Origin: Paenibacillaceae bacterium
GTDB taxonomy: Bacteria > Bacillota > Bacilli > Paenibacillales > NBRC-103111
Length of the DNA stretch: 64,000 bases
Direction of reading: 5' to 3'
Assembly (NCBI GenBank): GCA_029256185.1
Contig: JAQSYI010000048.1
Location: 1-64,000, forward strand
A program made the position numbers and the translations under genes. Shown piece by piece: positions 1-64,000 of this stretch. Within the stretch, counting starts at the first letter, position 1. The number at the start of each line of letters is the position of its first letter. Under the pieces are notes generated by a model. The model was not told where the DNA came from, ran no database searches, and saw nothing but the letters and a program-made list of their open reading frames with translations.

Positions 1-65
1 GGGGGATCCCCCCCTGAACCTTGAAAGCCAATGATATCCATCGTCCCGATGGATACCCTACAACC

Positions 66-527
66 CTAAACATCCTTACACAAACTTCTTGACACTACCT
101 CATCTATTGCCCCTAATTCCCCAACTATAGCCCTATTCTCTCTTAAAATAACGATTTTATTTTCATTTGAAATCGAGGTAGGAATACTACTGTTTAGTTG
201 ACTAAGAAATTGCTCAAAGTTAAATACATTCCCTTTTTGATTTAATTGTAATTCTTCAGTCAATTTACTTTCTATTTCATTAGTTATATAAATATCAAAC
301 ACACCTTCTTTGTGGTTGCCATACATTTTAATTCTCAATATATAGTTAATATTCCTTAAATAAATAAACAGTCTATCTTTCGATTCCATATCTTCATCAG
401 AAACGAACATCATAAATATAAATCTTCCTCTTCCAATATTGATCTCAAAAATAAGAGTCTTTTCATCAGATGAAATTGCTTCCATGTATATACTCTTTAA
501 TTTATATAAATTAAATTTGCTATTCAT
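66..527 (-). CDS. Hypothetical protein, 153 aa
   Basis: I do not recognise this protein. The start chosen is the ATG at 527, which has GAGAGGA seven bases upstream; an in-frame TTG six bases earlier is less likely. The product is soluble, mixed alpha/beta and rich in Lys, Glu, Ile and Asn, with no signal peptide or membrane segment and no obvious catalytic motif. The DNA is clearly more AT-rich than the operons after 3.4 kb, and so is the next gene, which suggests acquisition as part of an accessory island. It lies on the same strand as the 223-aa orphan upstream with about 170 bp between them, so co-transcription is possible but not shown. An immunity or defence accessory role would be a guess from context only. 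Confidence 0.6.
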   Translation of the reverse strand: MNSKFNLYKLKSIYMEAISSDEKTLIFEINIGRGRFIFMMFVSDEDMESKDRLFIYLRNINYILRIKMYGNHKEGVFDIYITNEIESKLTEELQLNQKGNVFNFEQFLSQLNSSIPTSISNENKIVILRENRAIVGELGAIDEVVSRSLCKDV

Positions 528-696
528 TTTCAAGTCCTCTCTACTTAGCTTAAAATAACATTCTTAATTCCTACATTTACGAAACACGGGTTGTCTGAAT
601 TGCCAACTACTTTACCAAAATCTCTACTGAAAAACAATCAGCGATGGCCGAGAAATGAGAAATATTATGTTATAAGTTGTTGAGGATTCATTAGAA

Positions 697-1368
697 TTAC
701 TCCTCATCGTTATTTCTTTGTAAAATCAGCTCTATTAGGCCCTTACATTCACCTATATCCGTAAATCCAACTGCATTTAATTCACCTTTAATAGTCAAGT
801 CATTCCCCAATAAGATATTTAATGCATCAATTTTCGCACTTTCAATCATTCTTTTTTTATCTTCAGTCACTACTATTTCCTGAATAAATAATACAAACCA
901 CCTTCCATCAGCCAGCGGCAACGAAGCTATATGATTATACGGGGAACTAGCAGTGTCCGGTGCACTTAATAGAGGCTGAGTAATATAACATTCTATTTGA
1001 ACTGCATGTCCAGTTCGAGGAAGTGGAAGCCATCTTACTTTTTTCAAGTTTTCTTCTATATTAATTTCCCTTAATTCACTTCTTGGAATGATAATTCTAA
1101 ATATATGTTTTGCTTCACCTTCATTAACTATAGGTAGATTCCACTTAACAATATGTCTATCTCTGTTTCGAATTGGAGCGTTAGTGAATTTTGCAACTGA
1201 GTCAAAATTCCGGGACCATTGGCATTGACCAGATTCATGTAAACTGACTTTAGAATCCGAGCCTAACATCCTTGTTAAAATATATATATCGCTTTTATTT
1301 ACCCAAACTTTCCATACCGATGATCTAATACTCTTTGGTTCTCCAATAGAAAATCTTAGTTCTTTCAT
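697..1368 (-). CDS. Hypothetical protein, 223 aa
   Basis: An orphan-type soluble protein. The N-terminal part (about residues 15-55) has the pattern SVWKVWVNKSDIYI followed by KVSLHESGQCQW. From memory, a similar opening occurs in uncharacterised proteins scattered over Firmicutes and Actinobacteria, but I can assign no function. The start ATG at 1368 has AAGGGG and GGGA upstream. There is no signal peptide or transmembrane segment. The C-terminal third contains a basic/acidic helix (VVTEDKKRMIESAKIDAL). Base composition is AT-rich like its neighbours. About 170 bp separate it from the downstream 153-aa gene on the same strand. Confidence 0.6.
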   Translation of the reverse strand: MKELRFSIGEPKSIRSSVWKVWVNKSDIYILTRMLGSDSKVSLHESGQCQWSRNFDSVAKFTNAPIRNRDRHIVKWNLPIVNEGEAKHIFRIIIPRSELREINIEENLKKVRWLPLPRTGHAVQIECYITQPLLSAPDTASSPYNHIASLPLADGRWFVLFIQEIVVTEDKKRMIESAKIDALNILLGNDLTIKGELNAVGFTDIGECKGLIELILQRNNDEE

Positions 1369-2161
1369 TCCCTATCTGCCCCTTGAAATTCTTTTAGTTG
1401 CAACAGTCCCTGAAAGCTGTAGTTTTATAATGCCATAATACGGAAAATTATAAACCGCTACTGCTCTTCTTTTCAATGAAATTTATTGAATGGTAAAAGC
1501 TCCAAGAATTGATTCACACAAACTTCCCCTCAATGATAGAGAGTTACTGGGATACCACAAGTGTTACCTTGCAGAATTGTCCCAGTTTCATTGGGTCTAG
1601 ATGTTAATAAAGATATATTGATTCTCTTCTGGAATTCAATTCTGGTCATTAGGGATATCATAGAGGTTATATTGCTTTATGATTTAAGCTTCTATGTATT
1701 AAACCAACAGGTTCACAGCATGATAATGTGTTAGTCTGAATTATTGCCTTCTTTGAAAATCCCAACATAAACTGTTCTCTTACCAATTAGTTCTATGCCT
1801 TGGTTGAGTTAGTCCCCCTCTTTTATTTTTCGAGAATTTCACCCTACCGTTTCTGCATTCACGACACCTGGCGAATACCATGTGTGTCCGACTGCCTCTG
1901 CTTCCCCCGAAATTCCCCTGCCGGGCCAAAAGACGTGTGCCCGATGTGCTATCCAAAGTTACCTCTTCCACGATTACCCTATGTTCAAGCGACTTAAGAC
2001 ACGTAGTGCTGGGTGGCTCTGCCACTTAGCCGGTTGAATGTATCCGGTGAATATACTCCCCAGAAATGCCTCTTCCTAACAAGGACTGGGCTTGTCCTAG
2101 TCCGCAGCGTTGAATGCGATGTTATAGGAAGCAGTTTCCATCCTGAATTACAAAAGAATTA
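1369..2161. other. 793-bp gap with a GC-richer block, no gene recognised
   Basis: No convincing gene is present. From about 1780 to 2120 the sequence is noticeably richer in G+C than the AT-rich DNA on both sides and reads open for 60-80 codons on each strand. Neither translation resembles a protein (Arg/Ser/Thr-rich, no fold), and neither has a ribosome site. The abrupt composition change and the dual open frames fit a decayed mobile element or a structured RNA. I looked for a group II intron domain V hairpin and a GTGYG 5' end and did not find either. Confidence 0.35.
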
Positions 2162-3061
2162 TTATTCTTCTATAGGTCTTTGATTTTCATAAAACCATAA
2201 TTGGGGGTGGCAAATATACCTAGGATGCTGCTCTTCAAATTTTCTATTTGTCCAAACATCATCTTTCTGCAAAAATGTATCGATTATTGCTTTACATTTC
2301 TCAACTGATAGTTTTTTCGAGAAAATTATCAAATATTCAGCACCTTGCTTATTGATTTGAATCGATAAGATACAGTCAATAATGTTTTTGTATTTTTTAA
2401 GCAACTTAACTCCACTAGGAAAAATATTAGGTCTATCAACAGGCAAACAAGCAAGTGTATACAAATATTCGTTCTCTTCAATAAATGCCTGAAATTTCCC
2501 CCAATCGTTTCCTTCCATTTGTAAATTAAAATACTCACCTACTTCATTGGTTTCATCATCCCAAATTATGTTATAGTCACCATTATATAATATATGTGTT
2601 TTAAATTTATCGATAGCAAGATGCATTGATGCAATGATCCCTTTAACAATCATCCCTGTTCTTTCAGAGAGCGCACGGTTATGTGCAAGAATATTTCTTA
2701 TTTCTCTTAGTTCATTTAGCTTCTGAGAAAAACGTTCTTTAGAAAACCCAATTAAGTATTGAACCCTATCATAAATATTATTTTCCAAAAGAAGTTGAGA
2801 TAACTCAGCATGAGTTAATGACCATATTAGATTATCTTCATTATCAGCGTCAAAATAAAACAATTCTTGATTCCTGTTTGTTCTTTGAATGTAACCCTCA
2901 AAGACTCTCTTTGGTACTGACTTTAACCAATCATCACCATATTCAATCATATATGCAGTTAAACAAATTCTCCTTAACCAATTCTCTAATTCAAAAATAG
3001 AAAAATAAACATCTCCGTTTATTTTGGGTATTAGCATTTCTTCTTTAAATTCCAGCATCAT
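2162..3061 (-). CDS. HEPN-like domain protein, 299 aa
   Basis: The start is the first ATG of an ATGATG pair at 3061, preceded by GTGGAGG; an upstream in-frame TTG overlaps that ribosome site and is unlikely. The clearest motif is RNILAH at about residues 122-127, inside the helix LNELREIRNILAHN. This fits the R-x4-6-H motif with a polar residue after the Arg that marks HEPN domains, many of which are metal-independent RNases in toxin-antitoxin, abortive-infection and RNA-processing systems. The rest is alpha/beta with no membrane segment. No MNT-type antitoxin is adjacent; the nearest nucleotidyltransferase, at 18.2 kb, is broken. The gene is AT-rich and isolated. RNase activity is inference; the motif is seen directly. 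Confidence 0.6.
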   Translation of the reverse strand: MMLEFKEEMLIPKINGDVYFSIFELENWLRRICLTAYMIEYGDDWLKSVPKRVFEGYIQRTNRNQELFYFDADNEDNLIWSLTHAELSQLLLENNIYDRVQYLIGFSKERFSQKLNELREIRNILAHNRALSERTGMIVKGIIASMHLAIDKFKTHILYNGDYNIIWDDETNEVGEYFNLQMEGNDWGKFQAFIEENEYLYTLACLPVDRPNIFPSGVKLLKKYKNIIDCILSIQINKQGAEYLIIFSKKLSVEKCKAIIDTFLQKDDVWTNRKFEEQHPRYICHPQLWFYENQRPIEE

Positions 3062-3433
3062 AGAATAACCTCCACTAATATGTAATCGCAACTATTTCCT
3101 ATAACGTTATATTCACGAACTTCATGAAATTCCCAGCTTCATCTCAATATTCAAATGTAATTCGGCTAAACGGCTTGATGAACTATAGTTCTATTATACT
3201 ATTAAATGGAAGAATATAACGATTACTAAAATCATATACTTTCAAACAAAAAACTCCCGCCAGTACCATCGGCAGAAGTTTCTAAAATAATTGATTCACG
3301 CGAACATCCCACCAATGGCAGGTATGTGTAAATCAACAAAATGTATTTCTTAACTAACTTTGTACTTACACAAATAGCCCAAGGAGTTTTCTCCGAAGGC
3401 TAGATTTTTCCCCTATAAGATTTTGAACTTCCC
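3062..3433. other. Intergenic region with promoter and terminator signals
   Basis: No gene seen. It holds the AT-rich leader of the HEPN-like gene near its left end and the terminator of the small gene at 3434-3721 (see 3248-3282). The remainder shows nothing that I can support. Confidence 0.4.
3248..3282 (-). terminator. Rho-independent terminator
   Basis: On the minus strand an imperfect stem (AAACTTCTGCC pairing with GGCGGGAGTTT) is followed directly by a run of T. It lies about 150 bp downstream of the stop of the 95-aa gene at 3434-3721 and would end its transcript. Confidence 0.6.
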
Positions 3434-3721
3434 CTACTCCCCAACAAACTCCTCTTTTGCGGCCAGTACTTCCAGCATTATCAGGCCTCCCAGCTTGAAG
3501 CCTTGGGAGAAGGATGCTTTGCTTTCCATGGAATTGGACTCTGCTAGCAGATCGAGCATGTCTTCGACTAATTTGAAGTCCTCCTCGGAGAACTTTGTGC
3601 GGCATGCTCCCATCATGGCGACGATTTTCTTGTTTATGGATGAATATTCAGGATCACGGGGCCGGATTAGCTCCTCTGGGACTATCTTACCAGCATACAA
3701 ACCATCGAGAATTCCGCTCAT
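3434..3721 (-). CDS. Small helical protein, DUF6809-like, 95 aa
   Basis: A short acidic soluble protein opening MSGILDGLYAGKIVPEE. I associate this opening with a Firmicute family of unknown function (DUF6809); the assignment is from memory. The start ATG at 3721 has GAGGGGG nine bases upstream. It is probably all-helical with an amphipathic centre (EEDFKLVEDMLDLLAES) and a Gly-rich C-terminal helix. Relatives I recall lie near XRE-type regulators or phage-like genes. Here an XRE regulator is divergently transcribed about 200 bp away, so the two may share a control region. No catalytic residues are apparent. Confidence 0.6.
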   Translation of the reverse strand: MSGILDGLYAGKIVPEELIRPRDPEYSSINKKIVAMMGACRTKFSEEDFKLVEDMLDLLAESNSMESKASFSQGFKLGGLIMLEVLAAKEEFVGE

Positions 3722-3921
3722 ACTTCCCCCTCTTCTCTCTCCAAAGATGGTAAAGGTTTCGACTATATCGATAGTATACCTTCATTTAGAACTAAATCTG
3801 ATTTTTAGCGGTAAAATCGCTATTGTAGGCAATAGCAATGCAGCATCTAAACTAGTTTACTATATATGAGTATCGTATGATGAGTTTTATGCATTTTTCG
3901 CATAATCTGTATCTATAAAAC

Positions 3922-4227
3922 TTGTTTGGGTGTTTATTACTGTATAAACGAATCAGGGATTTGCGCGAGGATCGTGATGTGACGCAAGCGACGATAGCGG
4001 AGTATCTGCATATTTCTCAAGCGACTTATTCCCGCTACGAAAGCGGTGGGCTGGATGTACCGAGTACGGTTCTGATCAAGCTGGCCGATTATTATCAGGT
4101 GAGCATTGATTATCTCTTGGGGCAGACGGATCATCCGGGCCGTGCCGGGAGCAAGAAGCATAACAGGAACAGCCCTGGAGATATCTCCAAGGCTGTTCCT
4201 GTTATGCTTCTTTCCCACCACGATTAA
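3922..4227 (+). CDS. XRE-family transcriptional regulator, ~101 aa
   Basis: A helix-turn-helix domain of the Cro/CI type covers about residues 9-66: RIRDLREDRDVTQATIAEYL is helices 1-2 and SQATYSRYESG is the recognition helix, ending in the usual DYLLG. The start is uncertain. The frame opens at TTG 3922 with no clear ribosome site, and family members usually begin just before LYKRIRDLRE, which here would need TTA or CTG; the first few residues are therefore doubtful. The last ~25 codons are read from a long hairpin (4153-4213), so the natural C-terminus after the domain may have been replaced by repeat DNA. It is divergent from the DUF6809-like gene. Confidence 0.65.
   Translation: MFGCLLLYKRIRDLREDRDVTQATIAEYLHISQATYSRYESGGLDVPSTVLIKLADYYQVSIDYLLGQTDHPGRAGSKKHNRNSPGDISKAVPVMLLSHHD
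4153..4213. terminator. Long bidirectional hairpin, repeat family copy A
   Basis: A nearly perfect inverted repeat with arms of about 26 bp (GCATAACAGGAACAGCC and its complement) closes over the core CTGGAGATATCTCCAAG. It sits where the XRE gene and the solute-binding-protein gene converge and has T-runs suited to stopping both transcripts. The core recurs at 13787-13838, so it belongs to a dispersed repeat family. Confidence 0.7.
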
Positions 4228-5789
4228 TTCGAAGCCAGGAAGGCGTCGATCTGGCTCTGTATTTCCGCTTGAATCTTATCCACTCCGGCTGCCTTCAGCT
4301 GGGAATGCAGCTCCGCCAGCCCTTTGTCCAGATCCTTCACGAGACCGTATTCCAGCGGCACGCCGTAGCGGACCATGACATTGCTCACATTGGCCACTTC
4401 GTTGACCACCTTGGAATTGTCGAAGACGAAGGTTTCCAGCTTGTAGTGATACACCTTGCCGAGCCATTGCTTCTCGATATCCTGCGCCGCCTGCGGGTAG
4501 GAGGTGTCCACCCGGTTCAGCGGGGAGCTCCATCCCCAGTTGGTGAAGCTGTTGAAGTTGGCGAATTTATCCATTTTGGTGAATTTGTCGTTGCCGCCCG
4601 CTGTATAATGGGTGCCTTCAATCCCGTACATGATCAGATCGTGGATCTGCCTGTCGTTTTGCAGCAGGTCCAGTACCATCAGCGCCCGCTCCGGATTCTT
4701 GGAGGTAGCATGGATAGCCACGCCGTTCTGCGTCGAGATCGCCGATGTTTTATGGCTGTTCGGCACCAGATCGGCCAGCGCCACCTTCATATCCGGCTGA
4801 GCCTTGTTCATATCCGCCATAATGGAGCTGACCGATGACAGGGTATGGGCCATGGCCGCGATTTTGCCGGCCTTGAAGTCGTCCTTCGCGTTGCTCTTGT
4901 TGGTCAGCACGTTCCTCGACCAGCCGCCGTTGTCCGCCAGCGTCTTGTAATAAGAGAGCAGTTCCTTGAACTCGGCCGTTTCGTAGATATTGAACACCTT
5001 GCCTGCTGCGTCCTCCGTCTTGAAGGCAAACGGCCCTTCCACCATATCCCAGTTGTTCTTTTGGACCAGGAGCTCCGTATCCAGCATGTGCATGGTAGCG
5101 GTGGTGGATTCCAGCCCGAAGGGAGTAACACCCTTTTCATTCTTGGCGATGGTCTCCAAGTATTGTGCGAACGAAGCGCCGTCGGTAATCGGAGGCAGGT
5201 TGTACTTCAAGCGCCAGTCCTCGCGGTACAGCACGAGCTTGTCGATGAATTCATTGGATTTGTTCTGCGGGATCATGTAGACCTTGCCCTTGACCCGCGC
5301 TTGATCCCAGCTTACCTTGGGCATGGCCTTCCATGTCTGCGGCGCATACTTGGACAGCATGTCATCCGTCAGCTCCAGGAAGCCGTCTTTATTCGCTTGG
5401 TTGGTATACAGGGCCCAGTTGGCCGTGTAGATGATATCGAAGTCTTCGTTCGCCGCGAATTTCAGCGGATACTTCTGCTTCCAGTCGGACCAGTCCAGGA
5501 ACTCGGTCTGGAGGGTGGCATTCACCTTGGCCCCCAGCACCTTGTTGATCTCGCCGAATACCAGGTCGTAATCCACCGGCTTCGGTCCCAGCATCACCAT
5601 CTTCAGAGTAACGGCCTTGGAGGTATCGATGGCGTTAGGGCTTGCTGATGCAGCTGCTTCAGGCTTGACGGATGGGCTTGCAGACGGGCTGTTGGATGCG
5701 GTGTCGTTGCCATTGCCGCAAGCGCCTAGAATCATGGAGCCTGCCAGGAGGGTGGTCAATGCCGCTCCCCATTTTTTGTTTTTTAACAC
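4224..5789 (-). CDS. Sugar ABC transporter, lipoprotein solute-binding protein (LplA-type)
   Basis: An extracellular binding protein of 521 aa. The N-terminus is a lipoprotein signal: Lys-rich start, hydrophobic stretch, then lipobox LGAC with Cys at about residue 24, followed by a Ser/Ala/Pro linker. Length and overall pattern fit the family 1 binding proteins that feed LplB/LplC-type (CUT1) permeases for oligosaccharides. The start is GTG at 5789 with GGGGG eight bases upstream. The two permease genes lie immediately upstream in the same orientation, and no ATPase gene is present, which is typical because these systems share an MsmX-type ATPase. The neighbouring YesMN-type pair probably senses the sugar. 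Substrate is unknown; the linked GH43/lectin gene hints at galactan fragments. Confidence 0.9.
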   Translation of the reverse strand: MLKNKKWGAALTTLLAGSMILGACGNGNDTASNSPSASPSVKPEAAASASPNAIDTSKAVTLKMVMLGPKPVDYDLVFGEINKVLGAKVNATLQTEFLDWSDWKQKYPLKFAANEDFDIIYTANWALYTNQANKDGFLELTDDMLSKYAPQTWKAMPKVSWDQARVKGKVYMIPQNKSNEFIDKLVLYREDWRLKYNLPPITDGASFAQYLETIAKNEKGVTPFGLESTTATMHMLDTELLVQKNNWDMVEGPFAFKTEDAAGKVFNIYETAEFKELLSYYKTLADNGGWSRNVLTNKSNAKDDFKAGKIAAMAHTLSSVSSIMADMNKAQPDMKVALADLVPNSHKTSAISTQNGVAIHATSKNPERALMVLDLLQNDRQIHDLIMYGIEGTHYTAGGNDKFTKMDKFANFNSFTNWGWSSPLNRVDTSYPQAAQDIEKQWLGKVYHYKLETFVFDNSKVVNEVANVSNVMVRYGVPLEYGLVKDLDKGLAELHSQLKAAGVDKIQAEIQSQIDAFLASN

Positions 5790-5842
5790 GTGGTGTTCCC
5801 CCTATTAAGTTAATGTATGAGATCAACCGGGCTGCCCCGGGA

Positions 5843-6748
5843 TCATCCTTTCACTGCGCCGATCGTCATGCCTTGTACAAAATACTTCTGAATGAACGGA
5901 TAAGCGAATATGATGGGCCCGGTGGCCACTACTGTCATGGCCATCTTCAGGCTTTCCCCGGGAACAGAGGCAGATACATCCGTACCGGAGCCGAGCATGG
6001 CGTCGCGCATGCCCTCCAGGTTGCCCAGCATCTGATATAGGTAGTACTGCAGCGGCATCAGCTTATCGTCGGAGATGAACAGCAAGGCCGTATACCAGTC
6101 ATTCCAGCGGCCAAGCGCGAGGAACAAGCCGATGGTCGCCAGCGCAGGCTTGGACAAGGGAAGGATCAGACTGAGGAAGATCCGGAAATCCCCGGCGCCG
6201 TCGATCTTGGCCGACTCCGCTATGGCATCGGGAATGCCCGCCATGAACGACCTCATCACCAGGATGTAGAAAACATTCAGCAAGGTGGGAATAATCAGCA
6301 CGCCCAGGGTATCCTTCATCCCCAGGAAATTGACGATCAACAGATACCACGGGACGAGCCCGCCGCTGAACAGCGTGGTAAAGAAGAAATAGAAGGCGAA
6401 CTGGTTGCGCCACTTGAAATCCTTGCGGCACAGCACATAAGCGGTCATCGCAGTCAGGAACAAGCCGGCCGCCGTTCCAATGAGCGTAATGATGATGGTG
6501 ACGCCGTAGGCCTGAAGAATGGCATCGGGAAATTCGAAGATGATCCGGTAAGCCTCCGTCGAGAATAGCTTGGGAATCAGGGTGTAACCATCCATCCGGA
6601 TCGCATGCTCGTCGTTGAACGAGGAGGCCACCACGATCCAGAACGGTACGATGCACAGGATAGCCATGATGGTGATGGTGACGTAGCCGATCGCGGAGAG
6701 AAGGAGCCGATCCTTCTGCGGACCGCGTCTGACAGCTGTTTGGTTCAT
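5843..6748 (-). CDS. Sugar ABC transporter permease (LplC/YtcP-type)
   Basis: An integral membrane permease of about 301 aa with six predicted membrane segments. The EAA loop that contacts the ATPase is visible around IAESAKIDGAGDFRIFLSLI. The C-terminus (VQGMTIGAVKG) is the typical ending of this family. The start used is ATG 6748 (MNQTAVRR) because GGGGAGG lies seven to eight bases upstream; a longer in-frame extension has no such site. Nineteen bases separate it from the other permease upstream and 53 from the binding protein downstream, so the three form an operon. It is one half of the heterodimeric channel of a CUT1 importer. Confidence 0.92.
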   Translation of the reverse strand: MNQTAVRRGPQKDRLLLSAIGYVTITIMAILCIVPFWIVVASSFNDEHAIRMDGYTLIPKLFSTEAYRIIFEFPDAILQAYGVTIIITLIGTAAGLFLTAMTAYVLCRKDFKWRNQFAFYFFFTTLFSGGLVPWYLLIVNFLGMKDTLGVLIIPTLLNVFYILVMRSFMAGIPDAIAESAKIDGAGDFRIFLSLILPLSKPALATIGLFLALGRWNDWYTALLFISDDKLMPLQYYLYQMLGNLEGMRDAMLGSGTDVSASVPGESLKMAMTVVATGPIIFAYPFIQKYFVQGMTIGAVKG

Positions 6749-6767
6749 GTTGTAGGTCCTCCCCGCT

Positions 6768-7691
6768 TTAGAATAAGGCGCGTTCCTGATCGAATTTGCG
6801 CACCGCATAATTGGCCAACAGGATGGTTACGAAGCCGAGCACCGACTGGTAGACGCCCGCTGCAGCCGACATGCCGATTTCATTGGTGTTCATCAGCAGC
6901 CGGAACACGAAGGTATCGATGACATCCGTCGATGAGAACAACAGGCCATTGTTGCCGATCAGATTGTAGAACATGCCGAAGTCTCCCCGGAAAATATTCC
7001 CGATCGAGAGCAGCACCAGAATGGTGACTGTCGGCGTCAGATTCGGCAGAGTTACCTTGAAGATCCGCTGGAACACATTCGCCCCGTCGATCTCCGCCGC
7101 CTCGTACATTTCTGTGTCAATGCCCGTAATGGCGGCCAGGTACATCACTGTGCCGTAGCCGAGAAACTTCCAGGTATGGAAGAACATCAGGATATACGGC
7201 CAATAGGCGGGAGTGTTGTAAATGTCCAGCTTCTCCATGTTCAGGGAAGCCAGCACGCTGTTGATCGTGCCCACATCGTAGTTGAAGAAGCTGTACGCGA
7301 TGGAGCCGACCACAACCCATGAGATGAAATAGGGCAGGAACAGCGCCGACTGCATGATCTTGCGGAACCATCTCCCCCCGACCTCGAACAGCAATACCGC
7401 GGCGGCCAACTGCAGCACATTGCTGAGCACGATGAAGCCCAGGTTGTACAGCGCCGTATTCCGTGTAACCAGCCAGGCGTCACCGGACAGGAAGAAAAAT
7501 TTGAAGTTGGCGAAGCCCACCCACGGGCTCCCCAACACGCCGCCCGAATAGTTGTATTGCTTGAAGGCGATGATAATTCCAGCCATCGGAACATAGGAGA
7601 ACAACAGGAATAATAGCGCGGCAGGGGCAATCATCAGCAGCATGGTTCTGTTCTTCCCGACATCGTTCCAAAAGGTGTTTCTCTTGATCAT
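6768..7691 (-). CDS. Sugar ABC transporter permease (LplB-type)
   Basis: The first gene of the importer operon, 307 aa, with six membrane segments and the EAA motif at YEAAEIDGANVFQRIFKVTLP. The opening MIKRNTFWNDVGKNRTMLLMIAP and the block YVPMAGIIIAFKQYN are typical of LplB permeases that partner LplC. ATG 7691 follows AAAGGAG. The 100 bp upstream, between this gene and the response regulator gene, contain a TATAAT on the minus strand, so the importer can be transcribed apart from the sensor pair. Confidence 0.92.
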   Translation of the reverse strand: MIKRNTFWNDVGKNRTMLLMIAPAALLFLLFSYVPMAGIIIAFKQYNYSGGVLGSPWVGFANFKFFFLSGDAWLVTRNTALYNLGFIVLSNVLQLAAAVLLFEVGGRWFRKIMQSALFLPYFISWVVVGSIAYSFFNYDVGTINSVLASLNMEKLDIYNTPAYWPYILMFFHTWKFLGYGTVMYLAAITGIDTEMYEAAEIDGANVFQRIFKVTLPNLTPTVTILVLLSIGNIFRGDFGMFYNLIGNNGLLFSSTDVIDTFVFRLLMNTNEIGMSAAAGVYQSVLGFVTILLANYAVRKFDQERALF

Positions 7692-7719
7692 CTGTTTCTA
7701 CTCCTTTCTCTTTGCTTTC

Positions 7720-7748
7720 ATTATAAAGAGAGAGGGCATTTCAGATAA
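7720..7748 (-). promoter_or_regulatory. Candidate promoter of the first importer operon
   Basis: On the minus strand TTTATAATGAAAG gives a perfect -10 about 30 bases before the permease start. The -35 is weak, as expected for an activator-dependent promoter. The same block TTTATAATGAAAG occurs before the GH106-like gene at 49.77 kb, part of the other YesMN-linked locus. Confidence 0.45.
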
Positions 7749-7791
7749 TTAAGCCAAACAACTAAACCTAATACTCATTCCACGATCAGGG

Positions 7792-9360
7792 TCAAATGTT
7801 ATTCTTCTTCCGGTATTCCCCCGGTGTCATCCCCAGCATCTGCTTGAACATCCGGTTGAAGTAAATGATGTTCTTGTAGCCGATCCGGTCGGCTATCTCA
7901 TAAACCTTCAGCCGCGGGTCGCCAAGCAGGGTGCAGGCGCGCTTCATGCGCACCTCGTTCAAGTAATCGCTGAAGGCCATGCCCGTTTCCACCTTGAACA
8001 GATGCCCCAGATAGTTCGGAGAGAAGTCAAAGCGCGCGGCAACATCCTTCAGCGTCACCTTATGCTCCAGCCGCTCCTCCACATAGTCCATCATCTCCAC
8101 GATCAGCCTGCGGTCTTGCTTGCGCCGCTTCATGAACAACAGCTCGGACAGCTCGAAGAACCGTCTCCGCAGCCAGGACACAATATCCTGCATGGTCTCG
8201 AATTCGAACAATATATCCGGGCGGTGGGCTCCCCAATTCAACAGCTCATACAGACTCTCCCCCATCCGCTGCAAATCGCTGTGCAGCTTGGACGTGATTC
8301 TAATAATTCTGTCGTAGGCCTCGCTCTTGCTAAGGGGCCCGGATTTCAACTGGAACAGGTTGATCAGGCAGTCATCGATCTTCACCAGATCGTAATCCAG
8401 CATCGCCTGCATCATCTCGTCTATGAACCGCCCGGCATCCTCCGCCGCCTTCACCGGACGCCACGGAGCCGCATCGCGGATCACCCGGTTCTTGCCCAAC
8501 ACCCACTTGATGCTGAGCGCCGCCTCCGCTTGCCGGTAGGACTCGTGAAGCGCTTCGCGGGTATGGGCCGTGGCTCCTGCCCCGGCGGTAATCGTCAACG
8601 GAAACGCTTGTCCGAAGGAACGGATCATCTCCCCGAGTTGGGCCTCCTTCCCGGCTTCACCCAAGGCCAGCAGCACGAACCGGTTGTCGAAGCCGTTCAT
8701 GAGATGGCCCAGATCAGCATCCTTCACGAAGCCGCGCAGAAAAGCCTCCACTTCCGTCAGCAGCTCCCGCCGCTCATCCACCGTCTTCTCCTTGGCATGC
8801 CGCTCCCAGTCGTCCGCTTCAAGCAAGGCGACGAAAGCGCCTTGCTCCAGATACGGCGCCAGAAACGCTTGCAGCCGTTCCTCGCCCGGGCCGGGCGCAG
8901 CCTCGCGGAACCAGCGCAGGAGCAGCTCCCGCTGCACGTAAGGGAGCGCTTCGGTGGCGGTGGAACGGCTGCGGCGCTCCTCCCTTATCTTCGCGCACAA
9001 GCCCGCGACCGTCCTCGCCAGTTCCCCATCGTCTACCGGCTTCAGCAGATAATCCACGGCATTCAGTTGAATCGCTTCCTTGGCGTAATCGAAATCCTTG
9101 TGCCCGCTGATGAACACAAGATGCACGTCCGGATTGATTTCCTTCGCCTTCCTGGCAAATTCCATCCCCGACATGATCGGCATGCGGATATCCGATACAA
9201 TGATGTCGATCCTCTCCTGCTCCATGACCGCAAGGGCGGTGAAGCCGCTTTTGGCGGTGCCTGCGATATGCAGTCCGGGATACCCGCCCTTCTCTATCCT
9301 GACCCGCATCCATTCCAGATCGATTGCCTCGTCATCTACGAGCAGCATCGTGATGTCCAT
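7792..9360 (-). CDS. YesN-type response regulator with AraC DNA-binding domain
   Basis: A 522-aa response regulator. Residues 1-120 are a receiver domain: acidic pocket DDE at 9-11, phospho-acceptor Asp57 in DIIVSDIRMP, and a Lys in LLKPVDDGEL. A long middle region (about 130-400) follows, with a degenerate-GGDEF-like feel. A C-terminal AraC/XylS double helix-turn-helix (about 415-520) ends KMLGMTPGEYRKK. It starts two bases after the stop of the partner kinase gene, so the two are translationally linked. In this family the regulator is phosphorylated by its YesM-type kinase and activates an adjacent sugar-uptake operon; here that is the LplBCA-type importer directly downstream. Confidence 0.92.
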   Translation of the reverse strand: MDITMLLVDDEAIDLEWMRVRIEKGGYPGLHIAGTAKSGFTALAVMEQERIDIIVSDIRMPIMSGMEFARKAKEINPDVHLVFISGHKDFDYAKEAIQLNAVDYLLKPVDDGELARTVAGLCAKIREERRSRSTATEALPYVQRELLLRWFREAAPGPGEERLQAFLAPYLEQGAFVALLEADDWERHAKEKTVDERRELLTEVEAFLRGFVKDADLGHLMNGFDNRFVLLALGEAGKEAQLGEMIRSFGQAFPLTITAGAGATAHTREALHESYRQAEAALSIKWVLGKNRVIRDAAPWRPVKAAEDAGRFIDEMMQAMLDYDLVKIDDCLINLFQLKSGPLSKSEAYDRIIRITSKLHSDLQRMGESLYELLNWGAHRPDILFEFETMQDIVSWLRRRFFELSELLFMKRRKQDRRLIVEMMDYVEERLEHKVTLKDVAARFDFSPNYLGHLFKVETGMAFSDYLNEVRMKRACTLLGDPRLKVYEIADRIGYKNIIYFNRMFKQMLGMTPGEYRKKNNI

Positions 9361-9362
9361 CC

Positions 9363-11132
9363 CTAGTCCTCCCTTTTACTTCCAATACCGGATAGGGCCG
9401 ATCCGCCCGGCTCGGGGAAAGCGTCGGCGCGAAGGGGCAGCAGCAGCCTCACGGCGGTCCCTCCGCCGAATACACTGGCGATGGTCACCCCGTATTCCGC
9501 ACCGTAGCGGAGCTTGATCCGTTCCTCCACGTTTTTCAGCCCATAGGCATTGGATTGCGCATCCCCGCGAAGGATATTCTCCACAGCCTCCGGCTTCATC
9601 CCGATGCCGTTGTCGATCACCTTCAGCTCCAGCCTGTCGCCCTCACGCCTTGCGGTAATCCGGATGGCGATGGTATCGCCGAACCACGCGTGTTTAAACA
9701 CATTTTCCACAAAGGGCTGCAGGAGCAGCTTGATGATCCGCACCTCCCTCACCTCCGGCTCCATCTCCACGTAGGCCTGGAAGGCATCGGCATACTTCAC
9801 CTTTTGGATAGCCAGATAAGCCTGAACCTGCTCCAATTCCTTCTCCAACGGAATGAGCAGCCGCCCTTCATTCAACGTCAGCCGGTAAAATTGGGACAGC
9901 CCCTTCACCATCCCGGTCACCTCCTGCGTCTTGCCAAGATTGCTGAGGCTGCTGATGGTGGACAGTGTATTGTACAGGAAGTGGGGGTTAATCTGGGCCT
10001 GGAGCGCCTCCAGCTCCGCCTGCTTCTTCTGGACGCCTTGGTCGTATACATCACGGACCAGCTCCTGCATGCTGGCGGCCATCGTATTGAACGAATGGGC
10101 GATGAGCACGAACTCGTCATTGCCCCGCAGCTTCAGCCTCCGGTCGAGATGCCCCTCCTGAAAGGAACGGATCAGCAGGACGATCCGGTTCATCCTGCGG
10201 CCCGAGAGCATCGCCACCGTCCAACCGATCAGCCCCATAACCGCGAAGCTCGCCACGCAGATCAATCCGATCAGCCCGCGCAGCCGGTTGGCATCCTGAT
10301 TCAGATATGACTTGGGCACCACTACCTTAATGACGAAGCCGGTGTTCTCGATCTCTTCGCTTAGCGTCAGATCATCGCTGCCGCCTGCGGTATGCACATC
10401 GGATGTGCGCTCGAACAGCACCGCCCCGGTGCGGCTGTCGACAACGCTCAAGCCCATGCCCCGGTCCTTGGGATATTGGGTTAGATTGCCCAGCAGGCTG
10501 TCGAAGTTAACGGCAATCCGGATATAGCCGATGACTGTCTGATAGTCCGCAAAAGAAACAAGCCTGCGGAAGTGGGTCAGATTGCCCTTCTTCCGGTCAT
10601 TGTCCACTTGCATCCACCGATTATCCCCTCCCGTGGACTTCAGGGATTGGAACCAGGCGCTGTCCTCCAGAGTATCCACAGACTGGACGAAATATTGGCT
10701 GCTGGTAATGGTATCATCCGAGAAAGCGAAGCCGGCTTGTCCAATGTCCGGATTAAGGGTATAGAGCGTCAGCCGGATCGGACTGCCATACAGCTCCAGG
10801 GGAGTCTGCAGCTGCGGGAAGATTTCATCGATGATCGTATAATACATGCTGAGCCGATCCCCGCGCTTCTGCAGCGCCCGCTGAAAGGACAAGCTGCCGA
10901 ACAATTGGTCGGAAATGCGCCGGATTTCCGCCATCCGGTATTCCGCATTGTTCCTTGTCTGCTCAATAGCCGCCCGAATCCCCGTCTCCGTCACCTCCGT
11001 CCGGGAGGAAACGAGCATGGTATAAGAAACATACCCGATGATTGCATCCGTTACGAACACCAGAAGCAGGTAGGGGATCATCATTTTATAAGTAACGGGG
11101 AGATACCGCCGAACAGAAAACCATCGCCTCAT
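9363..11132 (-). CDS. YesM-type sensor histidine kinase
   Basis: A membrane sensor kinase of 589 aa. Features in order are a TM helix near residues 15-38 (MMIPYLLLVFVTDAIIGYVS), a large extracellular sensing domain to about 290, a second TM (LIGLICVASFAVMGLIGW), HAMP (to about 360), the His_kinase domain with phospho-acceptor His in QINPHFLYNTL, and an HATPase domain with VIDNGIGM. The start chosen is ATG 11132 (MRRWFS), preceded by GGGAGGACAAAGC; five extra upstream codons overlap that site. It pairs with the YesN-type regulator immediately downstream. The ligand is unknown and may be the sugar bound by the importer or released by the linked GH43 enzyme. Confidence 0.92.
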   Translation of the reverse strand: MRRWFSVRRYLPVTYKMMIPYLLLVFVTDAIIGYVSYTMLVSSRTEVTETGIRAAIEQTRNNAEYRMAEIRRISDQLFGSLSFQRALQKRGDRLSMYYTIIDEIFPQLQTPLELYGSPIRLTLYTLNPDIGQAGFAFSDDTITSSQYFVQSVDTLEDSAWFQSLKSTGGDNRWMQVDNDRKKGNLTHFRRLVSFADYQTVIGYIRIAVNFDSLLGNLTQYPKDRGMGLSVVDSRTGAVLFERTSDVHTAGGSDDLTLSEEIENTGFVIKVVVPKSYLNQDANRLRGLIGLICVASFAVMGLIGWTVAMLSGRRMNRIVLLIRSFQEGHLDRRLKLRGNDEFVLIAHSFNTMAASMQELVRDVYDQGVQKKQAELEALQAQINPHFLYNTLSTISSLSNLGKTQEVTGMVKGLSQFYRLTLNEGRLLIPLEKELEQVQAYLAIQKVKYADAFQAYVEMEPEVREVRIIKLLLQPFVENVFKHAWFGDTIAIRITARREGDRLELKVIDNGIGMKPEAVENILRGDAQSNAYGLKNVEERIKLRYGAEYGVTIASVFGGGTAVRLLLPLRADAFPEPGGSALSGIGSKRED

Positions 11133-11254
11133 GCTTTGTCCTCCCATAGCCGCCGGGATCGGCTTGCTGCCATTTTTTCCTCCAGCATAAACGAATCCGT
11201 CCGCCGAAACAATACGGTCTCCCTCTCCCGGGGAAAGGGGGAAAAGCGCAGGCC

Positions 11255-11312
11255 AGGGCGTGCCTGAAAACCCGCTTGAGGGTTCTGCCCCCTGAGTTTT
11301 CAGACACGCCCT
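11255..11312. repeat. Inverted-repeat element (copy A, 58 bp)
   Basis: Ends AGGGCGTGCCTGAAAACCC and GAGTTTTCAGACACGCCCT form ~19-bp terminal inverted repeats around a short loop. Related ends occur at 20781-20808 and 35853-36018. The layout fits a miniature, non-coding derivative of an insertion sequence. It sits between the GH43 gene and the sensor kinase gene and may also act as a transcription stop for the GH43 gene. Confidence 0.7.
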
Positions 11313-11377
11313 CTAGGCATAGCTTGCCCTGACCGCGTTTTTTCAATTGCCGGCATGGAAGTGCCTTCTATTCAACC

Positions 11378-12928
11378 TTACGGTAAAACGGTGAAGCTGA
11401 AGTTCTGGGACCATTGGTTCTGATCCTTCTCTTGGTTGATAATGGCGCCCTCCGCCCCGCTGCCGCTATTGCCCAGCACCAGACCGCTGCCCCGGTTGAT
11501 GAGCTTGTAGTAACCGCCGCCTGCCGCTGCGATCCTGAATTGCTGGCTGGTGGAAGAGCTGGGTGAGTATTGGGCGACCTGGGCTCCCACTGCCGTGGAT
11601 GCACTGAGCGTCAGGTTCTTGCCGCTGTTCACGTTGCGGATATTATAATATCCGTCGCCCGCATCAATGAAGCGCCATTGCTGGCTGGCCGAACCGTTCG
11701 CCGTGCGCTGCTCCAGCTTGGCATAATCCGCCGTGGACTCTCCTGCGATGCCCAGTGCCTTGCCTGGCCAACGGTTGGCGATGGTATAGGTTTGGGTCAC
11801 ATCTACGTATACAGGAACCGTCGCGTCGGCCGACCATGTGCCTGCCGCCACATCAATCTTCCACTGCTCATGACCGTTAATGGTCACCTTCCCGTTCACA
11901 TCGAACAATTCGAAGGAAAGGGGGTACCACTGATTGCGCCCTATGCCCGTGCTTCCCCCCTTGTTGTTCCACCGGTCGCCGATATACATGTAAACCGTCC
12001 CGGCTGTGCCTTGGATCGGAAGCACCTGATCCAGCTGCGTATCGAAGGAATTATCCGAATAAGGGCTCGTGCTGCACCACTGTGCAGTCGTCCACGTGCC
12101 GGACAAGCTGCTTGCGGAATAACAATAGGTAGCGCTGGAGGTCCAGCCGTTGGTAGTCGATGCCAGCATGTGATATTTGCCGTTGCGCTTGAACAGCGAG
12201 GTCGCTTCCTTGAACGGCCCCTGGGACACGAACGTCTTCGTGATCTCCCCGATATTCAGGAAGTCCGTCGTCAGCTTGCTGATTTGCAAACCGGCATTGG
12301 TCTGATTGTTGTAATCGGTGGTGTACGAAATGTACGTTTGACCGTCATCATCGGTGAAGATGGAGCCCAGATCACCCATTCCCCAGCCGCCCGGCTTCAC
12401 GATATGCTTCTCGTAAGTAAACGGCCCTTCTGCATGATCACCGGTAAAGAAGGTCAGCTTGTTGCGGTTGGGGTCGTTGCCCCATTCGATTAACATGACG
12501 TACTTGTTCAATGCGCTGTTATATTGGACCAACGGGCGGCCCGCCCAATTTTTCACATTGTGGACGAACCGAGGCGTGGTTGTATCGCCTATCGCATCGA
12601 GCTTCTCATTGATGGATTCGAAGTTCACGATATTCAGATGCGGCTGCCAATTGATCAGGTCCGTGGATGTGTACAGATTGACCTTTTTTACCCCGGACAC
12701 GGAGAAATCCATGCCGTACCAGTAGAATGTGCCGCCCTCCTGCATGATCCAGCCGCCCTGCGCCCAGATGGGATTGCCGGCTGTATCGTACTTATCCGTA
12801 TTATTGACGATATCTACCGGTGCGGCCTGCGCCGGACGAACGGATATGAACATGGAGACGATAAGTGCCGCGGCCAGAAACAGGATCACCAGCCTGCTTG
12901 ATTGGGACATCCTGAGATGATGAGTCAT
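11378..12928 (-). CDS. Secreted GH43-family glycosidase with ricin-type lectin domain
   Basis: A secreted enzyme of about 516 aa. A signal peptide with a hydrophobic core (LVILFLAAALIVSMFISV) ends at AQA. A five-bladed propeller domain of GH43 type follows (about residues 35-370). NPIWAQGGWIMQEGGTFYWYG near its start, the MGDLGSIFTDDDG block and KEATSLF (likely general acid Glu) are as in the subfamily that contains exo-beta-1,3-galactanases. The C-terminal ~140 residues are a ricin B-type beta-trefoil (CBM13) with repeated QQWRF/QQFRI motifs. The start is ATG 12928 with GGGAG upstream; a longer reading has no ribosome site. A cre-like site lies ~93 bp upstream. A galactan or arabinogalactan side-chain substrate is inference from the domain pairing. 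Confidence 0.85.
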   Translation of the reverse strand: MTHHLRMSQSSRLVILFLAAALIVSMFISVRPAQAAPVDIVNNTDKYDTAGNPIWAQGGWIMQEGGTFYWYGMDFSVSGVKKVNLYTSTDLINWQPHLNIVNFESINEKLDAIGDTTTPRFVHNVKNWAGRPLVQYNSALNKYVMLIEWGNDPNRNKLTFFTGDHAEGPFTYEKHIVKPGGWGMGDLGSIFTDDDGQTYISYTTDYNNQTNAGLQISKLTTDFLNIGEITKTFVSQGPFKEATSLFKRNGKYHMLASTTNGWTSSATYCYSASSLSGTWTTAQWCSTSPYSDNSFDTQLDQVLPIQGTAGTVYMYIGDRWNNKGGSTGIGRNQWYPLSFELFDVNGKVTINGHEQWKIDVAAGTWSADATVPVYVDVTQTYTIANRWPGKALGIAGESTADYAKLEQRTANGSASQQWRFIDAGDGYYNIRNVNSGKNLTLSASTAVGAQVAQYSPSSSTSQQFRIAAAGGGYYKLINRGSGLVLGNSGSGAEGAIINQEKDQNQWSQNFSFTVLP

Positions 12929-13020
12929 TCTTCCACTCTCCCTTTTTTCATGATTAAGATTCATTCGTAATGCCATTATCGAATCTGCAGCAGCAACAAC
13001 TCCAAAATTATCCCCCTTTC

Positions 13021-13034
13021 CTTAAGCGCTTACA
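13021..13034 (-). promoter_or_regulatory. Candidate CcpA cre site
   Basis: Minus-strand TGTAAGCGCTTAAG matches the catabolite-response element consensus at 12 of 14 positions. It lies ~93 bp before the GH43 start, where glucose repression would be expected. Confidence 0.45.
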
Positions 13035-13337
13035 TTTTGGCGTATTCAGTATACCTGACAACTCCTGCACCTGAACATGCAGGCAGTCAACGAAATCGGT
13101 TACTTTTGCAACGCTGTCTGTGTTATCGGGCGGGCATGGATGGGCTGTTGAGCTTAGGCGGACCAAACAGGCCGTTGCGAGAGCAGGAGAGGCGAAGATC
13201 ACCGCTTCTTTTTGAAGTGAGGCTGACGCGTTTGTCAAGAAGTCGAGCCGCTTCCACTGTTACACGCTCGCAGCTCCCCCTAGAAAGCCGCTTCGGCAGT
13301 GGACGTCCAACCCTAGCCCGCTTTGGGGCACGCGGAG

Positions 13338-13562
13338 CATAACGGATTTTTTCGCTAAAGTGGCGCTTGGGGTACAGGTTTAACTGCAATTATACATTTG
13401 TTTCGTTTGATTCCATGCCGTTGACACTACATAACTGCAATTATGCAGTCCACAAGACCCTTTTCACCTTCTTCCCCCTCCAATAGACCCCAATAACTGC
13501 ATTTTTGCAGGCCGTGCCGCTGTTTCTCACCGAACTTGCAAAAATAACTGGATTTTTGCAGG
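13338..13562. repeat. Palindrome array 1 (core ATAACTGCA...TGCAG)
   Basis: Five related units start near 13338, 13380, 13431, 13493 and 13544. The best is ATAACTGCAATTATGCAG; others read ATAACTGCATTTTTGCAG and ATAACTGGATTTTTGCAG. The first unit (ATAACGGATTTTTTCGCTA) resembles instead the core of array 2 at 18 kb. Two neighbouring intervals are 51 bp and one is 62 bp. The spacers are unrelated to each other. Confidence 0.7.
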
Positions 13563-13720
13563 TAGTCGAGCTGTCCCGAGTCGCCAGTTGGCCTAGACCA
13601 GGTTGTATGTATGCATACATATGTCCAGATTTGTTTGTTCGTCAGCCTACAGTAGGCTCTCCCTACCTTACCCAACACCCGATTAATCTTGCTATTGCTC
13701 GGCTGAGGCTCCTTCGGTCC

Positions 13721-13750
13721 GCCAACAGCTATCATTTTGCTAGCTGCTGT
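13721..13750. repeat. Dispersed hairpin, CCAACAGCTATCATTTTGC family, copy A
   Basis: GCCAACAGCTATCATTTTGC followed by TAGCTGCTG. The same 20 bases occur at 32109-32128, where the full stem is preserved. Here the right arm is degenerate. Confidence 0.6.
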
Positions 13751-13786
13751 GCCGCTCAAGCGCCTCTCATCATCTAACTCGGAAAC

Positions 13787-13838
13787 AAAACAGCCCTGGA
13801 GTCATCTCCAAGGCCGTTCCAGTTCTTGTTATGCCGGG
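13787..13838. repeat. Dispersed hairpin, CAGCCCTGGAG family, copy B
   Basis: ACAGCCCTGGAGTCATCTCCAAGGCCGTTCC is the same core as the hairpin at 4153-4213, with the outer arm diverged (GTTCTTGTTATGCC). It ends ~20 bp from the stop of the DinB-like gene and could terminate that transcript on the minus strand. Confidence 0.6.
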
Positions 13839-13854
13839 AACCGTCGAGCTGATT

Positions 13855-14364
13855 TTAGTCATAGTTCCAGGTGAGCTGTCCCTTTCTCATTTTGGCAATG
13901 TACATCATTTGTCCGGTATGATAGTGAATCTCCCTCACCATGGCAATCATGAGATTCAATGCGGTTGTGTCATTGTTAACCTGACTGTATGTCAGAGGCG
14001 GCAAATGAACAAAAGGCCGGGACAACAACAGCTCCGGATTGGAGTGAAGATGCTCCAGATATTGGATGATGATATCGAATGCTTCCGTTGTCTTGATGAC
14101 GGCGTGCTCCTTGGACATGCGGAGGCCGCGTTCGAATTCCTTGGCCCTGTCTCTTGTATCCGGTATATCGAAGAGGATGGTTTCCACCCGTGAATGGACT
14201 GCACCTCTAATATGGGCAATTAAATTGGCAATGCTGTTCCCCTCTGGAGTGGGCGACCACATAATATCTTCTTCTGACAGCTGTTCAATCGCTTGAAGCG
14301 TCCACTTCTTCTCAGACTTGAACTTCACTAACATGCTCTCAACCAGCTCATTCGCGATATCCAT
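13855..14364 (-). CDS. DinB/DUF1572-family protein, 169 aa
   Basis: A four-helix-bundle protein of the DinB superfamily, subgroup DUF1572. The putative metal triad is visible: a first His in NLIAHIRGAVHSR (about residue 51), and two in REIHYHTGQMMYI near the C-terminus (about 144-148). Members bind a divalent metal and some act as thiol-dependent S-transferases; most are uncharacterised and some are damage-inducible. The start ATG at 14364 lies 40 bp from a GGAACAAATGTTTG box (14403-14416), one base off a LexA half-site match, which agrees with the DinB name. It is a single-gene unit, convergent with repeat DNA. Confidence 0.8.
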   Translation of the reverse strand: MDIANELVESMLVKFKSEKKWTLQAIEQLSEEDIMWSPTPEGNSIANLIAHIRGAVHSRVETILFDIPDTRDRAKEFERGLRMSKEHAVIKTTEAFDIIIQYLEHLHSNPELLLSRPFVHLPPLTYSQVNNDTTALNLMIAMVREIHYHTGQMMYIAKMRKGQLTWNYD

Positions 14365-14402
14365 TAGTCAGCCTCTCCATCGTCTGCTTTCATCCCATCT
14401 TA

Positions 14403-14416
14403 CCAAACATTTGTTC
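14403..14416 (-). promoter_or_regulatory. Candidate LexA (SOS) box upstream of the DinB-like gene
   Basis: The minus strand reads GAACAAATGTTTG. The Bacillus LexA consensus is CGAAC-N4-GTTCG. The left half is intact and the right half has one mismatch. Confidence 0.4.
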
Positions 14417-14547
14417 CCCATGCAAGCTTGAACTTTTCCAGCAACCATATGCAATGAAAAAACCTTGAAAAAGTGCCAAGCTATTGCCCGAATCCAGCAA
14501 ATCGCTTATTCTTAAAGAACAAGTTTCGAACCAAGGAGGGGCTCCTA

Positions 14548-15012
14548 ATAAACAAAAAAGAGTTGCTCCACGCTATCCTGCACAAACTGGAATTAACGGA
14601 CGCCAAATTGACCGCCACGCAGGACGAGCTCATTCACTTCCGAAAGGAAATGAACCAGTTCAAGGGTGAAATGTACGAGTTCAAGAGTGAGATGCTTGAG
14701 TTCAAGAGTGAGATGCTTGAATTCAAGAGTGAGATGTACGAGTTTAAGGGCGAGATGCTTGAGTTCAAGGGTGAAACACAAAGCGAGTTTAAAAAAGTTA
14801 ATGCAAGGCTCGACAGCCTCGAAGAAGCCGTTCAAATCAACAAGGATTTGCTAATCGCTGAAATCCGCGCACATAAGAACGAGATGAACGATCAATTCCG
14901 CGAGTTAAAAGACGAAAGGCGAAATGAACGCCGTCTGCTAAAAGGAATGGAAGCCGATCTGAACAACACCATGGAGCGGCTGGAGCAAGTTGAAGAGCAT
15001 ATCAACCACTGA
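14548..15012 (+). CDS. Coiled-coil heptad-repeat protein, probable ATA start
   Basis: A highly charged, mostly coiled-coil protein of ~154 aa. After an opening helix (NKKELLHAILHKLELTDAKL), residues ~35-75 are heptads of the type EFKSEML/EFKGEMY, then a second coiled coil (QSEFKKVNARLDSLEEAVQ) and a basic C-terminal helix. The frame extends upstream, but the only good ribosome site, AAGGAGG at 14533-14539, lies exactly 8 bases before an ATA at 14548. No ATG, GTG or TTG is near: the next TTG is 23 bases from the site. Homology of the opening to the gene at 40026 supports this start. It is a paralogue of that 26-heptad protein. Function is unknown. Confidence 0.7.
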   Translation: MNKKELLHAILHKLELTDAKLTATQDELIHFRKEMNQFKGEMYEFKSEMLEFKSEMLEFKSEMYEFKGEMLEFKGETQSEFKKVNARLDSLEEAVQINKDLLIAEIRAHKNEMNDQFRELKDERRNERRLLKGMEADLNNTMERLEQVEEHINH

Positions 15013-15025
15013 CATCCATAATCCC

Positions 15026-15052
15026 AAAGTCCGGAGACTGCCGGACTTTTTT
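15026..15052 (+). terminator. Rho-independent terminator
   Basis: AAAGTCCGG / CCGGACTTT stem with a 6-base loop followed by T-rich sequence, 14 bases after the coiled-coil gene stop. Confidence 0.9.
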
Positions 15053-15089
15053 CTTTTTCCTATGGCTTCGTTAAGCCTCAATGTTGATA

Positions 15090-15118
15090 TTGATAATCGC
15101 GAACAAATGTTCTATGAT
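15090..15118 (+). promoter_or_regulatory. Promoter with LexA (SOS) box in the spacer
   Basis: -35 TTGATA (15090-15095), 17-bp spacer, -10 TATGAT (15113-15118). The spacer contains CGAACAAATGTTC (15100-15112), which fits the Bacillus LexA consensus CGAACRNRYGTTC completely over these positions. A repressor here would cover the polymerase site. It controls the DHFR-like gene at 15157. Confidence 0.7.
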
Positions 15119-15156
15119 AAATGTAGATATTCCTTATGAACAAAGGAGAACTGAAC

Positions 15157-15732
15157 ATGAGAAAACTCATTCTATTCCTGCACGCATCGCTTGACGGTTT
15201 TGTAGAGGGGCCGAACGGTGAAATGGATATCGGCTGGGTTTCCTACGATGCTGATTTGGAGAAACACGCCAAAGAAATTCTGAGTACTGCCGACACTGTC
15301 ATTTGGGGACGCGGGACTTATCAGATGATGCACAGCTACTGGCCATCTGTGCCTTCGAACCCAGCAGCTTCGCAGCATGAACGGGATCATGCCGAGTGGA
15401 TCGAAAAGACGGCCAAAATCGTTTTTTCCACGACGCTGGAGAAGGTCGAATGGAAGAATTCCAGACTCGTGAAAGAAGGCGTCCAGGAAGAGATCAATGA
15501 CCTCAAGCAGCAACCAGGCAAGGATATGGTCATCCTCGGCAGTCCCAGGCTCGCACACAGCCTTATGCAGTATGGCTTAATTGATGAGTATAAAATTACG
15601 GTCTCTCCCGTCTTGATCGGTAAGGGATTGCCGTTATTCCAAGGTCTCAAGGAGAAGATCAATCTTACGCTGATCGAAAACAAGACCTTTGATTCCGGAG
15701 CCATAGGTCTCGTTTACCAGACGGTAAGATGA
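15157..15732 (+). CDS. DHFR/RibD-like oxidoreductase family protein (YyaP/YwjB type)
   Basis: A 191-aa protein of the RibD C-terminal/dihydrofolate-reductase fold. It opens MRKLILFLHASLDGFVEGPNGEMDW-like and has GRGTYQMMHSYWP at about 60-72. ILGSPRLAHSLMQYGLIDEY is the usual nucleotide-loop helix, and PVLIGKGLPLF is a family hallmark. ATG 15157 follows AAAGGAG; an in-frame upstream ATG at 15136 overlaps that site. Members are single-domain and their physiological substrates are unknown. The upstream LexA box suggests DNA-damage induction. It is a monocistronic unit. Confidence 0.82.
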   Translation: MRKLILFLHASLDGFVEGPNGEMDIGWVSYDADLEKHAKEILSTADTVIWGRGTYQMMHSYWPSVPSNPAASQHERDHAEWIEKTAKIVFSTTLEKVEWKNSRLVKEGVQEEINDLKQQPGKDMVILGSPRLAHSLMQYGLIDEYKITVSPVLIGKGLPLFQGLKEKINLTLIENKTFDSGAIGLVYQTVR

Positions 15733-15768
15733 CCTTGTATAGCCTTTCCTATAGAAAAATCAACGCAA

Positions 15769-16641
15769 TCACCCGTGAGCGGAATAGCGGGCCGGACCCT
15801 GAAAGACTTCCCGGATATGCCAGCCCATATAACGCGCTTCCGGCTGATATTCAGGGCGAATAGGCCGCTTTATCTCATGATCGTGAAATCTCATCAGCCA
15901 CTCCTCGAAGCCTTTTGTGCCATGGGCCGCTTCAGCAGCGATCAGCCTTCGCTCCTCGTTAATGGAGAACACCCCACGGTCAAACAGCTTATGATGCAAG
16001 GAGCACAGGGCAATTCCGTTATCCACCGTATCCGGTCCGCCCGCCTGGTGCCATTGGATATGAGCCGCATCAATGCCCACCAGGTGATGGCCCAGCCTGA
16101 CGTTAAAGCCGCACACGGCGCAGCTGTATTCATACGCTCTCAGGATGCGCTCCCGGAACTGGGGATCACGGGGCCTCTTCTTGCCGACGGTGAAATCCAG
16201 CCCTACCTCTTCCAGAATATCCTGGTGCATGGACTCCGGAAAATGATCATGGAGCAGCAGCTCCGCCAGCTCTTGAATCAACGCATGATTGCCCTGCAAC
16301 AGCCATATCACTTCAGAACTGAAGCCTCCGGCCACCTGATCCGCCAGAAGCTGCCTGTCGGAAAACTGCCTCTTATCTATCCAGGAGTTCGTCTCCCATA
16401 TTCCATCTGTCACCAGTCTGACAAAGGGCTCCTCCGGATGGTAGGATTTCCTGGGCGGGCCGAATTCCATAAGAAGCTGCTTCAATTTCACCCGAACCTG
16501 CTCATAGGGCAAACTAACCGCATGCTGTTGAAGGCGGGCCAGAGCGTACAGAATCAATAGCGGTTTGTGCGGGGCGCGCTGCCCGTTCTTTTTCCAAATA
16601 CTTAAGTGCCCCATTCGTTTCTTAAGTTCGTCTGCTGTCAT
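15769..16641 (-). CDS. HNH endonuclease, phosphorothioate-DNA-binding (McrA-like) type
   Basis: A 290-aa protein in two parts. The N-terminal ~150 residues resemble the sulfur-binding domain of type IV enzymes of the ScoMcrA/SprMcrA kind: LSIWKKNGQRAPHKPLLILYAL at 13-34, where the APHKPLLL block is the family signature. The C-terminal HNH nuclease has Cys174 and Cys177 (CAVC), His194 in DAAHIQWH, Asn208 and Cys213-x2-HH216-217 (NGIALCSLHHKLFDRG). Such enzymes restrict DNA carrying phosphorothioate modification made by Dnd systems. ATG 16641 follows AAGGAG. No dnd genes are nearby, so a defensive role against modified incoming DNA is inferred. Confidence 0.75.
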   Translation of the reverse strand: MTADELKKRMGHLSIWKKNGQRAPHKPLLILYALARLQQHAVSLPYEQVRVKLKQLLMEFGPPRKSYHPEEPFVRLVTDGIWETNSWIDKRQFSDRQLLADQVAGGFSSEVIWLLQGNHALIQELAELLLHDHFPESMHQDILEEVGLDFTVGKKRPRDPQFRERILRAYEYSCAVCGFNVRLGHHLVGIDAAHIQWHQAGGPDTVDNGIALCSLHHKLFDRGVFSINEERRLIAAEAAHGTKGFEEWLMRFHDHEIKRPIRPEYQPEARYMGWHIREVFQGPARYSAHG

Positions 16642-16916
16642 CGGCGCGCTCCTTCACTGCCATATCAACAATCCTACCAGGATTATACTACTCATAGGCC
16701 GGGAGCTACAACAGATGAGGCCGCGGTGCTTCAGCTGCTCTTCGTCTTTTACCGGATCGGCTGCAGACGCAGGTGTGGGTCATTTGCGGAAAAATCAATT
16801 ATATTCTATGCATCAGGTTCCTGATTCTGTAAAATAAATGTGGAGCATACCTCAACGTATCTCACAGGATGCAGCATGCAGAGGTAGTATTGCTGTCCAT
16901 AAAAGGGTGGTTTCAT
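16642..16916. other. Intergenic region, nothing recognised
   Basis: Divergent spacer between the HNH nuclease gene and the methyltransferase leader. It must hold promoters for both, but no strong -35/-10 pair or repeat stands out. Confidence 0.3.
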
Positions 16917-16958
16917 ATGAAAAAATATTTGTCCGTTGCCCAAAATCTAGGAGGGTGA
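16917..16958 (+). CDS. Possible 13-aa leader peptide
   Basis: ATG AAA ... TGA encodes MKKYLSVAQNLGG. It is preceded by AAGGGTGG eight bases upstream and ends inside the left arm of a hairpin before the methyltransferase gene. The arrangement resembles a translational attenuator. A chance ORF cannot be excluded. Confidence 0.35.
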   Translation: MKKYLSVAQNLGG

Positions 16959-16988
16959 CTATTGTAGCCCTCCTGCATCAAATGGAGG
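16949..16988 (+). promoter_or_regulatory. Hairpin and competing anti-Shine-Dalgarno before the methyltransferase
   Basis: AGGAGGGT (16949-16956) pairs with GCCCTCCT (16967-16974). The same CCTCC can pair instead with the GGAGG ribosome site of the methyltransferase gene (16984-16988). The left arm overlaps the last codons of the leader ORF, so ribosome position could select between the two structures. Confidence 0.4.
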
Positions 16989-16994
16989 ATAAAG

Positions 16995-17816
16995 ATGGCA
17001 TATAACTGGATTAATCCGCAAGATTACACAATGGATACTTTGTTGCTGTTTGACAGATGGATTATTCGTTATCTCATGAATGAGAACAACTGGTACAACC
17101 ACGCAGGGCGTGACTATAAGACCGATCTGGCCAAAGCGCTGAGCCGTTATCCGCATGTGATTGCATTCTGCCAACGCAAGGCTCCCGAATGCACAAATTT
17201 CATAAGTCAGCTCCCTTCACTTCTGCAGGCACATGTAAGCGCTGAAGAAGCCCGCTTGGCTGAGGTATCGCTGCTAACGGCATATGAGACCTTCATTGTG
17301 TATGCATATCCGGAGGTTATGGATCAGGTGAATTATATCCGCAACTGGAATCCCCAAAGCCTCTATAGCTTAGTGGACCTGACGGATAAAATCGTGTTGG
17401 ATGTGGGAGCCGGAACAGGCAGGCTTGCCTTTGCCGCAGCAGACAGGGCCAGGCGCGTATATGCAAGTGAGCCATGCGACAGCCTGCGTGAGTATATGCG
17501 TGACCGGATAAAGAGCAGTCGCATTCAAAATATGAAGGTTCTTGACGGTATGGCAACGGAGCTGCCGTACGAGGACAGTACCTTCGATGTGGTTATGTCC
17601 GGTCATGTTGTCGGAGATTCCTATGATCAGGAAATCGCTGAGCTGACCCGTATAACCAAAAGCGGCGGATGGATCGTCTGCTGCAACGGGGACGATGAAT
17701 TCAAGAGAACGGCTCCTAATAAGGAGCTGCTGGACCGGGGGTTTGAATCTTTCAGTCATGAAAGTATGGAGGGCGGCATCATCTACGATTACCGCAAAAG
17801 AGTAGTCAAGACATAA
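16995..17816 (+). CDS. Class I SAM-dependent methyltransferase
   Basis: A 273-aa protein. Residues ~130-235 carry the Rossmann methyltransferase fold. Motif I is VLDVGAGTGRLAF, motif II has the acidic VYASEPCDSL, then DGMATELPYEDSTFDVVMSGHVVGD (motifs III-IV) and ELTRITKSGGWIVCCN. The N-terminal ~120 residues are helical, rich in Trp and Tyr, and unfamiliar, probably the substrate-binding part. ATG 16995 follows TGGAGG. The substrate cannot be told from sequence. A leader ORF and hairpin directly upstream suggest translation-level control. It ends in a strong terminator, so it is a single-gene unit. Confidence 0.85.
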   Translation: MAYNWINPQDYTMDTLLLFDRWIIRYLMNENNWYNHAGRDYKTDLAKALSRYPHVIAFCQRKAPECTNFISQLPSLLQAHVSAEEARLAEVSLLTAYETFIVYAYPEVMDQVNYIRNWNPQSLYSLVDLTDKIVLDVGAGTGRLAFAAADRARRVYASEPCDSLREYMRDRIKSSRIQNMKVLDGMATELPYEDSTFDVVMSGHVVGDSYDQEIAELTRITKSGGWIVCCNGDDEFKRTAPNKELLDRGFESFSHESMEGGIIYDYRKRVVKT

Positions 17817-17872
17817 AATCCAAGTTTGCCGCGGTGCCCTGTCCTTCTTATCTTGCAATTTTTTCCTTTAAG

Positions 17873-17908
17873 AAAGACCTGGCGGAAGAACACCGTCAGG
17901 TCTTTTTT
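17873..17908 (+). terminator. Rho-independent terminator
   Basis: 13-bp stem AAAGACCTGGCGG / CCGTCAGGTCTTT with a 7-base loop and T-run, ~55 bp after the methyltransferase stop. Confidence 0.95.
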
Positions 17909-17962
17909 ACATTTCTAAAGGAGTAACGCCTTTTTCCTATGGCGGTCCCGCCCCGCTTACTC

Positions 17963-18158
17963 ATAACGGAAATTTTTTCCGTTATCCCTGCGAATTGTTC
18001 ATTACTCGCTCATTTAGCGGAAATTTTTTCCGTTATCTCCTACTAAACTCCCCGAAAAAGGCATATTGACCTAGTTTTGAGCAAATTAACGGAAATTTTT
18101 TCCGTTAATTCTTCGCAATTACCGAAAAATCTCATGGTAACGGAAATTTTTTCCGTTA
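17963..18158. repeat. Palindrome array 2 (core AACGGAAATTTTTTCCGTT)
   Basis: Four nearly identical palindromes begin at about 17963, 18015, 18086 and 18138, separated by unrelated sequence. Start-to-start distances are about 52, 71 and 52 bp. A decayed fifth unit (TTACCGAAAAATC) lies in the 71-bp-side spacer near 18119. The array sits between the methyltransferase terminator and the broken nucleotidyltransferase. There are no cas genes and the spacers are unequal, so this is not a CRISPR array. Confidence 0.8.
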
Positions 18159-18185
18159 TGCTGTTCCACTCCCTTTATTACCATA

Positions 18186-18478
18186 TCATTCACCTTGAAC
18201 ACTTACCTCACTTAAAATTTCTTCCCTCATATACGGTTTTAACGCGTTTATGGTAACTAGATCTACAGGTCCGTTGAATAAAGATTCTAAGTAATCCTTC
18301 AATTCAACGAATTGAAATCCTACAGGCCTTGTGAATTCAACAAGAAGGTCAATATCACTTTTTTCGGTTTGTTCTTCACGAACAAATAAGCCGAAAATAC
18401 CTATCTTGCTTACACAATACTGCTCTGATAAAAAATCTTTTGATTTTTCAGGATTTGTTCCACATCTTTTCGCTCCAC
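18186..18478 (-). pseudogene. MNT-type nucleotidyltransferase, frameshifted
   Basis: The C-terminal frame encodes a minimal nucleotidyltransferase: SKIGIFGLFVREEQTEKSDIDLLVEF is the G-[GS]-x-D-x-D region, with the first Ser replaced by Leu and Gly by Glu. The expected N-terminus, (GTG)ERKDVEQILKN, is encoded in another frame starting at 18478 with GGGGTG upstream. The two frames meet in an A-rich stretch around 18430-18445, where one missing base would restore KN-x-KDFLSEQYCVSK. MNT proteins normally partner a HEPN toxin. None is adjacent, so this is probably the relic of a HEPN-MNT module. The start in the other frame at 18545 would give an unrelated N-terminus. Confidence 0.7.
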
Positions 18479-18569
18479 TCCAATCACCCCATGAAAAAGA
18501 TATATCTACATGATATCCTAATTTTGTATTCTTGGTCTGTATCATTTAATAAAGGGTTAGCTGCATGCC

Positions 18570-20198
18570 CTATTCCTCCCAGACCACTGTGCAGATGCAT
18601 TTGACTTCTTCTGCGGCAGGCTTCCTCAGGCAACCGTTCCTGAACAGGAGCCAGAGGATTGTGATATAAGGGCTGAAGCCGGACAACAGGTGATTGCGCT
18701 CATTATCCTCCACGAAGTCCGGGATCTCTTTGTTCATGGCCGTCATGTACCGATGGAATGTGCTGCCTATCCCCTCCCTGTCCAGCAGCTTATCCGAGCA
18801 GGCCTGCAAGAGATCAGTCACCGCTTCCATCCGGTCCGCAGTCAGATAGGGAATCAGAATTTTGAGGCTTCCGTCCCTATGGGCTGCATAGCCTTCTCTG
18901 ATCAGATTGGAGATGATTTCCCGGTCATAGCTGTTGGGAGCCTCACCGCTCACGATAAGCTCATGCACCCGGTTTAGCTGGGCAAGCTCAGCCGGCCCAA
19001 ATTCACGGTGCCCACCCAGGAAGCCCAGATCAAACTGCAGGGCATGCATTTTCCCGGCAGCAGGCAATTTTATCGCATTACCGCCCCCTTGCAGACAGAA
19101 CTCACGAAGCTCCTCGGTAAGCCCGGGATGCTCCTCCACAATATCCGTCATCCGAAGGCTGGCGCTCGCCCAGTAACGTCCCCCATCCTTGCGCCTCGGC
19201 GATGCGTGCTGAAGCCCATGGCGCTCAATCATCACCCGGTCGATCTGCTGAATGGTGCGGAAGATGATCAGGGGAATGAATTGCCAAATCAGAAAGTCGT
19301 CTGTGAAATCCCCACTGTTGCCAACAGCCTCTTTGATCCCCGGCAGCGCTTCCGTAATAACGTGATGGAACTGTTCGGCCATCGGCCAGGTATGCTCCAG
19401 ATGAAATTCCCTCTCGGTCAGTTGGTAACGGGCGTCCGGGATGAAGAAGCGGGTTTGGTACTTGTTCTTCTGCACCCTTCTCATATAATCCAACTCAAGC
19501 AGCCTGTCGAGCTTATCTTCGAGGTATACGGCGGCCACACCGAGAGTCCTTGCAATTTCCTCCACGGTCAGCGCCCTGCCGTGACAGACCCAGCAGATAT
19601 TCTGCATCAATACATCGGTATGCAAGCCGCATGGGTCAACCTGCTCTCCCCAGCCATTCCGTCCTGTGCTAAGCCGTACAGGCTTGTAAATACCGCTATT
19701 CTCCGTTGGCAATCTCAACCGCTCCCTTAGATCTGTTTTGGCCTGACTCAGATGCCACCTGACAGTGGAGGCAGGAATACCGAGAAGACGGGCTATGTCC
19801 TCCCCTCTCTTGTTCTCGTAATAGTACATGACGGTAATGTCTCGTTTCATTTTGCCGAGATACATGATCTCCTGCCGCAGCTTCCCCATCAGCTCGTTGT
19901 GAATGAGCGCCGCTTCAATATTGTCCCCGCTCTCCATGTATTGGATTGTGCCCCCGTTGTGCAAGGCTTCCCACCCGGGCTTGTTCTTCCGCAGATACTT
20001 GGACCAGGTATAGCAGCAGATCCGGTAGATATACCCATCCATATTGTCGATGCCCTTATCCGCCAGTGCCCCGTCACAGAGCGCCACAATAATTTCCTGG
20101 GATAAATCCCCGGCGTTGTGAACATCATTGGTTTTGGCATAGGCAAATCCCCATATTCTCTTGGCGTAGTCTTGAATCAGACGTTCCGTGAAATCCAT
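18570..20198 (-). CDS. ECF sigma factor with ~370-aa C-terminal extension
   Basis: A 542-aa protein, roughly three times the usual ECF size. Residues 1-90 are sigma region 2 (DLSQEIIVALCDGAL, IYRICCYTWSKYL). Residues ~115-160 are region 4, with helix-turn-helix RGEDIARLLGIPASTVRWHLSQAKTDLRERL. The extension begins with Cys-containing HTDVLMQNICWVCHGRALTVEEIARTLGVAAVYLEDKLDRL, which looks like a winged helix, followed by a long alpha/beta domain of unknown type ending at the C-terminus. No anti-sigma gene is adjacent, so the tail may itself be the sensory or inhibitory part. The gene stands alone between two broken genes. Confidence 0.8.
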   Translation of the reverse strand: MDFTERLIQDYAKRIWGFAYAKTNDVHNAGDLSQEIIVALCDGALADKGIDNMDGYIYRICCYTWSKYLRKNKPGWEALHNGGTIQYMESGDNIEAALIHNELMGKLRQEIMYLGKMKRDITVMYYYENKRGEDIARLLGIPASTVRWHLSQAKTDLRERLRLPTENSGIYKPVRLSTGRNGWGEQVDPCGLHTDVLMQNICWVCHGRALTVEEIARTLGVAAVYLEDKLDRLLELDYMRRVQKNKYQTRFFIPDARYQLTEREFHLEHTWPMAEQFHHVITEALPGIKEAVGNSGDFTDDFLIWQFIPLIIFRTIQQIDRVMIERHGLQHASPRRKDGGRYWASASLRMTDIVEEHPGLTEELREFCLQGGGNAIKLPAAGKMHALQFDLGFLGGHREFGPAELAQLNRVHELIVSGEAPNSYDREIISNLIREGYAAHRDGSLKILIPYLTADRMEAVTDLLQACSDKLLDREGIGSTFHRYMTAMNKEIPDFVEDNERNHLLSGFSPYITILWLLFRNGCLRKPAAEEVKCICTVVWEE

Positions 20199-20349
20199 CT
20201 TCTCACCTGCCCTTCATTAGCATCCCTCTTATAAGTACCGGCAAAATCAATTTTGTTGGGAACCATTGGGCCGAATGGCGTATTTCATTGTAAGATACCC
20301 ATCTTTAACTCTGCATGTATTTCCTATATAATGAGCTTTATTTGTCTAA

Positions 20350-20778
20350 AGGCAGGGATATCAAAGCAACCATACCTATTCCCACAACCGGATGGTTTTT
20401 AAATCCCCGTCCTATATCAAGCAGGAAATTGAGGATACGGACCGCCTGATCAGAGAGACCGGGTACAAGGGTACGATTCAGTTTAGGCCTCCGTATGGTA
20501 AAAAATTATTATTCCTTCCCTATTACCTTAAACAAAACGGCCGGAATACGATTACATGGGACCTGGAGCCCGAAACCGATCCGCGGGTCAACGCAAGCTC
20601 CGAAACCATAATCCGGCACGTGGTGGACAATGTCAAGCCAGGCTCCATCATCCTGTTGCATCCCATGTATGATGGGAAAGGCAATACCCTTAATGCCATT
20701 AAGGGTATTATTAAGGGACTCCAAGATCAAGACTACATTTTCAAAACGGTAAATGAATTATTGGAATACAGGAATTAA
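20350..20778 (+). pseudogene. Polysaccharide deacetylase (CE4), 5'-truncated
   Basis: The surviving reading frame begins after a stop at 20347. It retains the NHTYSHNRM metal-binding motif (H-x3-H), the RPPYGKK motif, the TWDLEPETD region and the LLHPMYDG motif. The TFDDGP motif with the catalytic base and first metal ligand, which should lie further upstream, is gone. An internal ATG at 20392 could still yield a 128-aa fragment, but that would lose the H-x3-H motif. There is no ribosome site for it. The 3' end abuts a 28-bp inverted-repeat element. Confidence 0.8.
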
Positions 20779-20780
20779 TT

Positions 20781-20808
20781 CTAGGGCGCGTCCGAAAACT
20801 CGCCCTAG
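20781..20808. repeat. Inverted-repeat element (copy C, 28 bp remnant)
   Basis: CTAGGGCGCGTCCGAAAACT plus CGCCCTAG shares the AGGGCG..GTC.GAAAACTCG end of the elements at 11255 and 35853. Only one end plus a short complementary tail remains. It lies exactly between the truncated deacetylase and the permease gene stop. Confidence 0.55.
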
Positions 20809-21599
20809 ATGCCGAACTCCCGCTTCCGGTAAAAGAAGTAGGTGAAAGCCGAAAAAAGGGCGGTAACCAGAAGGGAAAAAAGCGCAATCGCGAGACTAAG
20901 CCCATGGCCATCGGCAATACGGCTGTAGTCGAAATATTTAAAGGGGGAAAGCACATTCAGAAAACGAAGATCATCTGCCAAATCCGTAATTTTGGATATG
21001 ACGAACGAACCGAACAGAATCCCGGTGGCCAGAGCACCCGAGGCTTTGGAACTGCGGATGAAAGCTGCGAGCAATGCTCCAAGCGACAGAAAGAGCAGTT
21101 GAATGATAAGCATGCTGAACAGAAACAAGACTATTTCACCGGTGATTGCCTCTCCCTTATTGTATGCATCAACCATAATAATGGAGGAGAACAGGCTGAC
21201 GAGGTTCAGGATGATTATGTTCACCAGAGCGGCAAGAAGCTTTGAAGTCATAATGGCTGTCCGCGACACCGGCTTCACCATCAGGAATTCGGCCGTCTTA
21301 TCCCGCTCCTCCTTGGCAATGATGCTGCTCCCCAGCAGCACGGCGTGGATGGCGGCCGTAAGTTCAATATACAGAAACAGAAATGCAAAAAAACCGCTCA
21401 TGACAGTCACGTCCAACGAGCCCATCCCCAAAAGGGCTTTTAATGAATCCGGCAATTGGTTAAAAACTTCACTGCTCGCCCCGCCTGAGGAATAAGCGGT
21501 ATACTTGCCCATGCCGCTCGCTACCAACAGAAACATGCATACGCTCCATATGATCAAGGACTTTCGGTTGGACTTAAGCTCTCTTAAGAAAATATTCAT
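20805..21599 (-). CDS. ABC exporter permease (ABC-2 type), second
   Basis: A 264-aa membrane protein with about six TM segments. It opens MNIFLRELKSNRKSLIIWSVCMFLLV, closely parallel to the neighbouring permease (MNMYLHELKSLRKAAVIWSCSM). It has the family's IIAKEERDKTAEFLMVKPVSR coupling region, near-identical to ILSKESRERTADFLLVKPVSR in its partner. The start is the second ATG of an ATGATG at 21599, seven bases after GAGGAGG. With the other permease and the ATPase it makes a heterodimeric exporter. The stop overlaps the end of the 28-bp inverted-repeat element. Confidence 0.88.
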   Translation of the reverse strand: MNIFLRELKSNRKSLIIWSVCMFLLVASGMGKYTAYSSGGASSEVFNQLPDSLKALLGMGSLDVTVMSGFFAFLFLYIELTAAIHAVLLGSSIIAKEERDKTAEFLMVKPVSRTAIMTSKLLAALVNIIILNLVSLFSSIIMVDAYNKGEAITGEIVLFLFSMLIIQLLFLSLGALLAAFIRSSKASGALATGILFGSFVISKITDLADDLRFLNVLSPFKYFDYSRIADGHGLSLAIALFSLLVTALFSAFTYFFYRKREFGI

Positions 21600-21635
21600 C
21601 ATCAAACCTCCTCACGGGTTACAGCCGCATGCAGC

Positions 21636-22439
21636 TCAGTTCACCGCATGAATATCCTTCCTATTGTAGATCACATAGCTGGCTGCGACGGCTGCCGCGA
21701 TAATGATCCCGCTGATAATCAGATACTGGACCTCATAAGCCGCATTGTCAATAATATAAGGAATATCAAAGTATTTGAACGGAGAAGCATAACGGGCCGC
21801 CTCATCCTTGGTGCCGGTGGCAATCAGCGCCCCAACCATGTAGAATCCAAAAACAACACCAAGTGAAAGAGGAAGCACGTTTTTCAATTTGTTGAAGAAC
21901 ACGGAAATAACCATGCCTACTGCAAGAAAAATAAGCTGGATAAAGAGCAGGACGAGATTAATCATGAAGAATAGCTTATGGCTGTAATCGGATGTTCTGA
22001 CGGCGTTGGCTATGACAGCCGATGCGGTGTAGAATACAATATCCGTGGCAAGAATCATGGTGAAAGCCGCCAGGAGCTTGGCACTGACGATGCTTGAGCG
22101 TGAAACGGGCTTGACCAGGAGAAAATCCGCCGTCCGCTCCCGTGATTCCTTGGATAAGATGGAAACACCGAAGTTCATGGCCTGAATAGCTCCGCACAGG
22201 GAAATAAAGGAGAAGATCATCGAATAAAAACCCAGGATGGAGGTGATGTAATCCAGATTAATTCCCAGCATGGCCCGTATGGATGCCGGATAGCTGCCCA
22301 GCATGGTTTTGAACTCCGCCGCATCCCTCGCCATACTGGGATAGATGGAAAGAAACAACGCTGCCAGCGCAATCATGGAACACGACCAGATCACAGCCGC
22401 TTTCCGCAAGGATTTCAGTTCGTGCAGGTACATATTCAT
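21636..22439 (-). CDS. ABC exporter permease (ABC-2 type), first
   Basis: A 267-aa permease with six TM segments, paralogous to the downstream permease. It shares the RELKS/HELKS N-terminal helix and the KPVSRSSIVSAKLLAA loop that contacts the ATPase. Its start overlaps the ATPase stop by four bases (ATGA), so the two are translationally coupled. The substrate is unknown. In Bacillales such TetR-linked exporters with paired ABC-2 permeases often expel antimicrobials or lipids, but this is family-level inference. Confidence 0.88.
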   Translation of the reverse strand: MNMYLHELKSLRKAAVIWSCSMIALAALFLSIYPSMARDAAEFKTMLGSYPASIRAMLGINLDYITSILGFYSMIFSFISLCGAIQAMNFGVSILSKESRERTADFLLVKPVSRSSIVSAKLLAAFTMILATDIVFYTASAVIANAVRTSDYSHKLFFMINLVLLFIQLIFLAVGMVISVFFNKLKNVLPLSLGVVFGFYMVGALIATGTKDEAARYASPFKYFDIPYIIDNAAYEVQYLIISGIIIAAAVAASYVIYNRKDIHAVN

Positions 22440-23326
22440 GCCGTTCCATCCTCCTTGCCATAATAGTGCATGAAGATTTCCTCAAGGTCGGGTTCTTCGA
22501 TGGCAATGTTGCGAAGCTCCATACCGGCGATTTTCCGGATAATATGATTAATATTGCCCTTGAATATAAAATGGGCCGAATTGCCTTTGATCTCAAGATT
22601 GTTCACTCCGTTGATGGTTAAGGCTTCTTTGGTGATTTCGGACTTGCCCTCGATACTGATCTTCTTGTAGTTGTTTTCGTGCAGGGTGCTCATCTTCTCC
22701 AGCTTGATGATTTTCCCTTCTTTAATAAAGGCCACCCGGCTGCACATTTTCTGTACCTCGCTGAGAATGTGGGAGGAAAAGAATACGGTTGCGCCCTTTT
22801 TGTTTTCCTGCAGGATGATCTCAAAAAATTTTTGCTGCATCAGCGGATCAAGGCCGCTTGTAGGCTCATCGAGAATAATCAGCTTCGGCTCGTGGAGCAG
22901 CCCTTGCACGATACCGACCTTCTTCTTGTTGCCGAAGGAAAGGTCGTCGATCTTCTTGTTCAGGTCCAGATCCATCATGCCGGCAAGCTCCTTTATGCGG
23001 TGCATGCAATCCTTCTTGTAGAAGCTGGCCGAATAACGGAGCAGGTCGATGACCCGCATATCATCGTAATAGAACACTTCGGACGGCAGATATCCTACCT
23101 CCTTCCTGATTTCGGGATGCTCGCTGCAACTTTTACCGAAGATGGCAGCGCTCCCGCCGGTGGGATTGATGAGGCCAAGCAGCGTCCGGATGGTGGTGGA
23201 TTTCCCGGCACCGTTAGGCCCGATAAACCCGAATACCTCTCCCTGTTCAACAGCCAGGTTGACATCCATGATGCCTCTTGCCTTGCCGTAATGTTTGGTG
23301 AGGTTCTTTATTTCAATGACGTTCAT
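22436..23326 (-). CDS. ABC exporter ATP-binding protein
   Basis: A 296-aa ATPase of the drug/antibiotic export class. Walker A is GPNGAGKST (about 39-47), the signature is a degenerate LSFGNKKKV, and Walker B is LIILDEPTSGLDP. The H-loop is SSHIL. The C-terminal ~80 residues are an extension (EGKSEITKEALTINGVNNLEI) typical of exporters paired with ABC-2 permeases. It lies second in the operon, 12 bp after the TetR gene. ATG 23326 follows GGAGGAT. Confidence 0.92.
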   Translation of the reverse strand: MNVIEIKNLTKHYGKARGIMDVNLAVEQGEVFGFIGPNGAGKSTTIRTLLGLINPTGGSAAIFGKSCSEHPEIRKEVGYLPSEVFYYDDMRVIDLLRYSASFYKKDCMHRIKELAGMMDLDLNKKIDDLSFGNKKKVGIVQGLLHEPKLIILDEPTSGLDPLMQQKFFEIILQENKKGATVFFSSHILSEVQKMCSRVAFIKEGKIIKLEKMSTLHENNYKKISIEGKSEITKEALTINGVNNLEIKGNSAHFIFKGNINHIIRKIAGMELRNIAIEEPDLEEIFMHYYGKEDGTA

Positions 23327-23338
23327 AAGACATCCTCC

Positions 23339-23962
23339 TCAAAATTCTCCCAGATATTCCTCTTTATATAGATTGTTTCTCAGCAAATTCATACTCTCAT
23401 CGAATTCTTCGGATATGACCTTCATATCGAATTCTGCCCGGTTGGGTAATTCACTGACGAATCCTTCGGCGTACCGGACCAGGATTTTCATGACCAGCTT
23501 GGGGTCAACGCCTTCTTTGAATTTGGAAGCGTCCATGTTGTCAAAAGCGATTTTGCTTCTGAAATTTTCACCCGCGGCAAGCCTGTGTTTGATCTCTTTC
23601 CGCACTTCTTCATCCTCTTCAAAATAAGCGCTGGTTAAAAAGGAAAGAACGGACGGGTGTTTTTCCATAACCGAAATTTTGATTATTGTCGCAAGCTTGA
23701 TTCGTTCAAAGAAATCGGTGACCCCCTGATCAAACCTCTCCTCCACTTCATTCATCAGAACACCGCTGCAAAAATCCATTAAATGAAGGTATAGCGTCTT
23801 TTTGGTGCCAAAATAATGGAATACCATCGCTTTGGAAATTCCCGCGGCGGCGGCAATGTCACTTACGGATGCCTTCTTATAACCGTTGGCGCCGAAGGCT
23901 GTAAGAGCGCCCGCAATGATTTTATTTTGTTTATCGACAGGCAACCCTACAAACTTTTCCAA
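23339..23962 (-). CDS. TetR-family regulator of the exporter operon
   Basis: A repressor of about 207 aa, first gene of the exporter operon. The helix-turn-helix is at KKASVSDIAAAAGISKAMVFHYFGTKKTLYLHL (about residues 30-62). The rest is the helical ligand and dimer domain. I prefer TTG 23962 (EKFVGLPVDKQNK) because GGAGG lies eight bases upstream; a GTG nine bases earlier overlaps that site. A long inverted repeat just upstream (23989-24037) is the likely operator. Autoregulation of the whole operon is therefore expected, with release by the exported compound. Confidence 0.88.
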   Translation of the reverse strand: MEKFVGLPVDKQNKIIAGALTAFGANGYKKASVSDIAAAAGISKAMVFHYFGTKKTLYLHLMDFCSGVLMNEVEERFDQGVTDFFERIKLATIIKISVMEKHPSVLSFLTSAYFEEDEEVRKEIKHRLAAGENFRSKIAFDNMDASKFKEGVDPKLVMKILVRYAEGFVSELPNRAEFDMKVISEEFDESMNLLRNNLYKEEYLGEF

Positions 23963-23988
23963 CCCCTTCACCTCCGCAAATACAAATC

Positions 23989-24037
23989 GACCGAATCGGT
24001 TTACAAGAACAGTGTAGTCCTGTAAACCGATTCGGTC
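23989..24037. promoter_or_regulatory. TetR operator, perfect 17-bp inverted repeat
   Basis: GACCGAATCGGTTTACA and its exact complement TGTAAACCGATTCGGTC are separated by 15 bp. Each arm contains an 11-bp near-palindrome ACCGAATCGGT, so two repressor dimers could bind. It lies 27 bp before the TetR start. Confidence 0.85.
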
Positions 24038-24076
24038 AATAGCTTTTGGAAAATAGATTTAAGGGGCCCTCCGTAA

Positions 24077-26410
24077 TTATGGCGCTTGATCTGCCGCTGC
24101 GGGATCGAAGTCGGCCACGATCAGCATATCCACATGGCGGGCGTTGCGGAGCAGATAATGGACGGCGCTTTCTTTGAACAGGGTGTACCAGAGGGGCTTG
24201 CGGGACTGCCCGATGATGAGCTGCGTGGCCTGCAATTCATTCAACCTGTCGAGCAAGTCCCTGTGTATCCTGCGGCGGCTGCCGGCTTGGGCCACTTCCA
24301 TCCTCCCGCCGAGACGCTCTGTCAGCTGCCGCAGCACCTCCAGCCGCTTCCGGTCGCTGCCGGCGTCCACCGCGCCCCAGTGCACATAATGGACATGCCA
24401 TTCCGCCTTCAACCGATGGGCAATCCGGAAGCCGCGGCGGATCAGCCGCTCCGCTCTGGGCCCCATGTCCACGCAGACGAAGATGACCTCGCGCCTGCGC
24501 CACGGCCCCCGCAGGGATGCATCCCGGTCCCACGCCTCCAGCCGCTCGTCCACATCATCGGCGATTTCGCGGAGGGCCAGCTCCCGCAGGGCGATGAGAT
24601 TGTGCAGCTTGAAGAAGGAGGCCAATGCCTGATCAACCTTCTCCAACGCATAAATCTTCCCGTCGCGCATCCGCTCCTGGAGCATCTGGGGCGTCACATC
24701 GATCAGCTCCACCTCATCGGCCATTTTCAATACGGCATCCGGCACCGTTTCCCTCACCCGGACTCCCGTCAGCTGCTCCACCGCGTCATTCAGGCTTTCC
24801 AGGTGCTGGACATTCACCGTGGTAATAACGGAAATGCCGCTCTCCAACAGACGGGTGACATCCTCGTAGCGCTTCTTGGTCCGGCTTCCCGGTACATTCG
24901 TATGGGCCAATTCGTCCACCAGCACCACCTCGGGATGGCGGGCGATAATCGCTTCGGTATCCATTTCCTCCAGCTGCGTCCCCATGTACATCGTTTTTGC
25001 CCGGGGAATCGCCGGCAATCCGCCTACCTGTCCGGCCGTCTCCTTCCGGCCGTGGGTTTCCAGCAGTCCGATCACCGCATCAATGCCTTTATTCAGGAGC
25101 ATATTGCCTTCCTGCAGCATTTTGTACGTCTTGCCTACGCCGGGAGCAGCTCCGATGTATACCTTGAAGGCGCCGCGCTTGATCGTTTCGATCTTCCTCT
25201 CGATTTCCTGGTGACTCAGCCGATGGAATGGATCTTCCCCGCCTCTTGACGCGGCCTTGACAGGCAGGATGCGCTCCCCCTCCCGCTCGGCCCGGTCAGC
25301 CATCACGAACACATCGATATTCCGCGTTCTTCTCAGCACTCTGTTCACGATGGAGCCCTGCCACTGCTCCTGCCAACGGCTCTTCTTGGAATGGCCCATG
25401 ACAATGCGGGTTGCATTATTGGCAATCGCGTAGCGGACAAGCATGGATGGCAGCTTGCGCAGATGCGGCAGAGGAAGCTCTTCGAATTTGGCACCCACCT
25501 TCTCCGCCAGCTTGCTGATGGAACGCTTGAAGGCCTGCTGTTCCTTCGTCAATGGCCTCTTGGACAAAACAAAGGTCGCCACCAGCAAATCCCCGTTCAG
25601 CCGCTTGGCAATCTGCTGCCCTCTCCGCACATAGAGCGAGCCGTTCCAATGATACTGCACCGAGACGAGAATCCGTTCGATGGCCCCTGAAGGACCGATG
25701 AGCCCGTGCTCCTCCCGGTATTTCTCCAGGGTATCGTTGACCCCTTCCGCCACCAGCCGGAGGGAGATTTCCCGAAGCACGCCGAGATTGCCCCGGCGGG
25801 AGAGGGCGGGATGAGTCTCATCCCCCAGCACCCCGTCGTTGATCCGGTTCAGGATGGTTTCCGGAGACACATCGATCAACCGGATCTCATCCGCCAGCTC
25901 CAACGTATCCATAGGCACCGTCTCCTCGGCGCGGATGCCGGTCATCCTGAAGATGATTTCCTCCACACCGGCCAGCTCGTAAACATTGATGGTGGTAATC
26001 ACGCCGATGCCGTGATCCATCAGATAGCGGATATCCTCCAGCCGGGTCCGGAAACGGGCACCCTCCCGGTTGCGGTGGGCCAGGCCGTCCACGAGCAGCA
26101 CCTCGGGATTGCGGGCCAGCAGCGCCTCCAAGGGCAGATCCTTCTGCTCCTTGTCTCCCCGCCGCCAATGGATGCTGGGCACCCGCTCCAGCTCCGACAG
26201 CTGCCGGACAGTCTCCGCTCTCTGCATGGTGGACACGGCGCAGGTCACCACGTCAATTCCCCGCTCCTTCAACAGCCTGCCCTCCTGCAGCATATGATAG
26301 GTCTTGCCCGATCCGCTTACCGGTCCGATCATAATCTTCAGCCTGCCCCGGTGCAGCCGGTAAATCGACTGGAGAATGTCTTCCGGTGTTTTCCGTTTGT
26401 ATGGCGGCAT
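24077..26410 (-). CDS. Tandem KdpD-sensor-like protein without kinase domain, 777 aa
   Basis: Two consecutive copies of the cytoplasmic N-terminal part of KdpD, with no membrane or histidine-kinase domain. Copy 1 (about 1-375): Walker A GPVSGSGKT, altered Walker B LLVDGLAHRN, then a USP-like domain (ILVSVQYHWNG to IDVFVMADRAE). Copy 2 (about 395-770): canonical GAAPGVGKT and VLVDELAHTNVPGSRTKKRYEDV, then a USP-like domain ending DMLIVADFD. Copy 1 has lost the Glu and Thr of DELAHTN. ATG 26410 follows GGAGGAGGAGG. It is the last gene of the kdpFABC operon, 60 bp after kdpC, where many bacteria place kdpD. A complete kdpD is present elsewhere in the window, so this is probably an accessory sensor. 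Confidence 0.85.
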   Translation of the reverse strand: MPPYKRKTPEDILQSIYRLHRGRLKIMIGPVSGSGKTYHMLQEGRLLKERGIDVVTCAVSTMQRAETVRQLSELERVPSIHWRRGDKEQKDLPLEALLARNPEVLLVDGLAHRNREGARFRTRLEDIRYLMDHGIGVITTINVYELAGVEEIIFRMTGIRAEETVPMDTLELADEIRLIDVSPETILNRINDGVLGDETHPALSRRGNLGVLREISLRLVAEGVNDTLEKYREEHGLIGPSGAIERILVSVQYHWNGSLYVRRGQQIAKRLNGDLLVATFVLSKRPLTKEQQAFKRSISKLAEKVGAKFEELPLPHLRKLPSMLVRYAIANNATRIVMGHSKKSRWQEQWQGSIVNRVLRRTRNIDVFVMADRAEREGERILPVKAASRGGEDPFHRLSHQEIERKIETIKRGAFKVYIGAAPGVGKTYKMLQEGNMLLNKGIDAVIGLLETHGRKETAGQVGGLPAIPRAKTMYMGTQLEEMDTEAIIARHPEVVLVDELAHTNVPGSRTKKRYEDVTRLLESGISVITTVNVQHLESLNDAVEQLTGVRVRETVPDAVLKMADEVELIDVTPQMLQERMRDGKIYALEKVDQALASFFKLHNLIALRELALREIADDVDERLEAWDRDASLRGPWRRREVIFVCVDMGPRAERLIRRGFRIAHRLKAEWHVHYVHWGAVDAGSDRKRLEVLRQLTERLGGRMEVAQAGSRRRIHRDLLDRLNELQATQLIIGQSRKPLWYTLFKESAVHYLLRNARHVDMLIVADFDPAAADQAP

Positions 26411-26469
26411 GGACCTCCTCCTCCCCGGGCTGATGCGCTCCCGTCACCCGCAGCTCCTCTGCTGCCTCT

Positions 26470-27090
26470 CTACTCCGCCAGCCTTGCCGATAAAGCCAGA
26501 TTGAGCTTCAGCACATTCACCCGCTTCTCGCCGAACAATCCCAAGTCCCGGCCTTCCGTATACCGGTCGACCAGAGCCTCCAGGTCCGCGCTTGGAATTC
26601 CCGTCCGTTCACTGATCCGCGGAATTTGCACCAAGGCCGACTCCGGTGTAATATGCGGGTCCAGACCGGAGCCGGAGTTGGTCGCCAGATCAACGGGCAG
26701 CCGCTCCAGCGCTACGCCGGGGTTATCCTTTTGCCACTGGGCAATGAACTCTTCTGTACGCTGCAGCAGGTCCGGATTGGAGGGCGCGTAGTTGTTGGAG
26801 CCGGAAGCCTCCGCCTTGTAAGCAATGCTGGACACGCGGCCATGAAACAGACGCGGATCGGTGAAGCTCTGCCCAATCAGCCCGGAGCCTACCGCAACGC
26901 CGTCTTCATTCTCCAGCAAGCTGCCATTGGCCCGGGACGGCATCAGCAACTGGGCAAGCCCGGTACTGGCCAGAGGATAGGCAATGCCGCACAACACGAT
27001 GAGTACCAGACAAAGCCGCAGGATACCGAAGAAATAGGAGCCGGCTGCTTCCTGACGGGTCTCTGCCGCAGTTTCGGAGGAATGAATCAT
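26470..27090 (-). CDS. kdpC: Potassium-transporting ATPase subunit C
   Basis: The 206-aa KdpC subunit has one N-terminal membrane segment ([28 protein letters not shown]). A periplasm-facing domain follows with the family signatures [45 protein letters not shown] and [20 protein letters not shown]. It stabilises the KdpA-KdpB complex. An N-terminal extension of about 18 hydrophilic residues before the membrane helix is longer than in E. coli. It lies 46 bp after kdpB and 60 bp before the tandem KdpD-like gene. Confidence 0.95.
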
Positions 27091-27136
27091 TTATCCTCAC
27101 CTTCCCATATTTATTATGACGCAGTTGATCTGTCTG

Positions 27137-29170
27137 TCAGATCCAGATGTTGACGAACAGGTCAATGATCTTGATCCCTGCGAACGGGACCACAATTCCG
27201 CCAAGCCCATAGATCAGGATATTGCGGCGCAACAGCCGCGTGGAGCTCATGGGCTTGTAGGAAACTCCCCGCATGGCCAGGGGGATCAGCAGCGGGATAA
27301 TCACCGCATTGAATACCAGCGCGGACAAAACCGCAGAATCGGGAGAGCCGAGGCCCATCACATTGAGCGCCTCCATCTCCGGAACAGCCAGCATGAACAT
27401 GGCGGGTATAATCGCAAAATATTTGGCGATATCGTTGGCGATGCTGAACGTTGTCAGCGCTCCCCGGGTCATCAGCAGCTGCTTGCCGATCGCCACTACC
27501 TCGATAATCTTCGAGGGATCGGAGTCCAGATCCACCATGTTGGCCGCTTCCTTGGCGGCTGCCGTACCGCTGTTCATCGCCAGCCCTACATCTGCCTGGG
27601 CCAGCGCAGGCGCATCATTGGTGCCGTCACCCGTCATCGCCACCAGCTTGCCCTGCGCCTGCTCCCGGCGGATCACGGCGATCTTGTCCTCCGGCGTGCT
27701 CTCGGCGATGAAATCATCCACTCCCGCCTCACGGGCGATGGTGGCTGCGGTCAAGGGGTTGTCGCCGGTGCACATGACCGTCTTGATCCCCATCCTCCGC
27801 AGCTCATCGAACCGCTCCTTCATGCCCGGCTTGACGGTATCCTTCAAGTAGATCAAGCCAAGAATCCGCCCGTCCACGGCAACGGCCAGCGGCGTCCCCC
27901 CCTGCCGGGCAATCGCTTCGGCATTGGAGTCCAGATTGTCCGGCCAGGTCCCGCCTTGGGCAAGCGTCCATTTCTTGACTGCGTCCACCGCTCCCTTGCG
28001 CACGCGGCGCCCGTCGGGCAGATCCATCCCGCTCATCCGCGTTTCCGCTTTAAACTCGATGAAGGCTCCGCCTTCGGCAATCCCGGCATCATAGGGATGC
28101 TCCAGCCTCCGGGCCAGCTCCATAACCGACCGCCCCTCCGGCGTCTCGTCCTTCAGGGAGCTGACGGCGGCCCAGGCAGACACCTCCTCCGCTGTTTCCC
28201 TCCCTACCGGGATGAATTCGCTGGCCATCCGGTTGCCGAAGGTGATTGTGCCCGTTTTGTCCAGAATCATGGTATTGATGTCCCCCGCCGCCTCCACCGC
28301 CTTGCCGGACATGGCAACCACATTGAACCGGGTGACCCGGTCCATCCCGGCAATGCCGATGGCGGACAGCAAGCCGCCGATGGTGGTGGGAATCAGGCAA
28401 ACCAGCAGAGCGATCAGAACGGGAATCTCCAGTTCAATCTCCAGGTAAGCGGCAATCGGCTTCAGAGTGACAACGACGATCAGGAAGATCATAGTCAGAC
28501 TGATCAACAGGGTGCTCAGGGCAAGCTCGTTGGGCGTCTTCTGGCGCTTGGCCCCCTCCACCAGCGAGATCATCCGGTCCAGGAACGACTCTCCGGGATC
28601 GCTTGTGATGCGCACCTTGATCTGGTCGCTCACCACCCTGGTTCCTCCGGTTACGGAGTTGAAGTCGCCTCCCGCCTCCTTGATCACCGGTGCAGATTCA
28701 CCGGTAATCGCCGACTCATCGATGGAGGCCAGACCCTCCATTACCTCGCCGTCTCCGGGAATAAGCTCTCCCTGGGAGACGATCACCATATCCCCCTTGC
28801 GCAGCTCGGAGGCTAAGACAATACTCACCGTTGTCCCTGTTACTTTATTGGCCTTGCTGTCCTGCTTCGTCTTCTTGAGGGAATCCGCCTGGGCTTTCCC
28901 CCGCCCCTCCGCCAGCGCTTCCGCGAAATTGGCGAACAGCACGGTAAACAGCAGGATGAAAAATACGGCGATATTGAAGCCAACTGTCTCCTCCGCACCG
29001 AAATATCCGGGGATAATCACCATCAGCAGTACGATCATCGTACCAAGCTCCACTACGAACATGACCGGATTTTTCATCAATGTAACCGGATTGAGCTTTA
29101 TGAAGCTGTCTTTTACCGCTTGGCGGACGATGGGGCCGCTTAGCAGTTTGTTCCGTTGTCCAGTACTCAT
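27137..29170 (-). CDS. kdpB: Potassium-transporting P-type ATPase subunit B
   Basis: The catalytic subunit, 677 aa. The phosphorylation site is in [13 protein letters not shown], the TGES loop is [10 protein letters not shown], and the hinge is [25 protein letters not shown]. Membrane helices are of the usual number and length. ATP hydrolysis here drives K+ moved from KdpA. The ATG at 29170 follows AGGGAGAAG. It sits 40 bp after kdpA. Confidence 0.97.
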
Positions 29171-29210
29171 CTTCTTCTCCCTCTCCTCCAGCTTGCCTGT
29201 AATGTCCAGC

Positions 29211-30887
29211 CTACCGCAAGGTCAAATGCTCCGCGACGGGACCCAGCACCATAACGGGCAAAAAGGTCAAGGCCCCGATGATCAGCACCGTGCCGATCAG
29301 AATGCCTGTGAACAGACCGTTATCTGTCCGGAAGGTGCCGACGGTTTCCGCTGCCGGCTTCTTCTTCAACAAGGAACCGGCCACGGCCAGCATGGCGATA
29401 ATCGAGATATAGCGGCCCAGCAGCATCACAATTCCGGTGGTGAGGTTCCAGAACGGCGTATTATCCGCCAGCCCCTCGAAGCCGGAGCCGTTGTTGGCGG
29501 CTGAGGATACGTATTCGTACAGCACCTGGGACAATCCGTGGAAGCCGGGATTGCTGATGGACCCCTGCCCCAGGTCCGTCAGGAAGGCCGCCGCGGTTGG
29601 CGCCAGAATAATCAGCGGGTGGATGAGGATGGCCACCGCGATGAGCTTCATCTCCCGCGCCTCGATTTTGCGGCCCAGAAATTCCGGCGTCCGCCCCACC
29701 ATCAGCCCGCACAGAAACACGCCGAGCATGGCATACATCAGCATATTGATCAAGCCTACCCCCTTGCCGCCAAATACATTGTTCAGCATCATCAGAGCGA
29801 GCGGCGTAATCTGCCCCAACGGTGTCAGAGTATCATGCATATTGTTCACGCTGCCCGTTGTGGCGGCGGTGGTCACCGTGGTGAACAGGGAGGTTTGCGC
29901 TATGCCGAAGCGGACCTCCTTGCCCTCCATACTGCCCTGGGACACGTCGATGCCCATATTGTTCACGGCAGGATTACCCTGCGTTTCCGCGTAATAATTC
30001 AGAGACAGCAGCAATACGAACAGCGTCATCATCCCGGTGAAGATCACCCAGCCCTGGCGCTTGTTTTTGGCGAACAGCCCGTACATATAGGGGAAGGAGG
30101 CAGGCAGAGTCCACATCAGCAGGATCTCGAATACATTGGACAGCGGGCTGGGATTCTCGAAAGGATGGGCTGAATTGGCTCCGAAAAACCCGCCTCCGTT
30201 GGTTCCCAGATGCTTGATCACCTCAAGCGAAGCTACAGGACCAATGGCGATCTGTTGCGTGCCACCCTCCAGAGTGGCCACTTCCAAGGTAGGGCTCAGC
30301 GTCTGCGGAACCTGCATGGCCACCAGCACCAGCATGCCTGCCAGAGCGCCGGGGATGAAAATCCGGGTATGCGCCTTGACAAAATCCGCAAAGAAGTTGC
30401 CTACGGATTCTCTTCCGGTAATGCCTCTGACAAAAGCCGCGGCCACGGCAAATCCGCTGGCGGCGGAGGTGAACATCATCATGGTGATCACAGCCATTTG
30501 CGAGAAATACGAAAGCCCCGTCTCCCCGCTGAAATGCTGCAGATTGGTGTTGGTGATAAAACTGATAACCGTGTTGAAAGCCAGTGTCTCTTCCATCCCG
30601 CCCGTTCCGCCCGGATTAAGCGGCAGTCCCCCCTGCAGACGGAGAATGCCATAACCGAAAGCAACGAGCACAATATTGGTGGACAAAAAGCTGACGGCAT
30701 ACCGCTTCCACGACATGCCCCCGAGCCGGTTCAGCCCGCTCAGCCTGTAGATGCCCCGTTCCACTCCTCCGAAGATCCGGTCCGTCCGGTTCGGCTCATT
30801 GGAAAATACATAATAGAGATAAGTTCCTGCCGGTTTTACCAGCAGCAACAAAATGGCAATAACTGCGGCGATTTGCACAATGCCCAC
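29211..30887 (-). CDS. kdpA: Potassium-transporting ATPase subunit A
   Basis: The K+-binding, channel-like subunit of 558 aa with about ten membrane segments. It has selectivity-filter-like loops such as [55 protein letters not shown] and [10 protein letters not shown]. The start is GTG 30887, six bases after GAGGAGGG. Unlike in most kdp operons, kdpA is not adjacent to kdpF: 355 bp of repeat-rich DNA lie between them. That DNA may separate translation of kdpF from kdpA or house an additional control element. Confidence 0.97.
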
Positions 30888-30949
30888 GAATGACCCTCCT
30901 CAACATAGGTTAAAGTGTGTTTGCAAACTATAGAATAAGCAACCGGGTG

Positions 30950-31075
30950 CGTATGTGATGCGTATCCGACGCTTACCCGATGCATATCTGGTAATTGTCC
31001 GGCGCTTATCAGATGCGCATCCAGCGCTTATCTGGTGCGTATTCGATGCTTATCTGGTGTGAGTCTCCAGGGATT
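30950..31075. repeat. Degenerate tandem repeat in the kdpF-kdpA gap
   Basis: About five diverged units of ~21-23 bp on the pattern GATGCGTATCCGACGCTTAT (for example GATGCGCATCCAGCGCTTAT and GGTGCGTATTCGATGCTTAT). Each unit is itself a weak inverted repeat. There is no gene. Confidence 0.65.
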
Positions 31076-31123
31076 CCCCGTTCCCTGTATCTGATGTATG
31101 GCCCGGTGCCGCTACCCTAGCTA

Positions 31124-31157
31124 GCCCATTCTGTATGAAATTTCGTATAGAATGGGC
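31124..31157. repeat. Dispersed palindrome GCCCATTCTGTATGAAATTTC family, copy A
   Basis: GCCCATTCTGTATGAAATTT continues with CGTATAGAATGGGC, giving a 34-bp imperfect palindrome. A second copy lies at 42033-42066. It lies within the kdpF-kdpA gap and could attenuate or stabilise the operon mRNA. Confidence 0.7.
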
Positions 31158-31242
31158 CGCCGGGCAAATTCCATTGTTGCCCATCCTTCCTTATTGCTCG
31201 GCCTTCATCACTGCACTGCCCTCATGATGGCAGTTGAAACAT

Positions 31243-31320
31243 TTAGAACTTTTCCGGATGAATCAAGGCGTAGACCAAGTAGAGGAATACCAGCAAGGTC
31301 ACCGCAATCACCACAGTCAT
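31243..31320 (-). CDS. kdpF: Potassium-transporting ATPase subunit F, 25 aa
   Basis: A single-helix membrane peptide of 25 residues (MTVVIAVTLLVFLYLVYALI then HPEKF). The length and the hydrophobic helix followed by a short polar HPE(K/R)F tail are the KdpF hallmark. AAGGAGGGG lies seven bases before the ATG at 31320. Its start overlaps the stop of the 36-codon ORF upstream (ATGA), so the two are coupled. KdpF is a small stabilising subunit of the Kdp complex. Confidence 0.9.
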   Translation of the reverse strand: MTVVIAVTLLVFLYLVYALIHPEKF

Positions 31321-31427
31321 TGCCCTTCCCCTCCTTGATTGTCCACTACACGCCCGCACCAGCATGTGAACCCATAGAACAGACCGAAGATTGCAGCTAA
31401 CGACACGGCCATGTACACATCGATCAT
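31317..31427 (-). CDS. Small membrane protein upstream of kdpF, 36 aa
   Basis: ATG 31427 to TGA 31317, overlapping the kdpF start by four bases. The product opens MIDVYMAVSLAAIFGLFYGF and continues with TCWCGRVV plus a short polar tail. It has one membrane helix followed by a Cys-x-x-Cys-like TCWC and a basic residue. GAGAGGAGAG lies upstream of the start. The tight coupling to kdpF and the KdpE-type promoter just upstream make it a probable component or regulator of the Kdp complex. I recall similar short ORFs in front of kdpF in other Gram-positives, but I cannot name a family. Confidence 0.7.
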   Translation of the reverse strand: MIDVYMAVSLAAIFGLFYGFTCWCGRVVDNQGGEGQ

Positions 31428-31551
31428 ATCCGCAGTCTCTCCTCTCCACTAACTTGCATCTCGACTTGCATCTCGAACACCTATCGCTTCCCCATCCGCA
31501 TAAGCAACAGCTGCTTGTTGTTTAGCGTATCATTTCTGTCATTAATTCAGG

Positions 31552-31592
31552 ATTAGAGTCTCTGGCGAAAGGATTAAGATGACATTAAGATA
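31552..31592 (-). promoter_or_regulatory. KdpE-type promoter of the kdpFABC operon
   Basis: On the minus strand two direct repeats (ATCTTAAT, ATCTTAAT) lie 11 bp apart at 31573-31591. They are followed 15 bp later by -10 TCTAAT (31552-31557). The 11-bp spacing is typical of OmpR/KdpE-family dimers. The same arrangement occurs at 32002-32040 and 36048-36094. Confidence 0.7.
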
Positions 31593-31609
31593 TCCGGTCC
31601 GAGACATCT

Positions 31610-31939
31610 TCAGCGGTACACCTCTTCTTCCAGCACTTGATTTACAGCCTGGATAAATGCCCGGTAGCCTCCATCGACGCTGTTCCGGTAGGGCAGCGCC
31701 AGGGTCAGCGTCTGCCCAATCCGCCTGCGGTCGAACTCATAGCTCTGGTCCAGCATGGCTTCAACGGTTTCGGCGGGCGCTCCCCGCGCAAAAGCTTCGG
31801 CCGCTTTATAAACACCGGCGTCTTCGTAGTAACCCGTGGTTTGCAACGTCCTTAGAGCATGGCTACCGCACCATTTTTTCACTACATACAGCCCGGATAC
31901 TAATAGCGAGATCAGACCAACAGCTGCCAGTATTCTCAT
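31610..31939 (-). CDS. Membrane-anchored 109-aa protein in the kdp region
   Basis: I do not recognise this protein. It has an N-terminal membrane helix (MRILAAVGLISLLVSGLYVV). An 85-residue soluble part follows, with helices around YKAAEAFARGAPAETVEAMLDQSYEFD and a C-terminal helix YRAFIQAVNQVLEEEVYR. AAGGAGAGGAGAGGG precedes ATG 31939. It lies between kdpDE and the kdpFABC leader on the same strand. Its upstream region repeats the KdpE-type promoter arrangement (32002-32040), so it is probably K+-controlled. The cell-surface orientation of the soluble part is inferred from the signal-anchor-like N-terminus. Confidence 0.7.
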   Translation of the reverse strand: MRILAAVGLISLLVSGLYVVKKWCGSHALRTLQTTGYYEDAGVYKAAEAFARGAPAETVEAMLDQSYEFDRRRIGQTLTLALPYRNSVDGGYRAFIQAVNQVLEEEVYR

Positions 31940-32001
31940 CTTCTCCCTCTCCTCTCCTTTGCTTCCGACAATAAGCGTAACACTCTCACCATTAGCTTAG
32001 G

Positions 32002-32040
32002 ATTAGAGTTTGTTCGAAGAAATAAAGATCAGCTTAAGAA
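32002..32040 (-). promoter_or_regulatory. KdpE-type promoter of the 109-aa gene
   Basis: Minus-strand repeats CTTAAG and CTTTAT are 11 bp apart, followed after 14 bp by -10 TCTAAT (32002-32007). The block GGATTAGAGT and the repeat positions align with the kdpFABC promoter at 31552-31592. Confidence 0.55.
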
Positions 32041-32104
32041 CATAACCAGCGGGATGAGCCATCTTCTACTTTCCTTGATAGGACAGAGCGCCTCAACTCC
32101 AGCC

Positions 32105-32145
32105 GGGAAGCCAACAGCTATCATTTTGCCAGCTGTTGGCTTCCC
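32105..32145. repeat. Dispersed hairpin, CCAACAGCTATCATTTTGC family, copy B
   Basis: A perfect stem GGGAAGCCAACAGCT / AGCTGTTGGCTTCCC closes over ATCATTTTGCC. The left arm and loop are identical to 13721-13740. Confidence 0.75.
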
Positions 32146-32342
32146 ATTGAATTAACATTCTTTTAGTTCCATCTATTCCTCCAAAAGAGGCGGGTTAGGT
32201 GATAATATCGGGAGATTCTCCCTCTAGTTGCGCGAAAACGGATCGAAGGCCAACTGGGGAACAGTTACTGTTGGAGAGGACAGCCGTTCTTGAGGGATAG
32301 CTATTCCTGGGAGGATTGGCCGACTCATTGGGCTGCCGCACC

Positions 32343-32371
32343 AAAAAACCATGCTCCATAAGAGCATGGTT
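32343..32371 (-). terminator. Rho-independent terminator of kdpDE
   Basis: Minus-strand stem AACCATGCTC / GAGCATGGTT with a short loop followed by TTTTTT, about 30 bp after the kdpE stop. Confidence 0.9.
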
Positions 32372-32401
32372 GCGGCAATCCGCTCCTGACCGGAGCGGGA
32401 T

Positions 32402-33109
32402 TTACCCCTCATCCCCCACTTGCAGCATCCGGTAGCCGATGCCGATATGGGTTTGAATATATTTGGGATGCGGGCTGGATTTTTCTATTTTCCGGCGAAG
32501 GGTAGCCATAAATACGCGCAGGGCCGACACATCATAAGGATGGCTGCCCCAAATTTCATGCAGGATATGATTGTGGGTCAGCACCTTGCCCACATTTTTG
32601 GCCAGCAGGCACAACAGCTTGTATTCGCTTGGTGTGAGGTGAATTTCTTCCCCGTCCAACCACACGCATCCCGCCGCATAATCAATTTTGAGATGACCGT
32701 TGATGAATAGGGAAGCTTCCTTCATGAGCTTGTCGCTGTCATAGCGGATTCGCCGCAGACTGACCCGCAATCTGGCCAACAGTTCCTCCACACTGAAGGG
32801 TTTGGTCAAATAATCGTCTGCTCCCGCATCCAGCGCCTCGATTTTATCCCGGTCCTCGCTGCGCGCGCTGACCACAATAATCGGCAGATTGGACCATGTC
32901 CGCACCTTCCGGATAATATCCACCCCATCCATATCCGGCAGCCCCAAATCGAGAATCATCAGGTCCGGTTGCCTGGATACCGCTTCCATAATGGAAGCTT
33001 GGCCGGTTTCCGCCGTCTGATACCGGTATCCCTGAGTCTCCAGAGTGGTCGTAATCAGCTTGCGGATGGGCTTGTCGTCCTCCACAACAAGAATAAAGGG
33101 CTTATTCAT
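32402..33109 (-). CDS. kdpE: Response regulator KdpE
   Basis: A 235-aa OmpR-family regulator. The receiver domain (1-120) has EDD, phospho-acceptor Asp in LMILDLGLPDMDG and the Lys in YLTKPFSVEEL. The winged-helix domain (about 130-230) has LTPSEYKLLCLLAKNVGKVLTHNHIL and RRKIEKSSPHPKYIQTHIGIGYRM. The start chosen is ATG 33109, which overlaps the kdpD stop by eight bases, so the two are coupled. It probably binds the 11-bp direct repeats upstream of kdpD, the 109-aa gene and the kdpFABC operon. Confidence 0.95.
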   Translation of the reverse strand: MNKPFILVVEDDKPIRKLITTTLETQGYRYQTAETGQASIMEAVSRQPDLMILDLGLPDMDGVDIIRKVRTWSNLPIIVVSARSEDRDKIEALDAGADDYLTKPFSVEELLARLRVSLRRIRYDSDKLMKEASLFINGHLKIDYAAGCVWLDGEEIHLTPSEYKLLCLLAKNVGKVLTHNHILHEIWGSHPYDVSALRVFMATLRRKIEKSSPHPKYIQTHIGIGYRMLQVGDEG

Positions 33110-35801
33110 ACACACTTACCTCCTCTGCCTGCAGGGTAAAATAGAATACCGTGCCCCTGGGCTCATTGTCCCTTACCCCGATCATCCCCCCGTGGGCATT
33201 AACAATCGATTTGCACAGAGAAAGGCCCAGCCCCAAGCCCCGGCGCCCATCCCCGCGGCTGTTGTCTGCGGTATAGAACATCTCGAACAATCTGGCCTTG
33301 GCTTCCGCTCCGATACCCGGGCCATCATCGGACACCTCCACTACCACCATGTTCAAGTCCTGTCTGGCCGACAGCGTAATGTGCGATCCGGGTTGGGTAT
33401 ACTTAATGGCATTATCCACAAGGTTGATCAGCACCTGGACAATCAGCCGGGAATCCATCCGGGCCATCAGCAATTCGCCGTTTAACACAGTCCGAATGAT
33501 ATGCTTCCCGCTGTTGCGGTTAATATGCTGCAATGCTTCAGAGATAGCCTCCTCGATCAATTCAGGCTGCAGGTTCAGATTAAGGGTGCCGTTCTCAATC
33601 CGGCTGATGGAGAGCAGATTCTCCACCAGATGAATGAGCCACATGGAATCGTCATAAATGTCCGTGTACAGCCCCTTTTTCTGCTCCTCGCTCAGCACCT
33701 CCAGATTGCCGATGAGAATGCCTGCATTGCCGGAGATACTGGTAAGAGGAGTCCGCAAATCATGGGAAATCGCCCGGAGCAGATTGGCACGGAGCTGTTC
33801 TTGTTGAATCTGCATGGAGATTTCCTTCTGCTGGTCGTTCAGCTTCTCCTTCTCCAACGCAAGGGCGCATTCTCCCAGCATGGCAATCATCAGGCTTTTC
33901 TCAAACACCTCCAGAGGCTCCTCCTGATCCATGACAACAGCCGCCACGGCAAAAACTGTCTCCCCGCCGCGCACCGCATGATACAGGCAGCGGGCCTGGG
34001 AAAAGGTATCCGTTGTAGCTCCGGCCCGTTTATTGTTCTTCAGCACCCAATCGGCCACCATACGTTCATCATCGGCTGAGTAAACCCCGGCGGCGGTCTC
34101 CACCCCTTTCTTGGGATAGATCAACGGCTCCCTTAGCGCCTCTTGCGACACGGAGTAAAAAATGACCGTTCTGTCCAACAGCTTCACCAGTTGATGTGCC
34201 GTTTCATCAATAATGGCGGGTGCGTCCTTGGCCTGCTGCAGCTTCCGGCTGGTTTCCAGCAGGACCTCCGTACGATAGGCTTTCTGCGCGGATTGGCGGG
34301 CCTGCTCTCTGACCTGCATGGTCAGGGTGCTCATGATGAACGAAGCGGCCAGCATCACCACGAAGGTGATGGGATAACTGGAATCATATGCCCGGAGAGA
34401 ATAATGGGGCTCGGTAAAAAAATAGTTGAACACCAGCACACTCATAATAGAAGAAACAACACTGTACAGCCTTCCTTTTGTGACCAATGCGTTTATCAGA
34501 ACGCCCAGAATGTACACGGTAATAATGTTCGCTTCCCGCAGCCCCAGATAATCGAACCCCATGCCGGTAAGGGTGCAAGCCGCCAGTATAGACAAAGTTT
34601 TGGCCATATCGGCCAGGGACAGTGCGGGAGCCTTTACGTATAAGGGCAATGTTTGATGGAATCCCGGCTCGGTGTAGGGAATAATATATGTCTCGACATG
34701 AGGGACCAAAGCGATCAGCTTATCCACCACCGCGGATTTGGACAATCCCCGTTTTTTGTGGGGAGAGCGTCCCAGGACAATCTTCGAGACATGGCCCGTC
34801 TTAACATACTCTGCAATCTGCCCGGGAACATCTTCCCCGTACACCGTTGCCACTTGTGCGCCCAATTGCTCGGCCAATCGCAGATTCTCCCTTAATCCCG
34901 CTTGGTTCTTCTCCGTTAATTGTCTGGTTTCCGGCGTCTCCACGAACAATGCCGTGAACTGGCCATGAAAAGCCTCAGCCATTCTTGCTGCGGTCCGGAT
35001 CACCTTTTTATTGGAGGCAGCCGAAGATAAGCAGACCAGAATATGGTCTTTGGGGTCATATCCTGTACCCTTCGCCTGTACGCCCAGCTTGCCCGCCATT
35101 CGGTTCAGCTGGTTTGCTGTGATGCGCAGAGCAATCTCGCGCAACGCACTCCGTTTCTCTATGGATAATGTTTGTGTATTCGCTCCCTCTGTCTCCAGAC
35201 CGCCGCCGGTCTTCCCCATGCCCCAACGGTCGATCAACGCATCCGGTTCAATATCCACCAGCTCAATCTGGTCGGCACCTTCGAATACGCTGTCGGGAAT
35301 CCGGTCACAGGCCGGCATTCCGGTAATGGAAGCGGCAATATCGGCCAGGCTTTCAATCTGCTGGATGTCAATCGTCGTATACACATGGATTCCGGCGCGG
35401 AGCAGCTCCTCCACATCCTGGTATCTTCTTTTGTGGCGGCATCCCGCCCCGTTGGCATGGGCCAGATCGTCCACCAGAATAAGCGCGGGGTTTCTTTGCA
35501 GCGCACCATCCAGATCAAAGGCATTGCTGCCGGACCCGGCGCCCGCATGCCCCACATGAGGCAAGCACTCCAGGCCTTCCAGAAGAGCCTCCGTTCCAAG
35601 GCGGGCATGGGATTCAATATACCCCACCACCACATCCGCCCCCGCCCTCTTCAACTGATGACCCGCAACGAGCATGGCGCAGGTTTTGCCCGCACCCGGG
35701 GCATAGCCCACAAAAATCTTCAGCTTCCCCCGGACTTTCTCCGGCGGCATATCAACGGCATGCTTGAACGCAGACCCGGCTTCCATCGTTTTTTTTGCCA
35801 T
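33102..35801 (-). CDS. kdpD: Sensor histidine kinase KdpD, full length
   Basis: An 899-aa sensor of standard KdpD architecture. It has an N-terminal KdpD domain with Walker A GYAPGAGKT and Walker B LILVDDLAHANGAG, then a USP domain. Four TM segments follow at about 400-500 (ILAACTLTGMGFDYLGL onward), a GAF-like domain, the dimerisation domain with His in AISHDLRTPLTSISG, and an HATPase (LINLVDNAIKYTQPGS, GLGLGLSLCKSIVNAHGG). The USP domain contains CLSSAASNK...FTALF, close to the c-di-AMP-binding signature described for Staphylococcus KdpD, with one Ser replaced by Ala. ATG 35801 is preceded by GAAAGCGGGC. It forms a two-gene operon with kdpE behind a KdpE-type promoter. Confidence 0.95.
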   Translation of the reverse strand: MAKKTMEAGSAFKHAVDMPPEKVRGKLKIFVGYAPGAGKTCAMLVAGHQLKRAGADVVVGYIESHARLGTEALLEGLECLPHVGHAGAGSGSNAFDLDGALQRNPALILVDDLAHANGAGCRHKRRYQDVEELLRAGIHVYTTIDIQQIESLADIAASITGMPACDRIPDSVFEGADQIELVDIEPDALIDRWGMGKTGGGLETEGANTQTLSIEKRSALREIALRITANQLNRMAGKLGVQAKGTGYDPKDHILVCLSSAASNKKVIRTAARMAEAFHGQFTALFVETPETRQLTEKNQAGLRENLRLAEQLGAQVATVYGEDVPGQIAEYVKTGHVSKIVLGRSPHKKRGLSKSAVVDKLIALVPHVETYIIPYTEPGFHQTLPLYVKAPALSLADMAKTLSILAACTLTGMGFDYLGLREANIITVYILGVLINALVTKGRLYSVVSSIMSVLVFNYFFTEPHYSLRAYDSSYPITFVVMLAASFIMSTLTMQVREQARQSAQKAYRTEVLLETSRKLQQAKDAPAIIDETAHQLVKLLDRTVIFYSVSQEALREPLIYPKKGVETAAGVYSADDERMVADWVLKNNKRAGATTDTFSQARCLYHAVRGGETVFAVAAVVMDQEEPLEVFEKSLMIAMLGECALALEKEKLNDQQKEISMQIQQEQLRANLLRAISHDLRTPLTSISGNAGILIGNLEVLSEEQKKGLYTDIYDDSMWLIHLVENLLSISRIENGTLNLNLQPELIEEAISEALQHINRNSGKHIIRTVLNGELLMARMDSRLIVQVLINLVDNAIKYTQPGSHITLSARQDLNMVVVEVSDDGPGIGAEAKARLFEMFYTADNSRGDGRRGLGLGLSLCKSIVNAHGGMIGVRDNEPRGTVFYFTLQAEEVSVYE

Positions 35802-35852
35802 CTCCAGCCCGCTTTCCTTTGTTGTAGTGGCTGCTCCAGCGTTTTTGCTGTT

Positions 35853-36018
35853 AGGGCGTGTCTGAACACTCGCTTGAGGGCATCTTTCACCGCCTTTTCG
35901 CCCCGGGCTACGTTACTTTCCCTTGGCCCGGGGTCCCCGGTACGCCTGCGCAAAAGTGCCTTGCCAGAAACGAAAAATCGGGGAAATCTGCTCCCCTCGG
36001 AGTTTTCAAGCACACCCT
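35853..36018. repeat. Inverted-repeat element (copy B, 166 bp)
   Basis: The left end AGGGCGTGTCTGAACACTCG and right end GAGTTTTCAAGCACACCCT are imperfect terminal inverted repeats, the same family as 11255-11312 (shared CGCTTGAGGG next to the left end). The interior has no ORF. It sits between the kdpD -10 and the kdpD start, lengthening the leader. Confidence 0.7.
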
Positions 36019-36047
36019 AGTATATCATGGGGCATATGAATATCGTA

Positions 36048-36096
36048 TTATAACTTTGTCTTCAGTATTAAGATGGCATTAAGACGGCATAAGATT
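36048..36096 (-). promoter_or_regulatory. KdpE-type promoter of kdpDE
   Basis: On the minus strand three repeats (CTTAT, CTTAAT, CTTAAT) spaced 11 bp are followed after 14 bp by a perfect -10 TATAAT (36048-36053). The arrangement matches the promoters at 31552 and 32002 and implies autoregulation. Confidence 0.7.
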
Positions 36097-36191
36097 GTAC
36101 CAAGGGTTCACAGGCGAATAAGGAGCCGTCGTTGCAATCACCTTGCGACACGCCAAAAATGAACGTCTTGTGACATGTGAAATCCATAACT

Positions 36192-36229
36192 TGACAAATA
36201 AAGATATTTAATAAATAATTATTATTAAT
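36192..36229 (+). promoter_or_regulatory. ahpCF promoter with candidate PerR box
   Basis: -35 TTGACA (36192-36197), 17-bp spacer, -10 AATAAT (36215-36220). The sequence AAATAATTATTATTA overlapping the -10 resembles the PerR/Fur-type box TTATAATNATTATAA. Peroxide-inducible control of ahpCF by PerR is known in Bacillus. Confidence 0.6.
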
Positions 36230-36298
36230 CAGCTATTGGCTGTACATAACAGTAATTAAAAAAAATAAACCTGATTATAGGTGAGGAGGATTTTGAAT

Positions 36299-36862
36299 AT
36301 GTCCCTTATTGGAAAAGAAGTACTGCCGTTTAAAGCATCTGCCTATCACAATGGTAAATTTATTGACGTTACGGAAGCCGATTTCAAAGGAAAATGGAGT
36401 GTAGTTTGCTTTTATCCGGCTGACTTTACATTCGTATGCCCTACTGAGCTGGAAGACTTGCAGAACGAGTATGAAACGCTGAAGGGACTTGGTGTAGAAG
36501 TGTACTCCGTTTCTACCGATACCCACTTCACACATAAAGCCTGGCACGATACCTCTGACGCTATCGGTAAAATCACCTATATCATGATCGGCGATCCTTC
36601 CCATGTTATCTCCCGCAACTTCGATGTCCTGATCGAAGAGGATGGCCTGGCCGACCGCGGTACGTTCATCATCGATCCGGATGGAGTCGTTCAGGCGCTT
36701 GAGATTAACGCAGGCGGGATTGGCCGTGATGCCAGCATCCTGGTTAACAAGATCAAGGCTGCGCAATATGTCCGCAACAACCCCGGTGAAGTATGCCCGG
36801 CTAAGTGGCAAGAAGGCAGTTCCACGCTGAAGCCAAGTCTTGATCTCGTAGGCAAAATTTAA
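36299..36862 (+). CDS. ahpC: Alkyl hydroperoxide reductase subunit C (2-Cys peroxiredoxin)
   Basis: A 187-aa typical 2-Cys peroxiredoxin. The peroxidatic Cys47 is in FTFVCPTE, with the upstream Pro and Thr of the active site and the conserved Arg region RNFDVL. The resolving Cys is in GEVCPAKW near the C-terminus, which ends [10 protein letters not shown]. It reduces H2O2 and organic peroxides and is recycled by AhpF encoded next. ATG 36299 follows AGGAGG; three to six upstream in-frame codons have no site. Confidence 0.97.
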
Positions 36863-36877
36863 GGAGCTGAATTGGAT

Positions 36878-38407
36878 ATGGCGCTAGACGCAGATATAAA
36901 AGCGCAGTTAGCCCAATACCTTCAGCTGATGGAAGGCAATGTGCTGCTCAAAGTAAGTGCAGGGTCCGATAAGATATCCAATGAAATGGTGGCCCTGGTG
37001 GAAGAATTGGCTGCAATGTCAGCCTACATACAAGTTGAACATGTCTCATTGCCCAGAACCCCCAGCTTCAGCGTTAACCGGGTTGGCGAAGAAACGGGAA
37101 TTACCTTTGCAGGCATCCCGTTGGGGCATGAGTTTACCTCCCTGGTTCTGGCCCTGCTGCAAGTCAGCGGCAGAGCTCCCAGAACGGAGCAGAACATCAT
37201 CGATCAGATCAAGGGTATCAAAGGCGAGTACCATTTCGAGACCTATATTAGCCTGACATGCCACAACTGCCCTGATGTGGTGCAGGCGCTTAACATCATG
37301 AGCGTGCTCAATCCGGGCATAACCCATACGATGATCGACGGCGCAGCCTACAAGAGCGAAGTGGAAAGCAAGAATATCATGGCAGTACCCTCCGTTTACT
37401 TGAACGGGGAATTCTTCACAAGCGGCCGGATGACCGTAGAAGAAATTCTCGCCAAGCTGGGGAACGGTCCGGACTCCTCCGCGCTCTCCGACAAGGAGCC
37501 TTTTGATGTGCTTGTGGTGGGTGGCGGCCCCGCGGGAGCCAGCGCAGCGATTTATGCGGCCCGCAAGGGCATTCGTACCGGCATTGTCGCCGAACGCTTC
37601 GGCGGTCAGGTTATGGATACGCTGGGCATTGAGAATCTCATCGGTGTTAAATATACCGAGGGCCCCAAGCTTGTCGCAAACCTGGAAGAACATGTGAAGG
37701 AATACAACATTGACGTCATGAAGCTGCAGCGCGTCAAGCACCTCGAGAAGAAGGATCTGGTAGAGGTTGAACTGGAAAGCGGCGCAGTGCTGAAGAGCAA
37801 AACCGTCATTATCTCCACTGGAGCACGTTGGCGCAATGTGGGCGTACCCGGTGAAGCCGAGTTCAAAAACAAAGGGGTCGCCTATTGCCCTCACTGCGAC
37901 GGTCCTCTGTTCGCAGGCAAGCATGTAGCCGTCATCGGCGGAGGCAATTCCGGGATCGAGGCAGCTATCGATCTGGCCGGTGTGGTCGATCACGTTACTG
38001 TTCTGGAATTCATGCCGGAGCTGAAGGCTGACGCGGTCCTCCAAAAACGTCTTTACAGCCTGCCGAATGCCACCGTTCTGAAGAATGTCCAGACAAAGGA
38101 AATTACCGGAACCGACAAGGTAAACGGGATTACTTATGTGGAGCGCGACAGTGGAGCCGAGCATCATGTGGAATTGGCAGGCGTCTTTGTCCAGATTGGT
38201 CTGGTTCCGAACACCGACTGGCTTGGCGACACGCTGGAACGTACCCGCTTTGGCGAGATCGTTGTGAACAGCCACGGGGCAACCAGTGTTCCCGGAGTAT
38301 TCGCTGCAGGTGATTGCACCAACAGTCCCTATAAGCAGATCATTATCTCGATGGGATCGGGCGCCAATGCCGCCTTGGGCGCGTTTGATTATCTGATCCG
38401 GAATTAA
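36878..38407 (+). CDS. ahpF: Alkyl hydroperoxide reductase subunit F
   Basis: A 509-aa flavoprotein that reduces AhpC with NADH. The N-terminal double thioredoxin-like part has the redox motif CHNC. The C-terminal thioredoxin-reductase part has the FAD motif VVGGGPAGASAA, active-site CPHC and NAD-binding VIGGGNSGIEAA, ending in FAAGDCTNSPYKQIIISMGSGANAAL. I chose ATG 36878 (MALDADIKAQL), whose sequence matches the usual start of Bacillus AhpF. A TTG two codons earlier has better spacing to AAGGAG and cannot be excluded. It lies 15 bp after ahpC. Confidence 0.97.
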   Translation: MALDADIKAQLAQYLQLMEGNVLLKVSAGSDKISNEMVALVEELAAMSAYIQVEHVSLPRTPSFSVNRVGEETGITFAGIPLGHEFTSLVLALLQVSGRAPRTEQNIIDQIKGIKGEYHFETYISLTCHNCPDVVQALNIMSVLNPGITHTMIDGAAYKSEVESKNIMAVPSVYLNGEFFTSGRMTVEEILAKLGNGPDSSALSDKEPFDVLVVGGGPAGASAAIYAARKGIRTGIVAERFGGQVMDTLGIENLIGVKYTEGPKLVANLEEHVKEYNIDVMKLQRVKHLEKKDLVEVELESGAVLKSKTVIISTGARWRNVGVPGEAEFKNKGVAYCPHCDGPLFAGKHVAVIGGGNSGIEAAIDLAGVVDHVTVLEFMPELKADAVLQKRLYSLPNATVLKNVQTKEITGTDKVNGITYVERDSGAEHHVELAGVFVQIGLVPNTDWLGDTLERTRFGEIVVNSHGATSVPGVFAAGDCTNSPYKQIIISMGSGANAALGAFDYLIRN

Positions 38408-38423
38408 AGAATATATTTCCTTG

Positions 38424-38480
38424 CCAAATACCGGCTGTGCTTCCGACCTGAATATGGACGGATTGCACAGCCGGTATTGG
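38424..38480 (+). terminator. Hairpin after ahpF
   Basis: A perfect 14-bp stem AATACCGGCTGTGC / GCACAGCCGGTATT with a 24-base loop starts ~20 bp after ahpF. There is no strong T-run, so it may act as an RNA-stabilising structure or weak terminator. Confidence 0.5.
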
Positions 38481-38595
38481 CGTTGGTTCCATGGAAAAGT
38501 TTCGATATCCAGCCTGCGAATATTGTGCTATAATTTGCTCGCTTCCCTCCTTGGGCATGCCCTCATTCCTCTATGAAAGAAGACATAATCGAATC

Positions 38596-39759
38596 ATGAA
38601 ACCCACTTTATCCACTATGAGACCCTTGATTTATAAGAACGCCTCCAGATTTTGGCCCGTTATTAAGCAAGAGGCGGTGCTGGTGACCGCTTTTCTTTGT
38701 GCCGCACTGTCCATGTTTTTTGTTCCGCCATCCGCGGCCTATTTGGACTATATCGATTTTAAGGTGCTGGCTCTGCTTTTCTGCCTTATGATTGTTGTCG
38801 CCGGAGTACAGAACTGTGGACTGTTCGATGTTCTCGCCCAGAAGCTGTTATCAGGGCGCAAGCAGATCCGCAGGTTATGCCTTCTGTTAGTGATGATGCC
38901 GTTTTTCAGCTCCATGCTTATTACCAACGATGTAGCGTTGATTACCTTTGTGCCGTTCGCCATTGTTGTGCTTACCATGATTGACCGCTTGCATTACCTG
39001 ATCTACATCGTTACTTTGCAGACTCTTGCCGCCAACCTGGGGAGCATGGCCACTCCTGTGGGGAATCCCCAGAATCTCTACTTATACTCCCGCTTTCACA
39101 TCTCCATCTCCGGATTTTTTTCCGCTACGCTGCCATACACGCTGATCAGTCTTGTGGTGCTGGTTATTGGCATTTTATTTATCAATAAGGAAAAGATTGA
39201 GGTCCAATTCACCACCCGCCAAACCATAAAGAATACCAAGCAGCTCATCATACTGGCAGTTCTGTTCCTCCTCTGCCTGCTGTCCGTCTTTCATCTGGTG
39301 CATTACGGGATCGTACTGGCCATCGTGCTGCTGGCCATGCTTCTCTTCGCACAGGATTTGTTCCGCCGCGCGGACTACAGCCTGCTGCTGACCTTTGTTT
39401 TCTTTTTTATCTGTGCAGGCAACATAGGGAACATTCCGCAGCTGCAGCAGCTTCTTGCGGGGGTTATGGAGCGGAGCACATTTGTTTCGTCCTTGCTGGC
39501 CAGCCAGCTGATCAGCAATGTACCTGCCGCTGTCCTGCTTTCCGGCTTTACAGATCATTGGCGGCAATTACTCATCGGCACCAATATCGGAGGTTTGGGA
39601 ACCTTGGTTGCTTCTCTGGCCAGCCTGATCTCCTTCAAACTATACCTCAAAACACCCAATGCCCGTCCGTTCCGCTATTTGCGCGTTTTTACCCAAGCGA
39701 ATGCGGCGGGACTGCTCGTTCTGGTAACAGCCGCCTGGATCTGGGGCCATCTGTCGTAG
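38596..39759 (+). CDS. SLC13/ArsB-type ion transporter (anion permease family)
   Basis: An integral membrane protein of about 387 aa with around ten TM helices. Family motifs include ITNDVALITFVPFAI and NLGSMATPVGNPQNLYLY, the two re-entrant hairpin regions of the ion transporter superfamily. A mirrored LISNVPAAVLLSGFT / IGTNIGGLGTLVASLAS occurs in the second half. This class includes Na+/dicarboxylate, citrate and arsenite carriers; the substrate is not predictable. The start is uncertain: ATG 38596 (MKPTLSTMRP) has only a weak purine-rich site, and a later ATG at 38617 is possible. It lies alone downstream of ahpCF. Confidence 0.8.
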   Translation: MKPTLSTMRPLIYKNASRFWPVIKQEAVLVTAFLCAALSMFFVPPSAAYLDYIDFKVLALLFCLMIVVAGVQNCGLFDVLAQKLLSGRKQIRRLCLLLVMMPFFSSMLITNDVALITFVPFAIVVLTMIDRLHYLIYIVTLQTLAANLGSMATPVGNPQNLYLYSRFHISISGFFSATLPYTLISLVVLVIGILFINKEKIEVQFTTRQTIKNTKQLIILAVLFLLCLLSVFHLVHYGIVLAIVLLAMLLFAQDLFRRADYSLLLTFVFFFICAGNIGNIPQLQQLLAGVMERSTFVSSLLASQLISNVPAAVLLSGFTDHWRQLLIGTNIGGLGTLVASLASLISFKLYLKTPNARPFRYLRVFTQANAAGLLVLVTAAWIWGHLS

Positions 39760-39885
39760 CCAGGACTGCCCCCTCTCCCATCCATTCACTATGGAGGAAT
39801 AGAGCGCGGCCGCCTCTGCTTTACCAGTCCACTTTACTTATAACTCCATATTTACTTACAGTTGATTTTCTGTTACAATAAACAA

Positions 39886-39897
39886 GAACAAACGTTC
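39886..39897 (+). promoter_or_regulatory. Candidate LexA (SOS) box upstream of the heptad-repeat gene
   Basis: GAACAAACGTTC is a perfect GAAC-N4-GTTC palindrome about 130 bp before the start at 40026, just after a TACAAT that could be a -10. Confidence 0.45.
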
Positions 39898-40025
39898 CCA
39901 ATCCAGACAATTTCTTCAACTCTTGTCCCAATTGTGTGGTATCATAATAAGAAGTCGGGCATCTAGAGATTAGTACCTGACACTTGGGCTGCCTTCACGA
40001 AATACGACTAGAAGGAGCGATGATC

Positions 40026-40853
40026 ATGAGTGAACAGTTATTGCTGCAAATTCTCGACAAGCTGGGCGGTATGGAAACCAACATTATTGAGCTGAAAAGC
40101 GATGTTAGCACGATGAAGAGTGACATTGTTGTGCTCAAAAACGATGTGGGCACGATGAAGAGCGATATTGATGTGCTCAAGAGCGACGTGGGCACGATGA
40201 AGAGCGATATTGATGTGCTCAAGAGCGACGTGGGCACGATGAAGAGCGATATTGATGTGCTCAAGAGCGATGTGGGCACGATGAAGAGCGATATTGATGT
40301 GCTCAAAAACGATGTGGGCACGATGAAGAGTGACATTGTTGTACTCAAGAGCGATGTTGCTACACTGAAGAACGACGTTAGCACGCTTAAGAGTGATGTC
40401 GGCATACTCAAGAGTGACGTTACCACGCTTAAGAGCGACGTGAGCATACTCAAGAGTGACGTTGCAACACTTAAGAGCGACGTAAGCACACTCAAGAGTG
40501 ATGTTGACACGCTTAAGAGTGATGTCAGCATACTCAAAAGTGACGTTACCACGCTTAAGAGCGACGTGAGCATACTCAAGAGTGATGTTGATACGCTCAA
40601 GAGTGACGTTGACACGTTAAAGACTGAGGTTGTCAATATCAAAGAAACCATGGCAACCAAGCAGGATGTGGAGCTTTTGCCTGCTATCCGGCAAGCCTTG
40701 TGGGAAGTAAACGCAGAGGTTGTCGCATCCCGCGAAATAACTCAACATATTGAAGCTACATTAATAGGCTATGATAATATGTTCGATGTGTTGTCCAGAC
40801 GCTCCATTGAGCAGGAAGCAACATTGAAGAAGTTCAAGCTGATAGCGACCTGA
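40026..40853 (+). CDS. 26-heptad coiled-coil protein, 275 aa
   Basis: After an opening helix MSEQLLLQILDKLGGMETNI, residues ~20-200 are 26 consecutive 7-residue units alternating L-K-S-D-V-x-T/I with M-K-S-D-I-x-V. This predicts an uninterrupted parallel coiled coil with Leu/Met and Val/Ile at a and d. The DNA contains a nearly perfect 42-bp tandem repeat (14 residues), about four copies between 40149 and 40316, so copy number probably varies between strains. The C-terminal 70 residues are a different helical domain (TKQDVELLPAIRQALWEVNAEVVASREITQHIEA). ATG 40026 follows GAAGGAGCGATGATC. It is paralogous to the 14548 gene. Function is unknown; it has no signal peptide. Confidence 0.85.
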   Translation: MSEQLLLQILDKLGGMETNIIELKSDVSTMKSDIVVLKNDVGTMKSDIDVLKSDVGTMKSDIDVLKSDVGTMKSDIDVLKSDVGTMKSDIDVLKNDVGTMKSDIVVLKSDVATLKNDVSTLKSDVGILKSDVTTLKSDVSILKSDVATLKSDVSTLKSDVDTLKSDVSILKSDVTTLKSDVSILKSDVDTLKSDVDTLKTEVVNIKETMATKQDVELLPAIRQALWEVNAEVVASREITQHIEATLIGYDNMFDVLSRRSIEQEATLKKFKLIAT

Positions 40854-40872
40854 TCTCCGCCGCGATACATAC

Positions 40873-40899
40873 AAGAGTGAGCGCCCCTCACTCTTTTTG
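40873..40899. terminator. Bidirectional Rho-independent terminator
   Basis: Stem AAGAGTGAG / CTCACTCTT with T-run on the plus strand, between the heptad-repeat gene and the convergent lipoprotein gene. Confidence 0.85.
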
Positions 40900-40905
40900 T
40901 GTATT

Positions 40906-41679
40906 CTATTTATCCATCAAGGTAAAAGTAGTCGAATCCAGCCGATAGGTGTTCATTTCGTTATTGGCATAACCCGCTGTAAAGACTCCCTGCCCGCTGT
41001 CATAACCGACGCCTTGTTCAGCTTGCAGCGCCCTATTGACAAGCAGCTCCTGCAGACGGTCCTCTCTCCACTTCAGAATCGATAGCTCGGAATATGGATT
41101 GCCGGTCTGAGTCAGCAACTCCGCTTCTCCATCATGATCCACATCGGCAATCGTGACATCTTTGCCAAGATGAAGAAAGGGATATACCTCTCCATTCCTT
41201 TTCTCCACATAATCCGAGACGATTGCGCTGGCGCCTTCAAGTCCTTTGATCCAGATCAGCGATTTCCCGAAAACAGTTGCTTCCCCTGCCGTAATATGGT
41301 TCAGGTATGGTTCGGACCCGATGGGACCAATCTGAACAAATGCCCCTTTGTCATTTATAAAACCATACAGCAAGACATCCTTCTCCACCCTGCTCTCAAA
41401 AACGATCAAAGCTCCTCCGGAGAGCTCAATCTTCCTTAGAATAGTCTGCGGCAGCAAGGTTTTTTCCGGTTTTTGCTGAATGTCCTTCACCTCACTGTAC
41501 GCAGCTTCAATGATACGCGGTTCCCGGTGATTCCCAATCTGATGCGGGAGGGATGAAACGCCGGGCCCGGCAGATGGAGAAGCTGCTGGAGTCTTGCCTT
41601 GACACGCCGGAATCCATAGTAAAATGAGAGCAATATAGACAAGGAATCTTTTTGGAACAACCCGCTTCTTATCATTCAT
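40906..41679 (-). CDS. Lipoprotein with an FG-GAP/VCBS-like calcium motif
   Basis: A 257-aa predicted lipoprotein. The start ATG 41679 has GGGGGAG nine bases upstream; a longer reading has no site. The signal peptide KRFLVYIALILLWIPAC contains the lipobox (Cys ~27), with a Ser/Pro/Ala linker after it. The body is beta-rich, with DVTIADVDHDGEAELLTQTGNPYS near residue 200, the D-x-D-x-D-G calcium-loop type found in FG-GAP/VCBS propeller blades. With only one clear motif it may be a small or divergent propeller. It stands alone; a role as a surface binding protein is a guess. Confidence 0.75.
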   Translation of the reverse strand: MNDKKRVVPKRFLVYIALILLWIPACQGKTPAASPSAGPGVSSLPHQIGNHREPRIIEAAYSEVKDIQQKPEKTLLPQTILRKIELSGGALIVFESRVEKDVLLYGFINDKGAFVQIGPIGSEPYLNHITAGEATVFGKSLIWIKGLEGASAIVSDYVEKRNGEVYPFLHLGKDVTIADVDHDGEAELLTQTGNPYSELSILKWREDRLQELLVNRALQAEQGVGYDSGQGVFTAGYANNEMNTYRLDSTTFTLMDK

Positions 41680-42032
41680 ATGATTTGCTCCCCCGTCAAA
41701 ATAGCCTCCTCCTATATAGACAGTAAAATCCCTTTTATAGTTGCGTGTCCCCGGGCACAAATCACTGATTCTTAAACTACGTCAGCAGAATAAACCTACC
41801 ATATACAACCTGTCCCTCAATAAAGAACGTAAACCAACGAATTAACTCAAATTAACTGGAGTCAATGGGAGCCGGAATTGCTGCTTTCCATGATGATCCA
41901 GCCCAGGAAATGACGAACAGCCAGAGGTCTTGATCAGCGAGATTTCGGGGAAAGGAAAGGGGGAATGAGCATTTCCGGGAGCGGGCTTAACGGACACGAG
42001 CGCTTACAATAGGCCACTTCAGCCGCTGGTAA

Positions 42033-42066
42033 GGCCATTCTGTATGAAATTTCGCATACAATGGGC
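42033..42066. repeat. Dispersed palindrome CCATTCTGTATGAAATTTC family, copy B
   Basis: GGCCATTCTGTATGAAATTT continues with CGCATACAATGGGC. Copy A is at 31124-31157; the two share about 30 of 34 positions. Confidence 0.7.
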
Positions 42067-42170
42067 AAGCACGGCCGCTGGCACAGACGGCCACATCTAT
42101 GGCAATGCTTGTTGCTTCATAACGCTCCTCAGCGCAACGGCTTGTATGGTGCAAGCTGTAGCGTGCGATG

Positions 42171-42203
42171 GATCGACAGAAGATCGACAGAAGATCGACA
42201 GAA
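42171..42203. repeat. 11-bp tandem repeat, three copies
   Basis: GATCGACAGAA three times in tandem without mismatch. One helical turn per unit would place copies on the same DNA face. No gene depends on it visibly. Confidence 0.7.
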
Positions 42204-42463
42204 CTTAATGTATTGCAACGATCCATGATCCGTGATATTATTGGGAGCTTCTCTCTCTCGGTGTGCCAAAGCGGCTCGGGACGCGCTCCTTTTATACATG
42301 CAGGGATGTCTGTGGCCGGGATACCCCATGCTCCAGAAGCAGGAATGAAGCCTCCTCCGCGCTCTTCAATTCCGGATAGAAGGCCTCCATTTGCAGCCTC
42401 TATTTCTATAGTCTCAATCTCTACTTCAATAGTTTCAGCATCCATTCAATAGTTTTGCACCAT

Positions 42464-44071
42464 CTATTTCAATATTCTCGGCTTCACATATTTTTGCGGG
42501 GATGTGCCGGTGTATTTCTTGAACAGGGTGCAAAAATATTTCTCCGTCTGTATGCCCACCGATTGCGCCAGCTCCAGATTGCTGTAATCCCGCGAGCTGT
42601 TCAGCAGCTGAATGGCTTTCTCCACACGCAGCCGGTTCACATAATCCGTGAAGTTCTCCCCCAGCTCCTTCTTGAACAATTCGCTGACATAATTGGCGTT
42701 CATCTTGATATGCTCGGCGACCAGCCCAAGGGAAAGGGGCTCCGCCACATTCTCTGCAATAAAGGCGACCGCTTTGCGGATTTCCGGATGAATATCCGAC
42801 TCCTCCAGCAAGACGAACGCTCTCTGCCAGGAAGCGTCCAAAGCCGCCAATGCCTGCTCCCAATGCAATAAACCGGCGATATAGGCTGTGGGTTCAGCAG
42901 AAAGTCCGGTGGTCCCCGGCAGCTTCCGGTCCATATCCGTGATGAACTCCCTCAACGCTTCCAGCAGCGCAGCCGGGGGAACCTTTCCTCTGAACGAGCG
43001 CATCAGCTGCTCAAGCTCCCTCCGGGAGGCCTCCGCCTGCAGCGGCGTCAGCCCGTCGGCAATCCGGCGCACGCTTTTGCGGAATTGGCCTGCCTCTTCC
43101 TCATCATAATGAAACCGCCGCGTCTGAGTGATTACCGAGCCGCATCCTGTATAGAAGGAATCCCCAAGCGCCAGCAGCGCTTGCCGGTAAGCCCGGCCTG
43201 CTGCGTCCCACCCCGCATGGACCTGGCTGCTTCCTACCGAAACGAACTGCCTCAGATACTTCTTGATATTCACCTGCATGTCCAGGCCAGTCTCGTACAT
43301 CCGCTGCTCCAGAGCGGATGTGCTCTTTTCCTTCAAAGCGACAAAAGCGGTAAACAAATTTGGCTCCAGCTCACAAGCGAATCCGTCTCCGGCCTGGGAT
43401 AAAACCTCTTCGATAATATTCAGCATGCCGTACTTCAGCTTCTTCTGATCCTCCCGCCCATACATGGAGCGGAATTGCTCCTCTTCATCGATGCGAACGG
43501 TGAGGCAGCAATAATTGGCAGGCTGGAACGAGGTGAGCAATTCCCCTGCGCGCTGCTCCATCGTTCTCGGCTGAATGTCTCCGCGCACCAATTCCTCGAC
43601 CAGCTGCTTGCGGATACGGTGCAGATTATCCTTGACGATATAACTCAGGTTGTGATATTTCCGTTCCTTTTCCTCCCGCTGGAGCACAACGCTGCGCGCT
43701 TTCTCCAGTGCGGCATAGACATCCGCTTCCTTCAGGGGGATTTTGACCAAATAATCCGATACATTGATTTCAATCGCCTGTTTGGCATAATTGAACTCCG
43801 AATAGGCGCTTAAAATAATGAATTCCGTGCCAGGCAGCGCCTCCTTAAGCATCCGCACCAATTCAATCCCGTTTAACTCCGGCATCACCATATCCGTAAT
43901 CACAATATCCGGCTTCAGCTCCAAGCCCAAGCGCAGCGCCTCGCGGCTGGAGCAGGTTGCGCCGGCCAGAACAAAGGGCGTTCCCTGTCCTCTCCACTTC
44001 TCGAAGAAGCCGGAGAGCCTTTGCACGAACGGCGGTTCATCGTCCACGATCAGACAGCTTATTTGACGCAT
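42464..44071 (-). CDS. YesN-type response regulator of the second sugar locus
   Basis: A 535-aa response regulator. The receiver (1-125) has DDE at 11-13, phospho-acceptor Asp in DIVITDMVMPELNG and the Lys in YLVKIPLKEAD. A middle domain spans about 140-420. The C-terminal AraC-type double helix-turn-helix (about 430-530) has SLGLVAEHIKMNANYVSELFKKELGENFTDYVNRLR and ends SPQKYVKPR. Its start overlaps the kinase stop by 13 bases. It probably activates the importer operon and the divergent GH106-like/GH43-like genes. It is the last gene of the locus in its direction. Confidence 0.92.
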   Translation of the reverse strand: MRQISCLIVDDEPPFVQRLSGFFEKWRGQGTPFVLAGATCSSREALRLGLELKPDIVITDMVMPELNGIELVRMLKEALPGTEFIILSAYSEFNYAKQAIEINVSDYLVKIPLKEADVYAALEKARSVVLQREEKERKYHNLSYIVKDNLHRIRKQLVEELVRGDIQPRTMEQRAGELLTSFQPANYCCLTVRIDEEEQFRSMYGREDQKKLKYGMLNIIEEVLSQAGDGFACELEPNLFTAFVALKEKSTSALEQRMYETGLDMQVNIKKYLRQFVSVGSSQVHAGWDAAGRAYRQALLALGDSFYTGCGSVITQTRRFHYDEEEAGQFRKSVRRIADGLTPLQAEASRRELEQLMRSFRGKVPPAALLEALREFITDMDRKLPGTTGLSAEPTAYIAGLLHWEQALAALDASWQRAFVLLEESDIHPEIRKAVAFIAENVAEPLSLGLVAEHIKMNANYVSELFKKELGENFTDYVNRLRVEKAIQLLNSSRDYSNLELAQSVGIQTEKYFCTLFKKYTGTSPQKYVKPRILK

Positions 44072-45822
44072 CCCTTATCCTCCTCCATCGGCCTGCCATT
44101 CCCTTCTCCGGGAAAGACCAGACGCACACATGTTCCCTCATCAGGCGTGCTCTCCACTTGTACTCCATACTCCGGACCGTAATACAGACGGATGCGCTGA
44201 TCAATATTGTATAAACCGATACGCTTGCGGTTGCGGGGATGAACGCCCTCCTTGGGGCCGGGCGCCAACAAGCCGGGAAGCTTATGGGCGGCAATGCCGC
44301 ATCCGCTGTCGCGCACCTCCACCACCACATGGCCCTGGCGCCTGCAGGCAGTGATGGCGATCCCGCCGGGAATCCTCCCTCCATTATACCCATGGAATAT
44401 GCTGTTCTCGACAATAGGCTGCAGAATCATCTTGAGCACGGGATAATCCAGCAGCCCTTCCTCAATCTCCTCCGTCCAATCAAACACACAATCATAGCGG
44501 ATATTCTGAATGTACAGGTAGTTCCTGACATTGCGCAGCTCTTCCTCCAGCGCCACCTTTTCCGAGAAATTGGTGATGCCGTACTCCAGAATGGCAATCA
44601 GCGCCTCAATGACCGGGTCCACATCGTTATGCCGCCCCGAGGCCACCGCGTTGCTGATGGAGCCCAGCGTGTTGTAGAGAAAATGGGGATTAATCTGGGA
44701 TTGCAGCACCTCAATCTCCATCTCCTTCTTGAAGCGTTCCGTGCGGTTCAAATTTTCGATTAACCTCCGCAGTTGTCCCAGCATATCGTCAAAGGACAGG
44801 GCCAGCTCGCCAAACTCATCCCTTCGCGCATGGCTGACCGATACCTGCAGGTTGCCGCTCCGCACCAGCTGCATCTTGCGGATCAAATAATGAACCGGCA
44901 CCCGGATATATCGGGCAACAAACAGCGCCAGCGCCAAGCTCAGCATCATTCCCAGAGCCAGCAGACCGGCAAAATACAGGTTCATGCTGTGCAGGGAGCG
45001 CTGCAGCCGCGTATTATCCGCTATGGCAAAAATCACCCATTGGTATTGGTGGTCAATGGTCTTCAGAATGGTCAGAGCCGTCTCTCCCCGGGAAATCTCC
45101 ATAATATCGTTTGCTGACGTCACCAGTTCCTGAGAGGTCATTCCGGCAATGCTCATATCCCGGTTGACCGCCGTAACCGAAGAAGCGTTAAGGGGAAGCG
45201 CAATTACCTGTCCCTGCAAATCCAGAATGCCCAGGCTCAGGTCGCTGCGGCCGCTGATTTCTGCCAGCTTCTGCTCCAACGCCGACAGGCTCAGATCCAT
45301 GGCCAGCGCCATCGGCTCCCCGGCAAAGGACAGGGGCATGGCGAAGGAAACGGTCCACCCCGACAGGACAGACTTGTACAAGGGGCTGATGGTAACCGCA
45401 TAGGGACGCTCATAGATGCTGTCATACAAGGCCTGCCTCTCGGGCGAGGGCTCATTGAATGCGCTGGAGACAATTCCTCCGCCAATGACAGACAGGTCCC
45501 GGCGGATCACGTACATGTCGGAGAGCAGGGTTGCATTCCTGTCATAGAACCGGGTCAGCAGGCTTCCCAGCGCTTCTTCTTGGGGCGGCAGAGCCTCGAT
45601 GGAAGAAGACAGAGAGCTCAGTGTATTTTGCAGCGTCAGGAAATACAGGTTTAAATATTGTTCTTCCTTCAATAGCGTCATCCGCGCACTGTCCAGCCGG
45701 CTTTGGGTGATTTCATGCTTGATGTACCGGTAAGACAAGGCTTCCAGGATGGAGACAGCGAAAAAAACGAACACAAAACAAATGAGGAAGAGCTTAAAGG
45801 AAATATTATGCAGCCATTTCAT
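44059..45822 (-). CDS. YesM-type sensor histidine kinase of the second sugar locus
   Basis: A 587-aa membrane kinase. It has an N-terminal TM (ISFKLFLICFVFVFFAVSIL), an extracellular sensor to ~275, a second TM (LYFAGLLALGMMLSLALALFVARYI), HAMP, His in INPHFLYNTLGSIS and an HATPase with VRDSGCGIAAH, RIGLYNIDQRI and YGPEYGV. ATG 45822 has GGAGGCTTCCTG upstream. It lies 72 bp after the binding-protein gene, so it belongs to the importer operon rather than preceding it, the reverse of the first locus. The ligand is unknown. Confidence 0.92.
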   Translation of the reverse strand: MKWLHNISFKLFLICFVFVFFAVSILEALSYRYIKHEITQSRLDSARMTLLKEEQYLNLYFLTLQNTLSSLSSSIEALPPQEEALGSLLTRFYDRNATLLSDMYVIRRDLSVIGGGIVSSAFNEPSPERQALYDSIYERPYAVTISPLYKSVLSGWTVSFAMPLSFAGEPMALAMDLSLSALEQKLAEISGRSDLSLGILDLQGQVIALPLNASSVTAVNRDMSIAGMTSQELVTSANDIMEISRGETALTILKTIDHQYQWVIFAIADNTRLQRSLHSMNLYFAGLLALGMMLSLALALFVARYIRVPVHYLIRKMQLVRSGNLQVSVSHARRDEFGELALSFDDMLGQLRRLIENLNRTERFKKEMEIEVLQSQINPHFLYNTLGSISNAVASGRHNDVDPVIEALIAILEYGITNFSEKVALEEELRNVRNYLYIQNIRYDCVFDWTEEIEEGLLDYPVLKMILQPIVENSIFHGYNGGRIPGGIAITACRRQGHVVVEVRDSGCGIAAHKLPGLLAPGPKEGVHPRNRKRIGLYNIDQRIRLYYGPEYGVQVESTPDEGTCVRLVFPGEGNGRPMEEDKGCVK

Positions 45823-45894
45823 CAGGAAGCCTCCCCCACTATCAACAAATAGAAGGGGAAGCCCCCTTCTACTGTTGCGTTCAGATGATTCAAC

Positions 45895-47622
45895 TCATTT
45901 CAATACGCCTTCGGCCTGCAGCTGCTTGGTATAGTTTTGCAAGGCATCATTCTGCTTGAACTTATCCTGCAGCGTCTTCACAAAGCTGTCGAAGTTGTCC
46001 AATGGTTCCTTGCCCGTGATAAAGGCCAGCATAGTGGAATTGATATATTTGATCCGGTCCTGCGCCAGGGTATCATTGGCGTCATCGAATACCCGGGGAT
46101 GAATGCTGTTGTCGCGCAGGAAGGAATTATTCAGCTTCTGGTTGGCATTGGTCAATTCGGGCTTCTGAAAGTCGAAGTAAACCGAATCATTGGCCTTGCG
46201 CACGAAAGCATAGTTGTATCTCCACTCCACTTCCTTCTCATTATAAGTGGATTTGTCCACCAGCTTCGGTTTTCCGTCGATTTCGTTCCACGTTTGACCC
46301 TTGAGGCCGTAAGACAAGGTTTTGTAAGCCTCCTTGTTTGTGTAAAAGTATTGCAGCAACGCCATGGCGCGTTTGGCCTTCTCCGTATCCTTCAGCGCTT
46401 CCTTGGATATTCCCCATAGGCTGCTTTGGAACGCTTTTGTATCGAGAATTTGATCGCCATGAGGTCCTTTGGGCGGAGCAATCTGGATCCAGTCGGGCGT
46501 AGAGCCGCCGATGTCCTTCATCTTCTTCTGGTCAGCCGGCTCCATCCGTCTCCAGTCCTCGATCATGATGCCCACCTTGCCCTGGTACATCTTCTGGTCG
46601 CGCTTCAACCCGTCGTCGATGGTCACCCAGTCAGGATCAACCACCTTCGCTTCCAGCATGGCACGGATAAAGGTCAGAGCTTCTTTCATGCGCGGGTCCG
46701 TGTTATGGGAGAATACCTTGCCATCCTTCACGTCAATGTAGTTGGGCTGGACACCGAACATCCAGAAGATTTGCTGAAAACCGTTTCCTCCGCCCCCTGA
46801 AGAGCTTACGCCAAGAGAGCCATCCTTGGGCAGCATGCCCACAAAGCCGTACGTATCGTTCTTGCCGTTGCCGTCCGGATCATCGAACGTAAAGGCTTTC
46901 ATCACCTTGAGCAATTCCTCTGCCGTTGCCGGCACTTGCAGGTTCAGCTTCTTCAGCCAGTCATTGTTGATCCACCAGCCGTTAACGCCTCCCACCGGCT
47001 CTACTCCGGGCACGCCGATGGTCTTTCCCTTGTACTTCATCGGCTCCCAGCGGGATGCATCGAAGGCCCCTGCCAGCTCGGGTGTGTTCTTCATCAAATC
47101 ATCCAGATCGGCCAGCAGCCCCTGATCATAATATTTGACAGCGGACGCCCTGTCGGGAAATCCGATAATATCGGGAATCTGATTGGAGGATATGAGCACA
47201 TTCAGCTTATCCCTCCAGTTCTCTCCCCCGAGAATCGTCTCTAATTCAATGTTGTTGTCCTTCTGGATCATCTGCCGGATCGGGTCCTTGTCCAGAGCAG
47301 GCATGGGTGTGGTCTGCCGGTAGCCAAGGGAATTGTAGAAGGTCAGCTTGACAGGCTTGCTTGCTGCTGCAGAAGGTGTGCCTGTTGCCGCAGAGGCTGT
47401 GCCTGTGATGGCGGGATCAGACGTGGCCCGGCCTTCCTCATTGGAGCCGCAAGCAGTGGCGGCCAGTGAGCCTGCCATTAACAGGGACAGGGCAAGCAGG
47501 GATTTTTTACGTAAATGCCCGATTGTGGCATTTTCACTCGGGGGCTCCCCCAAAAGTACCCGGGTTTTGCTTCGAAGGATCTCGTCACTTTGGGGGGATT
47601 GTTTTTTGTTGCTTTTTCTCAT
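45895..47622 (-). CDS. Sugar ABC transporter, lipoprotein solute-binding protein (second)
   Basis: A family 1 binding protein of 575 aa. The lipobox signal KKSLLALSLLMAGSLAATAC is preceded by an unusually long hydrophilic N-region of about 38 residues (RKSNKKQSPQSDEILRSKTR...). The only good start is ATG 47622 with AAAGGGAG upstream, and no internal start with a ribosome site was seen closer to the signal. The mature protein has the usual linker and the DYxxTNP-like closed folds of oligosaccharide binders. It sits between the permease genes and the sensor kinase gene. The long N-region is odd and may reflect an indel. Confidence 0.85.
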   Translation of the reverse strand: MRKSNKKQSPQSDEILRSKTRVLLGEPPSENATIGHLRKKSLLALSLLMAGSLAATACGSNEEGRATSDPAITGTASAATGTPSAAASKPVKLTFYNSLGYRQTTPMPALDKDPIRQMIQKDNNIELETILGGENWRDKLNVLISSNQIPDIIGFPDRASAVKYYDQGLLADLDDLMKNTPELAGAFDASRWEPMKYKGKTIGVPGVEPVGGVNGWWINNDWLKKLNLQVPATAEELLKVMKAFTFDDPDGNGKNDTYGFVGMLPKDGSLGVSSSGGGGNGFQQIFWMFGVQPNYIDVKDGKVFSHNTDPRMKEALTFIRAMLEAKVVDPDWVTIDDGLKRDQKMYQGKVGIMIEDWRRMEPADQKKMKDIGGSTPDWIQIAPPKGPHGDQILDTKAFQSSLWGISKEALKDTEKAKRAMALLQYFYTNKEAYKTLSYGLKGQTWNEIDGKPKLVDKSTYNEKEVEWRYNYAFVRKANDSVYFDFQKPELTNANQKLNNSFLRDNSIHPRVFDDANDTLAQDRIKYINSTMLAFITGKEPLDNFDSFVKTLQDKFKQNDALQNYTKQLQAEGVLK

Positions 47623-47721
47623 GTCGTACACTCCCTTTTTATCATTGTATTGTATATCAAGAGTTTCCTCAAGATATTGCGGCGGCGGGCGGACAGCCTA
47701 TTCTCCCCATAACCGGGAGTG

Positions 47722-48597
47722 CTATCCCTTGATTGCACCCAGCAGGATGCCCCGGGTAAAGTGCTTCTGAATAAACGGATAGACGCACAGAATCGGCAGG
47801 GTGGAGAGCACAACAGCGGCCATCTGCATCGAGATGGGATTGACGATGTCGGCGGCGTCTGCGGCCGCATCTCCGCTTGATGCCAGGGTGGCCATGAGAA
47901 TATTGCGCAGAAACAGCTGCAGCGGAATTTTGGCGGAATCGTTAATGAACAGAACGGCGTCGAAGAAGCTGTTCCAATGGTAGACCGCATAGAACAAACC
48001 GATGGTCGCAATGATCGGAGTGGACAAGGGGATCACGATCTTGAACAGAATGGCCAGCTCCCCTGCCCCGTCGATCTTGGCCGCTTCATCCAGCGCTTCC
48101 GGCAGCTGCTCGAAGAAGCTCTTCATGATCAGCAGATTGAAGGCGCTGATCATCGTGGGAATGATGAGAGCCCAGACGGAATTCAATAGTCCGAACTGCT
48201 TGACCACCAGATAATGCGGGATGATGCCTCCATTGAACAGCATGGTGAACACGATGAAGAGCAAGAATACATTCCGCCCCGGCAAGGACTTCCGCGAGAG
48301 GGGCAGGGCCGTAATCATAGTGAACAACAGGTTGAGCGAGGTGCCCATGACCGCCCGGAACAGGCTCACTTTATAGGCGTTGGCCAGGGTCTCCCCGGTC
48401 AGAAGCTGCTCATAGGCGAAGAAGGTAATTCTCTTCGGAATAAGCACCAGCCCGTTCTGTCGAAGCACCTCGGTAACGGGTGTCAGGGAGACGCTGATGA
48501 CATAGAAGAACGGCACAATGCATGAGCACGCAAGCAGTGCGAGCAGCGTATAGTTGAGTCCTTGCGCGATCCGCCCGGACGGAGATAATGATTTCAT
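47722..48597 (-). CDS. Sugar ABC transporter permease (LplC/YtcP-type, second locus)
   Basis: A 291-aa permease with six TM helices and the EAA loop LPEALDEAAKIDGAGELAILFKIVIPLS. It ends FTRGILLGAIKG as usual. It is paralogous to the gene at 5843. It lies 17 bp after the other permease and 99 bp before the binding protein. ATG 48597 is preceded by GGGAGGACTGCTTACT. It forms a CUT1 importer with them; the ATPase is encoded elsewhere. Confidence 0.92.
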   Translation of the reverse strand: MKSLSPSGRIAQGLNYTLLALLACSCIVPFFYVISVSLTPVTEVLRQNGLVLIPKRITFFAYEQLLTGETLANAYKVSLFRAVMGTSLNLLFTMITALPLSRKSLPGRNVFLLFIVFTMLFNGGIIPHYLVVKQFGLLNSVWALIIPTMISAFNLLIMKSFFEQLPEALDEAAKIDGAGELAILFKIVIPLSTPIIATIGLFYAVYHWNSFFDAVLFINDSAKIPLQLFLRNILMATLASSGDAAADAADIVNPISMQMAAVVLSTLPILCVYPFIQKHFTRGILLGAIKG

Positions 48598-48614
48598 AGT
48601 AAGCAGTCCTCCCT

Positions 48615-49517
48615 TTACCAGATTTGTCCGTCAAAGTGTTTGGCGGCACGGTTCGCGCCAAGCACAAGCACCAAGCCGATGACGGATTTGAACAGTCCCA
48701 CAGCCGTTGCCAGGCCAACGCGCATCTCCTGGATGCCCACCCGGTATACCCATGTCTCGATCACATCGGATTTATCCATGTTCAAGGCGTTGGACATCAT
48801 GAACACCTGATCGAATCCCACATCGAGAATGGTGCTGAGCCGCAGGACAAACATCAGGATGATCACATTGCGGATCCCCGGAAGCGTAATATGCCACAGT
48901 TGGCGCCACTTGGAGGCTCCGTCCACGGTAGCGGCTTCGTACAAGCTGGGATCAATTCCCCCCAGCGCGGCCACATAGATGATGGCTCCCCAGCCGATGC
49001 TTTGCCACATATCGCTTGCCACCAGCAGGCTTCTGATCCAACTGGATTCTGTCAGGAAGGAGATGGTCGGCAGATTGTATTCTCTGAGCAGGGAATTCAC
49101 CAGCCCGTCTCCAGGCGCCAGGAAGGCAAGCATCAGGCCGTAAATAACCACCCACGACAGAAAATGGGGCAAATAGGTGATGGTCTGGATAATCCGCTTA
49201 AACCAGTTATGCCGTACTTCATTGAGCATCAATGCGAGGATAATGGGAGCCGGGAAGACGAAAAACAGCTTATACATGGAGATCAAGAGCGTGTTGCCCA
49301 ATATCTGGCCAAAGAACACGCCATTGAAGAAATCTCTGAAATTGTCCAAGCCTACCCAGGGACTGTCCCAAATCCCCCCCACAATATTGATCTGCTTGAA
49401 TGCCGCAATGATATAGAGCATCGGAATGTACTTGAAGATGGAGAAGTAAACCAGTCCGGGAATCAGCAGCATATACATGACACTGTGCTTCCTGAAGGTT
49501 TTCATAACAACAGCCAT
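48615..49517 (-). CDS. Sugar ABC transporter permease (LplB-type, second locus)
   Basis: A permease of 300 aa, first gene of its operon. It has six TM helices, the block YIPMLYIIAAFKQINI and the EAA loop SLYEAATVDGASKWRQLWHITLPG. I chose ATG 49517 (MAVVMKTFRKHS), preceded by AAAGGAACCC; a frame extension of 21 codons upstream has no site. The 288 bp to the divergent GH106-like gene hold both promoters. Confidence 0.9.
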   Translation of the reverse strand: MAVVMKTFRKHSVMYMLLIPGLVYFSIFKYIPMLYIIAAFKQINIVGGIWDSPWVGLDNFRDFFNGVFFGQILGNTLLISMYKLFFVFPAPIILALMLNEVRHNWFKRIIQTITYLPHFLSWVVIYGLMLAFLAPGDGLVNSLLREYNLPTISFLTESSWIRSLLVASDMWQSIGWGAIIYVAALGGIDPSLYEAATVDGASKWRQLWHITLPGIRNVIILMFVLRLSTILDVGFDQVFMMSNALNMDKSDVIETWVYRVGIQEMRVGLATAVGLFKSVIGLVLVLGANRAAKHFDGQIW

Positions 49518-49577
49518 GGCATCGGGTTCCTTTCTTTGTGTGCGTTCATTTTTGGTGTGATTGATTGTGTATGCCCC

Positions 49578-49773
49578 CATTGTAAAGAAGGCGGGCAGCG
49601 TTTGTTTCTAAAATTTACGGATGTTCTCCTACTTTTTTCGGGCTCTGAAACCGCGCAAACAACCAATCGACAAATGCCGAATATATTGGATGAATTCCTG
49701 AAAAATGAGGATTTTTCTTTCCGATAACCCCTGTTAGAATGATCAGCATCTTATGCACGCACGCTTTATAATG
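49578..49773. promoter_or_regulatory. Divergent promoter region of the second sugar locus
   Basis: On the minus strand TTTACAATGG gives a -10 (TACAAT, about 49578-49583) for the permease operon. On the plus strand CTTTATAATGAAAG (about 49766-49779) gives a -10 for the GH106-like gene; the same block is used before the first importer operon. The YesN-type regulator probably acts between them. No certain operator is evident. Confidence 0.45.
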
Positions 49774-49805
49774 AAAGAGAAGCTGTAAAATAAAGGAGAA
49801 GCCTT

Positions 49806-52800
49806 ATGAAGATGAAACCAAAACCGGCAGCCACCGCCGCCTCTGCTCTATTCCGAGCGGAGCTCTTCCAATCTCCTCCGGCCAGTCACCACAGTATTCC
49901 ATTGTGGTCATGGAATGACCGGCTCGAAGAACAGGAAGTCCGCAGCCAAGTCAAGCAGATGAAGCAGGCCGGTCTGGGCGGCTTCATTATGCATGCCCGC
50001 TCCGGACTGGCTACGCCTTATATGGGAGAAGAATGGATGGCAGCGGTTGGCGCAGCCGTAGAGGAAGCCTCCGCACAGGGAATGGAAGCCTGGTGCTATG
50101 ACGAGAACGGCTGGCCCAGCGGGACGGCCAACGGCGAGGTGCCCGCATTGGGGCGGGCTTATCAGCAGAAGTGGCTGGAGTATGAGGAGCTGCCCCGGGC
50201 AGCTTCAGATTCGACGGCTGGCTCAACCGGATGGGATGACCCTGAGTTGCTCGTTGTGCTGGCCCGCAGTGATGAAGAAGGCTGGCGGGTTTGTAGGGCG
50301 GGGCAAGACGGCTGGAAGCCGCGAGGCTTGGACGATAGGATATACGATGGGATGGATGATGGGATGGATGATGGGAAGCAGAACCGATCAGACCGTGGGG
50401 AGCATGGCGGAGCGGATTGCGGGGAAGACGGTCCGTTGCTTGCCGTTTATGCCAGAGTCAACCCCCACTATGTGGACATCCTTCATCCCCAGGCGATCCG
50501 CGCTTTTCTGGAAGCCTGTCACGCCCGTTACGAAGCGAGGTTCGGACATCTGTTCGGCGGGGTTCTGAAGGGGATCTTCTCCGACGAATTCAAGTTCAAA
50601 TCCGTCCCCTGGTCGGATCTGTTCCCTGGGGAGTACACAAGCAGATTCGGCCGTGACCTGTTCGCCGACTTGCCCTACGTGCTGGGCTTACTAGACGGCC
50701 ATGAGATCCGGGAGGATGCGGCCTATGCCGCCCGGTACCGGTTCTGGAGCATGGTCAGCGCCATGTTCAAGCAGAGTGTCGGCCTGGTGGGCGATTGGTG
50801 CCGGCAGCGCAGCTTTCTCCTGACCGGCCATATCATGGCCGAGGATGATCTGCAGCAGCAGATGGGCTACTCCGCCGGTGTTATGCCCCTCTATGAAGAG
50901 ATGGATGCTCCCGGGATCGATTGCCTGGGCAGGAAACTCCCTTCCGTCATGCTGGTCAAGCAGGCATCCTCCGTAGCCAGGCAGTTGGACAAACCCTTTG
51001 TCCTGACCGAAACCTTCGGCTGCGGCGGCTGGAATCTGACCTTCGAGACGATGAAGCATATCGGGGAACGGCAGTTTGTGCTGGGGGTCAACCGGCTTTC
51101 CCCCCATCTGCAGGGCTACTCCATGAAGGGCATCCGCAAGCGGGATTATCCGCCCTCCATCTATGTGCAGCAGCCCTGGTGGCCGCATTACCATCTGTTC
51201 GAGTCTTATTTTGCCCGCCTGTCTTATGCGCTCACCTGCGGAGAAGCGGACTGCGGCGTGCTGGTGGTCCACCCGATCCGTTCCGCCTGGCTTCATTACG
51301 CTCCCGGCAATGACGCTGTGGTCAAGCAGTTGTCGGATCATTTGGAGGAGCTGGCCCATACCCTGCTCTCTCTACCCTGCGATTTCGATTTCGGCGATGA
51401 GGAGCTAATGGCCGGACACGGCAGTGCCCGGGATGGCTTGCTCCGGATTGGCAGATCCTCCTATCATACGGTCATCCTGCCCCATCTGACCGGGATCAGC
51501 CGCCCCACGCTGGAATTATTGCGGGCTTTTGCAGCCGCAGGCGGGAAGCTGATTGTGCTGGGCTGCGCGCCCAGGTATCTGGACGGCCAGGCTGACTCTG
51601 CGCTGGAACGGCTCTGCGCCGGTCCCGGAATCATCCGCGCAGAGCAAACACAGCAACTGGCTTGCCACCTGCAGCCCGTGGTTACTGTCAATCCGCTTGG
51701 AGACAATGAGCAATCAAACGGCCGGCTATGGGTGCAAAAGAGGATCTGTGAGGACGGGGAATTGCTGTTCTATTGCGTGAATATGAGCGAAAACGAGGGG
51801 CTGCGGACGGAGTTGGACTTCGGTCCGTTAACGGGAAATTGGTTCGAGCTGTGCGCGTTAACCGGACAGATTATCCCGGTAAGCGGACCGCTTATGCCGG
51901 AGGTAACCTTCGCGCCGGGGCAATCCCGCGTGCTGCTGTACCAAAGGGAGACTTCCGGCGGATTCGCGGCAGAGGCGGAGGCCGAGACCGAGACCGAGGC
52001 TGCGCCCCGTCAGCGGCCATTACATCCCCTCTCCCCTTCCCTTCTGCCTTCAGGCGGCTTGGCTCCAGTCACCGATTTGGGCGGAGGCTGGATGGCGGAA
52101 GCTCTGGAGTCCAATGCACTGACGCTGGATTATGCCAAATACCGGTTTTCCGGCAATGCAGCCTGGTCCCCTCCCGCCTATGTGCTGAACATTCAGGCTT
52201 TGTGCCTGTCCCGCAGAGAACCTGTCCCGCTGGAGCTCGAATATGAGTTTGAGCTGGAGGAGCTGCCTGAGGAGCATAGTCGGTGGCAGTTGGGGATGGA
52301 GGACCGTAGCGGCTGGACCGTCTTAGTCAACGGCGCTCCCTTGCCTGAAGAACCATCCGGCTGCTACAGGGATCACGCCATTCAGACATTCGGGATTGGC
52401 CAGCTGCTCCGGGAAGGCAGGAATACGGTCCGCATGTCAAGACTGTTCCAATGCAATGAAGACGCCTGCCGCTTCTTCGATAATGCCGATCCCAATTTCG
52501 CTCCGGTCCGCAATAAACTGATCTATGAGACGGAGATCGAGAGCATCTATATCCTGGGTCCCTTCACAGTCAAGCCTGCTGCCTGGGGCCATACGCCGCA
52601 AGGAACGCTCGCCGCATACGGACCGTTCCGTCTCCAGCCTTGGCAGGACCGGGACCATACGGCGATTGACGATCTAACCGCCGGCGGCTATTGGTTCTAT
52701 GCCGGCGCCTGGAGGCTTACCCGCAAGGTTGAGCTGACTCCGGCGGTCAAGCAGGCCTTGGCCCGCGGCGGAAGCGCCCTGCTGCGCTGGGACCGCATGA

Positions 52801-53111
52801 CAGTCCCGCTTGCGGGGATTTCGGTGAACGGGGGGCCGCGGCGCTACTGCCTGTGGCAGCCATTCGTCTGCGAGATAACGGAAGAGGCTCTCACTGGAGA
52901 AGGATCTCTCACGCTCACCATTGAGCTTGTATCCTCTTGCCGGAATCTGTTCGGCCCGCATCATCATCTCAAGGGAGAATTGGGCTTCGTGGGTCCAACC
53001 AGCTTTACAGACCGGATCGGCTGGGTCGATGCGGGAGCAGCGGAAATTTGGACTGACCGCTACAGCTTTGTCAAGAACGGATTGGAGAACCTGCGGCTGG
53101 AGATTGTCTGA
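49806..53111 (+). CDS. GH106-like glycoside hydrolase (putative alpha-L-rhamnosidase)
   Basis: An 1101-aa protein without signal peptide, so probably intracellular. The N-terminal (alpha/beta)8-like domain has the features of the GH106 group: PLWSWNDRLEEQEVRSQVKQM, GGFIMHARSGLATPYM and CYDENGWPSGTANG. The middle part (KGIFSDEFKFKS, LTETFGCGGW) resembles the same family, and C-terminal beta domains follow. GH106 enzymes hydrolyse alpha-L-rhamnosides, so pectin or rhamnogalacturonan breakdown is the likely context, but the assignment is from motif memory. Two low-complexity stretches are odd: DDGMDDGMDDGK near residue 180 and AEAEAETETEA near 725, probably linkers. ATG 49806 follows AAAGGAG. 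Confidence 0.7.
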   Translation: MKMKPKPAATAASALFRAELFQSPPASHHSIPLWSWNDRLEEQEVRSQVKQMKQAGLGGFIMHARSGLATPYMGEEWMAAVGAAVEEASAQGMEAWCYDENGWPSGTANGEVPALGRAYQQKWLEYEELPRAASDSTAGSTGWDDPELLVVLARSDEEGWRVCRAGQDGWKPRGLDDRIYDGMDDGMDDGKQNRSDRGEHGGADCGEDGPLLAVYARVNPHYVDILHPQAIRAFLEACHARYEARFGHLFGGVLKGIFSDEFKFKSVPWSDLFPGEYTSRFGRDLFADLPYVLGLLDGHEIREDAAYAARYRFWSMVSAMFKQSVGLVGDWCRQRSFLLTGHIMAEDDLQQQMGYSAGVMPLYEEMDAPGIDCLGRKLPSVMLVKQASSVARQLDKPFVLTETFGCGGWNLTFETMKHIGERQFVLGVNRLSPHLQGYSMKGIRKRDYPPSIYVQQPWWPHYHLFESYFARLSYALTCGEADCGVLVVHPIRSAWLHYAPGNDAVVKQLSDHLEELAHTLLSLPCDFDFGDEELMAGHGSARDGLLRIGRSSYHTVILPHLTGISRPTLELLRAFAAAGGKLIVLGCAPRYLDGQADSALERLCAGPGIIRAEQTQQLACHLQPVVTVNPLGDNEQSNGRLWVQKRICEDGELLFYCVNMSENEGLRTELDFGPLTGNWFELCALTGQIIPVSGPLMPEVTFAPGQSRVLLYQRETSGGFAAEAEAETETEAAPRQRPLHPLSPSLLPSGGLAPVTDLGGGWMAEALESNALTLDYAKYRFSGNAAWSPPAYVLNIQALCLSRREPVPLELEYEFELEELPEEHSRWQLGMEDRSGWTVLVNGAPLPEEPSGCYRDHAIQTFGIGQLLREGRNTVRMSRLFQCNEDACRFFDNADPNFAPVRNKLIYETEIESIYILGPFTVKPAAWGHTPQGTLAAYGPFRLQPWQDRDHTAIDDLTAGGYWFYAGAWRLTRKVELTPAVKQALARGGSALLRWDRMTVPLAGISVNGGPRRYCLWQPFVCEITEEALTGEGSLTLTIELVSSCRNLFGPHHHLKGELGFVGPTSFTDRIGWVDAGAAEIWTDRYSFVKNGLENLRLEIV

Positions 53112-53152
53112 TTCCAACAGGCCAGCGGGAGATAAATGGGAGGAATAACACA

Positions 53153-54148
53153 ATGAGCATTAACTTTGCGTCATGGATGCGGCCGGTTCCGCGTCAGGCC
53201 GTGTTCAGGCAGGAAGGGTATCATGTGTGGTGCGGCACCGTGCTCCAAGGTCCCGAAGGAAGGTATCATATGCTGTTCTCCCGCTGGCCTCAGGAGCTGG
53301 GGCATCAAGGCTGGGTCACTCATTCGGAGATCGGTTATGCTTCCGCCGACAATCCGTTGGGGCCATTCCGGTTTGAGCGGGTCATCATGACTGGAGCCGG
53401 AGGAGAAGCGTGGGATCGGGATGTGGTCCATAACCCGGCTATGATCGAGCATGAAGGGGAATATTACTTGTATTATACGGGGAATTATGGAGACGGCAGC
53501 TTCTGGAACCACAGGAATCACCAACGGATCGGCGTTGCCGCGGCCAGTCATCCCTCCGGCCCGTGGCGGCGGTTCGCAGAGCCCTTGATTGACGTCAGTC
53601 CCGGCGCCTGGGATACGCATATCACCGCCAACCCTACAGTTGCCAGAGGGGGGGACGGACGGTTCTATATGGTGTACAAAGGCGTTGGCCCGGGAACGCT
53701 GCCCCGGGGCGGAGCCGTGGTTTGCGGGGTAGCCGTTGCCGATCATCCTGCCGGTCCGTTTTGCAAGCTGCATGGCCCCATTATGGTGAATCCCGGTAAC
53801 GACTGGTCTGTGGAGGACCCTTACATCTGGTGGCAGGAGGACCGGTTCTATGCCCTGGTCAAAGATTTTCAGGGTTATTTCACCGGGACCGGAGAAAGCT
53901 CCGTCGCCCTCTTCCACTCTTGCGATGGCATAGACTGGTCTGCGTCACAGTGTCCCTTGGCCTTCAAACGGGAAATTCATTGGGAGGACGGCGCCATTAC
54001 CCGGGTGGATGCTCTGGAGCGTCCTCAGCTGCTTTTTGACCGGCAGAACCGCCCCGTTGTTCTTTATTGCGCCGTCGGCGAAGATCCGGAGCGAAATATT
54101 TCCTATAATATTGCCATTCCGCTGGAAGGGACCGGAGCAGGGGAATAA
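53153..54148 (+). CDS. GH43-like five-bladed-propeller glycosidase
   Basis: A 331-aa cytoplasmic-type protein (no signal peptide) with repeated propeller motifs VHNPAMIEHEGEYYLYYTGN, DTHITANPTVARGGDGRFYMVYKG and SVEDPYIWWQEDRFYALVKD. The arrangement fits GH43/GH117-like enzymes; VEDPYIW holds a likely acidic catalytic residue. It follows the GH106-like gene by 41 bp with GGGAGG before ATG 53153, so both form one operon. Substrate is unknown and is probably a short oligosaccharide imported by the divergent transporter. The last 152 bp overlap the opposite-strand membrane gene. Confidence 0.75.
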   Translation: MSINFASWMRPVPRQAVFRQEGYHVWCGTVLQGPEGRYHMLFSRWPQELGHQGWVTHSEIGYASADNPLGPFRFERVIMTGAGGEAWDRDVVHNPAMIEHEGEYYLYYTGNYGDGSFWNHRNHQRIGVAAASHPSGPWRRFAEPLIDVSPGAWDTHITANPTVARGGDGRFYMVYKGVGPGTLPRGGAVVCGVAVADHPAGPFCKLHGPIMVNPGNDWSVEDPYIWWQEDRFYALVKDFQGYFTGTGESSVALFHSCDGIDWSASQCPLAFKREIHWEDGAITRVDALERPQLLFDRQNRPVVLYCAVGEDPERNISYNIAIPLEGTGAGE

Positions 54149-54818
54149 TTCGCCTTGCGCTTTCCCTCTCCGGATTCCTTAATATCATATACAGCCCGAT
54201 CAAAGCTGCCAAAGTGCCAAAGATAATGCCGGACATTCCGTTATAAAAGCTGGTGTCTCCCTCGTGCGTGAAGGACATGATAGCCGTTTGCGTCAGCACC
54301 AGTGAAATCAGAGACGATGCCAGGTTCGTCAGCTTAATTGCCTCAATGACCGGCTCTTCGTTGCGCCTCGCCGAAACTGCACCATGCAGGGATACGGCAA
54401 TTTCGGTAAAAGTAACCGCGGCAATTGCGATGGCAATGTATTCGTGATACCGGGTAACGTCATCGCCAAAGAACAGAATTTTCAAGCAATAGACCAGATA
54501 TACGATACTTGACGCCAGTACTATAACTCCAATAAGCCGGTAGGCATTGTGCTGCATTCTCCGAATCTCCGCCGGATCGGCAGCGGCAAGATGAGCCTTG
54601 GCATCCTCATGCGCTTTTACTGCTGAATATTTGGCGCAAGCGATACCGATGTTATAAAAGGCGTTTACGCATAAAAAAACGGAGAACGAAAAAATTCCCA
54701 ATACGATCTTTCCCACGGCCATTACTGCGTTGAGCGGCACGGACATTCTGGCAAAATAGATGCTGCGGCTGTATTTGGTGTGCAAGGCTTTCTCCTTTTC
54801 TCTTACGCGGCGGTGCAT
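53997..54818 (-). CDS. Polytopic membrane protein, last gene of the small-membrane-protein cassette
   Basis: A 273-aa protein with about six TM segments (SVPLNAVMAVGKIVLGIFSF, VIVLASSIVYLVYCLKILFF, ITFTEIAVSLHGAVSA and others). I do not recognise the family; the first helices are faintly like cation-diffusion facilitators, but no metal motif is present. The start ATG 54818 (MHRRVREKEK) has GTGAGG upstream. The C-terminal ~50 residues after NPERESARR are read from the antisense of the GH43-like gene (152-bp overlap) and are Arg/Gln/Glu-rich, so the original stop may have been lost. It belongs to a four-gene operon starting at 55538. Confidence 0.65.
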   Translation of the reverse strand: MHRRVREKEKALHTKYSRSIYFARMSVPLNAVMAVGKIVLGIFSFSVFLCVNAFYNIGIACAKYSAVKAHEDAKAHLAAADPAEIRRMQHNAYRLIGVIVLASSIVYLVYCLKILFFGDDVTRYHEYIAIAIAAVTFTEIAVSLHGAVSARRNEEPVIEAIKLTNLASSLISLVLTQTAIMSFTHEGDTSFYNGMSGIIFGTLAALIGLYMILRNPERESARRIIPLLRSLPAEWQYYRKYFAPDLRRRRNKEQRGGSAGQKAAEDAPEHPPG

Positions 54819-54850
54819 CCGGTTTGCCTCACAGGCTTCTGATGCACCGC

Positions 54851-54937
54851 TCAATGATTCGCCGACTTGCGGCCCTTGATAAGATCTATAATCCAGGCTA
54901 CAAAAAAGGCCAGGGCTACTCCTATGATAATCTCCAT
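54851..54937 (-). CDS. Small membrane protein, 28 aa
   Basis: ATG 54937 to TGA 54851. The product begins MEIIIGVALAFFVAWIIDLI and ends with a short basic tail (KGRKSANH). It is a single hydrophobic helix plus a basic tail on the cytoplasmic side. TGGAGGTGGTTGCAG lies directly upstream, a strong ribosome site. It lies between the 41-aa gene and the 273-aa membrane gene, all on the same strand and closely spaced. Function is unknown. Confidence 0.6.
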   Translation of the reverse strand: MEIIIGVALAFFVAWIIDLIKGRKSANH

Positions 54938-54985
54938 CTGCAACCACCTCCATTCAGCCGCCGAAATCCGGCACCGTTATGCCGT

Positions 54986-55111
54986 TTAATCCCAGAATAT
55001 AAAATCGATCCGCTCCACCCCGCCGCAGGCGGTTCCGATTGCCCCAAGAATAAGTCCCGCAACGATGCAGCCGATAGATCCCCATTTCACCCATTGTCTA
55101 GATGGAGTCAT
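54986..55111 (-). CDS. Small membrane protein, 41 aa
   Basis: ATG 55111 to TAA 54986. The product has a polar start (MTPSRQWVKWGS), a Gly-rich membrane helix (IGCIVAGLILGAIGTACGG) and an acidic end (VERIDFIFWD). Its start overlaps the end of the 146-aa gene by 14 bases, which implies translational coupling. The Gly-spaced helix would suit close packing with another membrane protein of the cassette. Confidence 0.65.
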   Translation of the reverse strand: MTPSRQWVKWGSIGCIVAGLILGAIGTACGGVERIDFIFWD

Positions 55112-55538
55112 ACTTTGCCCTCGCCTCCGCCTTCAGCTCTATGAATTTTCTGGTTATTTCCTGCGAGAGAGTCAGATAGCCGTTGAAAAATTCCTTGGCA
55201 ATTTTGAACATGGGCATAGTCATGCCGAAGCCGATAAAGCCGCACCCCAGCGCCAGCGTAACCGCACCGAACCCGTTGGCAGTATTGGCAACCGCGCCCG
55301 CTATTCCGCAGATGCCGATGGCGGCCGCGGAAGCTGACACAAAAAAGGTCATGCCCACCAGAAACCAGCCGCAGCCGATCAACATCCCCATCATCGCAAC
55401 GGCAACAATGGCCACTGGAATCAATATGGGCCAGCCCAGAGTAATGATGGCAAATTTGCGTGTGCTCATGGTGCTTTTTTCCGCGGCGGCAGCTTCGTGC
55501 TGCGGCTTATTGTCTTTCTCTACCCCTTGTGCTTCCAT
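55098..55538 (-). CDS. Membrane protein, HAAS/DUF1700-associated type, 146 aa
   Basis: The first gene of the cassette. The N-terminal ~25 residues are hydrophilic, followed by three or four membrane segments (GWPILIPVAIVAVAMMGMLIG, FLVGMTFFVSASAAAIGIC, ANTANGFGAVTLALGCGFIGFGMT). A C-terminal helix (LSQEITRKFIELKAEARAKY) ends the protein. Gly/Ala-rich membrane proteins of this sort occur near PadR genes with HAAS or DUF1700 domains, but none of those domains is clearly present. ATG 55538 follows AAAGGAG. It is divergent from padR, with two PadR-type boxes between them. Confidence 0.75.
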   Translation of the reverse strand: MEAQGVEKDNKPQHEAAAAEKSTMSTRKFAIITLGWPILIPVAIVAVAMMGMLIGCGWFLVGMTFFVSASAAAIGICGIAGAVANTANGFGAVTLALGCGFIGFGMTMPMFKIAKEFFNGYLTLSQEITRKFIELKAEARAKYDSI

Positions 55539-55670
55539 CCCGCTTAAATCTCCTTTCCTGGGCCGTGTTTGACATACCCGGCCCTAGCCTGTTGATGCCA
55601 TTGTATCCCGGCAAGGTAACACCATCGTAAACTTACCGGGTTATGCTCACAGAAGTTGATTGGCCGCATA

Positions 55671-55732
55671 ATATGTCATCATTGACATATAAACTGTGGT
55701 ATTTTATGATGGATATATCATAACTGACATAT
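55671..55732. promoter_or_regulatory. Two PadR-type operators
   Basis: Box 1 (55671-55690) contains ATGTCATCATTGACAT, which is ATGT-N8-ACAT exactly as in PadR operators and fully palindromic at the ends. Box 2 (55713-55732) has ATAT-N8-ACAT. They lie between the divergent cassette and padR. Confidence 0.8.
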
Positions 55733-55790
55733 GAAACTATGATTCACGCAACCGCTGTGCGGACCAAGCAAAACTTAAGGAGGTGAACCT

Positions 55791-56360
55791 TTGAATAAAT
55801 TATCTTACGGGCTTCTCAGCCTGCTATCCACACAGCCGATGACCGGTTATGACCTGACCATGAAGATCAACAGATTCTGGCGTTCTACTCACAGCGCTAT
55901 CTATCCCTTGCTATCCGAATTGGAGGACTTGGGATATGTGGAATTCGTATTAGAGAAGCAAAGCGGCAAACCGGATAAAAAAACATACAGCCTGACTCCT
56001 CAAGGGAAGAACCTGCTGCATGAGTGGTTCATGTCCGATACGGGCGACGAAGTGATCCGGGATGAGATGATGCTTAAGCTGTATTGCATAAAATGCGTAA
56101 GTCCCGAGGCTGCCGGCAAGATTCTCGATGAGCTTGAAGCAAGATGCAGAAGAAAGATTGCAGAATACAATAGCCTGATTAACAAGTTCAGGTCCATGGA
56201 GCATTCCGAAGCTGCGGCTTCCTCCTTGTTCGGCTCTTACATCTTGACCCAGCGGGCCTTGAATGAAGCCAAGCTGGATCTCGTCTGGTGCGAATGGGTC
56301 AGAAAGCTGTATGAGGACAAGGCTTCCCGCTTCTGGATTGATGATTTTCACTACGAATAG
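55791..56360 (+). CDS. PadR-family transcriptional regulator
   Basis: A 189-aa regulator. The N-terminal winged helix (1-85) has NKLSYGLLSLLSTQPMTGYDL, RSTHSAIYPLLSELEDLGYVEF and KKTYSLTPQGKNLLHEWF. The C-terminal ~100 residues are a helical dimerisation domain of the longer PadR class. The start is TTG 55791 with a strong AAGGAGGTGAACC. Two ATGT-N8-ACAT boxes lie upstream (55671-55732), so it probably represses itself and the divergent membrane cassette. The SDR gene follows by 45 bp on the same strand, so it may form an operon with it. Confidence 0.9.
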   Translation: MNKLSYGLLSLLSTQPMTGYDLTMKINRFWRSTHSAIYPLLSELEDLGYVEFVLEKQSGKPDKKTYSLTPQGKNLLHEWFMSDTGDEVIRDEMMLKLYCIKCVSPEAAGKILDELEARCRRKIAEYNSLINKFRSMEHSEAAASSLFGSYILTQRALNEAKLDLVWCEWVRKLYEDKASRFWIDDFHYE

Positions 56361-56405
56361 GTGTTCATAGCAGTTTATTCTTATACAGAAACGGGGAATG
56401 AAAGA

Positions 56406-57167
56406 ATGGGCCAATCAAGCGGAAGACTTGCAGGAAAGGTTGCATTAATTACAGGGGCAGGCAATGGGATCGGGTACGCCACGGCGAAGCTGTTCGCCGA
56501 AGAGGGGGCAACGGTGATCGCCGCCGACATCTCGGAGAAAGACCTCGCCCAATGGGACGGCGTAGAAAATGTGATTCCGGTCCTTGCCGACATCACCAAG
56601 CTGGAGGACATTGAACGCATGGTTGGAGAAGCGGAGAGCCGGTTCGGCCGGTTGGATGCCCTGTGCAATATTGCCGGGATCAACGATCTGAGCTATCCTC
56701 TTGACGAAACAGATGATGAACGCTGGGACCGGGTGCACAATATTGATTTGAAAGCTCCCTTCCGGATATGCCGCCGGGCTGTTCCCACCATGATTCAAGG
56801 CGGCGGAGGCGCAATCGTCAATATCGGGTCATACGCTGCGCTGCGGGGAAACCACGGTCCCAGCTATACGGCTGCAAAGGCGGGAGTAGTCGGATTAACC
56901 AAGAGCATCGCCGTGGGATACGGGAAACAGGGAATCCGCTGCAATGTGATTCATCCCGGCGGGACCAGAACCGACATTGGCCAGCATTCGGGCGGGAATT
57001 ATCATCCCGCCGGACAAGCGCTATCCAAAACGATCATGACCTTCCCCGTGAACTGGTTTGGTATGCCGGAGGATATTGCCAGGACCTGCCTGTTCCTGTG
57101 CAGCGACGACTCCAAGCAAATCAACGGAGCCGAGATTGCGGTGGACGGCGGCATGAGCTGCTGCTAG
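56406..57167 (+). CDS. Short-chain dehydrogenase/reductase
   Basis: A classical SDR of 253 aa. The cofactor motif is TGAGNGIG (about 15-22), the NNAG-like motif is NIAGI, and the active site is Ser in NIGSYAAL with YTAAKAG (Tyr-x3-Lys). The C-terminal INGAEIAVDGGMSCC matches the usual DGG end. An acidic residue after the second beta strand (AADIS) predicts NAD(H). ATG 56406 follows GGGGAATGAAAG. It is translated from the padR transcript. The substrate is unknown, possibly the compound sensed by PadR. Confidence 0.88.
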   Translation: MGQSSGRLAGKVALITGAGNGIGYATAKLFAEEGATVIAADISEKDLAQWDGVENVIPVLADITKLEDIERMVGEAESRFGRLDALCNIAGINDLSYPLDETDDERWDRVHNIDLKAPFRICRRAVPTMIQGGGGAIVNIGSYAALRGNHGPSYTAAKAGVVGLTKSIAVGYGKQGIRCNVIHPGGTRTDIGQHSGGNYHPAGQALSKTIMTFPVNWFGMPEDIARTCLFLCSDDSKQINGAEIAVDGGMSCC

Positions 57168-57268
57168 ATGGCAGGAGCCTGTCCTGCGAAAGGAAAACGG
57201 TGAATACCTATTCTGCAACATGACCTGAAAGAATAGGGATGGCTTTATGCACCACATGACAGGAGAAC

Positions 57269-57312
57269 TGGACCGGTACCTCATTGCCGCGGGGTAGCGG
57301 TCCGCTTTTTCC
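57269..57312 (+). terminator. Hairpin with T-run after the SDR gene
   Basis: GGACCG ... CGGTCC closes a stem with an inner GCGG/CCGC, followed by GCTTTTTCC. It lies ~100 bp after the SDR stop. Confidence 0.5.
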
Positions 57313-57383
57313 TCCGCTGCAGTGAGCGCTGCAGCCGCGGAGCGCGCTCGCCCAGCCCGGCCGGTACGGAACCTGCCGGACTG

Positions 57384-58733
57384 TCAAACCGTAAACAGAC
57401 CAACGGATTTTTTCAACCGTTCCGACAAGTCGTTTTGTCTCTCCGTTGAAGCGGCTGTTTCGTCCATCGCCGAAGAAATCTCTGACAGATTGGCGCTGAT
57501 TTCCTCGACGGAGCTCAGTGTTTTTCCCGACATGTCCGATACGGCCTCAATCACGGTGCCGATATCCCCGATGGATTGGTTGACCACCTTGGCACAGGCA
57601 TCCACATCTGCCGATATGTTATAGATAAACTGGGCGTCATGCTCATATTTCATCCCTGTTTGAAGCAGCAGCTGGAACTCCGACTTTACATCGGTGTTGA
57701 TATAATCCAGCACCTTCTTGGAGCTTAGTGACAGATGACCGAATACTTCTCTGATCCGGGCCAGAATATGATCAATGTCGGCGATGGCGTTGGCAGACTG
57801 CTCAGCCAATTTCTTCACCTCCTGGGCCACCACTGCGAAGCCTCTCCCCTGCTCTCCCGCCCGGGAAGCCTCTATGGAGGCATTCAATGCCAATATATTG
57901 GTTTGGGAGGCTATGCTTTTGATCGTATTGGCGATAATTTCGATTTCATCTATGATCTTGCCGTCTTCGATTGCTTGTAAAATATCCTCCTGCCTTTCGG
58001 TGTAGATTGCACCGGCGACGCGGATTGACTCCATCATTTCATTCTTCATCTGCAAGGCAGTGGCCTGCATGCCGCGGGATGACTCCATCACGTTGTGCGC
58101 CTTTTCCAGGAGAGTGCCTGTTACCGAACGGATTTCCTGGGCGGAGGCATGGGCTTCCTCCATATTGGCGGTCAATGTTTCGGTTTCCCCGGACAGCTTC
58201 ATGGAAGAAGTATTGATGTTGCTGATGGCACAAGAGGATTCATTCACCGAAACTACTAAGCTGGAGCTTGAACCGCTGATAATCCGGGCAGCATCCGAAA
58301 TATCGGACAACAGGAGCTTGATATTCCCGACAGCCTTGTTCAAGGATTTTGCCAATTGGCTGATTTCATCATTTCCTTTAGACACAAGCTCCCGGGAAAA
58401 GATGCCTCTGCCCATTTCCTCCGTATAGGCCATTACCCGTTTGAGCCTTCTTAACACCAATCTGTCATATACAACTACAATAATAACGGAACAGATGATA
58501 ATGTTTAACACTGTGGTAACGGCCACACCCAATGAGCCATCCAAAAACCGCGTGCCGATACCCATGTCATCCAACAGCTGTCTCCCTTGATAGATGGATA
58601 CGTTGATGGCTCCTCCTATATTGGCGCTTAATATCTGAACAATAACCACTGCTAATACCAGCTTGAATGTTATGGAATTTACGGTCATCTTTAATAGCCG
58701 TTCCTTGAATGTCTGTTGTTCCTTCTCTCTCAT
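57384..58733 (-). CDS. Methyl-accepting chemotaxis protein without large sensor domain
   Basis: A chemoreceptor of 449 aa. TM1 is [21 protein letters not shown] (about 14-34), and TM2 is [25 protein letters not shown] (about 67-91). Only ~30 residues lie outside the membrane between them. Then come a HAMP-like stretch and the signalling domain, with the hairpin tip [40 protein letters not shown]. The start is ATG 58733 (MREKEQQ) with GGGGAGG upstream; the long N-terminal extension of the frame is antisense to the OmpR-type gene and is not coding. It probably senses a membrane or cytoplasmic signal. It is divergent from the two-component pair at 58873. Confidence 0.92.
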
Positions 58734-58872
58734 GCCACAGCCTCCCCATTCGTTGTTAGCGGTAAATTCAAGCCTTCCCGCTTGGTAAGGCCAGTTTAAC
58801 CGGACAAGGTAAATTAAACGTAAACATCCCGAAAATCCTGATTGGCAAGGATAGCGGATAAGGAGAATCCAG

Positions 58873-59556
58873 ATGGCCACCATCCTGATTGTGGAAGACG
58901 ATAAAAATACGCAGCTGCTGACCGCTGCGCGCTTGAAGCCCCATTTCCATGTGGTATGCGCCAATGACGGGCTGGAAGCATTGGACAAACTGCACACCCA
59001 GAGCATTGACCTCGTCATCGCCGATGTGATGATGCCGCGGATGGACGGGTACTCGCTTTTGAAGACACTGCGCGCAGAGCAGCGCCATACACCGGTATTG
59101 CTGCTGACCGCCAAGCAGTCGTTCGAGGACAAGCGGGAGGGATTTTCTGCGGGAACCGACGATTATATGACCAAGCCCATCGACTATGAGGAATTGATGT
59201 GGCGCATCAATGCGTTATTGAGAAGATCGCAAATTGCAAGCGAGCGGAAAATCGTGATCGGCTCCATTGCCGTTGACTCGGCCGCTTATTCGGTGATTAT
59301 GGACGGCAAGACCATCGAGCTGCCAAAAAAAGAATTCGAGCTGCTGTTCAAATTGCTCTCCTACCCCAATATGATCTTTACCCGAAACCAGCTGCTTAAT
59401 GATATATGGGGCTTCGATTCCGAGAGCGGCGAGGACACGATAAAAACCCATATCAGCAGACTCCGCAATAAACTGAAGGATTGCAAAGAATTTGAGGTGG
59501 TCACGATCAAGGGGTTGGGATACAAGGCGGAGATCCGGGAGGGGCGCAAGCCATGA
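58873..59556 (+). CDS. OmpR-family response regulator
   Basis: A 227-aa regulator. The receiver (1-115) has EDDKN, phospho-acceptor Asp in [14 protein letters not shown], the Thr in LLLTAKQSF and the Lys in [11 protein letters not shown]. The winged helix (about 130-225) has [31 protein letters not shown] and [31 protein letters not shown] 58873 follows AAGGAG. It overlaps the kinase gene by four bases (ATGA). The target genes are unknown; they may include the pair itself. Confidence 0.93.
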
Positions 59557-60596
59557 CCAAACAAGCCGCGGATACCACCACCCAAAAAGTGACGGCCTGG
59601 CTTGTCCTGCAATCCTTCATCATTATTGCCGCAGCCGTTCTGTCTTTTATGTTCGTGGAATTTGCCGCCAATCTGGATTCACTGGGCGACGGGGGCGGAT
59701 TTCAGATCTTCAGCCATGCCATAGGCATCATCATTCCCATGGCAGCGGTCTTGGGGGCGCTTAACTACTATTTGTCCAAGTTCATCTATCAGTATGTCTC
59801 CATCCTTGCAGGCGGGATTGAAAAAGTGGCCAACGGCGATTTTCAGACTACATTGGATGTGAAGAAAGCAGGTCCCTTTGCACCCGTGTATGAAAACTTC
59901 AACAAGATGGGCGCAGAATTGCAGAATGTGCAGGCGCTGCGCAACGACTTTATTAACAACTATTCACATGAATTCAAAACGCCGATCACCTCCATCAACG
60001 GGTTTGCCGAACTGCTGCTGGAAACAGAGGTGACAGCGCAGGATCAGCAACGGTATTTGAGAATCATCGCCGAGGAATCGGCGCGGCTGACCCATATGGC
60101 CGACAGCACCATTCTCCTGTCCAAATTGAATGCCCAGCACATTATCCCGGATCAAAAGCTTTATTCTCTCGATGAACAGTTGAGGCAATGCGCCATTCTG
60201 TTATCGTTCGAATGGACGCGCAAGGAAATTGAGTTCGTTGGCAGCTTCCAACCGGTCATGTATCACGGCAATGCGGAATTAATGAGCCATCTATGGATCA
60301 ATCTGTTGAGCAATGCCATCAAATTCACACCCGAGCATGGAGAAATCACGGTCACATCGTCAGAGTCCAACGGGAAAATCACCGTTCAAATATCCGATAC
60401 GGGCGTAGGCATGAGCGAGGATGTGATTTCGCATATTTTCGATCAATACTATCAAGGGGAAACTGCACATTCCGTCCGCGGGCTGGGGCTGGGGCTGTCG
60501 ATTGCCAAGAGGATCGCCGAGCTCTGCAAGGGAACCATCGAAGTCCGAAGCGTTGAAAACGAGGGAAGCACCTTCACCGTAACGCTGCCGGGATAG
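59553..60596 (+). CDS. Sensor histidine kinase, partner of the OmpR-type regulator
   Basis: A 347-aa kinase with two TM helices near the N-terminus (VTAWLVLQSFIIIAAAVLSFMFVEF and IIIPMAAVLGALNYYLSKF) and only ~25 residues between them. A HAMP domain, the His box (NNYSHEFKTPITSINGF) and an HATPase (WINLLSNAIKFTPEHG, VQISDTGVGM, GLGLGLSIAKRIAEL) follow. Small extracytoplasmic loops of this kind are seen in kinases that sense the membrane or a partner protein. The start overlaps the regulator stop (ATGA). No partner transporter is adjacent. Confidence 0.92.
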   Translation: MTKQAADTTTQKVTAWLVLQSFIIIAAAVLSFMFVEFAANLDSLGDGGGFQIFSHAIGIIIPMAAVLGALNYYLSKFIYQYVSILAGGIEKVANGDFQTTLDVKKAGPFAPVYENFNKMGAELQNVQALRNDFINNYSHEFKTPITSINGFAELLLETEVTAQDQQRYLRIIAEESARLTHMADSTILLSKLNAQHIIPDQKLYSLDEQLRQCAILLSFEWTRKEIEFVGSFQPVMYHGNAELMSHLWINLLSNAIKFTPEHGEITVTSSESNGKITVQISDTGVGMSEDVISHIFDQYYQGETAHSVRGLGLGLSIAKRIAELCKGTIEVRSVENEGSTFTVTLPG

Positions 60597-60720
60597 CTTG
60601 TCAGAAGCGGTGCTCCGTGTATTTGCATCCGGCTATTTATTAATGACATCATATAATAGTATAATATTCCTATAATACCAAGAAATTTTATCTTGGAAAT
60701 AAATTATGGGAGACTGTTCC

Positions 60721-61590
60721 ATGCCGGATTTTGTTGAGCTTGTCATTAAAATCTTTACTATCCTGGGTTCATTGGGACTTTTCAGCAAGCTGTTCGTAAC
60801 CATATCGAATAAAACAGATGTTGAAATCCTGTTTACTCCCAATCATTCTCGCCGGTGGGACAATTTGATTGACGCGACTTTTTTTTCAGTTATTATGATC
60901 GGACTTTTCGCTGCTATCACCTTTGTTATTAAATTACCTATTCATATACGGTGGGTATTGGAGATAGGAAGGAACGTTTTGCCTATTGGAGTGTTGATCT
61001 TGTGGGCCTTCTTGCTTATCTCAAAAGTTGTTATTTCCCTGCGGCACTACAAACCCAAAAATAATGGGCTTCTTGCCAATGTAATATGGCTAAACATGTT
61101 TCTCTTCTATTTTATGCTCTTTTATCTCACAGCAATGCTCAGAAGCCTATTCCGCAATCAAATCATGAAAGCTGAATATACACTGATTACCTTGTATTTG
61201 TTAGTCATTTTTGCCCTTATTCTGGGCTCGTGGTATGCATTCATCGCCTTATACAAATTTATTATTCGTCCAACCCCGCTCAGATACAGAGTAGAGCCGA
61301 TTGCTGCTGCAAACATAAATGAGGAGCTGAAAAACCTCTACTTTATCTTCGCCCTTGACAGTGAGTCACATGTCCTTAGCCGCTTCCCCACAACAAGAGC
61401 CAAGATGAAGCTCCCAGCCTATATTCATTATCCCAAAGAGAATGCTCTGTATTGCTATTATGTGGAGAAAGAGTTAAGTCAGGCTGCATCAAGCGCTATA
61501 AGTAGTGAACGCGATTACGGAACCGGGAAGAGGCGTTCAAGACAGATCAGCCAAGCGCAAAAAGCCGCGGAGCCGGGCGGGACAGTCTGA
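60721..61590 (+). CDS. Polytopic membrane protein of unknown function, 289 aa
   Basis: I do not recognise this family. The start is ATG 60721 (MPDFVELVIKIF) with GGGAG upstream; an in-frame ATG five codons earlier overlaps that site. Five or six TM helices span about residues 10-195 (VELVIKIFTILGSLGLFS, FFSVIMIGLFAAITFVIKL, WALLIL-type, WLNMFLFYFMLFYLTAML, LYLLVIFALILGSWYAF). A soluble C-terminal ~90 residues (ELKNLYFIFALDSESHVLSRF...) end in a basic, Arg/Ser-rich tail. It follows a kinase gene by 124 bp; a small hairpin (CCAAGA/TCTTGG, about 60677-60696) lies in the leader. Confidence 0.65.
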   Translation: MPDFVELVIKIFTILGSLGLFSKLFVTISNKTDVEILFTPNHSRRWDNLIDATFFSVIMIGLFAAITFVIKLPIHIRWVLEIGRNVLPIGVLILWAFLLISKVVISLRHYKPKNNGLLANVIWLNMFLFYFMLFYLTAMLRSLFRNQIMKAEYTLITLYLLVIFALILGSWYAFIALYKFIIRPTPLRYRVEPIAAANINEELKNLYFIFALDSESHVLSRFPTTRAKMKLPAYIHYPKENALYCYYVEKELSQAASSAISSERDYGTGKRRSRQISQAQKAAEPGGTV

Positions 61591-61683
61591 CGGTGGCGGT
61601 CTGACGGTCTGGTGGTCTGACACCCAAACACTCCGCCGAATTCCTTTTTATTCCAACCACTATTATAAAAAAGGCACGAAAGG

Positions 61684-62769
61684 TCAGCCGGATCTCTTCA
61701 CCAGCTCCTCTATGTCCACCACCGCTGCGATTAAGTCGATTCCGTCCCGCTTGAAGGGCGGGTCATATTCCTTCTGCCGGAAGGCGGGGTCTTCAACTTG
61801 CATATAGGTGATGACGGCCTTGCCTGATCCGGTGAAGAAGCAATTGAGATTGGTAAATTCATAGGGCCCCGCCGCAATATCACCCAGCTTCCTCCATGAA
61901 CGTCCTCCGTCCCAAGAAGCCGCTGCGCTCAATGGGGTTCTTCGCCCGAAATGATGCTTGCCAGGCTCGTACAGACTATCGTTCCATAACAGCAGGAGGA
62001 CGTCCGTGCCGGGAATCCGTCTTAGACAGGTACACGATTCGGGAGATTTCAGCCCGCTTGTCTGCGGCAGGCTCCACGTATTCCCCCCATCCCGGGAGCC
62101 GCTCATAAACACCGCACCCAATTGTGAGCGGATTGACATCAGAAGGTGTCCCTCACTTGTTTGCGCCACAGACGCTTCCATGGCACCACGCAGGGGGAGA
62201 TCAATGATCCCGGCTGCTCTCTCCCACGTCCTGCCCCAGTCATCGCTGTAATAGCAGCCGATAGTATTGTGCTGCGCTCCTTGATGTCCGGTGCCAAAAT
62301 GAAAGGGCAGCAGCAGCCGTCCGCTGGACAACAGATTCATATGATTGGCTCCGCCCTGTATCCATTGCCCCTTCGAGTGCTCCCAGATGCGACCAAGCAA
62401 TGTCCATGCCTCTCCTTCATCCTTGGACTCATAGACCTCCATCGTCGAACTGGAACCGCCATAGTGAGCCCTTGTGCAATGAAGCAGCAGGGTTCCGTCA
62501 GGAAGAAGACAAAGTCCGGGAGCCTGGACATTATGATCTCCCGGATGAACGTCGAGCAGCATTCTCTCCTGTTCCCAGTTCAATCCTCCGTCCCTGGAAA
62601 TTTTGGCATAGATCCGGCACAGATCATGATCGCCGCCGCCTGTTCCTTCATATTTATTCCATACCGCCAGCAAGGAACCGTCAGCCAGCTCAGTTATCGA
62701 GGCGGTATCGTTTCTGGGGCTTGCGGCGGAGGCTGCTGCAACAACAGAATACGTTATACTTGTAAACAT
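61684..62769 (-). CDS. Sialidase-like BNR/Asp-box protein, 361 aa
   Basis: A six-bladed-propeller-type protein with five Asp boxes (S-x-D-x-G-x-x-W): SRDGGLNW, SKDEGEAW, SDDWGRTW, SRDGGNTW and SWDGGRSW. This is the typical number and type for exo-alpha-sialidases (GH33) and related BNR proteins. The N-terminal FRIP-type Arg motif of GH33 is not evident, so the activity is unproven. There is no signal peptide, so action on imported sugars is likely. ATG 62769 follows GCAGGAGG. Directly upstream in the same direction is the remnant of an N-acetylneuraminate-lyase-like gene. Confidence 0.8.
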   Translation of the reverse strand: MFTSITYSVVAAASAASPRNDTASITELADGSLLAVWNKYEGTGGGDHDLCRIYAKISRDGGLNWEQERMLLDVHPGDHNVQAPGLCLLPDGTLLLHCTRAHYGGSSSTMEVYESKDEGEAWTLLGRIWEHSKGQWIQGGANHMNLLSSGRLLLPFHFGTGHQGAQHNTIGCYYSDDWGRTWERAAGIIDLPLRGAMEASVAQTSEGHLLMSIRSQLGAVFMSGSRDGGNTWSLPQTSGLKSPESCTCLRRIPGTDVLLLLWNDSLYEPGKHHFGRRTPLSAAASWDGGRSWRKLGDIAAGPYEFTNLNCFFTGSGKAVITYMQVEDPAFRQKEYDPPFKRDGIDLIAAVVDIEELVKRSG

Positions 62770-62802
62770 GGAGGACCTCCTGCTCCTATTCATTTCCGGC
62801 AT

Positions 62803-63166
62803 TTACACACGGCATGAGCCTTCAAGATTCAAATCATCCACTTGCCGGGCAAATGACAGAATGCTCATCTTCTGCTCTTCGGTCAACTGCTGGACGGGCT
62901 TTCTGGGAAGACCCACATCCACTCCCTGCAAGCGCAGAATTTCCCGTTCGAATGCGATGAAATCATAGTTCAGCAGCTCGGCAATAATCCGGTTGGCCTT
63001 GGCTTGCAGACGGACCGCATGCTTCAATCAGCTGCTGAAGCTCGAAGGTATCCTTGGAGGTGAACTTCACTCCAATAATATTATCCTCCCGGGAGAGCTC
63101 CTCATAGAACTTGATGCCGGACAAGCTTTCGCGTTCCCTGCTCACTGATGGCTCCTGTCTGGTCAT
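62803..63166 (-). pseudogene. N-acetylneuraminate lyase / DapA-family remnant
   Basis: Two fragments in different frames. Fragment 1 (62963-63166) holds LSGIKFYEELSREDNIIGVKFTSKD followed by LQQLIEACG. Fragment 2 (62803-63027) holds QAKANRIIAELLNYDFIAFEREILRLQGVDVGLPRKP. Both match the second half of the DHDPS/NanA family. About 45-50 residues that should lie between them are missing, and the frame changes at the junction. The N-terminal half with the active-site Tyr is absent. The KFTSKD and QEKANRII-type motifs fit NanA-like rather than DapA-like members. Confidence 0.8.
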
Positions 63167-63289
63167 ACGGCGTTATAAGTGCCGGAATAATTCCTTGATA
63201 CATGCTTGCTGTTGACACAAGAATTCACCCTATCTGATTGTTTTTGGTTTTGGTACAATATCAGTAACGAAGCGCAGGGGGCAGACAAC

Positions 63290-64000
63290 ATGTATCCGGA
63301 ATACTTCTTCGAATATCCCAACATGAACGCCAACTTCCCTTTTTACATGAAACGCAAGCTCCAATGGAAAACGCCGGTGCACCGTCACGACTTTGTGGAA
63401 CTGACATTGGTGGTAAGCGGCAAGGGAGAAGAGCATATTAATGGAGCGTCCCATCAGATGCTGCCGGGGACCATGGTTCTGCTCCTCCCCTATCAGGTGC
63501 ATGAAATCATAGCGGAACCCAACAGCCCTCTTGATTTATTTATTTGCAATTTTGCCATGGATGTATTGACCGAGCTATGCGACAAAGAGATTGGCCTGCG
63601 GGATCTTCTGCTGGGGAACGGAACGGATGACAGAAGAGCCTTCGTGCAGCTTGAGAATCCCGCTTTCGGCGAAATGCAGCCATGCTTCAATTCCATGTTG
63701 GAGGAATACGAGAGTCCCAAGCCCTTCAAGCCGGTCATGCTGAAGGCTCACTTGCAGAGAGCGCTGACCCAGTATGCCCGAAGCAAGCGGACCGCTTCAC
63801 CGGAGCCGTCCGGGATGCGGACGGCCAATTCCAAGTCACCGGGCAATACCCGGAGCATATGGCCCGTCGTTAACTATATCCACGAGCATTATCTGGAGCC
63901 GGTTACACTCCGCTCCCTATCCCAACAGTTCAGTCTCCACCCTTCTTCTCTCAGTGAAATGTTCGTCCGCCAATATGGCATTCATTTCACCGACTTTCTT
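63290..64000 (+). CDS. AraC-family regulator, cut by the window end
   Basis: A frame of 237 codons from ATG 63290 (GCAGGGGGCAGACAAC upstream), open to the window end. The N-terminal cupin-like sensor (about 10-120) has TPVHRHDFVELTLVVSGKGEEHING and LPGTMVLLLPYQVHEI. The last ~50 codons begin an AraC/XylS helix-turn-helix (NYIHEHYLEPVTLRSLSQQFSLHPSSLSEMFVRQYGIHFTDFL). The second helix-turn-helix lies beyond 64000. It is divergent from the lyase remnant and sialidase-like gene and is their probable regulator. Confidence 0.88.
   Translation, partial: MYPEYFFEYPNMNANFPFYMKRKLQWKTPVHRHDFVELTLVVSGKGEEHINGASHQMLPGTMVLLLPYQVHEIIAEPNSPLDLFICNFAMDVLTELCDKEIGLRDLLLGNGTDDRRAFVQLENPAFGEMQPCFNSMLEEYESPKPFKPVMLKAHLQRALTQYARSKRTASPEPSGMRTANSKSPGNTRSIWPVVNYIHEHYLEPVTLRSLSQQFSLHPSSLSEMFVRQYGIHFTDFL

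Follow-up and report, generated by a model that had tools for sequence, protein, structure and literature searches.

Organization of the padR locus

The window (the whole stretch of 64,000 nucleotides that was analysed) carries padR together with a cassette that is encoded divergently, on the minus strand, and consists of ORFs of 146, 41 and 28 aa and one long polytopic ORF; all of these are present as the original prediction had described. The long ORF is called CDF-like here, after the cation diffusion facilitators with which it is compared below, and the positions of all features are listed in Table 1. The short-chain dehydrogenase gene immediately 3' of padR is perhaps co-transcribed with it.

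Table 1. Features of the padR region in the window.
Feature	Position	Strand	Description
CDF-like six-helix membrane protein, no zinc site	53997-54785	-	262 aa from TTG (probable start), AAAGGAG ribosome site
28-aa single-helix ORF	54851-54937	-	GGAGGTGG ribosome site
41-aa single-helix ORF	54986-55111	-	homology to C-terminal helix of Saccharibacillus fused protein
146-aa four-helix membrane protein	55098-55538	-	N-terminal part of Saccharibacillus fused protein
PadR box 1	55671-55690		ATATGTCATCATTGACATAT; exact ATATGTCA-N4-TGACATAT; overlaps padR -35
Predicted padR promoter	55682-55710	+	TTGACA-17-TATGAT, 11/12; -35 within box 1
Predicted cassette promoter, weak	55701-55730	-	ATGTCA-18-TAAAAT, 9/12; box 2 overlaps
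PadR box 2	55713-55732		one mismatch to 20-bp palindrome; ATAT-N8-ACAT
padR	55791-56360	+	189 aa, PadR-s1 type: PadR wHTH + Vir_act_alpha_C
Short-chain dehydrogenase (SDR)	56361-57167	+	immediately 3' of padR
Methyl-accepting chemotaxis-type protein (HAMP + MCPsignal)	57384-59132	-	between padR/SDR pair and two-component genes
OmpR-type response regulator + histidine kinase	58873-60596	+	same subfamily as those flanking the CDF-like genes of relatives

The 41-aa ORF begins with an ATG within the final codons of the 146-aa ORF, whose stop it overlaps by 14 nt, and GAGGG precedes this ATG at 7-8 nt; the 146-aa ORF has an AAAGGAG site at a long spacing. The long ORF is open back to ATG 54818, which would give 273 aa, and to ATG 54953. 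Because ATG 54818 has only the weak site GTGAGGC and TTG 54785 has AAAGGAG, the start is probably TTG 54785, with a predicted product of 262 aa instead of the 273 aa first assigned to it. Overlapping or close starts with strong ribosome sites had been attributed to the whole cassette; a strong site is present for the 28-aa ORF but not for ATG 54818. For the 146-aa and 28-aa ORFs the codon scores were gene-typical; that of the long ORF was lower, though still positive. The score of the 41-aa ORF is reached by 33% of non-coding frames and gives it no codon support, and its support therefore comes from homology.

PadR and its operators

PadR matched PF03551 with 55.4 bits and PF10400 with 45.7 bits in Pfam, which is the long s1 type. 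The ATGT/ACAT motif has been published as the operator of both PadR subfamilies (PMC3506622). Two ATGT-N8-ACAT boxes had been reported from the region shared by padR and the cassette, and we found the first to be exact and the second to read ATAT-N8-ACAT. With up to one mismatch, the bare motif occurs in the window at chance level (24 seen, 22.3 expected). The extended 20-bp palindrome ATATGTCA-N4-TGACATAT was seen twice where 0.23 were expected, and two or more copies appeared in one of 100 shuffles; in the 8.6-Mb genome, boxes 1 and 2 are its only occurrences with at most one mismatch.

We then compared 20 padR loci, namely that of the window and those of 19 homologues with 41-48% identity. 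The palindrome, with three mismatches or fewer and no further than about 170 bp upstream of the gene, was found at 19 of the 20, that is, at the window's own locus and 18 of the 19 others, and at 13 of the 20 it lies at -32 to -34 with 0-1 mismatch. About 15 of the 19 homologues adjoin an EmrB-like MFS gene, and most face an MFS of one same group. A PadR paralogue in the window's own genome (L083, contig C61; 40%) has two weaker boxes and also faces an EmrB-like MFS gene. The presence of one exact and one single-mismatch palindrome, the best two of the genome, and their counterparts at the homologous loci lend strong support to the proposed control by PadR, and we consider it likely that PadR controls the divergent cassette via these predicted operators. 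As judged from gene order, the cassette of the window replaces the EmrB/MFS efflux gene that most PadR homologues face.

In Listeria, LadR acts as repressor of mdrL, which encodes an MFS pump, and the mdrL and ladR promoters lie close together (PMC6624303). The window shares with this system the PadR-s1 architecture, the ATGT-N8-ACAT operator and a divergent membrane target, and the Paenibacillaceae members of the PadR family face an EmrB-like MFS; in the window, however, the position of the MFS pump is taken by the CDF-like cassette. Moreover, the footprint of the operator leads to a PadR regulon that can be tested directly.

Fold of the CDF-like protein

Scans of the four cassette proteins against Pfam and NCBIfam gave no match above cut-off, and to this extent the statement that no recognised domain explains them was correct. 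It does not hold for the family, however, since an orthologue in Clostridium sp. (L048, 56% identical to the window protein) matched Pfam PF01545 Cation_efflux over residues 15-195 with 38.5 bits (E 1.4e-9; the cut-off is 26.6 bits, and the window protein itself scores below it). In the alignment, L048 retains HPDGYGKGE where true CDFs read HPFGHGRAE (the HPxGxGxxE signature of TM2-TM3), and an HMM of the CDF-like family also retrieves true CDFs (L039, L040).

The AlphaFold model of the window protein was built from ten sequences, template-free and with no true CDF in the alignment, and had a pLDDT of 73. At E <= 0.05, Foldseek returned only ZnT and YiiP for this model (E 1.2e-4), and in the VIA comparison it reached Z 16.1 over 205-209 residues with ZnT/YiiP, unrelated rows being at about 8; human ZnT7, ZnT1 and ZnT8 and bacterial YiiP ranked above all other structures. 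When the orthologue and the family profile were used as queries in sequence searches of the PDB, no real match came up; only the comparison of folds found one. Judging by profile and model, the long protein is a diverged relative of the cation diffusion facilitators (CDF, SLC30/YiiP fold), so that the largest of four membrane proteins described as unrecognised can be given a family.

Loss of the metal site

Zinc site A of YiiP is tetrahedral and consists of Asp45, Asp49, His153 and Asp157 (D45/D49/H153/D157) of TM2 and TM5 (PMC6465983). In the alignment, TM2 of the window protein (VFLCVNAFYNIGIACAKYSAVK) contains no Asp, Glu or His and TM5 (VIEAIKLTNLASSLISLVLTQ) no Asp or His; therefore, site A is absent whatever the exact register. 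The two TM2 aspartates are kept in none of the aligned relatives, and a TM5 aspartate is possibly retained in L031, L030 and L007 (FTDAMVS). Residues 205-261 of the model are low-confidence helices or disorder, with no recognisable C-terminal domain. Compared with the CDFs (YiiP, ZnT/SLC30; PF01545), the protein thus has in common the six-helix fold, the profile similarity and, in orthologue L048, the signature, whereas it differs in lacking the site A residues and a recognisable C-terminal domain and in its position beside PadR, TetR or two-component regulators.

From this residue pattern, metal transport has very probably been lost. An ordinary metal exporter whose metal site is unusual would also be consistent with the fold of the model, and some known CDFs, of unclear function, have no C-terminal domain (PMC6465983), but the composition of TM2 in the window, the loss of both TM2 aspartates in the relatives and a context of PadR and MFS instead of metal regulators make such an exporter quite improbable.

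A gene split in the window and fused in Saccharibacillus

A class-wide search with the 146-aa protein found one homologue, a 198-aa ORF of Saccharibacillus (L047), which lies directly upstream of the CDF-like gene, whose start its 3' end overlaps, and is divergent from a response regulator. The 146-aa protein aligns with the first part of this protein (score 103; shuffles 35 +/- 6) and the 41-aa ORF with its C-terminus (score 53; shuffles 22.4 +/- 4.2, 0 of 1000 reaching 53). The same arrangement, with a fused protein of 207 aa, is present in a second Saccharibacillus genome. Going by these alignments, the 41-aa product is a detached piece, the C-terminal helix, of the 198/207-aa protein, which is a single gene in Saccharibacillus, and its earlier description as a protein in its own right was misleading. 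A match of G095 (L006) to the 146-aa query was rejected as chance, the stretch showing no membrane protein of such kind.

Since the 146-aa and 41-aa ORFs match two parts of one protein, they are either two overlapping cistrons or a gene broken by a frameshift. If the frameshift were recent (decay or assembly error), no separate 41-aa protein would exist; the single ORFs of both Saccharibacillus homologues, linker lengths compatible with one ORF and the missing codon-usage support of the 41-aa ORF agree with this. However, an ATG that overlaps the stop of the preceding ORF, with GAGGG ahead of it, is the usual layout of translational coupling, and both the frame and the hydrophobic helix of the 41-aa ORF are intact, and we regard a recent frameshift as rather unlikely. 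The split and fused forms may show a route from a larger protein to a 41-codon membrane 'microprotein'. The second of these Saccharibacillus-group genomes (L054) has, beyond its kinase gene, another member of the fused four-plus-one-helix family, a paralogue of 159 aa (L054:8591-9070).

In the HAAS/DUF1700-DUF4097-PadR operons (LltR, PSP partners; PMC6624303, PMC11237479), PadR also stands beside multi-helix membrane proteins, and the helices of the 146-aa protein loosely recall the TM part. In contrast to those operons, this locus has no HAAS domain and no DUF4097, and its PadR, a long s1 form carrying Vir_act_alpha_C, is encoded divergently and not at the head of the operon. A DUF1700/HAAS identity for the 146-aa protein found no support: Pfam scans of this protein and of the fused 198/207-aa proteins gave no HAAS/DUF1700 match, and TM1 is preceded by no more than some 35 hydrophilic residues. 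A genome search with PF08006 matched nowhere, not even the controls, and is therefore uninformative.

The 28-aa ORF

Only 2% of non-coding frames of equal length have a codon score as high as that of the 28-aa ORF. ORFs of 20-60 aa have 1703 starts in the window, of which only 8 have both a ribosome site and a hydrophobic helix; the two highest distinct ORFs among these are the 28-aa ORF of the cassette and a 25-aa ORF at 31320 on the minus strand. The latter is hydrophobic, has an AGGAGG site and the sequence MTVVIAVTLLVFLYLVYALIHPEKF, and resembles KdpF.

At the loci of relatives examined, the 28-aa ORF had no homologue, and in Saccharibacillus there is no space for it between the fused gene and the CDF-like gene. 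A search for the two small ORFs in related genomes had been proposed as a check; the 41-aa sequence proved to be conserved, though fused, and the 28-aa ORF was absent from the relatives examined. This absence, and the 2% of frames that score equally well, would fit an ORF present by chance in the leader preceding the CDF-like gene, against which stands its place as one of the two highest distinct ORFs among the 8 of 1703 starts with both ribosome site and hydrophobic helix. A chance ORF is a serious possibility here, although we lean towards a genuine one.

Neighbours of the CDF-like family and proposed function

Relatives of the CDF-like protein were found first in two congeners, then by a phylum-wide search and then in named genomes. 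Identity to the window protein was 66-69% in Paenibacillus, 56% in Clostridium sp. DSM 17811 and 39% in Saccharibacillus alkalitolerans; a match of G069 was dismissed as chance (5108-residue open frame). TetR and MFS genes adjoin the CDF-like gene in the Paenibacillus pabuli group, and the same holds for the closest relatives (L041-L046, L049). An OmpR-type regulator and a kinase stand beside it in Clostridium, G193, G106, the two congeners and Saccharibacillus, and five lineages have this arrangement (L048, L031, L029, L007/L008 and Saccharibacillus L047/L054). Near the CDF-like gene of both congeners, of L029 and of the pabuli group lies an MFS gene, and these MFS proteins form one group with about 60% identity. 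In Clostridia, a different TetR is near the gene and a separate four-helix 123-aa gene lies in between (L033, L034; similar in L036, L037), the regulator being divergent from the four-helix protein, which is followed by the CDF-like gene. The layout is like that of the window, but with TetR there and PadR here, and no homology was detected between the 123-aa and the 146-aa proteins.

We propose, with a probability of about 0.5, that the locus encodes a LadR-like PadR-s1 autorepressor and a membrane complex around a CDF devoid of its metal site, serving a xenobiotic or envelope response. In vivo, we infer, PadR would bind both palindromic operators of the intergenic region and so act as a repressor; box 1 would cover the padR -35, and both boxes are placed where the divergent cassette promoter must be. 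A ligand, likely hydrophobic or xenobiotic (a natural product), would release PadR and thereby switch on padR and the cassette. The four-helix protein, the translationally coupled, detached fifth helix of 41 aa, the KdpF-sized 28-aa peptide and the six-helix CDF-fold protein would form one membrane complex, with no zinc transport via the CDF site.

One multi-subunit membrane complex is plausible. Whether the 146-aa, 41-aa and CDF-like products associate is an even bet; association of the first two is favoured because they are halves of one Saccharibacillus protein. For the 146-aa protein, the structure model (pTM 0.37) was too poor to support any interface or to serve as a query in fold comparison. 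The closest relatives of the CDF-like protein, in Paenibacillus (67-69%), have no 146-, 41- or 28-aa partner at their loci; therefore, these partners are not obligatory subunits. A role in xenobiotic or envelope stress is suggested tentatively by the neighbouring genes.

The main alternative to the complex would have the cassette sense on behalf of the nearby kinase: the CDF-like protein and its small partners would be an accessory sensor that passes a membrane signal to an intramembrane-sensing kinase of the neighbouring two-component system, and PadR would only set the level. In favour of this, the CDF-like gene stands beside an OmpR-type regulator and kinase in the five lineages above, the fused gene of Saccharibacillus faces the regulator, and in the window a regulator and a kinase belonging to that subfamily are encoded 2.5 kb beyond padR, the kinase having, by its sequence, just a short loop between two helices. 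However, the closest relatives have TetR and MFS instead and the Clostridia TetR, and the window regulator is 51% identical to the Saccharibacillus regulator, while another in the same genome reaches 55%. This regulator subfamily has five members in the window's genome, and the link to the cassette is therefore only suggestive; we find the sensing role doubtful.

PadR-s1 operators, the CDF fold and small single-helix subunits are each already known. In the open-access literature we found no description of their combination or of a CDF family without metal site under changing regulators, and nothing specific came up there on CDFs without metal site or on PadR boxes. Pseudo-enzymes are well known, but transporters that have lost the substrate site while keeping the fold are far less familiar. 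A CDF relative that lacks its zinc site and is repeatedly found beside regulators and efflux genes is a testable case of a transporter recruited for another task. Further, we speculate, although the odds are against so broad a scheme, that a widespread CDF-fold family of Bacillota lost zinc transport and became an interchangeable sensor or stress module under PadR, two kinds of TetR and OmpR two-component systems, with lineage-specific four-helix and tiny single-helix partners.

Several other features were seen at the loci of relatives. The Clostridial 123-aa four-helix family lies directly 5' of the CDF-like gene with TetR nearby (L033:4743-5114, L034:4974-5345, L037:5660-6037), and the one member scanned had no Pfam match above cut-off. 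The methyl-accepting protein at 57384 has two helices and HAMP and is of another type than the MCP-type protein which in L031 and L029 is encoded 3' of the CDF-like gene, and it was therefore not counted as shared synteny. Four loci have a membrane protein of 177-191 aa, with the kinase on one side and the CDF-like gene on the other (L031:4465-5040, L029:6128-6661, L007:7173-7724, L008:5935-6465); the two proteins scanned had a sub-threshold match to DUF2207_C (E 0.044-0.057). In one congener, the CDF-like gene is split across two frames by a frameshift or sequencing error (L008:6404-7162).
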